DNA from: Fimbriimonadia bacterium | Lineage (GTDB): Bacteria; Armatimonadota; Fimbriimonadia; Fimbriimonadales; Fimbriimonadaceae | DNA: 32,166 nucleotides | Reading direction: 5' to 3' | Assembly (NCBI GenBank): GCA_029824475.1 | Contig: JALGYA010000005.1 | Span: forward strand, 1 to 32,166 | In this document: positions 1 to 32,166 of the stretch, in pieces | Layout of the letters: each line of letters begins with the position of its first letter | How positions within the stretch are numbered: position 1 is the first letter of the stretch | Position numbers and translations under genes: made by a program | Notes under the pieces: model-generated | Seen by the model: only the letters and a program-made list of their open reading frames with translations | Told to the model about the DNA's origin: nothing | Database searches by the model: none

Positions 1-554
1 AGTACCTCGCAGCCGACCAGGGCGGCTTTCAGGTGCGGCAGATCAACAAGGATGCTGTGATCACGATTGATGGCCGCGAAATTCGGGATCCACGCATGCA
101 TCCGGTCATCTTGAACATGACAAAGCGAGGGGCGCTTCTTTCCGCTTCAGGTGCAGAGGGCCCTGTTGACCCTGGCAGAGCGCTCTATATCAGGATGACT
201 CGGTTTGTAGCGCCGACGGAGAACGTGATGCCTGGCGACTCCTGGTCTTGGGTCTATCCTGGCCCGGACGGCCACACGATCAACTACAAAGTGACAGGGT
301 TTACGAAGAACGGCTCAATTCCGGTCGCTAAAGTGACCTGTGAGGCGCTCGCCACCGACGGCAAAGCGAGTGCACGAGGAACGTGGTCAATCTCGACGGA
401 AACGGGGATGGTGGAGCACCTCAAGATTGAGATTGACGAGACTGGCCTAGCGACGGTCACCGTTGAGATGACGATGATTCACCCGCGCAAGAGTTCCAGC
501 AGCCAGAGCGCACAGGCAAGCTTGGACATCACGCCCGATCTTTCAGGGTCTTGA
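1..554 (+). CDS. Hypothetical protein, C-terminal part (5' end outside window)
   Basis: The frame is open from the first base of the window to a TGA at 552-554, so the gene probably begins upstream. A GTG at 33 is the first candidate start inside the window, but codons before it are also open. I do not recognise the family. The visible part has no membrane segment and alternates short hydrophobic strands with polar turns, which suggests a beta-rich fold. A PGDSW motif is followed by a glycine/aspartate-rich stretch. The last 25 or so residues are a Ser/Gln/Ala-rich low-complexity tail. That tail is encoded in the stretch overlapping the 3' end of coaBC on the other strand (76 bp shared), so it may be a by-product of the overlap. 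The function is unknown. An exported protein is possible, but the N-terminus that would show this is missing. Confidence 0.6.
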   Translation, partial: YLAADQGGFQVRQINKDAVITIDGREIRDPRMHPVILNMTKRGALLSASGAEGPVDPGRALYIRMTRFVAPTENVMPGDSWSWVYPGPDGHTINYKVTGFTKNGSIPVAKVTCEALATDGKASARGTWSISTETGMVEHLKIEIDETGLATVTVEMTMIHPRKSSSSQSAQASLDITPDLSGS

Positions 555-1657
555 CCTGCTCGCAGCAGGGCAAGCTCGTTCTTATCTGAATCGAATCCCG
601 TATCTGTGCGACTGATGTCGTTTACGGCAATTGCAGACACGCCTTTTGTGATCAGCTTTTCCTGAGCGGCATCAAGTGCGGAGCTCGGTTCAGCTGCAAA
701 GGCGCAAGTGATGGCTCCATCTTTTGCACTGGCGGCCAAGGTCTTGATGACGTCTGGATTCCGGACGAGTTCGAGGCTGATACTCTCTTCTGACCGTCTC
801 AGCTTGCCCTTTGACGGGTTGGCTGGTCTGTAGTCAGCGACGGCAGCGGCTCCAATGATGAAGTCCGCTGTCTTGGCGTGTGGCAGAGCTGCATCCAGCA
901 TCTGCTCTGCAGTACGGACTCTGATGACATCCGCGTCTCTAGGAATCTGTGTTTCAGTGGGGCCGGTTACGCATGTGACTTCGGCTCCCATCATTAACGC
1001 GGCCCGCACGAGCGCGGCGCCCATGCGTCCGCTGGAGCGGTTCGTGAGCACCCTTGCAGCGTCGATCGGCTCTTCAGTTGGGCCGGATGTAATGAGAACC
1101 TTTTTGCCTGTGAGGCTTTGGGATGAAGCTAATACTGTCCGTGCGACATCAAGGATTTCGGAGTTGGGTGCGAGCTTGCCTCTGCCCTCTTCGCCGCAGG
1201 CGACTTCTCCTTCTGTCGGTTCGACGATGACGACTCCTCTTGATCTGAGCGTCCTGATGGCGGCCTGAGTGGCAGCGTTCTCAAGCATTGCCGGGTTCAT
1301 CGCGGGTGCCGCAATGATCGGGCAGGTCGCAGCCAGAACCGTCGACGTGAGCATGTTCTGCGCTGTGCCCGATGCGACGGCATTGAGCAGGTTGGCCGTG
1401 GACGGCGCGAGGATGATCAAGTCCGCCATGCGCGCGAGGTCGATATGGGCGATGCGGCCTCTCTCCGGCTCTTCAAACGTATCGAGCAGGCACGGATTGC
1501 CGGTGAGTGACTCAAAGAGTATTGGCGTCACAAACTTTGACGCACTGCTTGTGAGGCAGACGTGGACGTTGTGGCCGTCGCGCATCAAGTCTCGGGCTAG
1601 GTCCGCGGCCCTGTAGGCTGAAATGCTCCCTGAGACCCCGAGAAGGATCTCAGCCAT
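479..1657 (-). CDS. coaBC: Bifunctional phosphopantothenoylcysteine decarboxylase / phosphopantothenate-cysteine ligase
   Basis: This cytosolic enzyme performs two consecutive coenzyme A steps: it joins 4'-phosphopantothenate to cysteine (CoaB) and decarboxylates the product (CoaC). The 392 residues match the usual fused length of about 400. The N-terminal flavoprotein domain has GVSGSISAY at residues 7-15, the catalytic-type His at about 71 in HIDLARMAD, the PAMN motif, and the substrate-clamp cysteine in VACGEEGRGKLA. The CoaB half starts near ITSGPTEEPID and has NRSSGRMG, AAAVADYRP and a late AVND motif. The start ATG at 1657 overlaps the 3' end of gmk by 8 bp, so it is the last gene of the leftward yvcK-gmk-coaBC run. 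Its last 25 codons are antisense to the preceding convergent gene. The identification is secure. Confidence 0.96.
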   Translation of the reverse strand: MAEILLGVSGSISAYRAADLARDLMRDGHNVHVCLTSSASKFVTPILFESLTGNPCLLDTFEEPERGRIAHIDLARMADLIILAPSTANLLNAVASGTAQNMLTSTVLAATCPIIAAPAMNPAMLENAATQAAIRTLRSRGVVIVEPTEGEVACGEEGRGKLAPNSEILDVARTVLASSQSLTGKKVLITSGPTEEPIDAARVLTNRSSGRMGAALVRAALMMGAEVTCVTGPTETQIPRDADVIRVRTAEQMLDAALPHAKTADFIIGAAAVADYRPANPSKGKLRRSEESISLELVRNPDVIKTLAASAKDGAITCAFAAEPSSALDAAQEKLITKGVSAIAVNDISRTDTGFDSDKNELALLRAGQDPERSGVMSKLACALWLLELLRG

Positions 1658-2207
1658 GATGCTCCTTGACTATTTCGTCAATCTCTGCGACTGCCCTATC
1701 AATGTCGTCATTGACGACGCGGTGCCGGTAGATCGCAGACATCCTAAGCTCCTTTCTGGCGTTGTCCATCCGCTCAATAATCCGTTCCTCCGTCTCAGTG
1801 CCTCTGCCCCGGATCCTGCGCTCAAGCTCTTCATTGCTGGGCGGCAGGATGAAAATGGAGCAGACGTGCGGCATCTTGTCCAGCACAGCTGCCGCCCCTT
1901 GGACGTCGATTTTCAGGACCGCGATCTTGCCTTCCCGCAGCAGCATGTCCACGCTCTCCAGGGGTGTCCCATAGAGACGGGAATGGACCTTCTTGTATTC
2001 AAGGAACTTCCCAGAGGCGATTCCCCATTCAAATTCTTCCGCAGAGATGAAGTGATAGTCGTGTCCATCAAGCTCACCTTCACGGGCATCCCGTGTTGTG
2101 GCCGCCACGACGCGCTGGACACGAGGGTTGCTTGCACACCAGGCATCGATAACCGTGTCTTTGCCCACCCCGCTTGGGCCGCTGAGAATGACAATCTGAC
2201 CAATCAC
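1650..2207 (-). CDS. gmk: Guanylate kinase
   Basis: Guanylate kinase phosphorylates GMP to GDP with ATP in the cytosol. The 185 residues are close to the family's usual size. The P-loop GPSGVGKDT lies at residues 10-18; an Asp stands where most homologues have Ser or Gly before the Thr, a small deviation. TTRDAREGELDGHDYHF is the GMP-binding segment, and RIRGRGTETEERI forms the lid. The GTG start at 2207 overlaps the yvcK stop in a four-base GTGA junction, which suggests translational coupling and decides the start. The 3' end overlaps coaBC by 8 bp. A gmk-coaBC order is also common in other bacteria, where rpoZ often lies between them; no rpoZ is present here. Confidence 0.95.
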   Translation of the reverse strand: MIGQIVILSGPSGVGKDTVIDAWCASNPRVQRVVAATTRDAREGELDGHDYHFISAEEFEWGIASGKFLEYKKVHSRLYGTPLESVDMLLREGKIAVLKIDVQGAAAVLDKMPHVCSIFILPPSNEELERRIRGRGTETEERIIERMDNARKELRMSAIYRHRVVNDDIDRAVAEIDEIVKEHHG

Positions 2208-3520
2208 CGATAGAGTATATCCATCAGCTTGGCAGCGACTTTGGCCGGGTCATGCCTGACGTAGTCACTTTCGCTCATCAAATCGGCCGGAATCGGCCTG
2301 CAGCCGGCGGCGCGGATGCGGTCAAGGTCCGGCTGTACGACGTCTTGCCGGCTGTCCTGATACCGCTCTTGGCTGAACGCCGAAGGCACTGCTGAGTTGA
2401 CCAGCATGCAGTCGATGACTTTCACATCGACATGCTTTTTGATCGCGAGCAGGTGGTCGGCGGCAGTGAAATAGTCTGATTCACCCTTCTGTGTCATCAC
2501 ATTGCAGATGTACGCCTTGAGGCCGTCCGCTTTGTTCAGAGCCTCCGCCATTCCAGGGATCAGCAGGTTGGGAATCACGCTCGTGTAGATGCTCCCAGGC
2601 CCGAGGCAGATGAGGTCTGCTTCTTCAATCGCTTTGAGTGCTTGGGGGTGAAGCTCGACGTCGTCGCGGGTGAGTGTGATCTGCTTGATGGTCTTCTCGG
2701 AGGCGACGAGGGCTGTTTCGCCAAGGATGATGGTGCCATCCACCATCTCAGCCTGAAGGCCGACGATCGATTTTGTGGAGGGGAGCACTCGGCCCCTAAT
2801 GGCAAGAACTTCGGAGGCGTGCTCCAGGGCGAGATCAAGGTCACCGCCCGCCTGGTCCAAGAACCCGGCAATAAGAAGGTTGCCAAGCGAGTGGCCGCCA
2901 AAGGCGCCAGCGCCTTTCTCGAATCTGTGCTGGAAGAGGTCTGTGGTCAGTTTTTCCGCGTCGGCGAGGGCTGCGAGGCAGTTTCGGATGTCCCCTGGCG
3001 GGATCATCGACATCTCCTGCATGAGCCTGCCGGAGCTTCCGCCGTCATCTGTGACGGTCACCAGCGCCGTGATGCTGCTTGAGTGCTGCTTCAGGCCCCG
3101 CAGGAGGGTGCTGAGGCCGGTCCCGCCGCCTATGGCGACGATCTTGGGCCCGTGCTCCAGGCGCTGGCGCGTCATGTACGCGCTCATCAGCCCTTCATTT
3201 GCGCCGCCCGCGGGAACGAGAACATGGACGAGATTGCGGATGCTCTTGAGAAAGATGAGAGCGCCGAGGATGAGCAGGATTCCGCCGATTAAGTGTGTGG
3301 TGGCCTCAACGTTTTGGGAATCCACGAACTGATTGAGCATCCCGTTCCAGGATGCTTCCAAGCTCTCAAGGCCGGGGCTCAGAAGGCTGCGGAAGGTGAT
3401 GCCGAGCCCAATAAGGAGGACGGAGATGCCGACACTGCTACCCAGTACGATGCGTGTGAGCATCGCCCTGGTGCCGAGTTCCTGCCGCAGCTTTAGGCGT
3501 CTAATCTTCTTCGTCTTCAT
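2204..3520 (-). CDS. yvcK: YvcK-family protein (gluconeogenesis factor-like) with N-terminal membrane anchor
   Basis: YvcK/CofD-like proteins bind UDP-sugars and affect cell shape and growth on gluconeogenic carbon in Bacillus; the enzymatic reaction is not settled. The core begins at about residue 128 with KIVAIGGGTGLSTLL, followed by TVTDDGGSSGRL, PPGDIRNCL, GGHSLGNLL and LGPGSIYTSVIPNLL, all hallmarks of the family. The first 100 or so residues hold a basic tip (KTKKIRR) and two hydrophobic segments near 22-44 and 76-93, so the core is probably tethered to the inner membrane. I chose ATG 3520 (438 aa); a TTG six bases upstream is the alternative. The start lies inside the 3' end of the upstream membrane-protein gene (20 bp overlap), and the stop overlaps gmk by 4 bp. 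Its assignment to the family is secure; its biochemical role is not. Confidence 0.93.
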   Translation of the reverse strand: MKTKKIRRLKLRQELGTRAMLTRIVLGSSVGISVLLIGLGITFRSLLSPGLESLEASWNGMLNQFVDSQNVEATTHLIGGILLILGALIFLKSIRNLVHVLVPAGGANEGLMSAYMTRQRLEHGPKIVAIGGGTGLSTLLRGLKQHSSSITALVTVTDDGGSSGRLMQEMSMIPPGDIRNCLAALADAEKLTTDLFQHRFEKGAGAFGGHSLGNLLIAGFLDQAGGDLDLALEHASEVLAIRGRVLPSTKSIVGLQAEMVDGTIILGETALVASEKTIKQITLTRDDVELHPQALKAIEEADLICLGPGSIYTSVIPNLLIPGMAEALNKADGLKAYICNVMTQKGESDYFTAADHLLAIKKHVDVKVIDCMLVNSAVPSAFSQERYQDSRQDVVQPDLDRIRAAGCRPIPADLMSESDYVRHDPAKVAAKLMDILYR

Positions 3521-3887
3521 CGACAAGCAGTCCCGCCATCATTCCATTGACGGCTGAGACTATGATGCTGCCTGCAAAAGCTGCCCAGAAAGTCTCAACC
3601 TTGAATCCCAGACCCATTCCACCGACCCAATAGAGCAGTCCAGCGTTCACAAAAAGTGAGGCCAGTCCGAGGGTGAGGCAGTTGAGAGGAAGAAGAATCA
3701 GCTTGAGAAAGCCGCCGATGACTGCATTGACAAATGCCAAAACTGCCGCGCCGATCATCAGCGTGAGCGCGTTGTCAAGCCCGCGGAACTCGACGACAAA
3801 CTGGTCTGGCAGGAAGATGTCGACAACGAATGCTGACGCGATGAGGGCGACGGCCAATATGATCCAGCGAAGAAGCAGTGATCCCAT
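3501..3887 (-). CDS. Small four-helix membrane protein (phage-holin family 4 / YvlD-like)
   Basis: The 128-residue protein has about four hydrophobic segments (near 5-25, 40-65, 65-90 and 100-122) and ends in an acidic tail, VDEDEED. The layout LILLPLNCLTLGLASLFVNAGLLYWVG is typical of the Phage_holin_4_2/YvlD family, which is common on bacterial chromosomes and mostly of unknown function. The holin name does not imply phage origin. It is the first gene of the leftward yvcK-gmk-coaBC operon; ATG 3887 is preceded by an AGGA-like ribosome site and a TAGAAT box 13 nt upstream. The family call rests on pattern recognition and is fairly likely. Confidence 0.8.
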   Translation of the reverse strand: MGSLLLRWIILAVALIASAFVVDIFLPDQFVVEFRGLDNALTLMIGAAVLAFVNAVIGGFLKLILLPLNCLTLGLASLFVNAGLLYWVGGMGLGFKVETFWAAFAGSIIVSAVNGMMAGLLVDEDEED

Positions 3888-3900
3888 TTCCTAGAGTCCT

Positions 3901-3906
3901 ATTCTA
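3901..3906 (-). promoter_or_regulatory. Putative -10 box of the leftward yvcK-gmk-coaBC operon
   Basis: On the minus strand TAGAAT (one mismatch to TATAAT) ends 13 nt before ATG 3887. No good -35 hexamer is visible. It lies in the 73-bp divergent gap with mutS. Transcription would begin about 6 nt before the start codon. Confidence 0.4.
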
Positions 3907-3945
3907 TCTGTTGGACGTCGGGCGCAGTGCGGCGATTTCATTGGT

Positions 3946-3951
3946 CATACT
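3946..3951 (+). promoter_or_regulatory. Putative -10 box of mutS
   Basis: CATACT ends 9 nt before the GTG start of mutS at 3961, so the transcript could be leaderless or nearly so. No Shine-Dalgarno sequence is visible before the GTG, which agrees with that reading. The hexamer has two mismatches to TATAAT and the call is weak on its own. Confidence 0.3.
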
Positions 3952-3960
3952 CAGTCAGCA

Positions 3961-6543
3961 GTGAAGCCGCAGACACCGCTGATGCAGCAGTACTTCCAGG
4001 CCAAGAATGCCCATCCAGGCGTCTTGGTCGCAATGCGCGTCGGCGACTTCTATGAGTTCTACGGTGAAGACGCCGAACAGGCTGCGGCGATCCTGGAGAT
4101 CACGCTCACTGGCCGGGTCGATGGGAAGAACGGCAAGATCGCCATGGCCGGCGTGCCCTACCACTCGATAGAAAAGTACTTGGCTCGGCTTGTTCAGGCG
4201 GGTGAGAAGGTCGCGCTTTGCGACCAGGTTGAGGACCCCAAGAAGACGAAGAAGCTTGTCCGGCGCGAAGTGACCCGAGTTTTGAGCAAGGGCACGGTCC
4301 TGGAGGACTCGATGCTCAGCAGCGGTGAGAACAGCTTTTTGGCTGCTATTTGCGTTGTTGATGGGCACGCGGGACTCGCGACTCTCGATCCGACGACCGG
4401 CGAGTTTATGGTCACTGAGTTTGACGGCGAGCAGTTAGAAGAGCAGCTCCTACAGGAGCTGGCCAGGCTGAAGCCGGCTGAACTTGTCCACGCAGAAGCG
4501 GGCCAGCGGGTGGGCGATCTAGCAAAGTCAGGCCTTGGTGTGGCGCTGACTGAAGCTGATCAAGAGAGGCCAGATAGAGCAGAAGGCAAGCTTCTCAAGC
4601 ATTTCGGCGTTGCGAGCCTCAAGGGATTTGGCTGTGAAGACAAGCCGACAGCGGTGACCGCTGCCGCGATGATCCTCGGCTACGCCGAGTCGAGCGGGCT
4701 CAGCATGGACCACGTCGAGAGCCTGATGGCTTACTCCGTCGACGGCTTCATGAACCTCGACCCGTCAACGCGGCGCAGTCTAGAGCTGACACAGTCGATG
4801 ACTGATGGGTCGCGGCGTTTTACGCTGATCTCTGTCCTCGATGAGACCCGCACGGCCATGGGCGCGCGCATGCTGAGGCGGCTCATTGAGCAGCCGATTC
4901 TGGATATTGGTGAGATCGAGAATCGTAACGGCGCGGTTGCCCGGCTGATTGAACACGCCTTGACCCGCGGTGATCTCAGAGATGCGCTCAAGATGATTGC
5001 GGATATTGAGCGGCTGGTTTCGCGGGCATCGACTGGGCTAGCCAGCCCGAAGGATCTCGCTGCTCTTCGCAATACGCTTCTGAGTCTCCCAGAACTGGAC
5101 GACCCATTAAGGAAGGTCGCTTTGGAGCACCTTGAGGCGCTTCGCGAGGAGATGGCGGACCATTCTGAGCTTGCCAGGACGCTGGACAAGGCGCTGGTTG
5201 ATGAGCCGCCGCTTACGATCCGTGAAGGCGGGATATTCAAGGAGGGCTACGACCCTGAGCTCGACAAGCTCCGCGTTCTGGCTAGGAGCGGGCGTGACTA
5301 CATCGCCAAACTCGAGGCCCAAGAGCGGGAGACGACGGGAATCGACAAGCTCAAGGTCGGCTTCAACTCTGTTTTTGGCTATTACATAGAGGTCTCCAAG
5401 ATCCACCTGGCCAAGGTGCCGGAGCACTACATCCGCAAGCAGACGACCGCCAGCGCGGAGCGGTACATCACGGCGGAGCTGAAGGACCATGAGTCAGCGG
5501 TTCTCGGCGCGGATGAAAAGGCTCAGGCCTTGGAATCCGACCTCTTTGCCCGCCTAAGAAACAAGGTCACCGCCGAATCAGGGCTGCTTTTGAAAACTGC
5601 CCGCGCCATTGCTGAGCTCGATGTTCTGGCCGGTCTCGCCGAAGCTGCCGTCCTCCGCGACTACGTCAAACCGGACTTGACAGAAGAGAACACGCTTGAG
5701 ATCATTGGAGGCCGCCACCCGGTTGTGGAAGCCAACGATGCTGGCTTCGTGCCGAATGACATAGCCATGGACGACGAGCGGCTGATGATCCTCACCGGGC
5801 CGAACATGTCGGGCAAGTCGACTTATCTGCGGCAGGTCGCGCTGATCGTGTTGATGGCTCAGATCGGTTCGTTTGTCCCGGCCAAGACAGCAAAGATCGG
5901 GCTGTGTGACCGTATATTTACCAGGATTGGTGCCAAGGATGAGATCGCCCTTGGGCAGTCGACCTTCATGGTCGAGATGATCGAGAGCGCCAATATCCTG
6001 AACTCCTGTACAGATCGATCGCTTGTCATTCTTGATGAAGTCGGGCGAGGGACCTCCACCTTTGACGGTTTGGCTATCGCTTGGGCGATGGTGGAATTCC
6101 TGGCAGGGGTCGGCCCGAAAACGCTGTTCGCCACGCACTACCACCAGCTCAACAATATTGCCGAGCAGATCGGCAGCGTGTACAACTGCCGCGTGAGCGT
6201 TGAAGAGGTCGGCGACCAAGTGATCTGGACGCACAAAGTACTGCCGGGCGGAACGGATCGCAGTTACGGCGTTCAGGTGGCGCGGATGGCCGGCCTGCCT
6301 CACTCAGTGCTGGCACGTGCTGAGGAGGTTCTCTCCTCATTGGAAGAGAATGATCTGGCTCCAGCGGCCGTCGGCCCGGGCCTGCAAAACGTGCAGTTCT
6401 CGCTGTTTGCGGCTGACGACCCGGCGATGGTGAAGGAGCTGCGCAAGCTCAATGTCGAGCAGATGACGCCGCTGGAGGCCCTAGCCAAATTGGACGAATG
6501 GAAGCGCAGTCTCAAGCCGGACGAGCCTCCAAAGGTAAATTAG
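3961..6543 (+). CDS. mutS: DNA mismatch repair protein MutS
   Basis: MutS recognises mismatches and small loops and starts repair with MutL. The 860 residues match the full-length MutS1 family. The mismatch-reading Phe-X-Glu motif is F30-Y31-E32 in RVGDFYEFY. The ATPase domain has the Walker A GPNMSGKST near residues 614-622, and a Walker B/signature DEVGRGTSTFDG near 693-704, followed by FATHYHQL. Near the C-terminus QFSLF at 812-816 matches the beta-clamp binding motif and falls at the same place as in E. coli MutS. The start is a GTG at 3961; no in-frame ATG lies close upstream, and the protein begins as expected (KPQTPLMQQYFQAK). purM follows 5 bp after the stop, so the two genes are probably co-transcribed. 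Confidence 0.97.
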   Translation: MKPQTPLMQQYFQAKNAHPGVLVAMRVGDFYEFYGEDAEQAAAILEITLTGRVDGKNGKIAMAGVPYHSIEKYLARLVQAGEKVALCDQVEDPKKTKKLVRREVTRVLSKGTVLEDSMLSSGENSFLAAICVVDGHAGLATLDPTTGEFMVTEFDGEQLEEQLLQELARLKPAELVHAEAGQRVGDLAKSGLGVALTEADQERPDRAEGKLLKHFGVASLKGFGCEDKPTAVTAAAMILGYAESSGLSMDHVESLMAYSVDGFMNLDPSTRRSLELTQSMTDGSRRFTLISVLDETRTAMGARMLRRLIEQPILDIGEIENRNGAVARLIEHALTRGDLRDALKMIADIERLVSRASTGLASPKDLAALRNTLLSLPELDDPLRKVALEHLEALREEMADHSELARTLDKALVDEPPLTIREGGIFKEGYDPELDKLRVLARSGRDYIAKLEAQERETTGIDKLKVGFNSVFGYYIEVSKIHLAKVPEHYIRKQTTASAERYITAELKDHESAVLGADEKAQALESDLFARLRNKVTAESGLLLKTARAIAELDVLAGLAEAAVLRDYVKPDLTEENTLEIIGGRHPVVEANDAGFVPNDIAMDDERLMILTGPNMSGKSTYLRQVALIVLMAQIGSFVPAKTAKIGLCDRIFTRIGAKDEIALGQSTFMVEMIESANILNSCTDRSLVILDEVGRGTSTFDGLAIAWAMVEFLAGVGPKTLFATHYHQLNNIAEQIGSVYNCRVSVEEVGDQVIWTHKVLPGGTDRSYGVQVARMAGLPHSVLARAEEVLSSLEENDLAPAAVGPGLQNVQFSLFAADDPAMVKELRKLNVEQMTPLEALAKLDEWKRSLKPDEPPKVN

Positions 6544-6548
6544 CGCCG

Positions 6549-7586
6549 ATGGCTGGCGACAACCTCACCTATTCATCCGCTGGAGTCGATATCGAAGAGG
6601 CCGAGAAGGCTCTCTCCTCGGTTAAAGATGCGATCCAGTCCACCCATGGCGCCGACGTGCTTGGCGGTATTGGCGGGTTTGGCGGCGTCTTTGCGGCAGC
6701 ATTCACAGGGATGCAGTCGCCTGCGCTCGTCTCCAGCATCGATGGAGTCGGAACTAAGACCGTCGCTGCCGCAATGGCCGGTGACTACTCTGGCATCGGC
6801 AAGGACATTGTCAATCACTGCGTGAACGACATCCTCTGCCAGGGCGCTGCCCCGCTCTTTTTCCTCGACTATTTCGGCTGCTCACAGCTGGACGGCAAGG
6901 CATTCAATCAGGTCGTCACCGGAGCCGCTGAAGCATGCAAGGAGGTCGGCTGTGCATTAATCGGCGGTGAAACCGCTGAAATGCCGGGCGTGTACCACGA
7001 CGGTGAAATCGACGTCGTCGGCTGCATCGTGGGTGTTGTGGATGCTGCGAAGCAGATCCCTGCTGCAGGCATCGTAGACGGCTGCGTGCTGATCGGCATC
7101 CAGTCGAGCGGGCTGCACACGAATGGCTACTCGCTGGCCCGTCGCGCGCTGTTTGACAGTGCCGGGCTATCGGTGAGGGACCAGCTTGCTGGCACGAATA
7201 TGACAATCGGTGAGGCGCTTCTGCAGCCGCACAAGTGCTACACCAACGCAGTTCTGCCGCTGATCCAGTCTGGTGACGTGCTGGCAGCGGCCCATGTGAC
7301 CGGCGGCGGAATCCCTGGCAACCTTGCCCGCGTGCTCCCGGAGGGTCTCACGGCTCACATTGATAAGCGCAGCTGGACGCCACTGCCGATCTTCAATCTG
7401 ATTCAGCAGTCGGCTGGAATCAGCGATTCAGAGATGTTCAAGGCGTTCAACATGGGCGTCGGAATGATTCTCGTGGTGCCGCAGGACTCGTCTGAGCTCG
7501 TCCTGAAGGGGCTGAGGGCATCAGGAGAGGCGGCCGAAGTGATCGGCCACCTCGCAAGTGGATCACGAGAAGTTCTCGTCAGCTAG
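6549..7586 (+). CDS. purM: Phosphoribosylformylglycinamidine cyclo-ligase (AIR synthetase)
   Basis: PurM closes the imidazole ring in purine synthesis, turning FGAM into AIR with ATP. The frame is open into mutS, but ATG 6549, just after the mutS stop, gives 345 residues, the standard length; an AAAGGT ribosome-site-like stretch lies about 15 nt upstream. Family motifs are clear: SIDGVGTKTVAAA, NDILCQGAAPLFFLDYFG, GGETAEMPG, SSGLHTNGYSLAR, HVTGGGIPGNLARVL and FNMGVGMI. The gene ends on a CTAG that also encodes the stop of the convergent FHA gene, so the two ends overlap by 4 bp. Confidence 0.96.
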   Translation: MAGDNLTYSSAGVDIEEAEKALSSVKDAIQSTHGADVLGGIGGFGGVFAAAFTGMQSPALVSSIDGVGTKTVAAAMAGDYSGIGKDIVNHCVNDILCQGAAPLFFLDYFGCSQLDGKAFNQVVTGAAEACKEVGCALIGGETAEMPGVYHDGEIDVVGCIVGVVDAAKQIPAAGIVDGCVLIGIQSSGLHTNGYSLARRALFDSAGLSVRDQLAGTNMTIGEALLQPHKCYTNAVLPLIQSGDVLAAAHVTGGGIPGNLARVLPEGLTAHIDKRSWTPLPIFNLIQQSAGISDSEMFKAFNMGVGMILVVPQDSSELVLKGLRASGEAAEVIGHLASGSREVLVS

Positions 7587-7999
7587 CCGACGTGGAATAC
7601 GAAGCGGGCATTTCCAAGGGCGATTTCATCGCCGTCTTCGATGGCTGCTGACTCGACCTTTTCAAAGTCCTCTTTAAGAACATAGGTGCCGTTCGATGAC
7701 CCGAGGTCTTCGAGCGTGTAGACACCGTCTTCCTCTGTGATCTTCGCGTGCTTACGCGATACATAGGAGCCCTCAGGCTCTCCTCCCAGGTCAACGTCGA
7801 TCGGGCCGACGGAGGGGTCGAATCTGCCGATAGTGGCGGGGCAGGCGAAGGGGAAGACATGTTCTGTTTCCGCGCCGTCTCGCTTGAGAACGAGCCGGGG
7901 TCTAGTTTCTGTCTCCTCTTCTTCTGCCTCTTCGATCGGCTCTTCGACAGCCTCTACGGCTTCTTCTTCAGCTGGCGTCAGATCCATCTCTTCGTTCAT
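7583..7999 (-). CDS. FHA-domain protein with acidic N-terminal tail
   Basis: FHA domains bind phosphothreonine peptides. Here the domain spans about residues 36-138, with the hallmark GRF (in ATIGRFDPS), the SRKH loop and LGSSNGTYV. The first 35 residues are almost all acidic (runs of Glu) and have no predicted structure. No kinase, secretion or other effector domain is attached. ATG 7999 is backed by an AGGAG site 9 nt upstream on the minus strand. The gene begins inside the 3' end of the symporter gene (32 bp overlap), so it is the last gene of a thiN-symporter-FHA operon. The partner phosphoprotein is unknown, and no Ser/Thr kinase gene lies in this window. Confidence 0.9.
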   Translation of the reverse strand: MNEEMDLTPAEEEAVEAVEEPIEEAEEEETETRPRLVLKRDGAETEHVFPFACPATIGRFDPSVGPIDVDLGGEPEGSYVSRKHAKITEEDGVYTLEDLGSSNGTYVLKEDFEKVESAAIEDGDEIALGNARFVFHVG

Positions 8000-9440
8000 G
8001 TCTGCGTGCTCCTAGTGCCTGGCCAAGGCCGATGATCAGTCCTGAAACTACAAGCCCGGGCAGTAGAGTCCCGAGACTAAACGATGCATCGGCTAAGCCG
8101 CTAGGAAGATTATAGCCAAAGACCTGCGAAGGCAGAGTTGTCATTAAGAAGAGGTTGTCATGCGAGAGCCCCCAGAACATCCAGGCAGCAGAGACGCCGA
8201 ACGAAGCAATCATCGATGTGGCGATCAGTCCGCTCGACATGGATTTGCCGCTGAGATATGCGAGGCTGACGGGAATGAGGAGGGCTCCGACCGCGGCTCC
8301 TGCCCAGGAATACCAGAGCGCCACGACACTGTCGACCTTGAGTCCAAGGAACAGGGCAGCGACTGCCGCGGCCCCAATACCAATTCGCGTCCACTTGGTT
8401 TCGTCGAGCCCCTCCTTGATGCGGCAGACAAAATCTCTTCCAAATGAAGCCCCGCTGACTAGGCTGTATCCGACCAGGGCGCTGAGGATCGTGCCAGCCA
8501 TGCCACACAAAAAGAGTGCCTTGAGCCCCGGAGGCAGGACCTGTCCGCCGAACACCGGGAAGATCAGCAGTGGGTTTGTAATCTCGGTCTCAAGCAGGCT
8601 TATTGCGTAGAGGCCGGTGGTGACCGTCATCACGTCGAAGAGCATCCAGAAGCCGATCGCAATCAGGATTCCCTTGACGGCAGTCTTGGGCGAATCCGCG
8701 CTGGTCGCGCGCTGATGGAAGCCGGGATCGATCAGCGTCCAGGCCCCTAATATGAAGAAGGTGGTGATGGTCAGCAGCCCTTGGCCGCCAGTGAATGAGA
8801 GCATCTCCGGCGGCTCGATGGCCTTCCAAGTCTCCAGAGCGGGATAGTGCGTGAGGCACCAGATCGTGATGATCGCGAAGCCGATGTACATCATCGCGAA
8901 TGCTAGGATCGACATTCGGGCATCGGCCAGCAGGCCTCCGCGCCAGAGGAAAGCGGTGCCAGCAGCAAGGGCGACAACGCAGGATAATCCGAGGCTCCAC
9001 CCTGTTAAGGCCTGGCTCAGAACCCCAAGCATGAGGACATGGGAGGCAGGCAGCCCCAGCAGAAATACTAGGATTGCGCCCACCAAGCCTGGCCCTTTGC
9101 CAAACCTTCTGTCCAGCCGCTCGGGCAGACTGATCTGTTCAGCATTTCGCACTTTACGTGCATAGATCAGTGCGTAGATCAGCGCGAACAGATAGTAAGG
9201 GCAGCCTAGCAGCAGCAGCGTGCCGAGCCCATAGTATTGGACCGACTCGCCGATGCCAAGCACGCCTCCGTACCAGGTTGAGACCAGGGTCGCCAGGAAA
9301 AGGGGAAGGGTCAAAGACCGCCCGGCTGCGATGAACTGCAGGGCAGAGTGCTCCCGCAGCTTGGCAGAGAATCCAAGGGCGAGAATGGCGGCGACAAATA
9401 GAGCGATAACGGCAGCATCAAGGGCAGAAAGCTCTACCAT
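7968..9440 (-). CDS. Sodium:solute symporter (SSS family) transporter
   Basis: The 490-residue protein has about 12-13 hydrophobic helices and an opening typical of the sodium/solute symporter family: a short external N-terminus, then a first helix (DAAVIALFVAAILALGFSA), then AAGRSLTLPLFLATLVSTWYGG, equivalent to the family's GRS...G..S helix. It probably imports a solute by sodium symport across the inner membrane. It overlaps the thiamine pyrophosphokinase gene by 7 bp at its start and the FHA gene by 32 bp at its end. This linkage suggests a thiamine or thiamine-precursor substrate, since ThiV-type thiamine transporters belong to the same family, but the substrate cannot be read from sequence. 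Confidence 0.88.
   Translation of the reverse strand: MVELSALDAAVIALFVAAILALGFSAKLREHSALQFIAAGRSLTLPLFLATLVSTWYGGVLGIGESVQYYGLGTLLLLGCPYYLFALIYALIYARKVRNAEQISLPERLDRRFGKGPGLVGAILVFLLGLPASHVLMLGVLSQALTGWSLGLSCVVALAAGTAFLWRGGLLADARMSILAFAMMYIGFAIITIWCLTHYPALETWKAIEPPEMLSFTGGQGLLTITTFFILGAWTLIDPGFHQRATSADSPKTAVKGILIAIGFWMLFDVMTVTTGLYAISLLETEITNPLLIFPVFGGQVLPPGLKALFLCGMAGTILSALVGYSLVSGASFGRDFVCRIKEGLDETKWTRIGIGAAAVAALFLGLKVDSVVALWYSWAGAAVGALLIPVSLAYLSGKSMSSGLIATSMIASFGVSAAWMFWGLSHDNLFLMTTLPSQVFGYNLPSGLADASFSLGTLLPGLVVSGLIIGLGQALGARRHERRDGSDAS
8009..8013 (-). promoter_or_regulatory. Shine-Dalgarno site of the FHA gene
   Basis: AGGAG on the minus strand lies 9 nt before ATG 7999 and inside the symporter coding region. 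It supports this start over the in-frame ATG at 7987. Confidence 0.6.
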
Positions 9441-10087
9441 TTAGGAAGCTCCTGCGGCTTGTGCTCAACGATCAGCAGGGCGGCGCCTTCCTCTATTGAA
9501 ATCTGCAGGTCTTCAACAGCGTGATTCGAAATACTGACTGGACCGTCCAATCCCAGCTCGGCATCCTTGAGCGGCCAGCGCACGCCTGTGAGCGAAACGC
9601 CTCGGCACGGCAGGAGCGGAAGCACGGAGCATCTGCGGCCTGCAGAACCGATCGGGAGGCAACTCCGGCCAGGCCGAATGATCCAGCCCAGCCCCCTCCT
9701 CAATCCCAGCCGAATACGCAATGAAGAGCGGACCGCACTGGAGAGCGTGGCGAGCATATGATCCAGCCGATCCCCCTCAATGCCCACCAGGGTGATGTCG
9801 CTGACACCATCTTCAGCGGCCACTGAGAGCAGCTTGTCGCAGTCAGTAAAATCTTGATCCGGGCGATGGATGCTGCGTACGCCGTCAGGAAGAGAATGAC
9901 CCCGCAGAGAATCAAAATCTCCGACGACGACAGGGCTAAAACCAGCATCAATCAAGGGGAGCGCCGCCCCATCCGCAGCGTACAATGTATCAGCGGAGTC
10001 AGCCCATTGGTTGACCTTTGCAGCTGGCAGGTCCTGCCCTCGCAATACGCCGACCGTACGGTTGCCCACGGCGCGAGTGTAGCCCAC
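9434..10087 (-). CDS. thiN: Thiamine pyrophosphokinase
   Basis: The enzyme transfers pyrophosphate from ATP to thiamine, giving thiamine diphosphate. The 217 residues fit the family length. Catalytic motifs are VVGDFDS (metal and substrate), DQDFTDCDKLL (the D-x-T-D motif) and GDRLDHMLATL. The C-terminal beta domain keeps the typical GVRWPL and SNHAVED segments. The chosen start is GTG 10087; a GTG at 10066 (MGNRTVGVL) is also reasonable and no clear ribosome site separates them. It is the first gene of a leftward operon with the SSS transporter and the FHA gene, and diverges from dnaA. I looked for a TPP riboswitch upstream and saw none. Confidence 0.88.
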   Translation of the reverse strand: MGYTRAVGNRTVGVLRGQDLPAAKVNQWADSADTLYAADGAALPLIDAGFSPVVVGDFDSLRGHSLPDGVRSIHRPDQDFTDCDKLLSVAAEDGVSDITLVGIEGDRLDHMLATLSSAVRSSLRIRLGLRRGLGWIIRPGRSCLPIGSAGRRCSVLPLLPCRGVSLTGVRWPLKDAELGLDGPVSISNHAVEDLQISIEEGAALLIVEHKPQELPKW

Positions 10088-10099
10088 GTTTTAAGGCCG

Positions 10100-10121
10100 T
10101 CCCAAGCGGACTGGGATTTTT
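10100..10121 (+). other. Small hairpin followed by five T in the thiN-dnaA gap
   Basis: TCCCA (10100-10104) pairs with TGGGA (10112-10116) across a 7-nt loop and is followed by five T, a terminator-like shape on the plus strand. It lies in the divergent gap, so on that strand it would only stop antisense transcription of thiN. On the minus strand it falls in the thiN leader. The stem is short and chance is possible. Confidence 0.25.
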
Positions 10122-10195
10122 CAAAAAAAGTATTCGAACCTGAGGCCTGATTTGGCTGTGGCTTCAATTGAACTTGCCGCAGACGGTCGAAGTCT

Positions 10196-10223
10196 AAAAA
10201 ACGATTCAACACTTGCGAAAAAA
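10196..10223 (+). promoter_or_regulatory. Two A-tracts upstream of the dnaA promoter
   Basis: Runs of six A at 10196-10201 and 10218-10223 start 22 bp apart, about two helix turns, directly upstream of the dnaA -10 box. This spacing can bend DNA or act as an UP-element. No separate -35 hexamer is recognisable at the normal distance. Confidence 0.35.
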
Positions 10224-10226
10224 GCC

Positions 10227-10235
10227 TGTGTATAA
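10227..10235 (-). promoter_or_regulatory. Perfect DnaA box overlapping the dnaA -10 box
   Basis: The plus strand reads TGTGTATAA; its complement is TTATACACA, a full match to the TTATNCACA DnaA box. It shares five bases with the TATAAT -10 hexamer of dnaA, so bound DnaA should block polymerase. I see no second good box in the 187-bp gap. Confidence 0.75.
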
Positions 10236-10236
10236 T
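10231..10236 (+). promoter_or_regulatory. -10 box of dnaA
   Basis: TATAAT is a perfect -10 hexamer, 38 nt before the dnaA ATG. Transcription would begin near 10243 at the foot of a small GC-rich hairpin (GCCCG 10242-10246 with CGGGC 10252-10256), leaving a leader of about 32 nt. The -35 position does not show a recognisable hexamer. Confidence 0.6.
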
Positions 10237-10274
10237 TGACAGCCCGGCCCTCGGGCCTTTGGTGTTTTACGCAG

Positions 10275-11660
10275 ATGGCAGAGCAATTTTCATTGGAAGA
10301 TCACCCCGAGCTGAACGATTTACGTGCAGCTTGGGAGCCGACGTTGGCATCGCTTGAACAGCGAATGCCCGCGACGGTTGTCGAACGCTTCCTCCGACCG
10401 CTCGAACCCATCGGCTTCTCCGAAGACATCGCCAGCTTCAGCGCCCCCGGCCAGTTTGTGCTGGAATGGGTGAAAGAGCGCTACTCAGATGCTCTTGAAG
10501 AAGGCCTCTCCGAGCAGCTCGGCCGGCGCATCCGATTTGAGCTCCGCGTCAAGACGCGAGAGCGCCCCAGATCCGAGCGAGAGCCGATTTCTGCGAAAGC
10601 CCAGACAAAGTCGGCCCCTGCACCAGCGACGTTCGACTCCAGCCCGAAATATCTTTTTGAGACGTTCGTCGTCGGCACGAGCACACGCCTCGCCTACGCA
10701 GGCTGCCGAGCCGTTGCCGATGAGCCAGGCGTCAAGTACAACCCGCTGTTCATCTACGGGCCGTCGGGACTTGGCAAGACACACCTGCTCCACGCGATCG
10801 CAAACGAGATCCGCAAGAACGATCCGAACTACCCGGTCATGTACATGTCCGCTCAGCAGTTCGCCGAAGAGTTCGTTCACGCACTGCAGAACAACCGGAT
10901 CGAACAGTTTAGAAAAGCTCAGCGGCGCGTCAGCGTCTGGCTGCTGGACGACGTCCAGTTCATCGCCGGAAAGGACCGCACGCAGGAGGAGCTGTTCCAC
11001 ACGTTCAACTACCTCCACTCGCTGGGCAAGCAGATCGTTCTCTGCTCAGACAGGCCGCCGCGTGACCTGATGCTGATGGAAGAGCGACTGCGCTCTCGAT
11101 TTGAAGCTGGGCTCGTCGCAGATGTCCAGATGCCTGATACAGAGACTCGCTGCGCGATCGTCCTCAAGAAGGCAGAGCAGGAGCAGATCACGCTCCAGCA
11201 CGATATTGCAATGTGCCTCGCAGAGGGCGTCACCGGCAACGTCCGGATGCTTGAAGGCGCGCTGACAAAGGCCGCTGCACAAGCGAGCATGGATCGCCGA
11301 CCGATCACTCTTGAGCTGGCTCAGGAGATCATCGACAAGTACTACCGTACGGCGAGCCTCTCCAAACCGAGCTTCGACCAGATCATCTCCTGTGTTTCGC
11401 AGCACCTTGGCATCCCCTCTGACCAGATCAGAGGCACGTCACGAAAGGCTCCGATCGCACACGCACGCCACGTGGCCATCTATGTCACCCGTGAGACAAC
11501 GGGCGACTCTTGGAAGCACATCGGTGCGCAGTTTGGCAATCGAGACCACACATCGATGATGCACGGCTACAAGAAGATTCGCGAACTGATGACGCGTGAC
11601 CGTGATCTGAACGCCTCCGTCAGGAAACTGATGCGAGATCTTAATCCGGATTTCCGATGA
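10275..11660 (+). CDS. dnaA: Chromosomal replication initiator protein DnaA
   Basis: DnaA binds DnaA boxes and opens oriC with ATP. The 461 residues give the standard four domains: domain I about 13-92 (LRAAWEPTLASLEQRMP), a polar linker about 93-122, the AAA+ core and domain IV from about 362. Walker A is GPSGLGKTH at 162-170, Walker B LLDDVQF at 223-229, and the arginine-finger motif RLRSRFEAGL at 271-280. The box-reading motif is GNRDHTSMMHG (421-431), where most bacteria have GGRDHTTVLHA; the base-contacting Asp-His-Thr is kept. The frame is open upstream to 10236, but that would start inside the promoter, so ATG 10275 is preferred. Its stop overlaps the next gene's start (ATGA). dnaN does not follow. 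Confidence 0.96.
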   Translation: MAEQFSLEDHPELNDLRAAWEPTLASLEQRMPATVVERFLRPLEPIGFSEDIASFSAPGQFVLEWVKERYSDALEEGLSEQLGRRIRFELRVKTRERPRSEREPISAKAQTKSAPAPATFDSSPKYLFETFVVGTSTRLAYAGCRAVADEPGVKYNPLFIYGPSGLGKTHLLHAIANEIRKNDPNYPVMYMSAQQFAEEFVHALQNNRIEQFRKAQRRVSVWLLDDVQFIAGKDRTQEELFHTFNYLHSLGKQIVLCSDRPPRDLMLMEERLRSRFEAGLVADVQMPDTETRCAIVLKKAEQEQITLQHDIAMCLAEGVTGNVRMLEGALTKAAAQASMDRRPITLELAQEIIDKYYRTASLSKPSFDQIISCVSQHLGIPSDQIRGTSRKAPIAHARHVAIYVTRETTGDSWKHIGAQFGNRDHTSMMHGYKKIRELMTRDRDLNASVRKLMRDLNPDFR

Positions 11661-12415
11661 TTCTCTCTCAGATGACCTGGAAGGAAGTCGACGCGGCGTC
11701 GAGAGATGCAGTCGTTCTGATTCCCACCGGGTCTCTGGAGCAGCACGGACCTCATCTGCCCCTCTTTACGGACACTCTGCTGGCAACGGCGGCGTGTGAT
11801 GCTGTTGAAGCGGCACTCCCCGAGCGGGTCATCATGACGCCGGCTATTTGGCAGGGCGCCTCTGGCCACCATCTCTCATTTTCCGGCACGGTGTCGGCCA
11901 CCTTTGAAGGCTATGAGCTTGCGATCCGCAGCGTGGTTGAGTCCTTGATGCCGCACGGTTTCTGGAAGTTCTACATCCTAAACGGGCACGGCGGAAACGT
12001 TGCATCCAACTACATCGCAACGCGCCGACTAAAAGAAGAGTATCCCGATCTGCTGATCGGCCACTCCGACTACTTCGAGCACATTCCTGAAGAAGTCCAG
12101 AAGGACGTGATGGAAGGGCCGGTGAAGTCGATCAAGCATGCGTGTGAGGCGGAGGCGAGCCTCATGATGCACCTCCATCCGGACCTGGTCCGAATGGACC
12201 TTCTCAGAGACGACGGCCTTGAGTGTGATCCCCCTGTCGCTGGGATGACCTGGATGTTTGACGCGATGACTGAGGAAGGCTCCCTGGGCTACGCGACTCT
12301 CGGAACCGCTGAAAAAGGCAAGCGTCTGTTCGAAGAAGCAGCCAAGGGCTGTGTTGAGCAGATTCGCCGCCTCGCAGACGGTGTTGTCCTCAAGCAGCGC
12401 GAACCGAGAAGCTAG
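11657..12415 (+). CDS. Creatininase-family metal-dependent amidohydrolase
   Basis: This family (creatininase, FAPy deformylase, MftE-like peptidases) hydrolyses amide bonds with a two-metal centre. The metal motif at the N-terminus is GSLEQHGPHLPLFTD, with E28, H30 and D39 as likely ligands; GASGHHLSFSGT, LNGHGGN (H111) and HACEAEAS (E164/E166) complete the site. The 252 residues are normal for the family. There is no signal peptide, so it should be cytosolic. It starts in the ATGA overlap with dnaA and is therefore translated from the dnaA message. The exact substrate cannot be assigned: no creatine, riboflavin or mycofactocin genes surround it. Confidence 0.88.
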   Translation: MILSQMTWKEVDAASRDAVVLIPTGSLEQHGPHLPLFTDTLLATAACDAVEAALPERVIMTPAIWQGASGHHLSFSGTVSATFEGYELAIRSVVESLMPHGFWKFYILNGHGGNVASNYIATRRLKEEYPDLLIGHSDYFEHIPEEVQKDVMEGPVKSIKHACEAEASLMMHLHPDLVRMDLLRDDGLECDPPVAGMTWMFDAMTEEGSLGYATLGTAEKGKRLFEEAAKGCVEQIRRLADGVVLKQREPRS

Positions 12416-12417
12416 TT

Positions 12418-12434
12418 CACCCTGTCTTAGGGTG
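12418..12434 (+). promoter_or_regulatory. Hairpin covering the ribosome site of the outer membrane protein gene
   Basis: CACCCT (12418-12423) pairs with AGGGTG (12429-12434) across a 5-nt loop. The right arm contains AGGG, the likely Shine-Dalgarno site 6 nt before ATG 12439. The structure could limit initiation. It has no T-run, so it is not a classical terminator. Confidence 0.4.
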
Positions 12435-12438
12435 TACC

Positions 12439-13005
12439 ATGTCAAGCATGTCGCGCAGACTTCTCCTGCCCCTTTCCGCGATGGCCCTCATTGCCGTCCC
12501 AGCAGCCTCAAATGCTCAGTATTCGTACGATCAAAACATGGTCGGGCCGGAGATCGGTGTTTTCCAGCCAAACTCCGCTGCACTTCGAGCAGAGCTTGGC
12601 AGTGAGTGGCTGAGCTACGGGCTTGGACAGACTAGAGTCTACGGGCGACAGACCGGCCCCCGAAAGACAACAAGCTGGAACGGCATCAGCCAGACCCGGA
12701 ACGGCAGTAAGGTCTTCATGGCGTCGGCGAGCTTCGGCTACGTGGTGCCGCTTGGTCAATCAAGCTCAAACTTCCGGCCTTACATCGCGGGCCGCTTTGG
12801 CGGCTCTTACGTCGACTATGCCGTCGATGTGGATGGCGGGCGGCTGGGCGGCAAGAAGACGGGCTGGAACGCCAACGCAGAATTTGGAATTATCATCGGG
12901 CAGAACATCACGGTGTCAGCCCGATACGACGCATTTCCGGAATACGACGGCCTCAGCTTCAATGGTCTGAGCCTGTCGGTGAAGTACGGAATGCTCCGCT
13001 TCTAA
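12439..13005 (+). CDS. Small outer membrane beta-barrel-type protein
   Basis: The 188-residue protein begins with a signal peptide (basic MSRR, hydrophobic LLLPLSAMALIAVPA, cleavage likely after ASNA, leaving QYSYD). The mature part is rich in alternating polar/hydrophobic strands with Gly and Tyr (ASASFGYVVPLG, FRPYIAGRFGGSYVDYAV, NAEFGIIIG, ITVSARYDAF) and ends in SLSVKYGMLRF. A final aromatic Phe on the last strand is the classic signal for insertion by BamA. About eight strands fit the length, as in OmpX/OmpW-size barrels. ATG 12439 is used; ATG 12448 is an alternative. It sits between the creatininase and hflX genes with gaps of 23 and 9 bp. The function is unknown. Confidence 0.75.
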   Translation: MSSMSRRLLLPLSAMALIAVPAASNAQYSYDQNMVGPEIGVFQPNSAALRAELGSEWLSYGLGQTRVYGRQTGPRKTTSWNGISQTRNGSKVFMASASFGYVVPLGQSSSNFRPYIAGRFGGSYVDYAVDVDGGRLGGKKTGWNANAEFGIIIGQNITVSARYDAFPEYDGLSFNGLSLSVKYGMLRF

Positions 13006-13014
13006 GAACAGGAC

Positions 13015-14286
13015 ATGTCACAAGGCTATCAAACTCAGGACGACCAGGAAAAGATATTCCTCGTCTACGTGCATCCGGATGAATCCGAAGATGCATGCGC
13101 TGAAGCGGAGCTAGAGGGTCTTGTCGAAGCAGCAGGAGGCCTGGTTGCCGGGAGTGCTCGGCAGCGGATCAAGAAGCGTCTGCGGGCCACCTACGTCGGC
13201 AGCGGCAAGGTTGAAGAGATCAAGGAGGCGATGGCCGAGACCGGCGCGGACTCCGTGGTCTTCGACTGCGAACTTGCCGGCGTCCAGCTCAAAAACCTTG
13301 AGGAGCTGCTAGAAAAGCGTGTCTTCGACCGCACGCAGCTGATTCTCGATATTTTCGCCTCACGCGCCAAAACGCGTGAGGGCCAGCTGCAGGTTGAGCT
13401 GGCGCAGCAGACGTACCGCCTGCCGCGCCTGATGTCGGTCTACACGAAGTTCGAGCGGCAGCGCGGCGGCATCGGTATGCGCGGCCCTGGTGAGACCAAG
13501 CTCGAAGCTGACCGCCGCATGGTTAAGGATCGAATTTCGAAGCTGACGGCTGAGATTGAGCATGTCAAAAAGCACCGAGACCTGCAGCGAGCAAGCCGCC
13601 GGAACAACCCTCACTCAACGGTCGCGATAATCGGATACACCAGCGCCGGCAAGTCGACGCTGATGAACACGATCACAGGATCGGAGCTGCTGGCGGACGC
13701 GATGCCGTTCGCGACTCTCGATCCGACGACCCGAAAGGTTGATCTTGAAGATGGATTTTCGTTCTTCCTGGTCGACACCGTCGGCTTCATCCGCAAGCTG
13801 CCGACACAGCTGGTTGCTGCGTTCCGCGCCACCCTTGAAGAGACCGTTCACGCGGACGTTCTCCTCCATTTGATCGACATCTCCTCGCCGGATTGGGAGG
13901 CTCAGCGGGACGCCGTCAACGAGACGCTGTCTGAGCTGGCTGCGCAGGATATGCCGTGCGTTTCGGTCTTCAACAAGATGGATGCGGCGCCGCCTGGTCT
14001 CTCCGATCAGCTGACTCGTGAGTTTGAGGACTCCTGTGCGATCAGCGCGCTTCATGGCGACGGCATCGACGAGATGATCCAGCTGATGCGGTCGAAGCTG
14101 ACCGGCAAGTACAAAATGCTCATCGCTCTGGTGCCGTACGACAAGACTCAGCTCGTGGAATCGGCCTATGACTACGGCCGCGTGATCAAGAAAGACTATC
14201 GGGGCGAAGGCATCTACCTGGAGGCCGAACTCGCGCCTGAGATGTACGGAAAGCTGGAGGCATTCGCCTGCGCCCGTGAGGATTGA
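13015..14286 (+). CDS. hflX: GTPase HflX (ribosome-associated)
   Basis: HflX is a GTPase that binds the ribosomal E/A-site region and splits stalled or heat-damaged 70S ribosomes. The 423 residues show the N-terminal HflX domain (ATYVGSGKVEEI, then VFDRTQLILDIFASRAKTREG), the glycine-rich linker with RGPGETKLEADRR at 156-168, and the G domain: G1 GYTSAGKST (207-215), G3 DTVGF (254-258) and G4 NKMD. ATG 13015 has an AGGA site just upstream. It lies 9 bp after the outer membrane protein gene and its end overlaps prmC by 11 bp, so it is probably transcribed as part of the dnaA-to-fmt run. Confidence 0.95.
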   Translation: MSQGYQTQDDQEKIFLVYVHPDESEDACAEAELEGLVEAAGGLVAGSARQRIKKRLRATYVGSGKVEEIKEAMAETGADSVVFDCELAGVQLKNLEELLEKRVFDRTQLILDIFASRAKTREGQLQVELAQQTYRLPRLMSVYTKFERQRGGIGMRGPGETKLEADRRMVKDRISKLTAEIEHVKKHRDLQRASRRNNPHSTVAIIGYTSAGKSTLMNTITGSELLADAMPFATLDPTTRKVDLEDGFSFFLVDTVGFIRKLPTQLVAAFRATLEETVHADVLLHLIDISSPDWEAQRDAVNETLSELAAQDMPCVSVFNKMDAAPPGLSDQLTREFEDSCAISALHGDGIDEMIQLMRSKLTGKYKMLIALVPYDKTQLVESAYDYGRVIKKDYRGEGIYLEAELAPEMYGKLEAFACARED

Positions 14287-15100
14287 CGCCTGGCTGCAAA
14301 AGGCCACCAAAACACTCCGGGAGACTGGCGTTGGATCGCCCCTGCTGGAAGCCCAGGTGTTGGCAGCGAAAGCGATGGGGCAGTCAAGGATGTGGGTGCT
14401 GATCCACCCTGAGGCCGAGATCACCGCGGACGCCGACCAGTTGCTTGATCGCCGGGCTAATTGGGAGCCGCTGGCTTACATAGTTGGCAGCAGGGAGTTC
14501 TATGGGCTGGAACTGGAGATCAACCATCACGTTCTCGTTCCAAGACAGGATACAGAGTCGGTTGTTGACGAGGCGCTGCGGGTTTTGGGAGGGAATAAGA
14601 GCCCGGCAATCCTGGATCTCTGCACCGGCAGCGGCTGCATTGCGCTCGCCTTGAAGCACAGTCTTCCGGAGGCTTCAGTCACTGCATCTGACCTCTCGGA
14701 AGAGGCACTGGAAGTCGCTCGCAGGAACGGTGAAAGTCTTGGCCTTGACGTGGAGTGGATCCACTCTGACTTGTTCCAAAAACTGCCCAACAAGAAGTTC
14801 GATCTGATCGTCACCAATCCGCCCTACATTGCCAGGGGGGAGGTCATCGGCAAGGATGTCGCTGCCTTCGAGCCGGAGATCGCCCTCTACGCGGAAGACA
14901 CTGGCGCGGAGATTATGCAGAGAATAGCCGTTGATGCCGGGCACCACGTCAACCCCGGGGGGTTCCTGGTTGTGGAGTGCGGCCTGATCCAGACACAGCG
15001 GTTCTTGAACCTGTTTCAAGCGAGCGGATGGAAGCTGATCGAGAAGATCGGAGACGATGGAGGGTGGTGGGGCTTCTCGCTCAGGTCTCCGGTCAGATAA
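14276..15100 (+). CDS. prmC: Release factor glutamine methyltransferase PrmC
   Basis: PrmC methylates the glutamine of the GGQ motif in RF1 and RF2 with S-adenosylmethionine. The 274 residues fit the family. The helical N-terminal domain contains EPLAYIVGSREFYGLEL and the VPRQDTE segment (usual form PRPDTE/PRPETE); the SAM site is LDLCTGSGCIALAL at about 113-126, and the catalytic NPPY lies at 181-184. The GTG start at 14276 overlaps the hflX stop by 11 bp. The gene is followed after 25 bp by def, which has a promoter-like box of its own in that gap. Confidence 0.94.
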   Translation: MRIDAWLQKATKTLRETGVGSPLLEAQVLAAKAMGQSRMWVLIHPEAEITADADQLLDRRANWEPLAYIVGSREFYGLELEINHHVLVPRQDTESVVDEALRVLGGNKSPAILDLCTGSGCIALALKHSLPEASVTASDLSEEALEVARRNGESLGLDVEWIHSDLFQKLPNKKFDLIVTNPPYIARGEVIGKDVAAFEPEIALYAEDTGAEIMQRIAVDAGHHVNPGGFLVVECGLIQTQRFLNLFQASGWKLIEKIGDDGGWWGFSLRSPVR

Positions 15101-15111
15101 GCTCGGCCTGC

Positions 15112-15117
15112 CATAAT
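15112..15117 (+). promoter_or_regulatory. Putative -10 box giving a leaderless def transcript
   Basis: CATAAT followed by CG ends exactly 8 nt before ATG 15126, which would put the transcript start at or just before the start codon. It lies in the short prmC-def gap, and there is no Shine-Dalgarno site. mtaB and the phosphatase gene have the same layout. No -35 is recognisable. Confidence 0.5.
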
Positions 15118-15125
15118 CGAATCTC

Positions 15126-15650
15126 ATGGAAATCGTCGTCCCAGATGCGTACCGGCATCTCTTTGATCAGGAGTCTCATGCACCGGTTGTCAAAATCCCG
15201 GCTGAGGTTCTTCGTCAGACGGCGAAGCCGATTGAGCGAGTCACCAACAGACACAAGTTCCTTGCTGAGAACATGGTGAAGATCATGCGGCAGGCCAGAG
15301 GCATCGGCATCGCAGCCCCTCAGGTTGGCGTATCCGAGCGGCTCATCGTCGTCCAGCCAGACAGCCAGCCTATCATCCTGTACAACCCCGAGATCCTCGA
15401 GATGGAGGGTTCACAGATCGGTGAAGAGGGCTGCCTCAGCATCCCTGGTCTCTACGGTGATGTGGAGCGCGCGGCTTGGCTCAAGGTTAAGGGCCTCGAC
15501 CGCAAAGGGCGCGAGTCCACGTGGGAGATGGAAGGGATGGCTGCCAGAGTCGTTCTGCACGAAGTCGACCACCTGGATGGAGTTCTGTTCACAGATAAGG
15601 TGGATGCTGCGACTCTCCACTGGCGACTGCCTGATGAAGAGGATGAGTAA
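15126..15650 (+). CDS. def: Peptide deformylase
   Basis: The enzyme removes the formyl group from the first methionine of new proteins, using a metal ion. All three motifs are present: GIGIAAPQ at 59-66, EGCLS with the metal cysteine at about 103, and HEVDH at 145-149 with two metal histidines and the catalytic Glu. The 174 residues fit, with an acidic C-terminus (PDEEDE). The stop and the fmt start share one base (TAATG), the usual def-fmt coupling: fmt adds the formyl group that def later removes. Confidence 0.96.
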   Translation: MEIVVPDAYRHLFDQESHAPVVKIPAEVLRQTAKPIERVTNRHKFLAENMVKIMRQARGIGIAAPQVGVSERLIVVQPDSQPIILYNPEILEMEGSQIGEEGCLSIPGLYGDVERAAWLKVKGLDRKGRESTWEMEGMAARVVLHEVDHLDGVLFTDKVDAATLHWRLPDEEDE

Positions 15651-16591
15651 TGCGGCTGGTCTTCTTCGGCTCGGCTGACTTCGCCGTTCCGGCTCTGGAA
15701 GCCATCGCGGACCATGTAGTTCTAGTCGTGAGTCAGCCAGATCAGCCGACCGGTCGTGGCATGCGGATGAGGTCAACGCCCGTGAAAAGGCGTGCGCAGG
15801 AGCTCGGCTTGGAAGTCCTCACCCCGGACACTTGCCGGGACCCGGAGTTCATTGCCCGAATCGAAGCGATAAAGCCGGATGTCAACGTCGTGGCCGCCTA
15901 TGGGCAGATCATGCCGGTCCGTCTGCTGAATGCCGCGGCACAGGGTTCTGTTAATCTTCACGGCTCAATCCTTCCTCGATGGCGTGGGGCCGCACCGATT
16001 CAGCGCGCCGTCGCAGCCGGGGATAAAGAGACAGGTGTGACTTTGATGCAGATGGCCAAGGGGATGGACACAGGGGACATCCTTGCCATTGAGTCGACGG
16101 ATATCGGGCCAGAGGAGACTGCCGGGGAGCTGTTCGATCGGCTGGCAGTCATGGCAGGCCAAATGGCCGCAAAGTGGCTTCCGAAAATCGCTGGCGGCGG
16201 GGTCGAGAGAATCCCCCAAGATGAAGCACTCGCAACTCACGCAGCGAAGATGACGAAAGCGGACGGCCTGATCGAATTCACGATGACTGCAGAGGATGCG
16301 CATCGGCGTCATCGCGGGGCGACGCCGTTCCCAGGCTCCTCACTCATTACGTCTGCAGGGCGCATTAAGGTGAAACGGGCTCGACTCATGCCAAACTGTG
16401 CAGCCGGACCTGGCTGTATTGAGTCTGTCAATCCTGACCTAGTTGTTGGATTCTCAGAAGGTGGAATTGCACTCATCGAAGTCCAGCCGGAAGGCCGAAA
16501 ACCCGTTTCGGGCTCAGATTTTGCAAACGGGGCACGATTGAAGCCCGGAGACGGTTTGAATCCATTGGAAGATACATCGACCCATGACTAA
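15650..16591 (+). CDS. fmt: Methionyl-tRNA formyltransferase
   Basis: Fmt formylates initiator Met-tRNA using 10-formyl-tetrahydrofolate. The N-terminal domain begins MRLVFFGSADFAVPAL and has the catalytic set N102, H104 and D140, within VNLHGSILPRWRGAAP and GMDTGD; the usual SLLP motif reads SILP. The spacing from His to Asp (36 residues) is the same as in the E. coli enzyme. The C-terminal OB-like domain is complete but short, ending near residue 305. ATG 15650 overlaps the def stop by one base; its stop overlaps the next gene by 8 bp. Confidence 0.95.
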   Translation: MRLVFFGSADFAVPALEAIADHVVLVVSQPDQPTGRGMRMRSTPVKRRAQELGLEVLTPDTCRDPEFIARIEAIKPDVNVVAAYGQIMPVRLLNAAAQGSVNLHGSILPRWRGAAPIQRAVAAGDKETGVTLMQMAKGMDTGDILAIESTDIGPEETAGELFDRLAVMAGQMAAKWLPKIAGGGVERIPQDEALATHAAKMTKADGLIEFTMTAEDAHRRHRGATPFPGSSLITSAGRIKVKRARLMPNCAAGPGCIESVNPDLVVGFSEGGIALIEVQPEGRKPVSGSDFANGARLKPGDGLNPLEDTSTHD

Positions 16592-17831
16592 GAAGACGAC
16601 AGTAAGAGCAGTTATCGGAGGGCTGGTGGTCATCACCCTCTTTGTCGGATATGCAAGGTTCAAAGATTGGGTAGGTGATCCCAACAAGAACGAGCAGGTC
16701 AATACGGCTGGCATGATCGCTGCCCTCGAGCTGACTCGTGACGGCTACAAAGCAGTCATATTTGATGCAGACGGAAAGAAGACTGTCTCTGATGGATACG
16801 AAGATGGCAAGGAGGATCGCGGTCTGGCTTTCAGCGCGAACGGCAGCCAAATCTATCTCTCCAGCAACCGCAGAGATGCCGCCTATAAGATCTACCGATG
16901 GCGCCCTATCGCGAACAAAGTTGAATTGAGGACCGAGGGTGCTCGCAGCGTCGCTACGCCTTACTTCAGCGATTTGGGCGATGACGAGCTGGACAGGCAT
17001 GGACTCGTTATCGTGGGCGGCACAGTCTGTCTTTTCGAGCCCACCAAGATGGCGCTTTACCGAGTTCTTCCCCCGGGCGACAACGAAGCGGTGCAGGGAC
17101 CGGACGGCGGCCCAGTCAGCTTGATGAGCCTGTACGACGAGATCGGCTCCAGCTTCAAGAAGGCGAGATACTCTTCTGATCGCAGCGTCATGTTTGTCAC
17201 GATGCGTCGAGAGGGCGGCGAAGTCTTCGTCATCAACTCGCTCACTCCTGGACCCGAGGGTCAGCGAATCCCGCCGATGCCGCTGCTCGCTGGCGACAAA
17301 GTCGATTTCACGATCTCAGACGACGGCAAAAAGGTCCTCGTCTCGATTCATGGCTTCCAGTTCCCCAACCCGAAGCAGATTCCCGAGGAGTTCCTAGTTG
17401 ACGGCAAAACGATGGTTCCTTACCGGAACGCAATGTTTATGATCCACGATGTGGATCCCACTACGTTCATCCCGATGTTCGTCTCCATGACCGACGACAT
17501 CGCCATTTCAGAACCTACAATCTCACCGGATGGAATGGAGCTCATCGCAGTCGCTGGCAAGGTGGCTGAAGAAGGCTTCCAGTCGAACGGCCTCGTGATT
17601 GGCCCGATGATCCCGACCCCTCCAGGGCAGCAGCAGTCATTGATTCGGCCGCTGATTCAGGTGCCGTCGATGAGCCCCAGATGGGCGCCGACCGGAGACA
17701 AGTTTGTCTATCTGAACATGCAGGATGGCAAGCGGCGCATCTACGTTGCGAACAAAGATGGATCAGACAACAAGATGATCTCTGATCCGGAGTTCCAGTA
17801 CCGTTCGCCGATCTTTTCGCCTCAGAAGTAG
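16584..17831 (+). CDS. Membrane-anchored beta-propeller (TolB/WD40-like) protein
   Basis: The 415-residue protein starts with a short basic tip (TKKTTVR) and one hydrophobic segment at about 8-22 (AVIGGLVVITLFVGYA) without an obvious cleavage site, so the rest is probably periplasmic and tethered. It shows repeated propeller-type units: AFSANGSQIYLSSNRR, DFTISDDGKKVLVSI, EPTISPDGMELIAVA, SPRWAPTGDKFVYLN and YRSPIFSPQ, each with a Ser-x-Asp/Asn-Gly turn, as in TolB/WD40-like repeats. No catalytic motif is seen. It overlaps fmt by 8 bp and ends 5 bp from the convergent glycosyltransferase gene. The function is unknown; it is not the true TolB of the Tol-Pal system as far as context shows. Confidence 0.7.
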   Translation: MTKKTTVRAVIGGLVVITLFVGYARFKDWVGDPNKNEQVNTAGMIAALELTRDGYKAVIFDADGKKTVSDGYEDGKEDRGLAFSANGSQIYLSSNRRDAAYKIYRWRPIANKVELRTEGARSVATPYFSDLGDDELDRHGLVIVGGTVCLFEPTKMALYRVLPPGDNEAVQGPDGGPVSLMSLYDEIGSSFKKARYSSDRSVMFVTMRREGGEVFVINSLTPGPEGQRIPPMPLLAGDKVDFTISDDGKKVLVSIHGFQFPNPKQIPEEFLVDGKTMVPYRNAMFMIHDVDPTTFIPMFVSMTDDIAISEPTISPDGMELIAVAGKVAEEGFQSNGLVIGPMIPTPPGQQQSLIRPLIQVPSMSPRWAPTGDKFVYLNMQDGKRRIYVANKDGSDNKMISDPEFQYRSPIFSPQK

Positions 17832-17836
17832 TCGTT

Positions 17837-18757
17837 CTAGCTGAAGACTTTGCCGAGAAGCAGCTGCGTGACCTCGTCAGGATCGAGCGTCTGGCAGTTG
17901 CCGACCTGACCATAAGGTCCTGAGCGCTCTGGTCTCGTCAGTGTGTACACGCCGACGAGGGGTTTTCCTAGGGCGGCGGCAATATGTGTGCTCCCTGTGT
18001 CGCCAGCAATGTGGGCTGTGCAGAGGCTGATCAGTGCCACCAGCTCAGAGATTGAGGTCTTCGCAATCATGCTCTTTGCCTGGTCCCCTCCTGCTGAATG
18101 GACTTCGCCGAAGGCGACTTCGTCACCCGGGGCTCCGAGGTAGAACGCGTCTCCGCCGGCCTCGATGACCGCGGCGGTGACCTTGGCAAAGTGAGCAGGA
18201 TCCCAGCGCTTCGTGACCCAGCCTGCGCCTGCGTTAAAGAGCACGAGCGGCTTCGACCAGTCTCGGCCAGCCTCGGTGAGCTTGGCCTTGACTGACTCCA
18301 GGTCTTCCTCACTGGGCACGAGGCCGAATTCAGCCCGTTCTGCCTCGCAGCCGAGCGCCCTTACGACGTCGACGTATTGATCGACCACGTGGATTGAGCT
18401 TGGGTCTGGAAGAACTTTCTGGGAGAAGAGCCCCGCCCCCTCCCGCTGCCAGTGAAAGCCCATTCTCTTGTCTGACTTCACCGATGCAGCTACGATGGCT
18501 GACTTTAGTAGGCCCTGCATGTCGAGCGCTACATCGAACTTGCCAAGCTCCTGGCCCTCAGCTCTGATGTTCTTGAGTCCTTTCGGAACGACCCACACGT
18601 GGTCGATGGCCGGGCAGAGCCTGGGGATGGCATGAAATCGCTTGTCCACGGCCCAAGTGATTTCGCAGTCAGGAAAGTTGGCCTTGAGGGCTGTGGCGGC
18701 AGGCAGTGTGCAGACCACATCGCCCATGGCGCTGAGCCGTGAGATTAGGACCCGCAT
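17837..18757 (-). CDS. Glycosyltransferase family 9, heptosyltransferase I-like
   Basis: GT9 enzymes transfer heptose from ADP-heptose to the inner core of lipopolysaccharide on the cytoplasmic face of the inner membrane. The protein begins MRVLISRLSAMGDVVCTLPA, with D13 at the position of the catalytic Asp of E. coli WaaC, and has the C-terminal AGDTGSTHIAAALGKPLVGVY nucleotide-sugar motif. I place the start at ATG 18757 (306 aa) because a GGAGG site lies 7 nt upstream; the frame is open to another ATG at 18772. The start overlaps the upstream paralogue by 13 bp. It is the last gene of the lpxK-lpxL-GT9-GT9 operon. The donor sugar is inferred from the family. Confidence 0.87.
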   Translation of the reverse strand: MRVLISRLSAMGDVVCTLPAATALKANFPDCEITWAVDKRFHAIPRLCPAIDHVWVVPKGLKNIRAEGQELGKFDVALDMQGLLKSAIVAASVKSDKRMGFHWQREGAGLFSQKVLPDPSSIHVVDQYVDVVRALGCEAERAEFGLVPSEEDLESVKAKLTEAGRDWSKPLVLFNAGAGWVTKRWDPAHFAKVTAAVIEAGGDAFYLGAPGDEVAFGEVHSAGGDQAKSMIAKTSISELVALISLCTAHIAGDTGSTHIAAALGKPLVGVYTLTRPERSGPYGQVGNCQTLDPDEVTQLLLGKVFS

Positions 18758-19695
18758 CTGGAGCCCTCCCATAGCTTGAGAGCCGCTTCAACCACCGCCT
18801 CAGGCTTGACATCTGCTGGGTTTTGGCTTTCGTGCAGCACGCATCCGCTGCTGCCCCACGGTCGAAACCTCGCGGGTGACTCTGGCCCAAACACTGTGAC
18901 GACAGGAACATCGTAGGCCGATGCCGCGTGGCCAGTACCCGTATCTGCCGCAAGGTGGACCCGGCTCTCGGCAGTGCAGGCCAGAGCCTCTGCGAGAGTG
19001 AGCTGCTGGGTGAAGTTCTCGGCGCCGGGGACTTCGGGGTCGCCTGGGCCGCCGATAGCGACAGTCTTGATCCCGTGTGACCCGAGGAGTTCAGCGACCA
19101 TAGCCCACTTCTCTGCAGGATAGATTTTTGCTGCGCCTCCAGAACCCGACTGGATCGAAATGTAGTCGCCCATATCGCGGAACCTGGCTCTCTCGGCGGC
19201 CAATGCCGGCATGATCGGCAGATCAGGAGTCTCAAACTCCTCCCACTGATTGATGAGGGTCATGGCGAGCTCAACCTCGTGCATCGGCTTGCGACAGGCG
19301 GACGGGATAGTGTTGAGCCGCTTTGAGACTTCGTCGGTGGCGCGAGACTGTAGACGGAGCTTTGGCCTTGCGAGAAACAGACTCATCGAAGTTTTGATAT
19401 GGCCCTGAAAATCGAACCCGACATCGAATTTTTGGGCACGCAGCGCTTTGTAGAAGCGAAGTTTCTCCCGGATTGTCTGGGCGGTCCAGGCTGAGGTCTT
19501 CCACTTCTCTCTATCGTAAATCTTGACGGTGTCTACAAGCTGTGGAGAGGCGATGACAGGGCTGCAGTTTGGCTGCACAGCCCACGTGATTTCAGCGTCC
19601 GGGTACTTGTTGCGGATGGCTGTGACAGCCCACGCCGTCATGATGCAGTCGCCGATAGCGGAGTATCGGAGAATCAGCACTTTAGGCGCGCTCAC
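18745..19695 (-). CDS. Glycosyltransferase family 9, heptosyltransferase II-like
   Basis: This is the second GT9 protein in tandem. It begins MSAPKVLILRYSAIGDCIMTAWAV, with the Ser-x-x-Gly-Asp motif (D16), and carries ISIQSGSGGAAKIYPAEKWA and AADTGTGHAASAYDVPVVTVFGP, the C-terminal domain motifs. The GTG start at 19695 overlaps the lpxL stop in a GTGA junction, with AAGGGG upstream, which decides the start (316 aa); the frame is open 51 bp further. It and its neighbour share the fold but are clearly diverged, so they probably add different core sugars. No ADP-heptose synthesis gene and no waaA is in the window. Confidence 0.85.
   Translation of the reverse strand: MSAPKVLILRYSAIGDCIMTAWAVTAIRNKYPDAEITWAVQPNCSPVIASPQLVDTVKIYDREKWKTSAWTAQTIREKLRFYKALRAQKFDVGFDFQGHIKTSMSLFLARPKLRLQSRATDEVSKRLNTIPSACRKPMHEVELAMTLINQWEEFETPDLPIMPALAAERARFRDMGDYISIQSGSGGAAKIYPAEKWAMVAELLGSHGIKTVAIGGPGDPEVPGAENFTQQLTLAEALACTAESRVHLAADTGTGHAASAYDVPVVTVFGPESPARFRPWGSSGCVLHESQNPADVKPEAVVEAALKLWEGSRCGS
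18765..18769 (-). promoter_or_regulatory. Shine-Dalgarno site deciding the GT9 start
   Basis: GGAGG on the minus strand lies 7 nt before ATG 18757 and directly after the alternative ATG at 18772, which therefore is unlikely to be the start. Confidence 0.65.
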
Positions 19696-20585
19696 ACGAG
19701 CCCCTTGCGTTTGGCGCTTCTCCACCTGTCGTGAATCCAGAGCCACTGGCTCGGCGTCTCTGTGATCACTTCTTCAAGCCATTCGTTAATGGCGACCATC
19801 ATGTCCACGCCTCGCTTCGCATCGGTCTGCTTTGGCTGAAGTGGTGGATAGAATTTAAGGCTGCATCGGCCTTCGCCGAGATAGATGCACCTCACCGGGA
19901 GCGCTGGTGCGCCGGTCCGTTCTGCGATGACTCCTGGCCCCAGAACTGTGCCTGCAGGCACGCCGAAAAAGGGGATGTATTCTTCGTCGGCGTTCTGGTC
20001 GGCGATGATGCCCACGATGACGTTCTCTTTGAGTCTCTTCAGAATGAGCCGGGCCGCATTTCCCCTGGACAGGATTTCTGTGCCTGGAGTCGAACGCATT
20101 CGATTGACCAGGGCATTGACATCGTCTTGGTCCGCGTCTCGTACGACAACGCTCACCTTTCTGCCCGTGAGTGAAAGATAGGCGGCAGCCCTTTCCCAGT
20201 GGCCAAAGTGGCCGGTGACGAAGACGCCTCCCTTGCCTGCAGCCAAGGCCGCGTCCACGTGCTCCAGACCCTCAACCTCAGTCAGGGAGAGGGTCTCTTC
20301 AAGGGTTCTGTCAAAGCCTGCCAAGAAGTCTGCGGAGACCATTCCGAAGTGGGAGTAGATCTGCGGAATGAGCGCCTTTCTCTCTTCTTCCGGCATGTCA
20401 GGGAAGGCCCGCTTTAGATTCTCCAGCGCGACCTGTTTTCGTTTTGGATCCAGCGCGCCCAGGAACTTGCAGAGCCGCGCACCGGCACGATCTCGCTGCG
20501 CTGGAGTCTTCTTTTTCAGTGACTTTTCAAGCCACCGCAAGAGTGCAATAGAAGCCCTATCGATCAGCTGTTTGCGCTTAGACAT
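19692..20585 (-). CDS. lpxL: Lipid A acyltransferase (LpxL/HtrB family)
   Basis: LpxL-type enzymes add a secondary acyl chain to lipid A at the inner membrane, using acyl-ACP. The 297 residues fit. The catalytic HX4E motif is H126-FGHW-E131, followed by VRDADQDDVNALVNRMRS and GIIADQNADEEYIPFFGVPA, both standard for the LABLAT family. The N-terminal region (LIDRASIALLRWLEKSL) is amphipathic and probably sits on the membrane. ATG 20585 overlaps the lpxK stop by 8 bp. Paralogue type (LpxL, LpxM or LpxP) cannot be told from sequence. Confidence 0.9.
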   Translation of the reverse strand: MSKRKQLIDRASIALLRWLEKSLKKKTPAQRDRAGARLCKFLGALDPKRKQVALENLKRAFPDMPEEERKALIPQIYSHFGMVSADFLAGFDRTLEETLSLTEVEGLEHVDAALAAGKGGVFVTGHFGHWERAAAYLSLTGRKVSVVVRDADQDDVNALVNRMRSTPGTEILSRGNAARLILKRLKENVIVGIIADQNADEEYIPFFGVPAGTVLGPGVIAERTGAPALPVRCIYLGEGRCSLKFYPPLQPKQTDAKRGVDMMVAINEWLEEVITETPSQWLWIHDRWRSAKRKGLV

Positions 20586-21546
20586 CTTTAAGTTGGGATT
20601 CGAGCCACTCGGCGAATTGGGCGGCGGGTTCGATAGTGACGCTGTGCTCGGCGATGAGTAAATTTACCTTGGCAAAATCAGTTCTGCCCTCAAGCTTCAC
20701 CCAATCCTTCGCCGTGACGATCACTGGCAGGACAGGTTCGAACGCGTCAAAAAGATTACCATCGGCCAGGTCATCGTGGTCGGGCAGCGCTGTCGTCTTG
20801 ACCAGGTCGACTCCTTGACTACTCAGCGAATCGAAGAACCGCTCGGGTCTTCCGATGGCGCAGAGAGCGTAAGCCTTGGCCGGAATCTGGGCGGATGAAC
20901 CATCTGGGTTGCGGAGAGCCAACGGTGCCGTCTCGACATGGAATCTTCCTGGGATGAGCTCATCAGCCCTTGCTCTCCCGGCTGATCGAGGCTCTCTGTA
21001 GGGTCCGGACGGGATCATCATTTTATTGGCCGATTCGGCTTGGTCAAGGACGATTGAAACGGTTTTGTCCAGCTCCAGATGCTGGAATCCGTCATCCATG
21101 AGCATCACCGCGTTCGGGAAATGCTCTTCGATGAGCTGGGCCTGCACGACTCGGTTCTTGCCTGAGACGATTGGAATCTCTGGCCTCAATCGCCGGATTA
21201 GCGCGGACTCATCGCCCCACTCTGTCGGGTCGAGTGCGCCGCTTTCCGACAGCGCTGGCTCAACGTATTTTGGCGAGCGATAACCGGGATTGGTGATCAC
21301 TACGCTGTGCCCGAGATCTTGGATCACATCGGCAATGTGAATGACGACGGGTGTCTTTCCGGCGCCGCCCGCCACGAGACCACCGACGCAAATAATCGGC
21401 TGATGAGGCTGCTCAGGCTTCTTGATTCCCAACGTAAATGGCAGCCGATAGAGCTGCCAGGCGATCCAGTAGAGAAGAGTCAGGGGCGCGAGCAGGATCG
21501 GGAGGAGACCCCCCTTCGCCCAAGCTTTCTCCAGATGACCGCTCAT
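20578..21546 (-). CDS. lpxK: Tetraacyldisaccharide 4'-kinase
   Basis: LpxK phosphorylates the 4' position of the lipid A disaccharide at the inner membrane. The family motif VGGLVAGGAGKTP (54-66) is the P-loop, where most homologues read VGNLTVGGTGKTP, and DDGFQH (151-156) carries the catalytic Asp. An N-terminal hydrophobic segment (LLPILLAPLTLLYWIAW, about 14-30) anchors the protein. I chose ATG 21546 (322 aa): the longer frame would run through the promoter of mtaB. It is the first gene of the leftward lipid A/core operon and is divergent from mtaB. A weak CAAAAT box lies 13 nt upstream on the minus strand. Confidence 0.92.
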   Translation of the reverse strand: MSGHLEKAWAKGGLLPILLAPLTLLYWIAWQLYRLPFTLGIKKPEQPHQPIICVGGLVAGGAGKTPVVIHIADVIQDLGHSVVITNPGYRSPKYVEPALSESGALDPTEWGDESALIRRLRPEIPIVSGKNRVVQAQLIEEHFPNAVMLMDDGFQHLELDKTVSIVLDQAESANKMMIPSGPYREPRSAGRARADELIPGRFHVETAPLALRNPDGSSAQIPAKAYALCAIGRPERFFDSLSSQGVDLVKTTALPDHDDLADGNLFDAFEPVLPVIVTAKDWVKLEGRTDFAKVNLLIAEHSVTIEPAAQFAEWLESQLKDV

Positions 21547-21597
21547 ATCTGCTGGGTGGATTTTGGCAGAATCCCGGCGGCCAACGGCGGGCAGAGA

Positions 21598-21603
21598 TAC
21601 AAT
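21598..21603 (+). promoter_or_regulatory. Putative -10 box giving a leaderless mtaB transcript
   Basis: TACAAT followed by CG ends exactly 8 nt before ATG 21612. There is no ribosome site between it and the start codon. The same arrangement appears before def (15112) and the phosphatase gene (26322). Confidence 0.5.
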
Positions 21604-21611
21604 CGTCACCG

Positions 21612-22925
21612 ATGCCGACAGCGGCTTTCACGACCCTTGGCTGCAAAGTCAACCAATACGAGACGCAGAAAATCCTGGACTCCTTCGCGGATGCCGGGTT
21701 CGTTGTCGTGCCGTTTAGTGAAAAAGCCGACATCTACGTGATCAACAGCTGCAGCGTCACCAGCTCGGCTGAGAGCAAGAGCCGATACACTGTCCGCAGG
21801 GCCGCCAGAACCAATCCGGAAGCGAAGATTGTCGTGACCGGCTGCGCCGTTCAGATGGCTATCAATAAGGAAGAAGTGATGGAGGGAGCGCACGTTGCGG
21901 TTCCGAATCCTGAAAAGCTCGACACGCTCGATCACTTCTTCCGCGCGCTGCCTGATTTTGAGCAGTGGGTGAAGGATGAGCCTGCGCCTAAGGATCACAG
22001 GCCGCCAGAAGGGCGGACCCGTGCCAATTTAAAGATTCAAGACGGCTGCAATGTGATGTGCAGCTACTGCTCCATCCCCTTTACTCGGCCTGGCATGACG
22101 TCAAGGCCGTGGCAGGAAGTGCTGGAGGAGGCTCAGCAGCTCGCAGCAAACGGCTACAAGGAAGCGATCCTCACCGGGGTGCTGATTGGCGCCTACGGCC
22201 CGGAATCCGGCAGCGGAGGCCCTGGATTCGAGGAGATCGTCCAGAAGCTGGACGAGGAGTCAGGCCTAGAGCGCATCAGGATCAGCAGCATCGAAATGCA
22301 CCAGGTCACCCAGCCGATTATCGAGCTGGCGAAGAGCGGCCACGTCGCTCCCCACTTCCACATTCCGCTGCAGTGTGGCGACACTCGGGTCCTGAAGGAC
22401 ATGAACCGCCGATACGGCCAGGAAGACTACATCCGCGTCTGCAGCGACATCTACGAACAGGTGCCGGACGTAATGTTGACGACAGATATCCTGGTCGGCT
22501 TCCCGACCGAAACCGAAGAGCGGTTCCAATCGAGCGTTGAGGTCTGTGAGGCAGTGAAGTATCTCAAGGCGCACGTCTTCCGGTTCAGCCCTCGGTACGG
22601 CACACCGGCAGACAAGTGGGGCGATCCGGTCGATCCACAGACCAAGGCCGCAAGGTCAAAAGTGCTGACGGAAGTGACCAAGCGGACAGCTGCTGAACAG
22701 CGCAGCCGCTATCTGGGCCGAACTATGCGCGTACTAGTGGAGCGTAAATCGAAGCGCGACGGCATGCTCGAAGGCACCACAGACAACTGGATCACGGTCA
22801 AGTTTGCCGGACCAGCGGAGCTGGCCCGGACAATGCAGTGGGTGCGGCTTGACGATGAGAAAGACGGTGTCATGTTCGGCGAACTCGCCGCCGAACCTCG
22901 CGGTGCCGAACTGAGCGTTGTCTAA
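21612..22925 (+). CDS. mtaB: tRNA (t6A37) methylthiotransferase MtaB
   Basis: MtaB adds a methylthio group to N6-threonylcarbamoyladenosine at position 37 of certain tRNAs, using radical SAM chemistry and two iron-sulphur clusters. The first cluster is held by C11 (TLGCKVNQYE), C47 (INSCSVT) and C78 (VTGCAVQ). The radical-SAM cluster motif is C146-NVM-C150-SY-C153. The C-terminal end from about residue 375 looks like a TRAM domain. KVNQYE and INSCSVT set it apart from MiaB (which reads CQMN and NTC). ATG 21612 gives 437 aa; the frame is open 174 bp further upstream but that would run through the promoter. It converges on the next gene with a 4-bp overlap of stops. Confidence 0.94.
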   Translation: MPTAAFTTLGCKVNQYETQKILDSFADAGFVVVPFSEKADIYVINSCSVTSSAESKSRYTVRRAARTNPEAKIVVTGCAVQMAINKEEVMEGAHVAVPNPEKLDTLDHFFRALPDFEQWVKDEPAPKDHRPPEGRTRANLKIQDGCNVMCSYCSIPFTRPGMTSRPWQEVLEEAQQLAANGYKEAILTGVLIGAYGPESGSGGPGFEEIVQKLDEESGLERIRISSIEMHQVTQPIIELAKSGHVAPHFHIPLQCGDTRVLKDMNRRYGQEDYIRVCSDIYEQVPDVMLTTDILVGFPTETEERFQSSVEVCEAVKYLKAHVFRFSPRYGTPADKWGDPVDPQTKAARSKVLTEVTKRTAAEQRSRYLGRTMRVLVERKSKRDGMLEGTTDNWITVKFAGPAELARTMQWVRLDDEKDGVMFGELAAEPRGAELSVV

Positions 22926-24706
22926 GACGCTTTGATCAGCTTCAACTCAGCCTGATACCGCTTCTGCGTGTCGGTGTCCTTGTCGATCTTCGCCAGTTTG
23001 ATCAGGTGGTTGCAGAGCGATGTCGCCAGCTTCTTGTCGCCGGCAGTCTTGGCGTCTTCCATCCGGAAGCTGAGGAAACCCATCGCTTTTGCGCGCGTCA
23101 TGGAATCGAGCTCTGAGAGCTCCATGTAGCGTGGGAGGATGCTGTTGCGCACGTCGGGACGAGCCATCGCAGATCTCGCTGCGATCTCCATTGCAAGCAC
23201 GGTCTCTCGCTGCTCAGTCGGCTTCATCGCCTTCCATGTGTCGGCTTGCGTCTTCTTGTTGAAAATTCCGGTGATGCTCTTCTTTCTGCCGGTCGTCCTG
23301 CGGACGGTTCGGTCTATCAGCAGGTGCATGGAGTAGGCAGCTGTGCCTTTCTGCAACTTGGCGTCCCCGCCCACAACAGCCTCGGCGGCAGACTGCACAT
23401 AGCTCCTGGTGCCAGCATCCTTGAGAATCGACTTCGCCAGCTTTGTTTCCGCAGCAGCGATCAGATCGACCATGATGATCGGATAGTTGCCGAATGCCTC
23501 TGTGATCCGGGCTGCCTGGTCCTCTGGCGTCTGAGAGCCGGAAGCCGTCAGCGCCTGGTGAGCTGGCACATTATACGGCTGTGCCTCTACCGAGGCCGCG
23601 TAGGCTGCCTGAGACTTCTCTGGGCTGAGGCCCTTCCAGTGGTCGCCGATCCACCGCAGCCTCTCTGAGGCAAGCAGATCGCCGGAGCGGTAGGCGGTGT
23701 CGAAGGCCAAGACATAGCTTGCTGTGCGGCCCCATGGCATTCGTGTTCCTCCATGCTGAGTCGACCGCTGCCAGCCTGAAATATTGTAGTGCAGCCCCCA
23801 ATCTGTGGGTGAGATGCGGGTCAAGAAAGCGCAATGGCCAGGCTGACCGACAGGCATCCCAGGGATCCCGAATGCCTGAGCCGTGGCAGTTCCGAATCGT
23901 GAGATCCCGCCACAGACTGCGCCAACCTCAGTCATAAGCTTCAGAGTCATTGGCTTGTAATCGTAGTACGCTGCCCCCTTTTGGACCGAAACGCCTTTGG
24001 AGTTGAACAGCCGGTAAGGGACGCGCCCGAGCGATTTGTGGATCAGCGCCTGCTGCTTGATCTTGTCGTCGGTTGTCTCGCGTGCCCAATCGAGGTCCGT
24101 ATCGAGTGCCCAGGCTCCTGAGACGTATTTGAGCTCCCAAACGGGGGCGTCGTTGAAGTAGGGGAACAGTTGGCCATTGCGGTTGGCCTCAATAAAGTAG
24201 TCGAACCGCTCCAGCGGCTCGATCTTCTTGCCGTTGGCCATGGCGTTGATCTGCGTGCTGTGGACGAGGGCCGTCGCCATCGCGAATCGCTGCTCGATGC
24301 CTGGTTTCCTTGCCGCTTCTCGCTCGGTCCAGATGCGGTGCCAGATTTCTAGGCCGGAGACCTTAAACTCCGCTGGTGTACCGCTGAGCAGGTAGGTGTT
24401 TAGCAGCTCTTCGTCTTCGAGAAGCCACTCGAGGAACGCGCTCGCTCCCTGCCGCTTTTTGAATTCGGTGAGATCGGTTGGGCTGATGAAGCGCAGGAAG
24501 CGCAGTTGTGCAGCCGACTTGCCGAACCCTTCGTCATAGGCGAGCGCTGCGAGGTCTGCTCCTACGCCTGTTTCTGCCTGGACCAGCTTGGTCAGCTCGT
24601 CCTTCCAATCGGCAAACCTGCCGGTTCGGGCAGCGCCCGATCCGGTCATCTGGGCAGACGCCCCAGCCGCGATGGCCAGGCAGATGAGAGTTGAAACTCG
24701 CCTCAT
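22922..24706 (-). CDS. Secreted transglutaminase-like protein, large, function unknown
   Basis: The 594-residue protein (ATG 24706) begins with a clear signal peptide, MRRVSTLICLAIAAGASA, cleaved before Gln. Residues about 255-330 hold the only recognisable motif: C265 in VCGGISRFGTATAQAFGIP, H291 in GQPGHCAF and a following DWGLHYN stretch. The Cys-His spacing and the GIP/GQPGH pattern fit the transglutaminase-like (papain-fold) superfamily, which includes cysteine proteases and protein crosslinkers. The N-terminal third is helical and the last 250 residues, also helical, look TPR-like without a clean repeat. The frame extends to a TTG at 24757 but the signal peptide supports the ATG. Target and activity are unknown. 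It is probably monocistronic. Confidence 0.7.
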   Translation of the reverse strand: MRRVSTLICLAIAAGASAQMTGSGAARTGRFADWKDELTKLVQAETGVGADLAALAYDEGFGKSAAQLRFLRFISPTDLTEFKKRQGASAFLEWLLEDEELLNTYLLSGTPAEFKVSGLEIWHRIWTEREAARKPGIEQRFAMATALVHSTQINAMANGKKIEPLERFDYFIEANRNGQLFPYFNDAPVWELKYVSGAWALDTDLDWARETTDDKIKQQALIHKSLGRVPYRLFNSKGVSVQKGAAYYDYKPMTLKLMTEVGAVCGGISRFGTATAQAFGIPGMPVGQPGHCAFLTRISPTDWGLHYNISGWQRSTQHGGTRMPWGRTASYVLAFDTAYRSGDLLASERLRWIGDHWKGLSPEKSQAAYAASVEAQPYNVPAHQALTASGSQTPEDQAARITEAFGNYPIIMVDLIAAAETKLAKSILKDAGTRSYVQSAAEAVVGGDAKLQKGTAAYSMHLLIDRTVRRTTGRKKSITGIFNKKTQADTWKAMKPTEQRETVLAMEIAARSAMARPDVRNSILPRYMELSELDSMTRAKAMGFLSFRMEDAKTAGDKKLATSLCNHLIKLAKIDKDTDTQKRYQAELKLIKAS

Positions 24707-24716
24707 TCTGCTGGCA

Positions 24717-24722
24717 ATGATA
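24717..24722 (-). promoter_or_regulatory. Putative -10 box of the transglutaminase-like gene
   Basis: TATCAT on the minus strand ends 10 nt before ATG 24706, so the leader would be very short. No Shine-Dalgarno site is visible. Confidence 0.35.
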
Positions 24723-24765
24723 CTGCGTTGCCGGGTCCGCTGAAATGAACCCGGCAATTGTGCAG

Positions 24766-26268
24766 TTAGGCGTCGAAGCTGATGCCCTGGGCCAGAGCTG
24801 GCTTGTCGGTCCCGAAGTAGGTGGTGCTCGTCTGGCGGCGCATGTAGGCGCGCCAGGCATCTGAGCCGGATTCGCGGCCACCGCCTGTCTCCTTTTCGCC
24901 GCCAAACGCTCCGCCGATTTCCGCTCCGCTGGTGCCGATGTTCACGTTGGCGATGCCGCAGTCGCTGCGCCGCTTGAAGAACTCTGCCTCCCGGACGTCG
25001 GTGGTCATGATCGCGCTGCTGAGGCCCTGCGGGACTGCGTTGTGCATCTCCATCGCCTCTTCCAGCGTGTCGTAGGGGATCACGTAGGTGAGCGGAGCAA
25101 ATGTCTCGGTGAGAATTGGCTCTGGCTGATCCGTCAGCTTGACAAGGCAGGGTTCGGCATAGAAGGCGTCCGCAGGTCCGGCAGCTCTTTCGCCTCCGAC
25201 AATCTCTTCGGCGTGGGGCTTGATCGCCTCAATCGCGGCCTGCATGTTGGTCCAGGCGTCGCCGTCGATCATCGGGCCGACCAGCGTGTCTGCGTCGAGC
25301 GGACTTCCAATCTTGGATTTGGCAATGTCAAGGATCGCCATTTTCATTTTGTCAAAGACCTGGTCGTGAATCGAACGGTGTACAAAGACTCGACGAGTTG
25401 AGGTGCAGCGCTGACCAGCGGTCCCGACTGCGCCAAAGACGATTGATGGCATCGCGACATCAAGGTCCGCGCTGGGAGTGACGATGACAGCATTGTTGCC
25501 GCCCAATTCCAGAAGTGTGCGCCCAAACCGTGCGGCCACCTTCGGTCCGACAATCCTGCCCATGCGGCAGCTTCCTGTCGCGCTGATGAGCGGAAGTCTT
25601 GAGTCGTTCACCATCTGCTCGCCCTGCTCAGCTGTGCCGATAATGATCTGGCTCAGATGAGCCGGGGCATCGCCGAACTCCTCGCAGGCTTCGTCAAAGA
25701 TTGCCTGGCAGGCGAGGGCTGTGAGCGGGGTCTTTTCGGACGGCTTCCAGACAACCGGATCGCCGCAGACGATGGCTAGATCCGCGTACCACGCCCAAAC
25801 CGACACCGGGAAGTTGAATACGCTGATGATGCCGACCGGGCCGAGCGGCAGCCAGTTCTCGTGCATCACGTGGTCTGGCCGCTCTGAGGCGATCGTGAGA
25901 CCGTGCAGCTGACGGGAGAGCCCAACTGCGAAGTCGCAGATGTCGATCATCTCCTGGACTTCGCCGCGGCCCTCTTCGATGATCTTGCCGCACTCGAGTG
26001 TGACGAGCTGGGCGAGATCCTCTTTTCTGTCTCTCAGCCGGTTGCCGAAGATGCGGATCAACTCACCACGAGCAGGGCCCGGCACATCGCGCCAGATCTT
26101 GAATGCAGCTTGGGCTCGATCGAGCATCTGGTCAATCTCAGCTTCGGTGTTCAGGGACACAGTTCCGATCAGAGAACCGTCGATGGGAGTTGTGACTCGG
26201 AGGCTTCCGCCGAGGGCGTCCTGGGGGACGAGTCGGGCGAGGATGTGGGAATGGGCTGCGCTGCTCAT
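24766..26268 (-). CDS. Aldehyde dehydrogenase, ALDH7 type (L-aminoadipate-semialdehyde / piperideine-6-carboxylate dehydrogenase-like)
   Basis: ALDH7 enzymes oxidise alpha-aminoadipate semialdehyde to aminoadipate with NAD, a step of lysine breakdown. The 500 residues closely match antiquitin-type sequences: FGRTLLELGGNNA with catalytic-base E254, GTAGQRCTSTRRV with nucleophile C288 (34 residues later, as expected), FNFP with N152, and near the end NVNIGTSGAEIGGAFGGEKETGGGRESGSDAW, a family signature. I use ATG 26268, because the longer frame runs over the start of the divergent gene. No other lysine-degradation gene lies next to it, so broader aldehyde detoxification is possible. Confidence 0.9.
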   Translation of the reverse strand: MSSAAHSHILARLVPQDALGGSLRVTTPIDGSLIGTVSLNTEAEIDQMLDRAQAAFKIWRDVPGPARGELIRIFGNRLRDRKEDLAQLVTLECGKIIEEGRGEVQEMIDICDFAVGLSRQLHGLTIASERPDHVMHENWLPLGPVGIISVFNFPVSVWAWYADLAIVCGDPVVWKPSEKTPLTALACQAIFDEACEEFGDAPAHLSQIIIGTAEQGEQMVNDSRLPLISATGSCRMGRIVGPKVAARFGRTLLELGGNNAVIVTPSADLDVAMPSIVFGAVGTAGQRCTSTRRVFVHRSIHDQVFDKMKMAILDIAKSKIGSPLDADTLVGPMIDGDAWTNMQAAIEAIKPHAEEIVGGERAAGPADAFYAEPCLVKLTDQPEPILTETFAPLTYVIPYDTLEEAMEMHNAVPQGLSSAIMTTDVREAEFFKRRSDCGIANVNIGTSGAEIGGAFGGEKETGGGRESGSDAWRAYMRRQTSTTYFGTDKPALAQGISFDA

Positions 26269-26278
26269 TTCTGCGTGC

Positions 26279-26284
26279 AGTTTA
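26279..26284 (-). promoter_or_regulatory. Putative -10 box of the aldehyde dehydrogenase gene
   Basis: TAAACT on the minus strand ends 10 nt before ATG 26268. It lies 37 bp from the opposing box of the phosphatase gene in a 67-bp divergent gap. Confidence 0.35.
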
Positions 26285-26321
26285 GCCTGAGGATCACGCG
26301 TGCCGTAAGGTCCAGCCCCGG

Positions 26322-26327
26322 TAGAAT
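26322..26327 (+). promoter_or_regulatory. Putative -10 box giving a leaderless phosphatase transcript
   Basis: TAGAAT followed by CG ends exactly 8 nt before ATG 26336, as in def and mtaB. There is no ribosome site and no recognisable -35. Confidence 0.5.
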
Positions 26328-26335
26328 CGGCCTCG

Positions 26336-28186
26336 ATGAGAAGTCGCTTTCTCCTGCCCGTTGTGGCATTGCTGAGCACGGCCGTGATGGCCCACGATGG
26401 ACCGGATCCCCTGGCGCATTGGATTGTGAGCCCAAGCAAGGTCAAGGATGGCGTACTTCACTCCCGACTTGGACCGAACGCGACAGTCGTTGGCAAACCG
26501 ATGGTCCTGACTGATGCAGGAGGCCAGACCCTCCTCTTTAACGGGGCCGATGTCTTCATGAGCATCGCTGACGACTTCAAGTCTGCAGCCCGGTACGTGC
26601 CCAAAAGGAACATCACAGTAAGTGCTTGGGTCTCCGTTGAGCAGCCTCAGCGCTGGGGTGGATTCGTCGGCATCGTGCAGGACAACGCCGACTCGGAGCA
26701 GGGCTGGGTGCTCGGCTACGATGACTCTTCATTCACCTGGGCGCTGGCAGGGAAAGACTCAGCCGATGAAGACGGCACGATGACCTATCTGAAGGGAAAA
26801 ACAGCGTACGAGAAGGGCCGTCTCTACCACGTTGTGGGCGTCTACGACGGCGAGACCATGCAGATCTACGTTAACGGCAAGCTTGACGCCGAGACTGATG
26901 CCCAGAAAGGCGACATTCTCTATCCGGAATCTGCCCCCTTCGTGATCGGAGCCTACAAAGACAGCAATGAGCACAACGCTCACAAAGGGCAGATCCGGGA
27001 TGCCGCGATCTATGATCTGGCTGCCAAGGCGGAATGGGCGAAGCATGAGTTTGACCACTCCAGCGAGCTGACGAAGATCAAGCCGCAGATTGTCTATCCC
27101 GAAGAATTCGAGTTCGTTGTGGAGCCGTATCTGCAGTTCGGCACGATGGACAGCATGACGGTGATGTGGGAGACCAACCGGCCCGCCCGATCCATCGTCA
27201 GTTTTGGAGAAACAGCAGAGTTTGGGCAGGCCAGAGTTGATGCCAAGCTCAAGCTTATGCACGAGGTCAAACTGGTCGGGCTGAAGCCGGACATGGCCTA
27301 CTACTATCAAGTCGAAACCAACGATGACCGTGGCCGCAAGCTGACCGGCGAGCAGCTCAGCTTCCAGACCGCCTGCGACGAAGAGACACCTTACGGCTTC
27401 GCTGTTATCAGTGACACGCAGAGCAACCCTCAGGTTGCAGAGCAGATTGCGGGCCACGCATGGTCACATCGACCGCGATTCGTCGTCCATCCGGGCGACT
27501 TGGTCGGGACCGGAGCGAACAAATCGCACTGGACGCACCAGTTCTTCCCGGCTATGAACCAGCTGATCGAACGGGTGCCTTTCTATTCAGTGCTAGGCAA
27601 CCACGAGGGAAATGCGAAGTACTACTACGACTACGTCTCACTGCCCGGCAAGGAGTATTACTACACCTTCAAATACGGCAATGCTCAGTTCTTCATGATC
27701 GACACCAACAAGAAAGTTGGCCCGGGAACAGAGCAGTACGAGTGGCTGGAGTCGGAGCTGGCCAAGTCGACGGCGACGTGGAAGTTTGTGTCGCACCACC
27801 ACCCTTCGTACAGCTCAGACGAAAATGACTACGGCAACCTCTGGAAAGGAAAGAGCAGCTATGGCGACATGCGGGTCAAGCAGCTCACGCCGCTGTACGA
27901 CAAGTACGGGGTCGACATCGTCTGGAACGGCCACATCCACAGCTACGAGCGGACCTGGCCAGTGATTGGAGGCAAAGTTGTTGACGACGCAGGCACGATC
28001 TACATGATCACAGGCGGCGGCGGCGGCGGGCTCGAAACTCCCGGCCCGGTCAAGCCCTTCTTCCAGAACAACGTGCGACGAGGCCATCACTTTGTGACCG
28101 TGGCAGTGAACGGGCGGACACTGGAGATGAAGGCCTTTGATATCGACGGAAAATTGTTCGATTTCCTGAAGATCGACAAGCGATAA
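26336..28186 (+). CDS. Secreted LamG-domain metallophosphoesterase (purple acid phosphatase-like)
   Basis: The 616-residue protein has a signal peptide (MRSRFLLPVVALLSTAVMA, cleaved before HDG). Residues about 25-235 form a concanavalin A-like LamG domain (ISAWVSVE-like strands, YHVVGVYDGETMQIYVNGKLD). Residues about 255-345 are the fibronectin-like N-terminal domain of purple acid phosphatases (VEPYLQFGTMDSMTVMWET, YYYQVET). The catalytic domain follows with D360 (ISDTQ), D387 (GDL), N422-H423 (GNHE), H488 in the SHHH stretch and GHIH at 532-535. The tyrosine that colours classical enzymes (GDxxY) is replaced by Gly (GDLVG), so the metal site is probably not the purple Fe type. The substrate could be extracellular phosphomonoesters; LamG suggests binding to a glycan or surface. 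Confidence 0.88.
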   Translation: MRSRFLLPVVALLSTAVMAHDGPDPLAHWIVSPSKVKDGVLHSRLGPNATVVGKPMVLTDAGGQTLLFNGADVFMSIADDFKSAARYVPKRNITVSAWVSVEQPQRWGGFVGIVQDNADSEQGWVLGYDDSSFTWALAGKDSADEDGTMTYLKGKTAYEKGRLYHVVGVYDGETMQIYVNGKLDAETDAQKGDILYPESAPFVIGAYKDSNEHNAHKGQIRDAAIYDLAAKAEWAKHEFDHSSELTKIKPQIVYPEEFEFVVEPYLQFGTMDSMTVMWETNRPARSIVSFGETAEFGQARVDAKLKLMHEVKLVGLKPDMAYYYQVETNDDRGRKLTGEQLSFQTACDEETPYGFAVISDTQSNPQVAEQIAGHAWSHRPRFVVHPGDLVGTGANKSHWTHQFFPAMNQLIERVPFYSVLGNHEGNAKYYYDYVSLPGKEYYYTFKYGNAQFFMIDTNKKVGPGTEQYEWLESELAKSTATWKFVSHHHPSYSSDENDYGNLWKGKSSYGDMRVKQLTPLYDKYGVDIVWNGHIHSYERTWPVIGGKVVDDAGTIYMITGGGGGGLETPGPVKPFFQNNVRRGHHFVTVAVNGRTLEMKAFDIDGKLFDFLKIDKR

Positions 28187-28251
28187 TGCCGGGCTTTGGG
28201 CGGACTAAAGGCAGCCTGCCCACGAGCCTGCTATTTGGCACGCATCTGGCA

Positions 28252-28257
28252 GATAAT
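28252..28257 (+). promoter_or_regulatory. Putative -10 box of the GMC oxidoreductase pair
   Basis: GATAAT ends 11 nt before ATG 28269, in an 82-bp gap after the phosphatase gene. An AAAGGA stretch directly abuts the ATG, too close for a normal ribosome site. Confidence 0.35.
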
Positions 28258-28268
28258 CAGAGAAAGGA

Positions 28269-29765
28269 ATGCTGCTCGATTTTAGGGCTGGAGATGACCT
28301 CCCACCAGCCGACTTAATCATCATCGGCGCGGGGGCTGCTGGACTCACGCTTGCGCGTGAGCTGGCCGACACGGACCTCCGCGTGCTCATCCTCGAAGCG
28401 GGCGCACGCGACCTCGACAAAGGCCTTCTGGGGCACGAAGCTCCGGGCCTTCCTTATCGCGGGGCGACCTCGGTTGGCCGCATCAAAGCGTTTGGCGGCT
28501 CAACGCTGAGCTGGGCGGGGCAGTCGCTCGAGATCAGCAAGAACGTTTATGGGCCCAGACCTTGGATCCGGGATGCAGACTGGCCAATTGGGCCAGAGGA
28601 CGTGGAACCGTATTACGGGCGAGCGCTGAAGGCGATGAACGTGCCTGATCTGCAGATCGCAGATTCGCCCTGGGCCGACGGCTGGCCTGAGTTTGACCAA
28701 GATCAGCTTTCGATGACCGCGAGCATGTGGTCGGCACAGCCAAACCTTGCAGAAGAGCACGAGCCTTGGCTGTCCAATTCGCGCAATGTTCATTGTGCCA
28801 TCGGTGCGGCAGTGGTCCGCATCAATATCGGGGCAAGGGCAGAGTCAGTTGTCGTGCGGACCCTTGAGGGGCGCGAAGTCACTGTTGAGGCTGAACGCAT
28901 CGTTGTCTGCTCCGGCGGCATCGAAGCGCCGAGACTGCTTCTTGCCTCTGGACTCGGCGACCCGCTTCCTTGGACAGGGAAGGGCTTTCACGACCACGTT
29001 TCTATTATCTGCGCAGAGATCATTCCGAACGACCGAAAGGAGTTCGACGAGATCTTCCAGAACTGGTACTCGGACGGCGGCAAGCTCATGCCCAAACTGC
29101 TGCTCTCTGCTGAAAAGCAGGAGGCAGAGAAGCTTGTTGAAGTTGGCGGCCACATGGTCTTTGGGGCGTCTGGTGGCTTCGAGGCGCTCAAGGGTCTCCG
29201 GAAAGCCAAGTCGATAAAGGACGCCACACCCTTTGCCGGCCAGGCGCTGAAGTCTCTGCCGGAGGCTGCGGCAGCGGCCGTAGCCGCAGGAATCAAGGGC
29301 CGGTCTTACGCGCCCGCAAACTCCAAGATCGAGTTCGAAGCTCTTTGTGAGCAGTCGCCTCACAACGGTTCAGAAGTCCGCCTCTCCAACAGGAAAGATG
29401 AGTTTGGAATGCCACTGCCGATCATCGACTTCAAGATTGGGGACGAGACTCAGAAGTCGATCACGGTGTTGATGCAGACGGTCTCGGAGCAGCTGAAAGG
29501 GCTTGCAGAGATTCGCATCTATGAGGATCGCCTCAGCTCGCAGCAGGAGTTCCACCGCTGGGCGGGCGATATCTACCACCCGATGGGCGCCACTCGAATG
29601 TCAGCAAATCCTGAAGATGGGGTTGTGGACAAGAACCTTCAAGTCCACGGCGTTGACAACCTATTTGTGGCCTCTACCAGCTGCTTCCCATCGGGTGGCT
29701 GGTCGAACCCAACTTACGCCATGTTGGCGCTCGTCTGTCGCTTGGCTGACCAAATCAAAAAGTGA
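28269..29765 (+). CDS. GMC-family FAD-dependent oxidoreductase (active-site residues present)
   Basis: GMC enzymes oxidise alcohols or sugars with FAD. The 498 residues have the N-terminal FAD-binding fold (IIIGAGAAGLTLARELA, G20/G22/G25, then VLILEAG), the GGS motif in FGGSTLSWAGQSL, and the C-terminal GMC domain. The active-site pair is H437 in YHPMGATRMS and N480 in GGWSNPTY. GPRPWIRDADWPIGPEDVEPYYGRA resembles the sugar-oxidising branch (pyranose/gluconate type), but the substrate is not certain. It has no signal peptide or heme/Tat motif. It is followed after 42 bp by a paralogue, with which it forms a two-gene unit. Confidence 0.88.
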   Translation: MLLDFRAGDDLPPADLIIIGAGAAGLTLARELADTDLRVLILEAGARDLDKGLLGHEAPGLPYRGATSVGRIKAFGGSTLSWAGQSLEISKNVYGPRPWIRDADWPIGPEDVEPYYGRALKAMNVPDLQIADSPWADGWPEFDQDQLSMTASMWSAQPNLAEEHEPWLSNSRNVHCAIGAAVVRINIGARAESVVVRTLEGREVTVEAERIVVCSGGIEAPRLLLASGLGDPLPWTGKGFHDHVSIICAEIIPNDRKEFDEIFQNWYSDGGKLMPKLLLSAEKQEAEKLVEVGGHMVFGASGGFEALKGLRKAKSIKDATPFAGQALKSLPEAAAAAVAAGIKGRSYAPANSKIEFEALCEQSPHNGSEVRLSNRKDEFGMPLPIIDFKIGDETQKSITVLMQTVSEQLKGLAEIRIYEDRLSSQQEFHRWAGDIYHPMGATRMSANPEDGVVDKNLQVHGVDNLFVASTSCFPSGGWSNPTYAMLALVCRLADQIKK

Positions 29766-29807
29766 TCCCTAAGTTCGGCCAGCAATTGTGCCGAAGATTC
29801 CAGTGGG

Positions 29808-31406
29808 ATGATTCTTGATTTCAGCAAGACAGGCAGCCTTCCAGAGGTTGACCTTGTAATCGCCGGGGCAGGAGCTTGTGGGCTCGCTGTCGCGGCGGAG
29901 CTGTTGGATAGCCCTATTAAGGTACTTATCCTCGAGTCCGGTGGACTTGAGCCCGAGGAAGACGTTGAAGACCTCGGCCGGCTCGACCAGCACTCCTCGG
30001 AGTTCCCAGCAGATCGATCTGTAAGGCGAGCCTATGGCGGCACATCGAAGGACTGGACGGGCGAATCGCTTTTTTACGAGTCTTGGGCGTTCGGTCCCCG
30101 GCCTTGGATTCCTGAGGCTGACTGGCCTGTCAGCGCAAATGAGATAGAGATGTATGCCGACAGGGCGAGAAAAGCCATCGGCATCTCACGCCTGCCAAAT
30201 GGGGCGCTGCCCTGGGAGTCTCGAGGCCAGCTGCCGCCGGACATCGACTATCGCAAGGTCATTCTTACAGCTGCACAGTTCCCCGCGGACCGAGACCTTT
30301 CCGCGAGGCTGCTGGAGCAGATTGAAGCCTCAGAGAATGTCACCCTAGCTCTCCATGCCAACGTGATTGACGTCAGGCTGAACAGAGAGATGAGCGCAGT
30401 CTCCGGCTTGGCAGTGAGAAACGACTTTGGGACGACAATTCTGGCCAAAGGCAAGCAGTTTGTGATCGCCCTCGGCGGAATCGAAACCCCGAGGCTCCTT
30501 CTGGCCTCTAAGTCGCAGGAAGCCCGCGGCATCGGAAACCTGCGTGGAATGGTCGGCCAGGGAGTGCACGATCGCACGCGAATGACCTGCGCACAGGTCT
30601 TCCCGCGCAGGCGCATTGCTTTTGACAGAACGTTTGCTGACTGGCATCTCAACGGCCAGCGTTATCAGCCACAGCTGATCCTTGCAGAGGAGGCTGTCCG
30701 CAGCCTGTCAGCCCTCGGCGTTGGCGGACGAATCGTGTTCGATTCAGACCGAAAAGGCGTCGATGCACTGAGGGGATTCAAGAAAGCTTGGAATGAGAAG
30801 GCGGGCGTCCGGGAAGTGTTCCGGTCTGGCGCTGAAGCTGTTCGTGAACTGCCGATCGCAGCAGGCGAAATCCATGCAAAGTCGATCGCAAAACGATCCT
30901 ATGCTCCGTCGGATGCACAGGTCTATTTGGAAGCATTCTGTGGTCAGCCGCCAGCTAATGGCAGCAGCATCCGCCTCGGCACAGATGTCGATGCGATGGG
31001 CGTGCCGCGGGCGCTCTACACTCACCGTGTTCACAGAAGTGAGCGCGAGTCGATTCTCAACTTCGCAGAGATGTGCGGAGAAGAGCTGAAGGCTGTGGGT
31101 TTAGCATCAAGAACCGCTCTTGAGCCTGCCCTGCTGGATGAAGAGCGGTTCGAGGACTGGTGCAGCCCTGAGGGCCTCGTGATGGGCGGTACACGCATGT
31201 CTCTCGACCCGGCCCGGGGAGTTGTCGACATGGACCTCAAGGTGCATGGGCTCAAGAACCTGTACTGCGCGGGGGCCTCTGTGTTCCCGTCGAGTGGTGC
31301 GGCCGATCCGACACTCACGCTCTTTGCTCTCAACTGCCGTCTGGCAGACCATCTTCAGTGGACTCTTCGGTCTTCAATCGCGGACAACGATCAGCTCGCG
31401 GCGTAA
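29808..31406 (+). CDS. GMC-family oxidoreductase paralogue with altered active site
   Basis: This 532-residue protein is clearly related to its upstream neighbour: same opening (M-x-LDF), FAD motif GAGACGLAVAAEL, YGGTSKDWTGESL, GPRPWIPEADWPVSANEIEMYADRA, and a C-terminal GVVDMDLKVHGLKNLYCAGASVFPS. FAD binding therefore looks intact. However, the His of the catalytic HPMG motif is Leu (L457 in EGLVMGGTRMS) and the partner Asn is Asp (D500 in SGAADPTL). It may be inactive, act as a subunit, or use a different chemistry. The ATG at 29808 directly follows GTGGG. The reading frame is intact, so it is not a simple pseudogene. Confidence 0.85.
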   Translation: MILDFSKTGSLPEVDLVIAGAGACGLAVAAELLDSPIKVLILESGGLEPEEDVEDLGRLDQHSSEFPADRSVRRAYGGTSKDWTGESLFYESWAFGPRPWIPEADWPVSANEIEMYADRARKAIGISRLPNGALPWESRGQLPPDIDYRKVILTAAQFPADRDLSARLLEQIEASENVTLALHANVIDVRLNREMSAVSGLAVRNDFGTTILAKGKQFVIALGGIETPRLLLASKSQEARGIGNLRGMVGQGVHDRTRMTCAQVFPRRRIAFDRTFADWHLNGQRYQPQLILAEEAVRSLSALGVGGRIVFDSDRKGVDALRGFKKAWNEKAGVREVFRSGAEAVRELPIAAGEIHAKSIAKRSYAPSDAQVYLEAFCGQPPANGSSIRLGTDVDAMGVPRALYTHRVHRSERESILNFAEMCGEELKAVGLASRTALEPALLDEERFEDWCSPEGLVMGGTRMSLDPARGVVDMDLKVHGLKNLYCAGASVFPSSGAADPTLTLFALNCRLADHLQWTLRSSIADNDQLAA

Positions 31407-31445
31407 TCGCTGCTTTTCCACAGCAGTTCTCACAGACCGTCTAAC

Positions 31446-31470
31446 AACTCCTCCATTTTCATGAGGAGTT
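31446..31470 (+). terminator. Hairpin after the GMC pair, weak terminator candidate
   Basis: AACTCCTC (31446-31453) and GAGGAGTT (31463-31470) form an 8-bp stem with a 9-nt loop, 40 bp after the GMC stop. The following bases (AGCTCCCTTT) have only a short T-run, so intrinsic termination would be weak. Confidence 0.4.
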
Positions 31471-31732
31471 AGCTCCCTTTGGCAGCAGGACATCGTCCAG
31501 AATTTATGGACGGCCGCCGCGCCTAACAAGACCGATCCGAGAAGTCATAAAATCGAGCCGAAAGTGAACGGCAGACCTCAATGAGGGTCATGAAGAACAA
31601 GACTCCGGACGGGCACAAGCGCAGCGCCAGCCGTACTGCAGATGGACCAAGAGGGCACCCTGGTCTCCGCCTCGCAGCTTTGAGGCAGGGCCAAATCCTA
31701 GAAATAGGTGACGTGTGTCTACTAAAGCCGGA

Positions 31733-31738
31733 TATACT
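31733..31738 (+). promoter_or_regulatory. Putative -10 box of nrdB
   Basis: TATACT lies 70 nt before ATG 31809. A weak GTGACG at 31708-31713 lies 19 bp upstream as a possible -35. This would give a leader of roughly 64 nt. Confidence 0.3.
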
Positions 31739-31808
31739 GAGGACGACCAAATTGTCCCTGGTTAAATGGCCATCTGCAGGCGGCACAGGGCATGGGTTCG
31801 GGACGTAA

Positions 31809-32166
31809 ATGAGCACGGAATACAAGGTTGGCGGGAGGACATTTGTCCTCGACGAACGAAAAGCAGAGGAGGCGATAAATGCCAAAGCCGTAATCGGCGG
31901 ACGCGTCACGATGACGTTCAATCTGCTCCCGCTCAAGTATCCGTGGGCTTACGACCTGTACAAGACGATGAAGTCCAACCATTGGGAGCCAGAGGACATC
32001 CCGATGCAGAAGGACGTCGAGCAGTGGCGCAGCAAGGACGCGCTGACCGACATCGACCGCTGGATCATCCGCATGGCCGTGGGCTACTTCTCGGCGGCTG
32101 AGGGGATTGTTGGCGACAATATCATCCACGTGATCCGCGAGCTGGTGACAGCATCCGAGCTGAAGC
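31809..32166 (+). CDS. nrdB: Ribonucleotide reductase beta subunit, class I (5' part; runs off the window)
   Basis: Class I NrdB carries the diiron-type radical site that starts reduction of ribonucleotides by NrdA. The window holds the first 119 codons from ATG 31809, directly after a TAA of the upstream frame. The sequence has the typical opening PLKYPWAYDLYKTMKSNHW, EPEDIPMQKDVEQWRS, then DRWIIRMAVGYFSAAEGIVGDNI, where the first metal ligands lie (Glu in PEDIPMQKD-W region and FSAAE). The frame continues past the window edge. No nrdA is seen upstream; it may follow downstream. Confidence 0.93.
   Translation, partial: MSTEYKVGGRTFVLDERKAEEAINAKAVIGGRVTMTFNLLPLKYPWAYDLYKTMKSNHWEPEDIPMQKDVEQWRSKDALTDIDRWIIRMAVGYFSAAEGIVGDNIIHVIRELVTASELK

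Follow-up and report, generated by a model that had tools for sequence, protein, structure and literature searches.

A tandem GMC paralogue from a Fimbriimonadia bacterium that may persist with a stepwise dismantled active site

In GMC enzymes, the first catalytic histidine accepts the alcohol proton as hydride passes to FAD. Activity was abolished when this residue was replaced in a bacterial FAD-glycoside oxidoreductase (H493A/F; PMC4650693) and in an Arthrobacter choline-oxidase-type enzyme (H466A; PMC10991250). The catalytic pair of B. cepacia FAD-GDH has been named as His476/Asn519 (PMC6719666), and PMC13076199 reports a His/His pair for aryl-alcohol oxidase and for fungal glucose dehydrogenase. 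Here we describe two adjacent GMC genes, A and B, on a 32,166-nt stretch of Fimbriimonadia DNA (the window), which corresponds to the whole of contig G000:C175 in a 344-contig draft genome. The top-scoring solved relatives of A, of B, and of their joint profile are the FAD glucose dehydrogenase alpha subunit and the fructose dehydrogenase large subunit (6a2u, 8grj, and 7w2j), with which the two proteins share FAD motifs and C-terminal motifs and align at the catalytic columns. These dehydrogenases have partner subunits and, besides the His/Asn pair, a 3Fe-4S region rich in Cys. The cysteines of A and B are scattered and form no comparable Cys cluster, and no small-subunit or cytochrome gene adjoins them, their neighbours being a phosphatase gene upstream and the start of a ribonucleotide-reductase-like gene, judged by eye, downstream of B. 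A direct-electron-transfer FAD dehydrogenase complex was rejected on these two grounds.

The phosphatase gene, A, and B are three co-directional genes at the right end of the contig (Table 1), and their order is common to this contig and a sister genome, a metagenome-assembled genome of the same genus. The LamG and phosphatase gene is present in 12 of the 113 genomes of the order and the GMC pair in two only; the pair has probably been inserted beside this gene or been lost elsewhere. An aldehyde dehydrogenase gene resembling piperidine-6-carboxylate dehydrogenase (24766-26445) is divergent from the phosphatase gene in the window, while its sister counterpart (L012:3010-4506) is co-directional with the phosphatase gene and separated from it by a small lipoprotein-like gene, a difference that is due to a local inversion or rearrangement. 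The 611-aa product of the ORF at 22922-24757 matched nothing in Pfam or NCBIfam at E 1e-3. The 32,166-nt stretch contains no Rfam element, and a search for phage matches found none. Unlike the phosphatase, A and B are probably cytoplasmic, since neither has a signal peptide that is evident by eye.

Table 1. Positions of the genes and residues discussed. Coordinates refer to the window, except those prefixed L012, which refer to the sister genome.
Feature	Position	Strand	Remarks
LamG + purple-acid-phosphatase-like metallophosphatase	26336-28186	+	Upstream of A, co-directional; same order in sister genome
Gene A, GMC oxidoreductase, 498 aa	28269-29765	+	His437/Asn480 pair intact; PF05199 2.6e-20, PF00732 1.2e-9
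A codon 437, CAC (His)	29577-29579	+	Catalytic base column
A codon 480, AAC (Asn)	29706-29708	+	Second catalytic column
Gene B, GMC paralogue, 532 aa, ATG start	29808-31406	+	L457/D500 replace catalytic pair; PF05199 2e-15
B Rossmann FAD-binding segment, residues 15-45 (GAGACG ... LILESG)	29850-29942	+	Intact
B codons 77-78 (Gly-Gly of FAD-site GG[ST] motif)	30036-30041	+	Intact; Gly-Thr in sister B
B codon 256 (Arg)	30573-30575	+	His of DH motif in 23/23 non-B homologues; sister B also Arg
B codon 379 (Gly)	30942-30944	+	Glu in 23/23 non-B homologues; sister B also Gly
B codon 457, CTC (Leu)	31176-31178	+	Catalytic His column; His in 24/24 other homologues
B codon 500, GAT (Asp)	31305-31307	+	Second catalytic column (Asn/His); N, H, F or M elsewhere, never D
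A orthologue	L012:7036-8535
B orthologue	L012:8570-10165

No in-frame stop occurs in the 42 nt that separate the stop codon of A (TGA) from the ATG of B (29763-29810), so that the two genes form a 1049-residue frame interrupted by a single TGA. Readthrough into an A-TGA-B fusion of 1049 aa was considered and rejected: the spacer is 34 nt long and out of frame in the sister genome, and the in-frame arrangement here is attributed to chance. Just 5' of the B start, the segment CCGAAGATTC(C/T)AG (29790-29807) is also common to the sister genome, a match that suggests that the translation start region of B may be conserved.

A and B align end to end with 36% identity (E = 3e-102), and the residue assignments in the preliminary description of this DNA were confirmed: A carries H437/N480 and B carries L457/D500 at the same columns, which coincide with the known GMC catalytic pair. 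L457 aligns on the histidine whose Ala mutant is the fructose dehydrogenase entry 8k6j (H1147A), D500 lies 43 residues beyond it, the same spacing as from H1147 to N1190 (N1190A entry, 8xcn), and the two columns are those of His476/Asn519 in B. cepacia FAD-GDH. With H437, N480, GAGAAG, and GGST, A has both the His/Asn pair and the FAD motifs of a classical GMC alcohol/sugar oxidoreductase, and it matched both GMC Pfam domains. B matched the C-terminal domain only; GMC_oxred_N was not detected at E 1e-3, and the N-terminal Rossmann motif and GG[ST] motif were recognised in the alignment, where the Rossmann motif, GG77-78, and the 532-aa frame are intact, as had been claimed. The PF05199 score of 58.0 bits, against a curated cut-off of 24.6, places B in the GMC superfamily at the fold and family level. 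Confidence is low in an AlphaFold model of B that was built from four sequences (mean pLDDT 53), and its fold matches, GMC enzymes at TM 0.4-0.5, indicate only a GMC-like fold. B departs from the classical enzymes at the catalytic His of the H-x-x-G-x-x-x-M motif, where it has Leu457, and at the second catalytic site, where it has Asp500; yet two other homologues have Phe or Met at the latter.

The columns were evaluated in an alignment of 25 full or near-full homologues, comprising A and B of both species, one further protein from the same phylum, and 20 others from plasmid or megaplasmid records of Proteobacteria, an actinomycete, a cyanobacterium, and a haloarchaeon. The first catalytic column is His in every member except B of this contig. 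At the second, 19 members have Asn, three His, one Phe, and one Met, and Asp occurs in this B alone; because this column varies among the homologues, D500 by itself means less than L457. Twelve columns are invariant in the 23 non-B homologues, and five of these are broken by the two B copies: H256R and E379G in both, H457L in this contig's B only, and G78T (the FAD-motif Gly) and T502N (the Thr of NPT) in the sister B only. The H256R and E379G changes are additional to those of the preliminary description. Position 256 aligns with the DH-motif His of the solved glucose and fructose dehydrogenases, and the significance given here to both positions rests on column invariance. When the A pair was left out in the same way, none of seven invariant columns was broken, and ten other pairs gave zero to three breaks each; the invariant set changes with the pair omitted, so that the denominators differ and these figures serve as a comparison, with no formal test. 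Groups A, B, and A+B are supported at 100/99 or better in the tree, and H256R and E379G, being common to both B copies, show that change began before the two species split.

Scans of genome contigs turned up only the sister contig, and the A-B pair was found in two of the 291 genomes of the phylum Armatimonadota that were searched, both from one genus. The sample of B is accordingly two sequences, each from a draft genome and the sister a metagenome-assembled one. The two species share 46-47% identity in B and 50% in A, against 70% in the phosphatase and 77% in the aldehyde dehydrogenase. Sister B keeps His458 (CAT) and His501 (CAC) at the catalytic columns, and this excludes Leu/Asp as a conserved signature of B, contrary to the inference in the preliminary description of a conserved dead or re-purposed partner. 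There, homologues that keep His and Asn had been taken as the sign of a local loss; the sister has His and His, and the replacement by Leu/Asp is a local loss nonetheless. Parsimony on the tree places the loss of the catalytic His on this contig's own branch. Sister B, with its His/His pair, may be active; GTGS replaces the GG[ST][ST] FAD-site motif in this protein despite the pair.

The B frame is intact in both species, with 532 codons here. Synonymous sites are saturated between the B copies, and constraint was assessed from dN and conserved-column counts, with no formal dN/dS. Between the species, B has a dN of 0.57 and A one of 0.48, compared with 0.23 in the phosphatase gene and 0.18 in the aldehyde dehydrogenase gene; B changes at about 1.2 times the rate of A by this measure, and both GMC genes evolve fast relative to the adjoining phosphatase and aldehyde dehydrogenase genes. 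New substrate use by these two genes is possible. Synonymous saturation together with a dN of 0.57 indicates that B was preserved by selection for the greater part of the period since the split. B has been under purifying selection and has not decayed neutrally across that period.

These observations bear on the earlier suggestion that B is a catalytically dead or re-purposed partner that has been kept. The part that finds support is that B departs from GMC catalysis and is retained, as indicated by the shared H256R and E379G, the private losses of each copy, the conserved tandem, and purifying selection; the part that falls is the conservation of Leu/Asp. The earlier observation was correct and its interpretation partly wrong. 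The two B sequences represent a fast-changing paralogue from which two other invariant residues had already gone before the local Leu/Asp loss, which suggests drift away from normal enzyme function.

We give about even weight to the following reading, that B is a retained GMC-type flavoprotein whose classical alcohol-oxidising site has been dismantled stepwise and which persists in a non-classical role. B would be an old tandem duplicate of A, kept as a folded GMC-type flavoprotein. In a first step, before the species split, His256 would have become Arg and Glu379 Gly. In a second step, confined to this contig's lineage, the catalytic base His would have become Leu and its partner residue Asp; in the sister lineage, the FAD-motif Gly and the Thr of NPT would have been lost instead. 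Since removal of the His abolishes activity in two GMC enzymes, we infer that B of this contig does not oxidise alcohols or sugars in the ordinary way; it probably lacks base-assisted hydride transfer from alcohol to FAD, and FAD itself would be retained. Loss of catalysis as a property of B as a class is weakened by the sample of two sequences, of which the sister keeps His/His. From the conserved tandem order, the simplest reading of the role would be a structural or regulatory partner of A, and assembly with A or support of A is our leading guess. If this account is true, the locus contains a duplicate pair in which one copy is being stripped of conserved active-site residues step by step and has reached different stages in the sister species, so that the sequence of catalytic losses and any newly acquired role are directly testable. 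Annotation by family name would label B an oxidoreductase, and this label may be wrong. To our knowledge, flavoenzyme pseudoenzymes have been little described, and a search of the open-access literature found no description of a tandem active/inactive GMC pair, which is a weak negative.

The main rival to this reading is that B is a flavin-dependent enzyme with altered chemistry or an altered substrate, in which Asp500 or another residue acts as base or the FAD works with no such pair, as in GMC members whose chemistry is non-redox or driven by light. We consider this a tenable but lesser possibility. Fatty acid photodecarboxylase, in which Ala and Gln occupy the two His positions, is active (5ncc; PMC7824139), a GMC hexenal isomerase keeps reduced activity when its His is changed to Ala (PMC13076199), the second catalytic column shows natural variation (N, H, F, M), and this B has an intact FAD Rossmann motif and GG. 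Such an enzyme would nevertheless have to work with H256 and E379, other conserved residues, also replaced; moreover, the best solved relatives of B are the fructose and glucose dehydrogenases, and no photodecarboxylase-like similarity stands out.

That B is instead in early decay in this contig's lineage, a pseudogene to come from which constraint was recently lifted, seems to us unlikely. Both catalytic sites have been lost only in this B while the sister retains the pair, each copy of B loses different conserved residues, and a recent relaxation of constraint in this lineage could have occurred. The 532-codon frame is undamaged, however, and of 28 columns with at least 90% conservation among the other sequences this B violates three, against seven of 29 for sister B; several homologues with the catalytic His violate more such columns than this B does. 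Its tip branch (0.56) is also no longer than that of sister B (0.63). Somewhat more doubtful still is a form of the partner idea in which B would be an FAD-binding pseudo-subunit that forms an active/inactive tandem pair with A, or would use FAD as a light or redox sensor, with conserved catalytic-site residues lost separately in the two species because selection acted on binding alone. Errors of assembly or sequencing, or a strain chimera, at the CTC and GAT codons are highly improbable: the species is represented by one assembly, a 344-contig draft, and each codon is one base from a His or Asn codon, but two independent errors on exactly both catalytic codons would be needed, the frame is undamaged, the residues around both codons have diverged, and H256R and E379G recur in the independent sister assembly.

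The retained-flavoprotein reading can be set against three groups of known GMC proteins. Proteobacterial GMC oxidoreductases from polysaccharide and other loci align over their full length at 28-32% identity, the nearest being that of Cupriavidus metallidurans CH34, which joined A+B in the tree (95/95). All retain the catalytic His, His256, and Glu379 columns, unlike this contig's B, and no tandem homologue is annotated beside them in the regions read. In the region L016:3878-6518, the Cupriavidus gene is followed directly by an aldo/keto-reductase-like ORF, with another GMC-like ORF close by, and a Methylocystis relative (L019) adjoins aldo/keto reductase and aldehyde dehydrogenase genes, neighbours that hint at oxidation-reduction of a sugar or alcohol. 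Fatty acid photodecarboxylase (5ncc) has the GMC fold and is functional with both His positions replaced (PMC7824139), as both are in this contig's B. Its replacements are Ala/Gln and those of B Leu/Asp, it falls far below the dehydrogenases in the profile search, and the absent His pair is the only known point in common. The lepidopteran GMC hexenal isomerases, with their inactive paralogues, are an insect family with no bacterial link, in which the replaced residues are partly at other sites, but they too include duplicated GMC genes, some homologues of which have lost catalytic or FAD-contacting residues (PMC13076199).
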